From positions 1 to 9,201 of the forward strand of contig JAJRTK010000121.1 in assembly GCA_024278345.1 (NCBI GenBank): 9,201 bases of DNA, in the 5' to 3' direction. This DNA comes from a bacterium (lineage in GTDB: Bacteria > CSSED10-310 > JAJRTK01). The position numbers were made by a program, and so were the translations under genes. Below, one piece after another: positions 1 through 9,201 of the stretch. How positions within the stretch are numbered: the first letter of the stretch is position 1; the number at the start of each line of letters is the position of its first letter. The notes under the pieces were generated by a model, which ran no database searches, had not been told where the DNA came from, and saw only the letters and a list, made by a program, of their open reading frames with translations.

Positions 1-1
1 C

Positions 2-3000
2 CAGGAGCGACGGGTAGCTGGAAAAATGGACCGCACCGATGGCCTGGGCCCCTGGAGCCAGTGCAGTGGGAGCAGCTTGAGTCGGCCACGAGTCACCCCG
101 ATCAGAGTGACATTTGGTGCAATTCCGGGCAAACTTGGTTCCGTCATGGAAATCGTAACTCCAGGCGCCACCCGGAGTCGTCGTCGTCCCGTCGTGAGCC
201 GAACCGGCGAAATCAGCCTTGCTCACTGCTGGCCGGTTGGCATCGACATCATTCTGGTGGCAAGACATGCAAAGGCCGCCGCTGGCGGCGGCATTGTCAA
301 AATCGGTGGCCGCCGGGGTTCCGGTCGTAATGAACCCATCAGCGTCACGGCTCACGGCGCGGCTGGCTGACGTTTGAGCATCTTCATGGGCATTGTAGCG
401 ATGCTCGGACGTGCCTACGCTGTTGTGAACGTGGTCCGTATGACACATGTTGACGCAGGAGCGATCCGTGGCAAGATTTGCCGAAAGGGGATTGGACCAC
501 GTAAGCCCACTATCGGTAAACGCATCATTCTTTTCGTTGGAAGCCACGGTTCCATCGCCCAAAGTATGCCGGGACGCCTTGGCGGTGACACCCACCATCC
601 CCTTCCAGATCTCCCAATGGCAACCTCGGCAGAACCACTCCCCCTCGCTCTCCTTGGCCTTGAAGCCCGTCTTGTGCGTGTGGCACAGAGTGCAGCGTTG
701 GGCAAAGTGCTTGCCCCCTTCTCCTCCGCCGGTATTCCGGTACCTTGACGTTCCATCAGCATTCTGGGTCTTCGTATGACAAGTTTCACAGATCCCCGCG
801 CCCGTGGCGTCCGCATAGCTATTGGCATCCAGGGGCGTGCTGGGATCAAGGTAGTCCGACTGGGACTGGAACTGAACCGGCCTTGAACCGCTGTTGGGCG
901 TATGAACCGTTTCCCGAGCCAGGAAAATGTTTGTGGTTTTGTGCGGTGTATGGCAAGCCAGGCAATCCACGGCCCAAGAGCCATATTGAACCGACGTGGC
1001 TTGACTTGAGTGGGTCGCGAGGTTGTGGCAGTCCAGGCAAAGCTGGGAACCTGAGGTCCGGCGAAGCAAAGTTCCGCCACCCGCGGGCTTGCCTCCAGAG
1101 TTGTTCACGATAATGGACTGGGAAACCAGGCTCACGGACCCAGTCACATCCGTCGCCTGGAGCGCCAAGTAGTGGGGACCGTTACTCAAGGCCGTCGTAT
1201 CAACATCAATCTCATAGACCGCGCAACCGGTTTGGCCTCGCAGATTGCAGTTGTGACTCGATAAGCCCGTCACCGGAATCGATGGATTTGTCGTGTCCAA
1301 CCCCCAGCGCACGTCAACCTGAGCGATACTATCCAGATCATAGACCTGCACCAGGAACCTGTCTGTTCCTCCCACCACGGCACCATCAGAGGGCGTGCGG
1401 AAAATCAATGTCGGCCCAACTCCATTCCCGCTGCAGGCCGGAGTCGTGAAGGGACCTAAAACCTCGGGGTTCACGCCGGTCACGCCATCGGGGTCCGTCC
1501 AGGTCGCCTGAACCCAATAACTCGTCGAAGCCCCAAGACCTGTGATCAGGCATTGCCTGGGCGAGCCGCCCGTCGCCGCCGAACAGCCCATGGAGCCAGG
1601 CCAGGAATTGGAGGTATTGTACTGGACTTCCGTGAACCCATCTCCGTTGTCATCCCCCGTAAAAGGCATGGTTACCGTGATCTGGCTGCACGAATTCACC
1701 AGGCCGCTACTTCCCGTGATGGTCGTGTCAGTGACGGCACAGAATGGCGTGGTATAGGGACCAATCACCTGGGGATTCGTCCCATTGATTCCATCGAGAT
1801 CGCTAAACGTTACACGGTAGTAGTAGTCAGTGTTTTCCGTCAATCCAGCATCCAAGCAATAGCGAGGACTGATGACACCACCCAGGCCACTACAAAGCGG
1901 CGTCCACGGACCCCCTGCCAATGGACCCTGTTCCACCGCCGTCGTGCTGTCCCCATTAAAGTCGTCCGCAAAATAGGCGGCCACCGTGATTTGATCGCAG
2001 GCATCGATGCTCGCTTGAGGCGGCAGGGTGGTCACACCGCACTCCAGCGTGCTGATGGGCCCGATGACCTGCGGATTCGTTCCGTTGACCCCGTCGTTGA
2101 TATCGTAAAAGGTCACTCGGAAGTAGTAACTCGTCGCGTTGGCCAAGCCGGGGACGATGCACTGCCGGGGGCTTGTTGGGCCCGACACCCCAGTACAAGC
2201 CGGGGTTCCCGGCCAACTGTTCGATGTGTTGTACTCCACGTCCGTGGTGCTGTCATCGTTGGTATCGCCCGTGTAGGGCATCGTGACGGTAATCTGGTCA
2301 CAAGAATCCGCCGACGCCGTCGGAGTTCCCGGGGTGACCGAAGGTTGGTTGCAAACCGGTGTGTTGAAGGGACCGATGACCTGCGGACTCGTTCCATCAA
2401 CCCCGTCGGGATCGGCGTACGTCACCCGATAGTAGTAGGTCGAGGATTCCAACACTGTCCCGTCGATACACTGTCGGGGACTCGCGCCGGCTACATTGCT
2501 GCAGATGGCGACCCAAGAACCGACGCCATCGGGACTCCGATCGAACGTCGTGTCGCCATCGCTATTGGCATCGTTCGTGAACGGCCCTGAGACCGTGATC
2601 TGGTTGCAACCATCCACCGTCCCGGAAGCCGTCCCTGCCACGGTACAGTTGTCCAGCACGATATTGGACACCGTCTGCACCGCCGTTCCCGAACCGATAC
2701 CGTCGAGATCGGCATAGGTCACCTCCACGTCGTACGAAGTGCCGCAAGTCAAGCCGGAAATCGTGTCCGTGTAGGGAGATGCACTGTGAGGCAAATTCGT
2801 CGGAGCCCCCCAGCTTCCGGAACCGCTCACCTGGTACCGGTACGACAGGGTATTGTCGCCATTGTTGTCGTAAGTGTAGGGAGCCGTAATGGCGATGGAA
2901 GGTGTTGCCCCCGCCGTCTGCGTCGCGGTCACCGTGCCCGCCCCCGTGCAGTCGCCGCCAATGGTGATGCCGCTCACCGTCTGCGGGTTCGTGCCGGTCA

Positions 3001-4087
3001 CTCCGTCGGTATCGACGTATGTCACCTCCACGTCATACGTCGCACCATGCACCAGTCCCGTTACCAAGACCACGTAGGGATTCGTGCTATGCCCCACGGA
3101 AACCGGCGCACTCCAGCTTCCGATGATGGTCGGTGTCCGAGTGCGGTACGACAGGGTGTTGTCGCCGTCGGCGTCATCGGTGTAGGGGGCATTGATGGTA
3201 AAACCGTCGCAGCCCGTGGGCGGTACCGTCACCGTGCCCACCGTCGTGCTGTTCACCGCGTCCTGCAGGTGGATGAGGATCTCCGTCTTGTCCGCCAGCT
3301 TGGTGCCGCCGTTATCCACGATCTTGGGCCGCAGATTGTACCACCAGCCATCGGTACCCAACCCAGTCAGACTCATGGAAAAGCGAAACTTCTTCGCCGA
3401 GACCCGACTGACCGTCGCAAATGCCACCCCATCGTAAATCCTATTTTTGGCATAATCCTGCAACCGGAAGCTCGATTGCCCGATGTCCGGTGTCCCGTCG
3501 GTGAAGAGGCTACTGTAGACTTCGCCATAAACCGTGCTTGTGCGAGGAAAAGTATCCTCTTCCACGCTGTAGCCCGAATCGCTGAACGTCTTGATGTAGT
3601 AGGTGGGGGTGGTGCTTCCCACGCGCAAGGAGATCCCCCGTATTTCAAAATCATTGTTCCCGGCGTTATCCTGGAGCTTCCCCTCGAACGCATAGGTCTG
3701 GTTCGACGTATTGGGCGTGGTGAACGATGTGCGATAGCGATAGGGCGAGACCGTGGAGACCTGGGTCCAGGTTCCGTTACTCATGGAATTGCCGCCCAGG
3801 TCCACAACATCCCACTGGTCCTTACCCTGGTTGTCCGGAACCCGGGTCGTGGTGATCTCGATGTAGTACGTCGTGTTCGCCGACAGAAGCGCCGTCTGGG
3901 GAGAGACTTCCGTGCTATAACCCGAATCGCTGTAAATGGCCACGTTGTCCGAGGGATTTTCCGGATAGTCGGCGAAAGCCGGAGCGGCCACCAACAGAAC
4001 GGCCAGCGTTCCCGCAAGGAAACCCAAGTCCGTTACCCGATCTTTCGCTTTTCCAAACGGTGTGTTGGATCGCTTGAACTGGCTCAT
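2..4087 (-). CDS. Giant secreted multiheme c-type cytochrome with six FN3-like repeats, 3' end outside the window
   Basis: The frame is open from the ATG at 4087 to the left edge (1362 codons, no stop), so the C-terminus is missing. Residues 1-39 form a signal peptide with a hydrophobic core and a likely cut at APAFA|D. Residues 40-280 hold two beta modules, each opening with a (Y/F)SDSGYS motif. Residues 284-885 are six tandem FN3-like repeats of about 100 residues, with a repeat-ending Cys at 380, 481, 579, 683, 783 and 885. Residues 890-1000 look like another Ig-type module. The heme region has CxxCH at 1017 (CLDCH), 1042 (CLACH), 1100 (CETCH), 1132 (CTLCH), 1153 (CRGCH), 1273 (CMSCH) and 1323 (CTKCH), plus a CX3CH (CVNMCH) at 1211. 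CxxCH covalently binds heme c in exported proteins. The start follows AGGA at 6 nt and overlaps the upstream stop by 4 bp, suggesting translational coupling. An electron-transfer role at the envelope or outside the cell is inferred; the redox partner is not visible. Confidence 0.92.
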   Translation of the reverse strand, partial: MSQFKRSNTPFGKAKDRVTDLGFLAGTLAVLLVAAPAFADYPENPSDNVAIYSDSGYSTEVSPQTALLSANTTYYIEITTTRVPDNQGKDQWDVVDLGGNSMSNGTWTQVSTVSPYRYRTSFTTPNTSNQTYAFEGKLQDNAGNNDFEIRGISLRVGSTTPTYYIKTFSDSGYSVEEDTFPRTSTVYGEVYSSLFTDGTPDIGQSSFRLQDYAKNRIYDGVAFATVSRVSAKKFRFSMSLTGLGTDGWWYNLRPKIVDNGGTKLADKTEILIHLQDAVNSTTVGTVTVPPTGCDGFTINAPYTDDADGDNTLSYRTRTPTIIGSWSAPVSVGHSTNPYVVLVTGLVHGATYDVEVTYVDTDGVTGTNPQTVSGITIGGDCTGAGTVTATQTAGATPSIAITAPYTYDNNGDNTLSYRYQVSGSGSWGAPTNLPHSASPYTDTISGLTCGTSYDVEVTYADLDGIGSGTAVQTVSNIVLDNCTVAGTASGTVDGCNQITVSGPFTNDANSDGDTTFDRSPDGVGSWVAICSNVAGASPRQCIDGTVLESSTYYYRVTYADPDGVDGTSPQVIGPFNTPVCNQPSVTPGTPTASADSCDQITVTMPYTGDTNDDSTTDVEYNTSNSWPGTPACTGVSGPTSPRQCIVPGLANATSYYFRVTFYDINDGVNGTNPQVIGPISTLECGVTTLPPQASIDACDQITVAAYFADDFNGDSTTAVEQGPLAGGPWTPLCSGLGGVISPRYCLDAGLTENTDYYYRVTFSDLDGINGTNPQVIGPYTTPFCAVTDTTITGSSGLVNSCSQITVTMPFTGDDNGDGFTEVQYNTSNSWPGSMGCSAATGGSPRQCLITGLGASTSYWVQATWTDPDGVTGVNPEVLGPFTTPACSGNGVGPTLIFRTPSDGAVVGGTDRFLVQVYDLDSIAQVDVRWGLDTTNPSIPVTGLSSHNCNLRGQTGCAVYEIDVDTTALSNGPHYLALQATDVTGSVSLVSQSIIVNNSGGKPAGGGTLLRRTSGSQLCLDCHNLATHSSQATSVQYGSWAVDCLACHTPHKTTNIFLARETVHTPNSGSRPVQFQSQSDYLDPSTPLDANSYADATGAGICETCHTKTQNADGTSRYRNTGGGEGGKHFAQRCTLCHTHKTGFKAKESEGEWFCRGCHWEIWKGMVGVTAKASRHTLGDGTVASNEKNDAFTDSGLTWSNPLSANLATDRSCVNMCHTDHVHNSVGTSEHRYNAHEDAQTSASRAVSRDADGFITTGTPAATDFDNAAASGGLCMSCHQNDVDANRPAVSKADFAGSAHDGTTTTPGGAWSYDFHDGTKFARNCTKCHSDRGDSWPTQAAPTALAPGAQAIGAVHFSSYPSLL
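1430..3240 (-). repeat. Six tandem ~100-residue FN3-like repeats within the giant cytochrome
   Basis: The protein encoded here repeats six times with a period of 98-104 residues, measured between the Cys that closes each unit. A typical unit has a C(D/N)QITV-type strand, an Asp/Asn/Gly-rich loop (such as DADGDNT or DFNGDST), an SPRQC(I/L) motif, a YYYRVT(Y/F) strand, a DxDG(V/I)xG loop and a final NPQVIGP strand followed by TPxC. Units 3-6 share SPRQC and NPQVIGP closely. Units 1-2 form a second subtype with GDNTLSYR and YDVEVTY. The acidic loops could bind calcium, and the paired Cys could form disulfides; both are inferences. The fibronectin type III-like assignment rests on length and strand pattern only. 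Confidence 0.85.
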
Positions 4088-5184
4088 GGTCCGTCCTGTG
4101 TCAAAGAGTTGCCGTCAGCGTAGTGCATCCCGTGGCAGGTGAAGCACTGCACATTACCAAAGGAATCGAGAACCAGGTCGTTCGTGGGGTTGCCATCCAT
4201 GCCGGCACCGCCCTGGTCGCCGCCGCTGGCATCCAAGGGTATGCCCCGATCATACCCCCGGAGGTTCACCCCCAAAAGGACACCCACCGGATGACTCCGC
4301 TCGGTCCCATCGTAGGTCTCGATGGCCGTGTGATCCATGACCCGATTGGCATGGCAGTCGCGGCAGAGCTTGCTCCCCGTGGCATTGTCACCATCGTCCA
4401 AGACGACTCGCAAGAAGGGCCAGGCTCCATAGAGCTCCCACCGTTCCCCCACCACGTAGCTTCCCACGCCAAAGGTCACGGTGAGTCCACTGTCCAGGGG
4501 GACATCGACTCCCGCTGGCTGAGCCGGAAACCAACTCACGCCATTGTCTTTGGAGTATTTGAATTGCGCCGTCGTCTCCGTTCCAGCTTGCGTAACCTCC
4601 AGCAAATACCAGGAACCTACTAACCCGCTATAAGCCCCGCCAGAGCTCAGCACTCCCGTGCTTCCCAAAGCCGTCGTCTGTTTCGGCACTCCCGCCCGAG
4701 GCGTCCCGCCCTTGGACGAAGGGTTCAGATGTTGATTGTGGCAGGTGGAGCAGACGATGTTGCCATTGTAGACGCGGGCGCTCATCTTCGCGTCCACCGG
4801 AACCTGCGTGCCCACCGTCGGGTTCACCGCAGCCACGTCGTAGGCATGGGACATTCCACTGGAACCGTTCGCCCGGGCCGCGCTGTCGATGGGAAGATCC
4901 CCCGCAAGCCCCGCGGAATTGTGGCAAGATTGGCAAAGGTTCACATTGGAGTTGGAAGTGGTGATGGCCCCGCCATCGGCTTGGTGGGTCGTGTGGCATT
5001 GGGTCGTACAATCGATGGTCATCCTTTGTCCGGTCCAGTGGGGCGGATCGGATGCCCGAAGCAACGGAGGCGCAGCCGCCAAAAAGAGAAGCCAAGCCGC
5101 GAAAAACCAGTCACCACCCGTTGACATCCAACGCCTGGACCAAGGCGCAATCTCGTCGCGAACATGCTCTGTCGTCGGTCTCAT
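4084..5184 (-). CDS. Exported pentaheme c-type cytochrome with a beta-domain insert
   Basis: A 366-residue protein starting MRPTTEHV. The frame opens further upstream, but I chose the ATG at 5184 because AGGAGG lies 7 nt before it and the ATG overlaps the upstream stop as ATGA. Residues 25-44 form a signal sequence or anchor, with a possible cut at LRA|S. Five heme-binding motifs are visible: CTTQCH (CX3CH) at 59, CQSCH at 84, CSTCH at 145, CRDCH at 274 and CFTCH at 347. The layout recalls the doubled-CxxCH cytochromes common in Geobacter-type bacteria. Between hemes 3 and 4, residues about 185-255 form a heme-free, beta-rich stretch with FKYSKDNGVSW and DSGLTVTFGVGSYVVGERWEL, resembling a beta module found in bacterial surface and tail-like proteins. 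It sits between the NHL/ASH protein and the giant cytochrome gene, which also begins with an ATGA overlap. It is probably a periplasmic or extracellular electron carrier; its partner is unknown. Confidence 0.9.
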   Translation of the reverse strand: MRPTTEHVRDEIAPWSRRWMSTGGDWFFAAWLLFLAAAPPLLRASDPPHWTGQRMTIDCTTQCHTTHQADGGAITTSNSNVNLCQSCHNSAGLAGDLPIDSAARANGSSGMSHAYDVAAVNPTVGTQVPVDAKMSARVYNGNIVCSTCHNQHLNPSSKGGTPRAGVPKQTTALGSTGVLSSGGAYSGLVGSWYLLEVTQAGTETTAQFKYSKDNGVSWFPAQPAGVDVPLDSGLTVTFGVGSYVVGERWELYGAWPFLRVVLDDGDNATGSKLCRDCHANRVMDHTAIETYDGTERSHPVGVLLGVNLRGYDRGIPLDASGGDQGGAGMDGNPTNDLVLDSFGNVQCFTCHGMHYADGNSLTQDGP

Positions 5185-7784
5185 CGGCAGCTCCTCCTTT
5201 GCGCGGCCACTAGCCCCAGTGCTCCAAGCAGCAGGATCAGGAAGAACAGGCTCCAAGGCGCCTGGCCGATAACTTCCACGGCCCCGGGTAAGGCCGTTCC
5301 CTGTAGCGTGACCACCAGGGGGCTGTCGCCCACATTGCTCGGCGCCTCAAGAAAGGCCGTCCTGACACCTTCCTGGTTCGGTTGAAAAACGATTTCCACG
5401 GAACAGGCTTTGGTGGAAAGCAACTCGCTCCCGCTGCAGGTCTCCTGCTGGATGGCAAACTCCCCCGCACCATCCCCTGAAAGACTCAAAGCACCGATCT
5501 GCAGTGGCTCCGTCCCTCGATTCAACAGCAGCAGATTCGACGGTACCGAGCCGTTGCCCACGGCTAAATCCCCGAAATCGATCAAGTCCGGACTGGAAGC
5601 GATCTTCAAACCACCTCCTCGTCCCTGCAACCCCACAGTGTGCGGACTCTCCGTCACACTGCTCACAATCACCAGGGCCCCGGAAGAAAACTCGCCGATC
5701 TCTCCAGCCGAAAACTGAAGATCCACGCTACAGCTCTCCCCGCTCACCAGGGTTTCCCCACAACCATTCTGTAAGGTAAACGGCCCTGAAACAGAGAAGC
5801 CGTAGAGCGACAGCGGCAAGGTTCCTCCGTTTCTTAGCACCAGACTCATCGGGCTGCTCACCGTGCGAGCCGGCGGATCTCCAAAATCCAAGAAAGGATC
5901 CGATAGATCCAAGAATGCCGGTGTCTGGCCAGTTCCTGAGAGGGCCACCGAAAGCTGAGTCGATCTCAAGCTCGTCTCTATTCTCAAGGAACCCGTGGCC
6001 ACCCCGGCACTGGTGGGAACAAAGTTCACCCACAGACGGCAACTTGCTCCTGGATCCAGGTAAGCACGGCAGTCATTGCTCTGGCGAAATGGACCCGTGA
6101 CCCTGACCCGGTGGATCCCAAGAAACGCATCGCCACTATTCTGAAGGAGAACTTCCCGCGAAGCTCCGGAAACTCCCACCACTTGCTCTCCAAACGCCAC
6201 GGAGCTTTCCGACAAGAGAGCCTTGGGCACGGGCACCTGGGAAGATGGTAGAGCCAGCCGGCGAAAGACCTGCAAGCTCGGTCCATTGAGCGAAGCGATG
6301 ACGAAGCGGCCATAGGAATCCACCGGCAACAGCCCCGCCGGAGTCTTGACCTCGCCAATCTCGCTGCCATAGGTCCCGATGGTATCCCGGAAGCTGCCGT
6401 CTCCATTGAACGCAAGAACCCAATCCTGGTACACGTCGCTGGCGTAGATGGTCCCATCACTGTCCACGGCGACGTCATCCAGTTGCACGAACTCCCCCAC
6501 ACCGCCGCCCAAACCGCCGAAGCTGTTTTGCAGAGTGCCCGCCAGATCGAAAACCTTGATCAGCCCATGGCCACTGTCCGCCACCACCAGTTCACCCGTT
6601 GGCGTGATCGCCAAACCCTGCGGGCTCTTGAGCTGCTCCGGCCCGTCGCCCGTCGATCCAAACGACGAAAGAACCGCGCCCGTCTCGTCATAGACAACGA
6701 CCCGACCGGCTCCTCGAATCAACGCCGCATACCGATGGCGAACCATGTCCACCGCCACGTCGGCAATATCGCCCCCGGATACGGCTGCCTCCAAGGCCAT
6801 GAACGTATCGCCATTCCGCTCCACAACGGCTAAGCCACCCGCCATTCCCACCAACAACCGATCATTCCAATCGACGGCAACGCTTGTGACCTTCTCCAGG
6901 GGGAGGCGATAGATGAAAGCGCCCGTCACAAGATGAACCACTTCGAGACCCAACTGATCCACAACGTAGACCTGGCCAAGGGAATCTACTGACAAACGGG
7001 AAGGCGCCGCCAGAAATGCCGAGCGAAGACGCCTTTCGGGCCAGAGGTCGAAAACCGAAATCGCCACTGTCTCCTGCGCCACACCAGCCCATGGATCGGA
7101 GACCTTGCAGGTAATGGTCGCCTGCCCTGGTGTCTGCGACACGAATTCGGCGGCGCCATCCACCGTGGGTGTCACGGTTCCAAGATCGCTCGACCACGAA
7201 TAAGTCAAGGGATCGCTGTCGGGATCCGATGCGGTGCAACTCAACGCCGACATGTCACCGCTGCCCACCGAAGTCGGATCCGCCGTCAACGAACTCACTA
7301 CCGGCGGCTGATTCGGAGTCGATGTTACCAGGATGGTGACCTGATCCGACGCCGTCAACGGCGTCCCGAAACAGAGACTCCCGCCATTCTCCGAGATCTC
7401 CACCGAAACCGTGTAACTCATCTCCACCGTAGGCGCCTGCCAATCAGCGGTCGCCGTGTAAGGCGAACCGTTCACCCCGTTGTCGATGACCGTGAAACTC
7501 CCTCCATCCGCCGTCCATACTGTCCAATCAGCCCGAATGTAAGTGCCGCAACAAGCTGTTCCACTACAGTTGGCGTCGTAATCGGGGTCGTGCGCGCTCA
7601 GCGACAAGTTCACGGTCCCGCCTGGTACAACCACCAGGGTCGTGGCTGAAAAATCGTCGATCACGGGCGCCTGTCCCCCGTGCGCGACCATTGGCGTCCA
7701 GACAGCTATCGCCACGAGCCCGGCCAGGGCGACGAAACTTCTTTTCCAACGACGCTCCGGAACTCCAGAACGGCGTTTCGCCAT
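5181..7784 (-). CDS. Surface-anchored protein with PKD/Ig-like, NHL beta-propeller and three ASH-like domains
   Basis: An 867-residue protein from ATG 7784, which has GAGG 6 nt upstream; a GTG at 7799 would add five residues and cannot be excluded. Residues about 16-39 form a signal peptide. Residues 40-155 and 160-244 are Ig/PKD-like, the second with TASDPDSDPLTYSW typical of such domains. Residues about 257-508 carry NHL-propeller motifs, for example SPQGLAITPTGELVVADSG and LDDVAVDSDGTIYASD. Residues about 520-617, 623-721 and 725-830 are three ASH/Hydin-like modules, each with a (V/L/I)xFG opening, a Cys pair and a closing (L/V)xGxG-type strand. Residues about 842-861 form a membrane helix followed by QRRSCR, resembling C-terminal sorting tails. 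No heme motif is present. NHL propellers usually bind proteins or other ligands, so a scaffold or docking role for the cytochromes encoded downstream is inferred. The stop overlaps the next start by 4 bp (ATGA). Confidence 0.9.
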   Translation of the reverse strand: MAKRRSGVPERRWKRSFVALAGLVAIAVWTPMVAHGGQAPVIDDFSATTLVVVPGGTVNLSLSAHDPDYDANCSGTACCGTYIRADWTVWTADGGSFTVIDNGVNGSPYTATADWQAPTVEMSYTVSVEISENGGSLCFGTPLTASDQVTILVTSTPNQPPVVSSLTADPTSVGSGDMSALSCTASDPDSDPLTYSWSSDLGTVTPTVDGAAEFVSQTPGQATITCKVSDPWAGVAQETVAISVFDLWPERRLRSAFLAAPSRLSVDSLGQVYVVDQLGLEVVHLVTGAFIYRLPLEKVTSVAVDWNDRLLVGMAGGLAVVERNGDTFMALEAAVSGGDIADVAVDMVRHRYAALIRGAGRVVVYDETGAVLSSFGSTGDGPEQLKSPQGLAITPTGELVVADSGHGLIKVFDLAGTLQNSFGGLGGGVGEFVQLDDVAVDSDGTIYASDVYQDWVLAFNGDGSFRDTIGTYGSEIGEVKTPAGLLPVDSYGRFVIASLNGPSLQVFRRLALPSSQVPVPKALLSESSVAFGEQVVGVSGASREVLLQNSGDAFLGIHRVRVTGPFRQSNDCRAYLDPGASCRLWVNFVPTSAGVATGSLRIETSLRSTQLSVALSGTGQTPAFLDLSDPFLDFGDPPARTVSSPMSLVLRNGGTLPLSLYGFSVSGPFTLQNGCGETLVSGESCSVDLQFSAGEIGEFSSGALVIVSSVTESPHTVGLQGRGGGLKIASSPDLIDFGDLAVGNGSVPSNLLLLNRGTEPLQIGALSLSGDGAGEFAIQQETCSGSELLSTKACSVEIVFQPNQEGVRTAFLEAPSNVGDSPLVVTLQGTALPGAVEVIGQAPWSLFFLILLLGALGLVAAQRRSCR
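5189..5194 (-). promoter_or_regulatory. Shine-Dalgarno of the pentaheme cytochrome gene, inside the upstream CDS
   Basis: AGGAGG is read on the minus strand within the last codons of the NHL/ASH gene, close upstream of the ATG at 5184. It fixes the start of the cytochrome at MRPTTEHV rather than at the upstream in-frame codons. Because it is translated as part of the previous gene, it supports reinitiation-type coupling across the ATGA overlap. Confidence 0.75.
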
Positions 7785-7834
7785 TTTCTGCCTCAACACT
7801 TTTTTGACCCTTTCCGGTTTTTCCGCCAGCCCCG

Positions 7835-7897
7835 TCAGATCTCCACCGAAAACAAGACCAGCCCTTTTATCAGTTTGTCTTTGGCATCTCTCCCCAT
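7835..7897 (-). CDS. Possible 20-residue leader or small protein
   Basis: An ATG at 7897 opens a 20-codon frame reading MGRDAKDKLIKGLVLFSVEI, ending in TGA about 50 nt before the NHL/ASH gene. GGAGG lies 7 nt upstream of the ATG, one of the best ribosome-binding sites in the window. The peptide has a charged head and a short hydrophobic tail. It shows no run of a single amino acid and no attenuator hairpin overlapping it, so a classical leader-peptide role is not supported. A short frame with a good Shine-Dalgarno can arise by chance in purine-rich sequence. Confidence 0.25.
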   Translation of the reverse strand: MGRDAKDKLIKGLVLFSVEI

Positions 7898-7967
7898 TAA
7901 CACCCCTCCACCGACTGACAAACCCGATCCCTTTTCACCTCAGAAACGCGCCACGCCAGGCCCCTTG

Positions 7968-7994
7968 AGAAAATAAAAACCTCGCCTCGGGGCG
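7968..7994 (-). terminator. Weak hairpin followed by T-rich tract
   Basis: On the minus strand, CGCC-CCGA-GGCG (7994-7983) forms a 4-bp GC stem, followed a few bases later by TTTTTATTTT. This resembles an intrinsic terminator but the stem is short. It could end read-through from the zinc-ribbon gene about 380 nt upstream. If the TATAGA promoter is real, it would instead sit in the operon leader as an attenuator. Confidence 0.3.
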
Positions 7995-8015
7995 CGGGCG
8001 GCCAACGGATTTCAC

Positions 8016-8021
8016 TCTATA
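8016..8021 (-). promoter_or_regulatory. Candidate -10 hexamer for the cytochrome operon
   Basis: TATAGA on the minus strand differs from TATAAT at two positions. No good -35 is found 16-18 bp upstream, which would fit an activator-dependent promoter using the TGCAA array. The distance to the first operon start is about 230 nt, so other promoters nearer the gene are possible, such as a weak TTGTCA near 7919-7924. Confidence 0.2.
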
Positions 8022-8058
8022 GCCCACAAACAGCTTGGGCGGTAGAGCGGGGAAGTAC

Positions 8059-8085
8059 TGCAATTACGTTGCAATATCTGTGCAA
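8059..8085. promoter_or_regulatory. Three phased TGCAA sites, candidate operator
   Basis: TGCAA starts at 8059, 8070 and 8081, an exact 11-bp spacing, so the sites face the same side of the helix. Adjacent sites also form inverted pairs (TGCAA-N5-TTGCA at 8059-8073; TTGCA-N7-TGCAA at 8069-8085) because TGCA is self-complementary. The array lies about 40 bp upstream of a TATAGA hexamer on the operon's strand, where an activator could bind. The regulator is unknown and binding is inferred. Confidence 0.4.
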
Positions 8086-8228
8086 AATGGTCCACCATCA
8101 CCCCACAGACCGACAAACGATTTGCGCACCTTCTCGAAACCCTTCAGATCACGGAGATCGACGCTCTGACAAACAACACCGCCTTTCCACCACCAACCCG
8201 CGGAAATCCCCCCAGACTGGGCAAGCAT

Positions 8229-8255
8229 CCGCACAATCCGGCACTGACTGTGCGG
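8229..8255. repeat. Inverted repeat CCGCACA...TGTGCGG
   Basis: The arms are 7 bp and perfect (8229-8235 and 8249-8255) with a 13-nt spacer. No T-run follows on either strand, so it is not an intrinsic terminator. It could be an operator for a dimeric regulator or an RNA stem in the 3' end of the zinc-ribbon gene's transcript. Confidence 0.4.
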
Positions 8256-8345
8256 TTAACCATACAAACACCACCACTACCTGAAACCTCCTCCCGCCGC
8301 CGCAAGCTGCTCAAGAGCCACGAACAAGCAAACTCAACGGCAATT

Positions 8346-8378
8346 GAGGAGCCTACGAGGAGCCTACGAGGAGCCTAC
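8346..8378. repeat. Three perfect tandem copies of an 11-bp unit at a gene's 3' end
   Basis: GAGGAGCCTAC occurs three times head to tail at 8346-8356, 8357-8367 and 8368-8378, with no mismatch. The third copy covers the TAG stop (8375-8377) of the minus-strand zinc-ribbon gene. Each copy reads GTAGGCTCCTC on the coding strand, so changes in copy number would alter only the 3' untranslated part. Confidence 0.9.
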
Positions 8379-8791
8379 AATGGGGCCTTCTTCAACCTGT
8401 GGTAACGCACGATGTCCCGGAGCAGGGGGGCCACAGCCCACAGAGGCGCAATCCCAAAGAAGATCAGGGCGAACTTAGCAATTTCTTGAGTCGTCAACAG
8501 TTGCAAAGCCGCCCCAGCCACCCCAGCCAGCACCAGCGCCGCCAACAACCCTTTGAGGACTTGCCAGGTCAATGCCCAAAGCTTCTTCAAAAACCCCATC
8601 CGCGCCCAACCCACCAAACCGGTCTCAAAACCCCTGAGACACTGCTTACAGCGGGCCTGGGTTACTCCGTAAGTGCTGCCCTCGAAATGTCGGAGCCGCG
8701 CATTACAGTGGGGACAATGACAAGTTTCCCTATCGAAAAACCGCGTACCTCGCCGGCGAACCATCTTTCGCCGCGACCTTTGCCTGCCCAT
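8375..8791 (-). CDS. Small zinc-ribbon-like membrane protein of unknown function
   Basis: A 138-residue protein starting MGRQRSRRK. I chose the ATG at 8791 because GGGAGG lies 7 nt upstream; the frame extends to 8908 without a better site. The N-terminus is very basic (residues 3-17). C26-x2-C29 and C48-x2-C51 form a zinc-ribbon-like pair, with extra Cys24 and His25 beside the first knuckle. Two hydrophobic segments follow at about 79-99 and 104-124, with a basic tail (YHRLKKAPL). The likely topology puts the zinc-binding head and the tail on the same side, probably the cytoplasm. I do not recognise the family. It is encoded on the same strand as the cytochrome operon but is separated from it by about 590 bp, so a shared function is not implied. 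Confidence 0.75.
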   Translation of the reverse strand: MGRQRSRRKMVRRRGTRFFDRETCHCPHCNARLRHFEGSTYGVTQARCKQCLRGFETGLVGWARMGFLKKLWALTWQVLKGLLAALVLAGVAGAALQLLTTQEIAKFALIFFGIAPLWAVAPLLRDIVRYHRLKKAPL

Positions 8792-8829
8792 GAGAAAGCC
8801 TCCCTTCGTTTCCATCCAAACCTGCAAGC

Positions 8830-8835
8830 AGTGTA
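8830..8835 (-). promoter_or_regulatory. Candidate -10 hexamer for the zinc-ribbon gene
   Basis: TACACT on the minus strand lies about 40 bp upstream of the ATG at 8791 and matches TATAAT at four of six positions. The hexamer 16 bp upstream reads TCGAAA, a poor -35. The assignment rests on position and sequence only. Confidence 0.25.
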
Positions 8836-8970
8836 ACAGAAACCGCCAGCTTTTCGATCCTGCTTGCATTCCGGTCGTGTCGCTCGCAGCCGCTCGCGCC
8901 ACTCCCAAGCTCCACCCCTGGCTCCAGCGCCCACCGCCATCCTAAAACCCACCGGCACTCCACACTCGAA

Positions 8971-9002
8971 GGGTCACGCCTCGCGTTACCCGGCGGTCGT
9001 CC
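8971..9002. repeat. Palindromic intergenic repeat, copy A
   Basis: A 32-bp unit that begins GGGTCACGC, has a 3-nt loop (CTC) and continues GCGTTACCC. The 9-nt arms pair except for one position. It matches copy B at 28 of 32 positions in the same orientation, 137 bp away. Size, structure and location resemble REP-type elements, but the family is not identified. Confidence 0.7.
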
Positions 9003-9107
9003 AGGAACTCCGGAAACCAGAGGTTGGCGTGCGGGGGGCATCCACGCAACGCGGGACAATTCCAGGACTGTGGAACTGCAAGCACCAACGCCTCGCTATC
9101 GCTCGGC

Positions 9108-9139
9108 GGGTCACGCCGCGCGTTACCCGTAGGTGGTCC
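9108..9139. repeat. Palindromic intergenic repeat, copy B
   Basis: Same 32-bp unit as copy A, with identical 9-nt arms (GGGTCACGC / GCGTTACCC) and loop CGC instead of CTC. Three of the four differences lie outside the arms in the right-hand tail and one in the loop, so the palindrome itself is the conserved part. It is followed directly by a GC-rich hairpin. Confidence 0.7.
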
Positions 9140-9179
9140 GGGGCCTCCGGCCCCGGTCCCCGGCAGGGCTTTGCCCTGC
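9138..9179. repeat. Two adjacent perfect GC-rich hairpins
   Basis: CCGGGGCC-TCC-GGCCCCGG (8-bp stem, 9138-9156) is followed by GCAGGGC-TTT-GCCCTGC (7-bp stem, 9163-9179). Both stems are perfect with 3-nt loops. Neither is followed by a T-run on either strand, so factor-independent termination is unlikely. Chains of such hairpins occur as dispersed intergenic repeats in several proteobacterial genomes. Confidence 0.65.
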
Positions 9180-9201
9180 ACCCACCAGGGAGCTCGCTCA
9201 A

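Follow-up and report, generated by a model that had tools for sequence, protein, structure and literature searches.

The window, a complete contig of 9,201 bases (C40) in a genome of 6.06 Mb in 550 contigs, carries three open reading frames on its minus strand, here called genes A (7784-5181), B (5184-4084) and C (4087 to beyond position 2). A preliminary description of this DNA had proposed a three-gene operon with an ATGA overlap at both junctions, and this is borne out by the open frames and by the overlaps at 5184-5181 and 4087-4084 (Table 1); a strong ribosome-binding sequence for gene B (AAGGAGGAG) lies within gene A. The overlaps support an operon with predicted coupled translation, and by themselves are no demonstration of fixed stoichiometry. 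Export signals of all three products were judged by eye. Because the window is the whole contig and ends by assembly, gene C is incomplete and any further operon genes to its left lie out of view; upstream of gene A, neither a promoter nor a terminator consensus was found. Also present are a minus-strand ORF (8375-8908) encoding 177 aa with zinc-ribbon-like cysteines and a hydrophobic stretch, which matches no family over cut-off, and, at the right end of the contig (9036-9201), a dispersed repeat of ~165 bp with at least 40 genome copies (40 scored from 410 first-look candidates), mostly 82-98% identical and many at contig ends, for which no Rfam match was found.

Table 1. Features of the three-gene locus and of related loci on other contigs of the same genome.
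Feature	Position	Strand	Basis
Gene A, 867 aa, predicted exported surface protein, heme-free	5181..7784	-	ORF; NF012200 5.7e-38, PF01436 2.8e-13
A residues ~37-245, Ig/PKD-like domains (Big_9)	7050..7676	-	PF17963 7.2e-7; PKD 0.004
A residues ~250-512, NHL beta-propeller	6249..7037	-	PF01436; ScyF-type NHL 4.2e-18; DUF5128
A residues ~516-832, three ASH-type Ig (choice-of-anchor-D) domains	5289..6239	-	NF012200 in three stretches; PF22544, PF22073, PF15780
A residues 841-867, C-terminal hydrophobic tail + RR	5184..5264	-	sequence APWSLFFLILLLGALGLVAAQRRSCR
ATGA overlap, A stop / B start	5181..5184	-	sequence read
Gene B, 366 aa, pentaheme cytochrome	4084..5184	-	5 heme motifs; five-heme core common to aligned relatives
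B residues ~165-256, beta-domain insert between hemes 3 and 4	4417..4692	-	alignment; confident beta strands in model
ATGA overlap, B stop / C start	4084..4087	-	sequence read
Gene C, at least 1362 aa, incomplete at contig end	2..4087	-	ORF
C residues ~40-995, non-heme arm	1103..3970	-	fn3 4.2e-4 (below Pfam cut-off); repeats read from sequence
C residues 1005-1362, start of cytochrome c7-type heme domain	2..1075	-	PF14522 2.1e-6
Contig C37 (L104), compact cluster: 21-heme cytochrome, propeller, tetraheme, barrel-like protein, propeller (in order)	1132-7912		
Contig C56 (L106), OmcE-like tetraheme adjoining convergent UetJ-like cytochrome that runs off contig end	9883-11828		
Contig C367 (L103), second propeller + 16-heme cytochrome pair, GTGA overlap	326-7677		

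Gene A contains no CXXCH motif. Its earlier reading as an NHL propeller followed by three ASH-like domains and a C-terminal membrane tail agrees with the Pfam and NCBIfam matches and with the tail sequence. The propeller is the portion of A common to relatives, whose BLAST matches fall at residues 251-517, and it matches TRIM/Thin NHL structures (2.4e-32). The hydrophobic tail finishes in RRSCR, in a layout resembling that of an exosortase-type sorting tail; curated sorting-tail models gave no match to it.

Gene B is a paired-CXXCH protein, and cytochrome c7/paired-CXXCH domains are backed by Pfam and NCBIfam in the cytochromes. Its heme sites comprise CXXCH motifs at residues 84, 145, 274 and 347 and a CX3CH at residue 59, a position occupied in the alignment by a normal CXXCH in nearly all relatives. 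Motif spacings in the minimal pentaheme core are ~24, 62, 25 and 53 residues; in B the gap between hemes 3 and 4 is 129 aa, compared with ~25 aa in the minimal core. Extra sequence, partly recognisable as a beta domain, enlarges an inter-heme gap that differs between lineages: 3-4 in B, 2-3 in many relatives and 4-5 in two relative loci, L049 and L054. In an AlphaFold2 model of B built with 27 relatives (mean pLDDT 53) the beta insert alone is confident, and a fold search with this model was left aside because the heme parts are unreliable. Sequence searches of the PDB with B and C as single proteins gave nothing meaningful.

Gene C begins with a long arm in which N-terminal domains are followed by approximately six fibronectin-type repeats with Dx[DN]xDG-like loops. 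Its visible heme sites number eight, seven CXXCH and one CX3CH at residues 1017-1327, within the last 360 visible residues, and the motif counts (none in A, five in B, at least eight in C) are those originally claimed. The heme domain is 40-43% identical to fused proteins of Binatota. Judging from split relatives, in which complete C has 13-14 hemes, the complete protein here probably has as many, so that five or six would lie beyond the contig end. No contig-end overlap that could supply the remainder of C was found among the genome contigs compared; the terminal heme protein of C56 was considered as the rest of C and rejected, being UetJ-like and not C. Residues 1-419 of C have a paralogue on contig C302 (46% identity). 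The paralogue (L004, 4137-7103) is a heme-free protein of 988 aa with proline/threonine repeats and a C-terminal membrane tail of its own.

Comparison with relatives indicates that one heme chain is divided between B and C. The two are a single protein in Binatota (L049), Deltaproteobacteria (L054), Bacteroidota and others, and in these fusions the end of B, CxxCHxxHYADS, runs into the start of the C heme domain, GDGxLLRR...CxxCH, placing the last heme of B directly before the first heme of C. This join motif is present in ten fused proteins (two each in L049, L054 and L041, and one each in L051, L056, L062 and L036), and exactly five CXXCH motifs precede it in all ten; L031, L040 and L028, in which the join motif was not found, were left out of the fusion count. 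After the join, 14-15 heme motifs are present in the closest long fusions (L049, L054_3); in relatives with separate genes, B has five hemes and a complete C has 13-14. Wherever a stand-alone pentaheme B gene has a visible downstream neighbour, a C-like gene follows (5/5), directly in L022, L023, L024 and L066 and after one intervening ORF in L057; in L068, C-like ORFs come after a propeller-fused B. The simplest mechanical reading is that B would dock onto C, keeping the heme chain continuous. The suggestion that the three proteins form a physical complex is thus supported by B-C fusions in many lineages, and its extension to the propeller protein by the Phycisphaerae locus L062, in which propeller, B and C are joined in one chain of 1075 residues with no internal membrane segment. 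Apparent A-B fusions in L054 and L068 were rejected as clean fusion evidence because a tail of hydrophobic residues and then another signal-like stretch separate the parts. These in-frame propeller-cytochrome frames with tail and signal-like linker lie at 2630-6307 and 6624-14474 of L054 and at 5565-9851 of L068.

A scan of GTDB genomes with B yielded 46 loci, to which genome G021 adds one, for a total of 47 relative loci, distributed among Acidobacteriota, Nitrospirota, KSB1, Calditrichota, Bacteroidota, Chlorobiota, Binatota, Deltaproteobacteria, Gammaproteobacteria, Verrucomicrobiota, Planctomycetota (Phycisphaerae) and unclassified bacteria; the propeller/cytochrome set recurs in approximately ten phyla. 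At the 42 testable loci, those not cut by a contig edge, a propeller gene is directly upstream of or fused to the lead B-like gene in 35. By comparison, 26 of 284 control ORFs (the remaining ORFs of 150 aa or more) have such a propeller. An adjacent propeller is absent in seven relative loci. Scattered homologues, named in the preliminary description as an outcome that would refute it, are hence not what is observed, and the operon is conserved. Four-base overlaps occur at these junctions also in L022, L035, L043, L058, L064 and L068. An OmcE-like tetraheme is encoded in 20 relative loci, ResB/CcsA heme-attachment genes come after the cytochromes in L066, L049 and L064, and a peptidyl-prolyl isomerase is encoded near four relatives and not on this incomplete contig. 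BLAST neighbour counts for the UetJ-like and 21-heme genes were set aside as inflated by general multiheme similarity. B and C were absent from the seven genomes of the same phylum in which they were sought; gain by transfer or repeated loss is therefore possible.

The preliminary description had also regarded the operon as unlike the porin-cytochrome type, there being no porin gene within it as seen. This is not supported: the contig spans 9.2 kb, which accounts for the absence of a porin, and a barrel-like protein of ~650 residues is encoded in ten relative loci. An AlphaFold2 model of the barrel of L047 has ~30 long strands (mean pLDDT 74), and Foldseek matched it to outer-membrane barrels, MtrB among them, with low TM-scores; the model shows the predicted barrel type, not the family. 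In L043 the run consists of a barrel-like protein, a propeller, an 8-heme protein, a 218-aa protein, a propeller and a B-type cytochrome. In the genome studied here a related barrel-like protein (609 aa) is encoded beside heme proteins on C37 and is 28-30% identical to those of L043 and L052, the two barrel groups being weakly related by profile comparison (E 1.9e-4). The tetraheme of C56 matches OmcE (PDB 7tfs) at 3e-26, and the 16-heme cytochrome of C367 is 51% identical over ~890 residues to a KSB1 protein (L025). There is no barrel on the window contig, and its tie to C37 and C56 is that of belonging to the same genome.

Surface display of the propeller protein, also proposed earlier, is supported by predicted sorting signals. 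Type IX sorting domains end the propeller partners of L026, L031, L034, L041, L045 and L053, which belong to Bacteroidota, Chlorobiota and Calditrichota; TIGR04183 is over cut-off in five of these six partners (L053 scores 22.9 bits versus 23), and PF18962 is over cut-off in that of L053. Ig/PKD domains are also present in the propeller partners of L041, L034 and L053, a layout like that of A, and an exosortase family member (PF09721, over cut-off) is encoded on contig C373 of the same genome. The membrane tail of A is not conserved in partners of other lineages, although sorting to the surface seems to be a conserved requirement. These signals bear on an alternative in which the module is periplasmic, the propeller and cytochromes constituting an electron reservoir or a trans-periplasm wire that feeds a barrel conduit. 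A propeller/two-cytochrome core was placed in the periplasm in 2017 by Skennerton (PMC5539420) on the basis of signal peptides and the lack of membrane helices, and some similar cytochromes of D. ferrophilus are predicted to be periplasmic; however, type IX tails, borne by the propeller partners of six relatives, deliver proteins beyond the outer membrane, the tail of A is sorting-like and an exosortase is encoded in the genome, so that a periplasmic location is unlikely.

Several elements of the arrangement have been described in other systems. A propeller, two large cytochromes and a peptidyl-prolyl isomerase make up the published core operon of SEEP-SRB1, Desulfofervidus and others (Skennerton 2017, PMC5539420); Oet conduits combine a porin with the fibronectin-bearing cytochrome OetF (Murali 2023, PMC10553843); the undecaheme electron transfer complex, Uet, includes NHL proteins (PMC10734462); and the D. 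ferrophilus clusters DFE_0448-0451 and DFE_0461-0465, which encode multiheme cytochromes and propeller proteins, are implicated in extracellular electron exchange (PMC9769857, PMC8322314). The present arrangement is therefore a variant of known extracellular electron conduits of the Oet/Uet-like kind. It shares with the Oet and Skennerton operons a propeller-fold protein beside two multiheme cytochromes, all exported (here judged by eye), and with Oet the fibronectin domains in one cytochrome (OetF), linked there to a porin conduit; it differs in heme number, 16 and 26 in those operons versus five and at least eight (C being incomplete) here, and, as compared by description, in the ASH domains and membrane tail of its propeller protein. 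As in Uet, NHL proteins, 11-heme and tetraheme cytochromes and a barrel recur beside the relatives, and similar genes are found on C37 and C56, whereas the propeller and B/C pair form an extra unit, located here on another contig than these. The likeness to the D. ferrophilus clusters, multiheme cytochromes with propeller proteins, is likewise by description. As for MtrCAB, the predicted barrel of relatives resembles outer-membrane barrels including MtrB, but B and C do not belong to the MtrA/MtrC family: their NCBIfam scores are far under the cut-offs (26 bits for B with the MtrA-type model TIGR03508, cut-off 192), no MtrC-family match to C was found with NCBIfam, and there is no barrel on the contig. 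In the part of the literature searched, no description was found of where exactly the heme chain is split, of the constancy of the five-heme unit, or of propeller partners whose sorting tails depend on the lineage.

It is improbable that B and C polymerize to form a cytochrome nanowire capped or anchored by A. The B profile matches OmcE and OmcS weakly (1.7e-6 to 4e-5), through local heme motifs only, and homologues of the Geobacter OmcE filament protein are encoded near relatives and on C56; B and C likewise resemble OmcE at the heme-motif level only, the OmcE-like gene encodes a separate protein, and the subunits of known filaments are short and uniform, unlike the single B-C chain, which is split in two and carries large inserts and arms of varied kinds. 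Despite the large Ig and fibronectin-type portions, it is equally doubtful that the cytochrome acts as an adhesin or redox enzyme at the surface and not as part of a conduit, as the recurrent linkage to barrel, OmcE-like and ResB/CcsA genes and the long heme chains favour conduction.

The best explanation, which we consider probable, is an Oet/Uet-like system for extracellular electron transfer in which A, B and C make up the arm at the cell surface, the cytochrome being split and bearing a fibronectin-type arm. Gene order, heme counts, the B-C join of the fusions, the association with propellers and the existence of a barrel-like gene in this genome are read from sequence; we infer that the proteins dock, that they lie at the surface of this organism and that electrons flow through them: B (five hemes) and C (probably 13-14) would dock end to end, the last heme of B beside the first of C, forming a conductor of ~18-19 hemes; A would be exported, and its C-terminal tail would keep it at the cell surface, with its propeller binding the cytochrome and its Ig/ASH domains lifting or positioning it; and the fibronectin-type arm of C would extend outward or to neighbours. 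Electrons might then move, in either direction, between the B-C conductor and a barrel/cytochrome conduit encoded elsewhere (C37, C56), the target or source being a mineral, a partner cell or an OmcE-like filament. More tentatively, with less than even confidence, the arrangement may represent a modular surface "electron mast" found in approximately ten phyla, in which a long heme chain is split after a conserved five-heme unit, the polypeptides re-join by docking and are held by a propeller, and each lineage applies its own sorting (exosortase-like here, type IX in Bacteroidota), as a surface extension of barrel conduits.

The analysis turns a vague association of propellers with nearby cytochromes into a testable architecture consisting of a pentaheme unit, an exact split point and a propeller partner bearing signals for sorting to the surface, and natural single-chain fusions are available for expression and structure solving. 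If correct, it would suggest a role for some NHL proteins that occur dispersed in Oet/Uet clusters, and would extend this kind of conduit to poorly known phyla.
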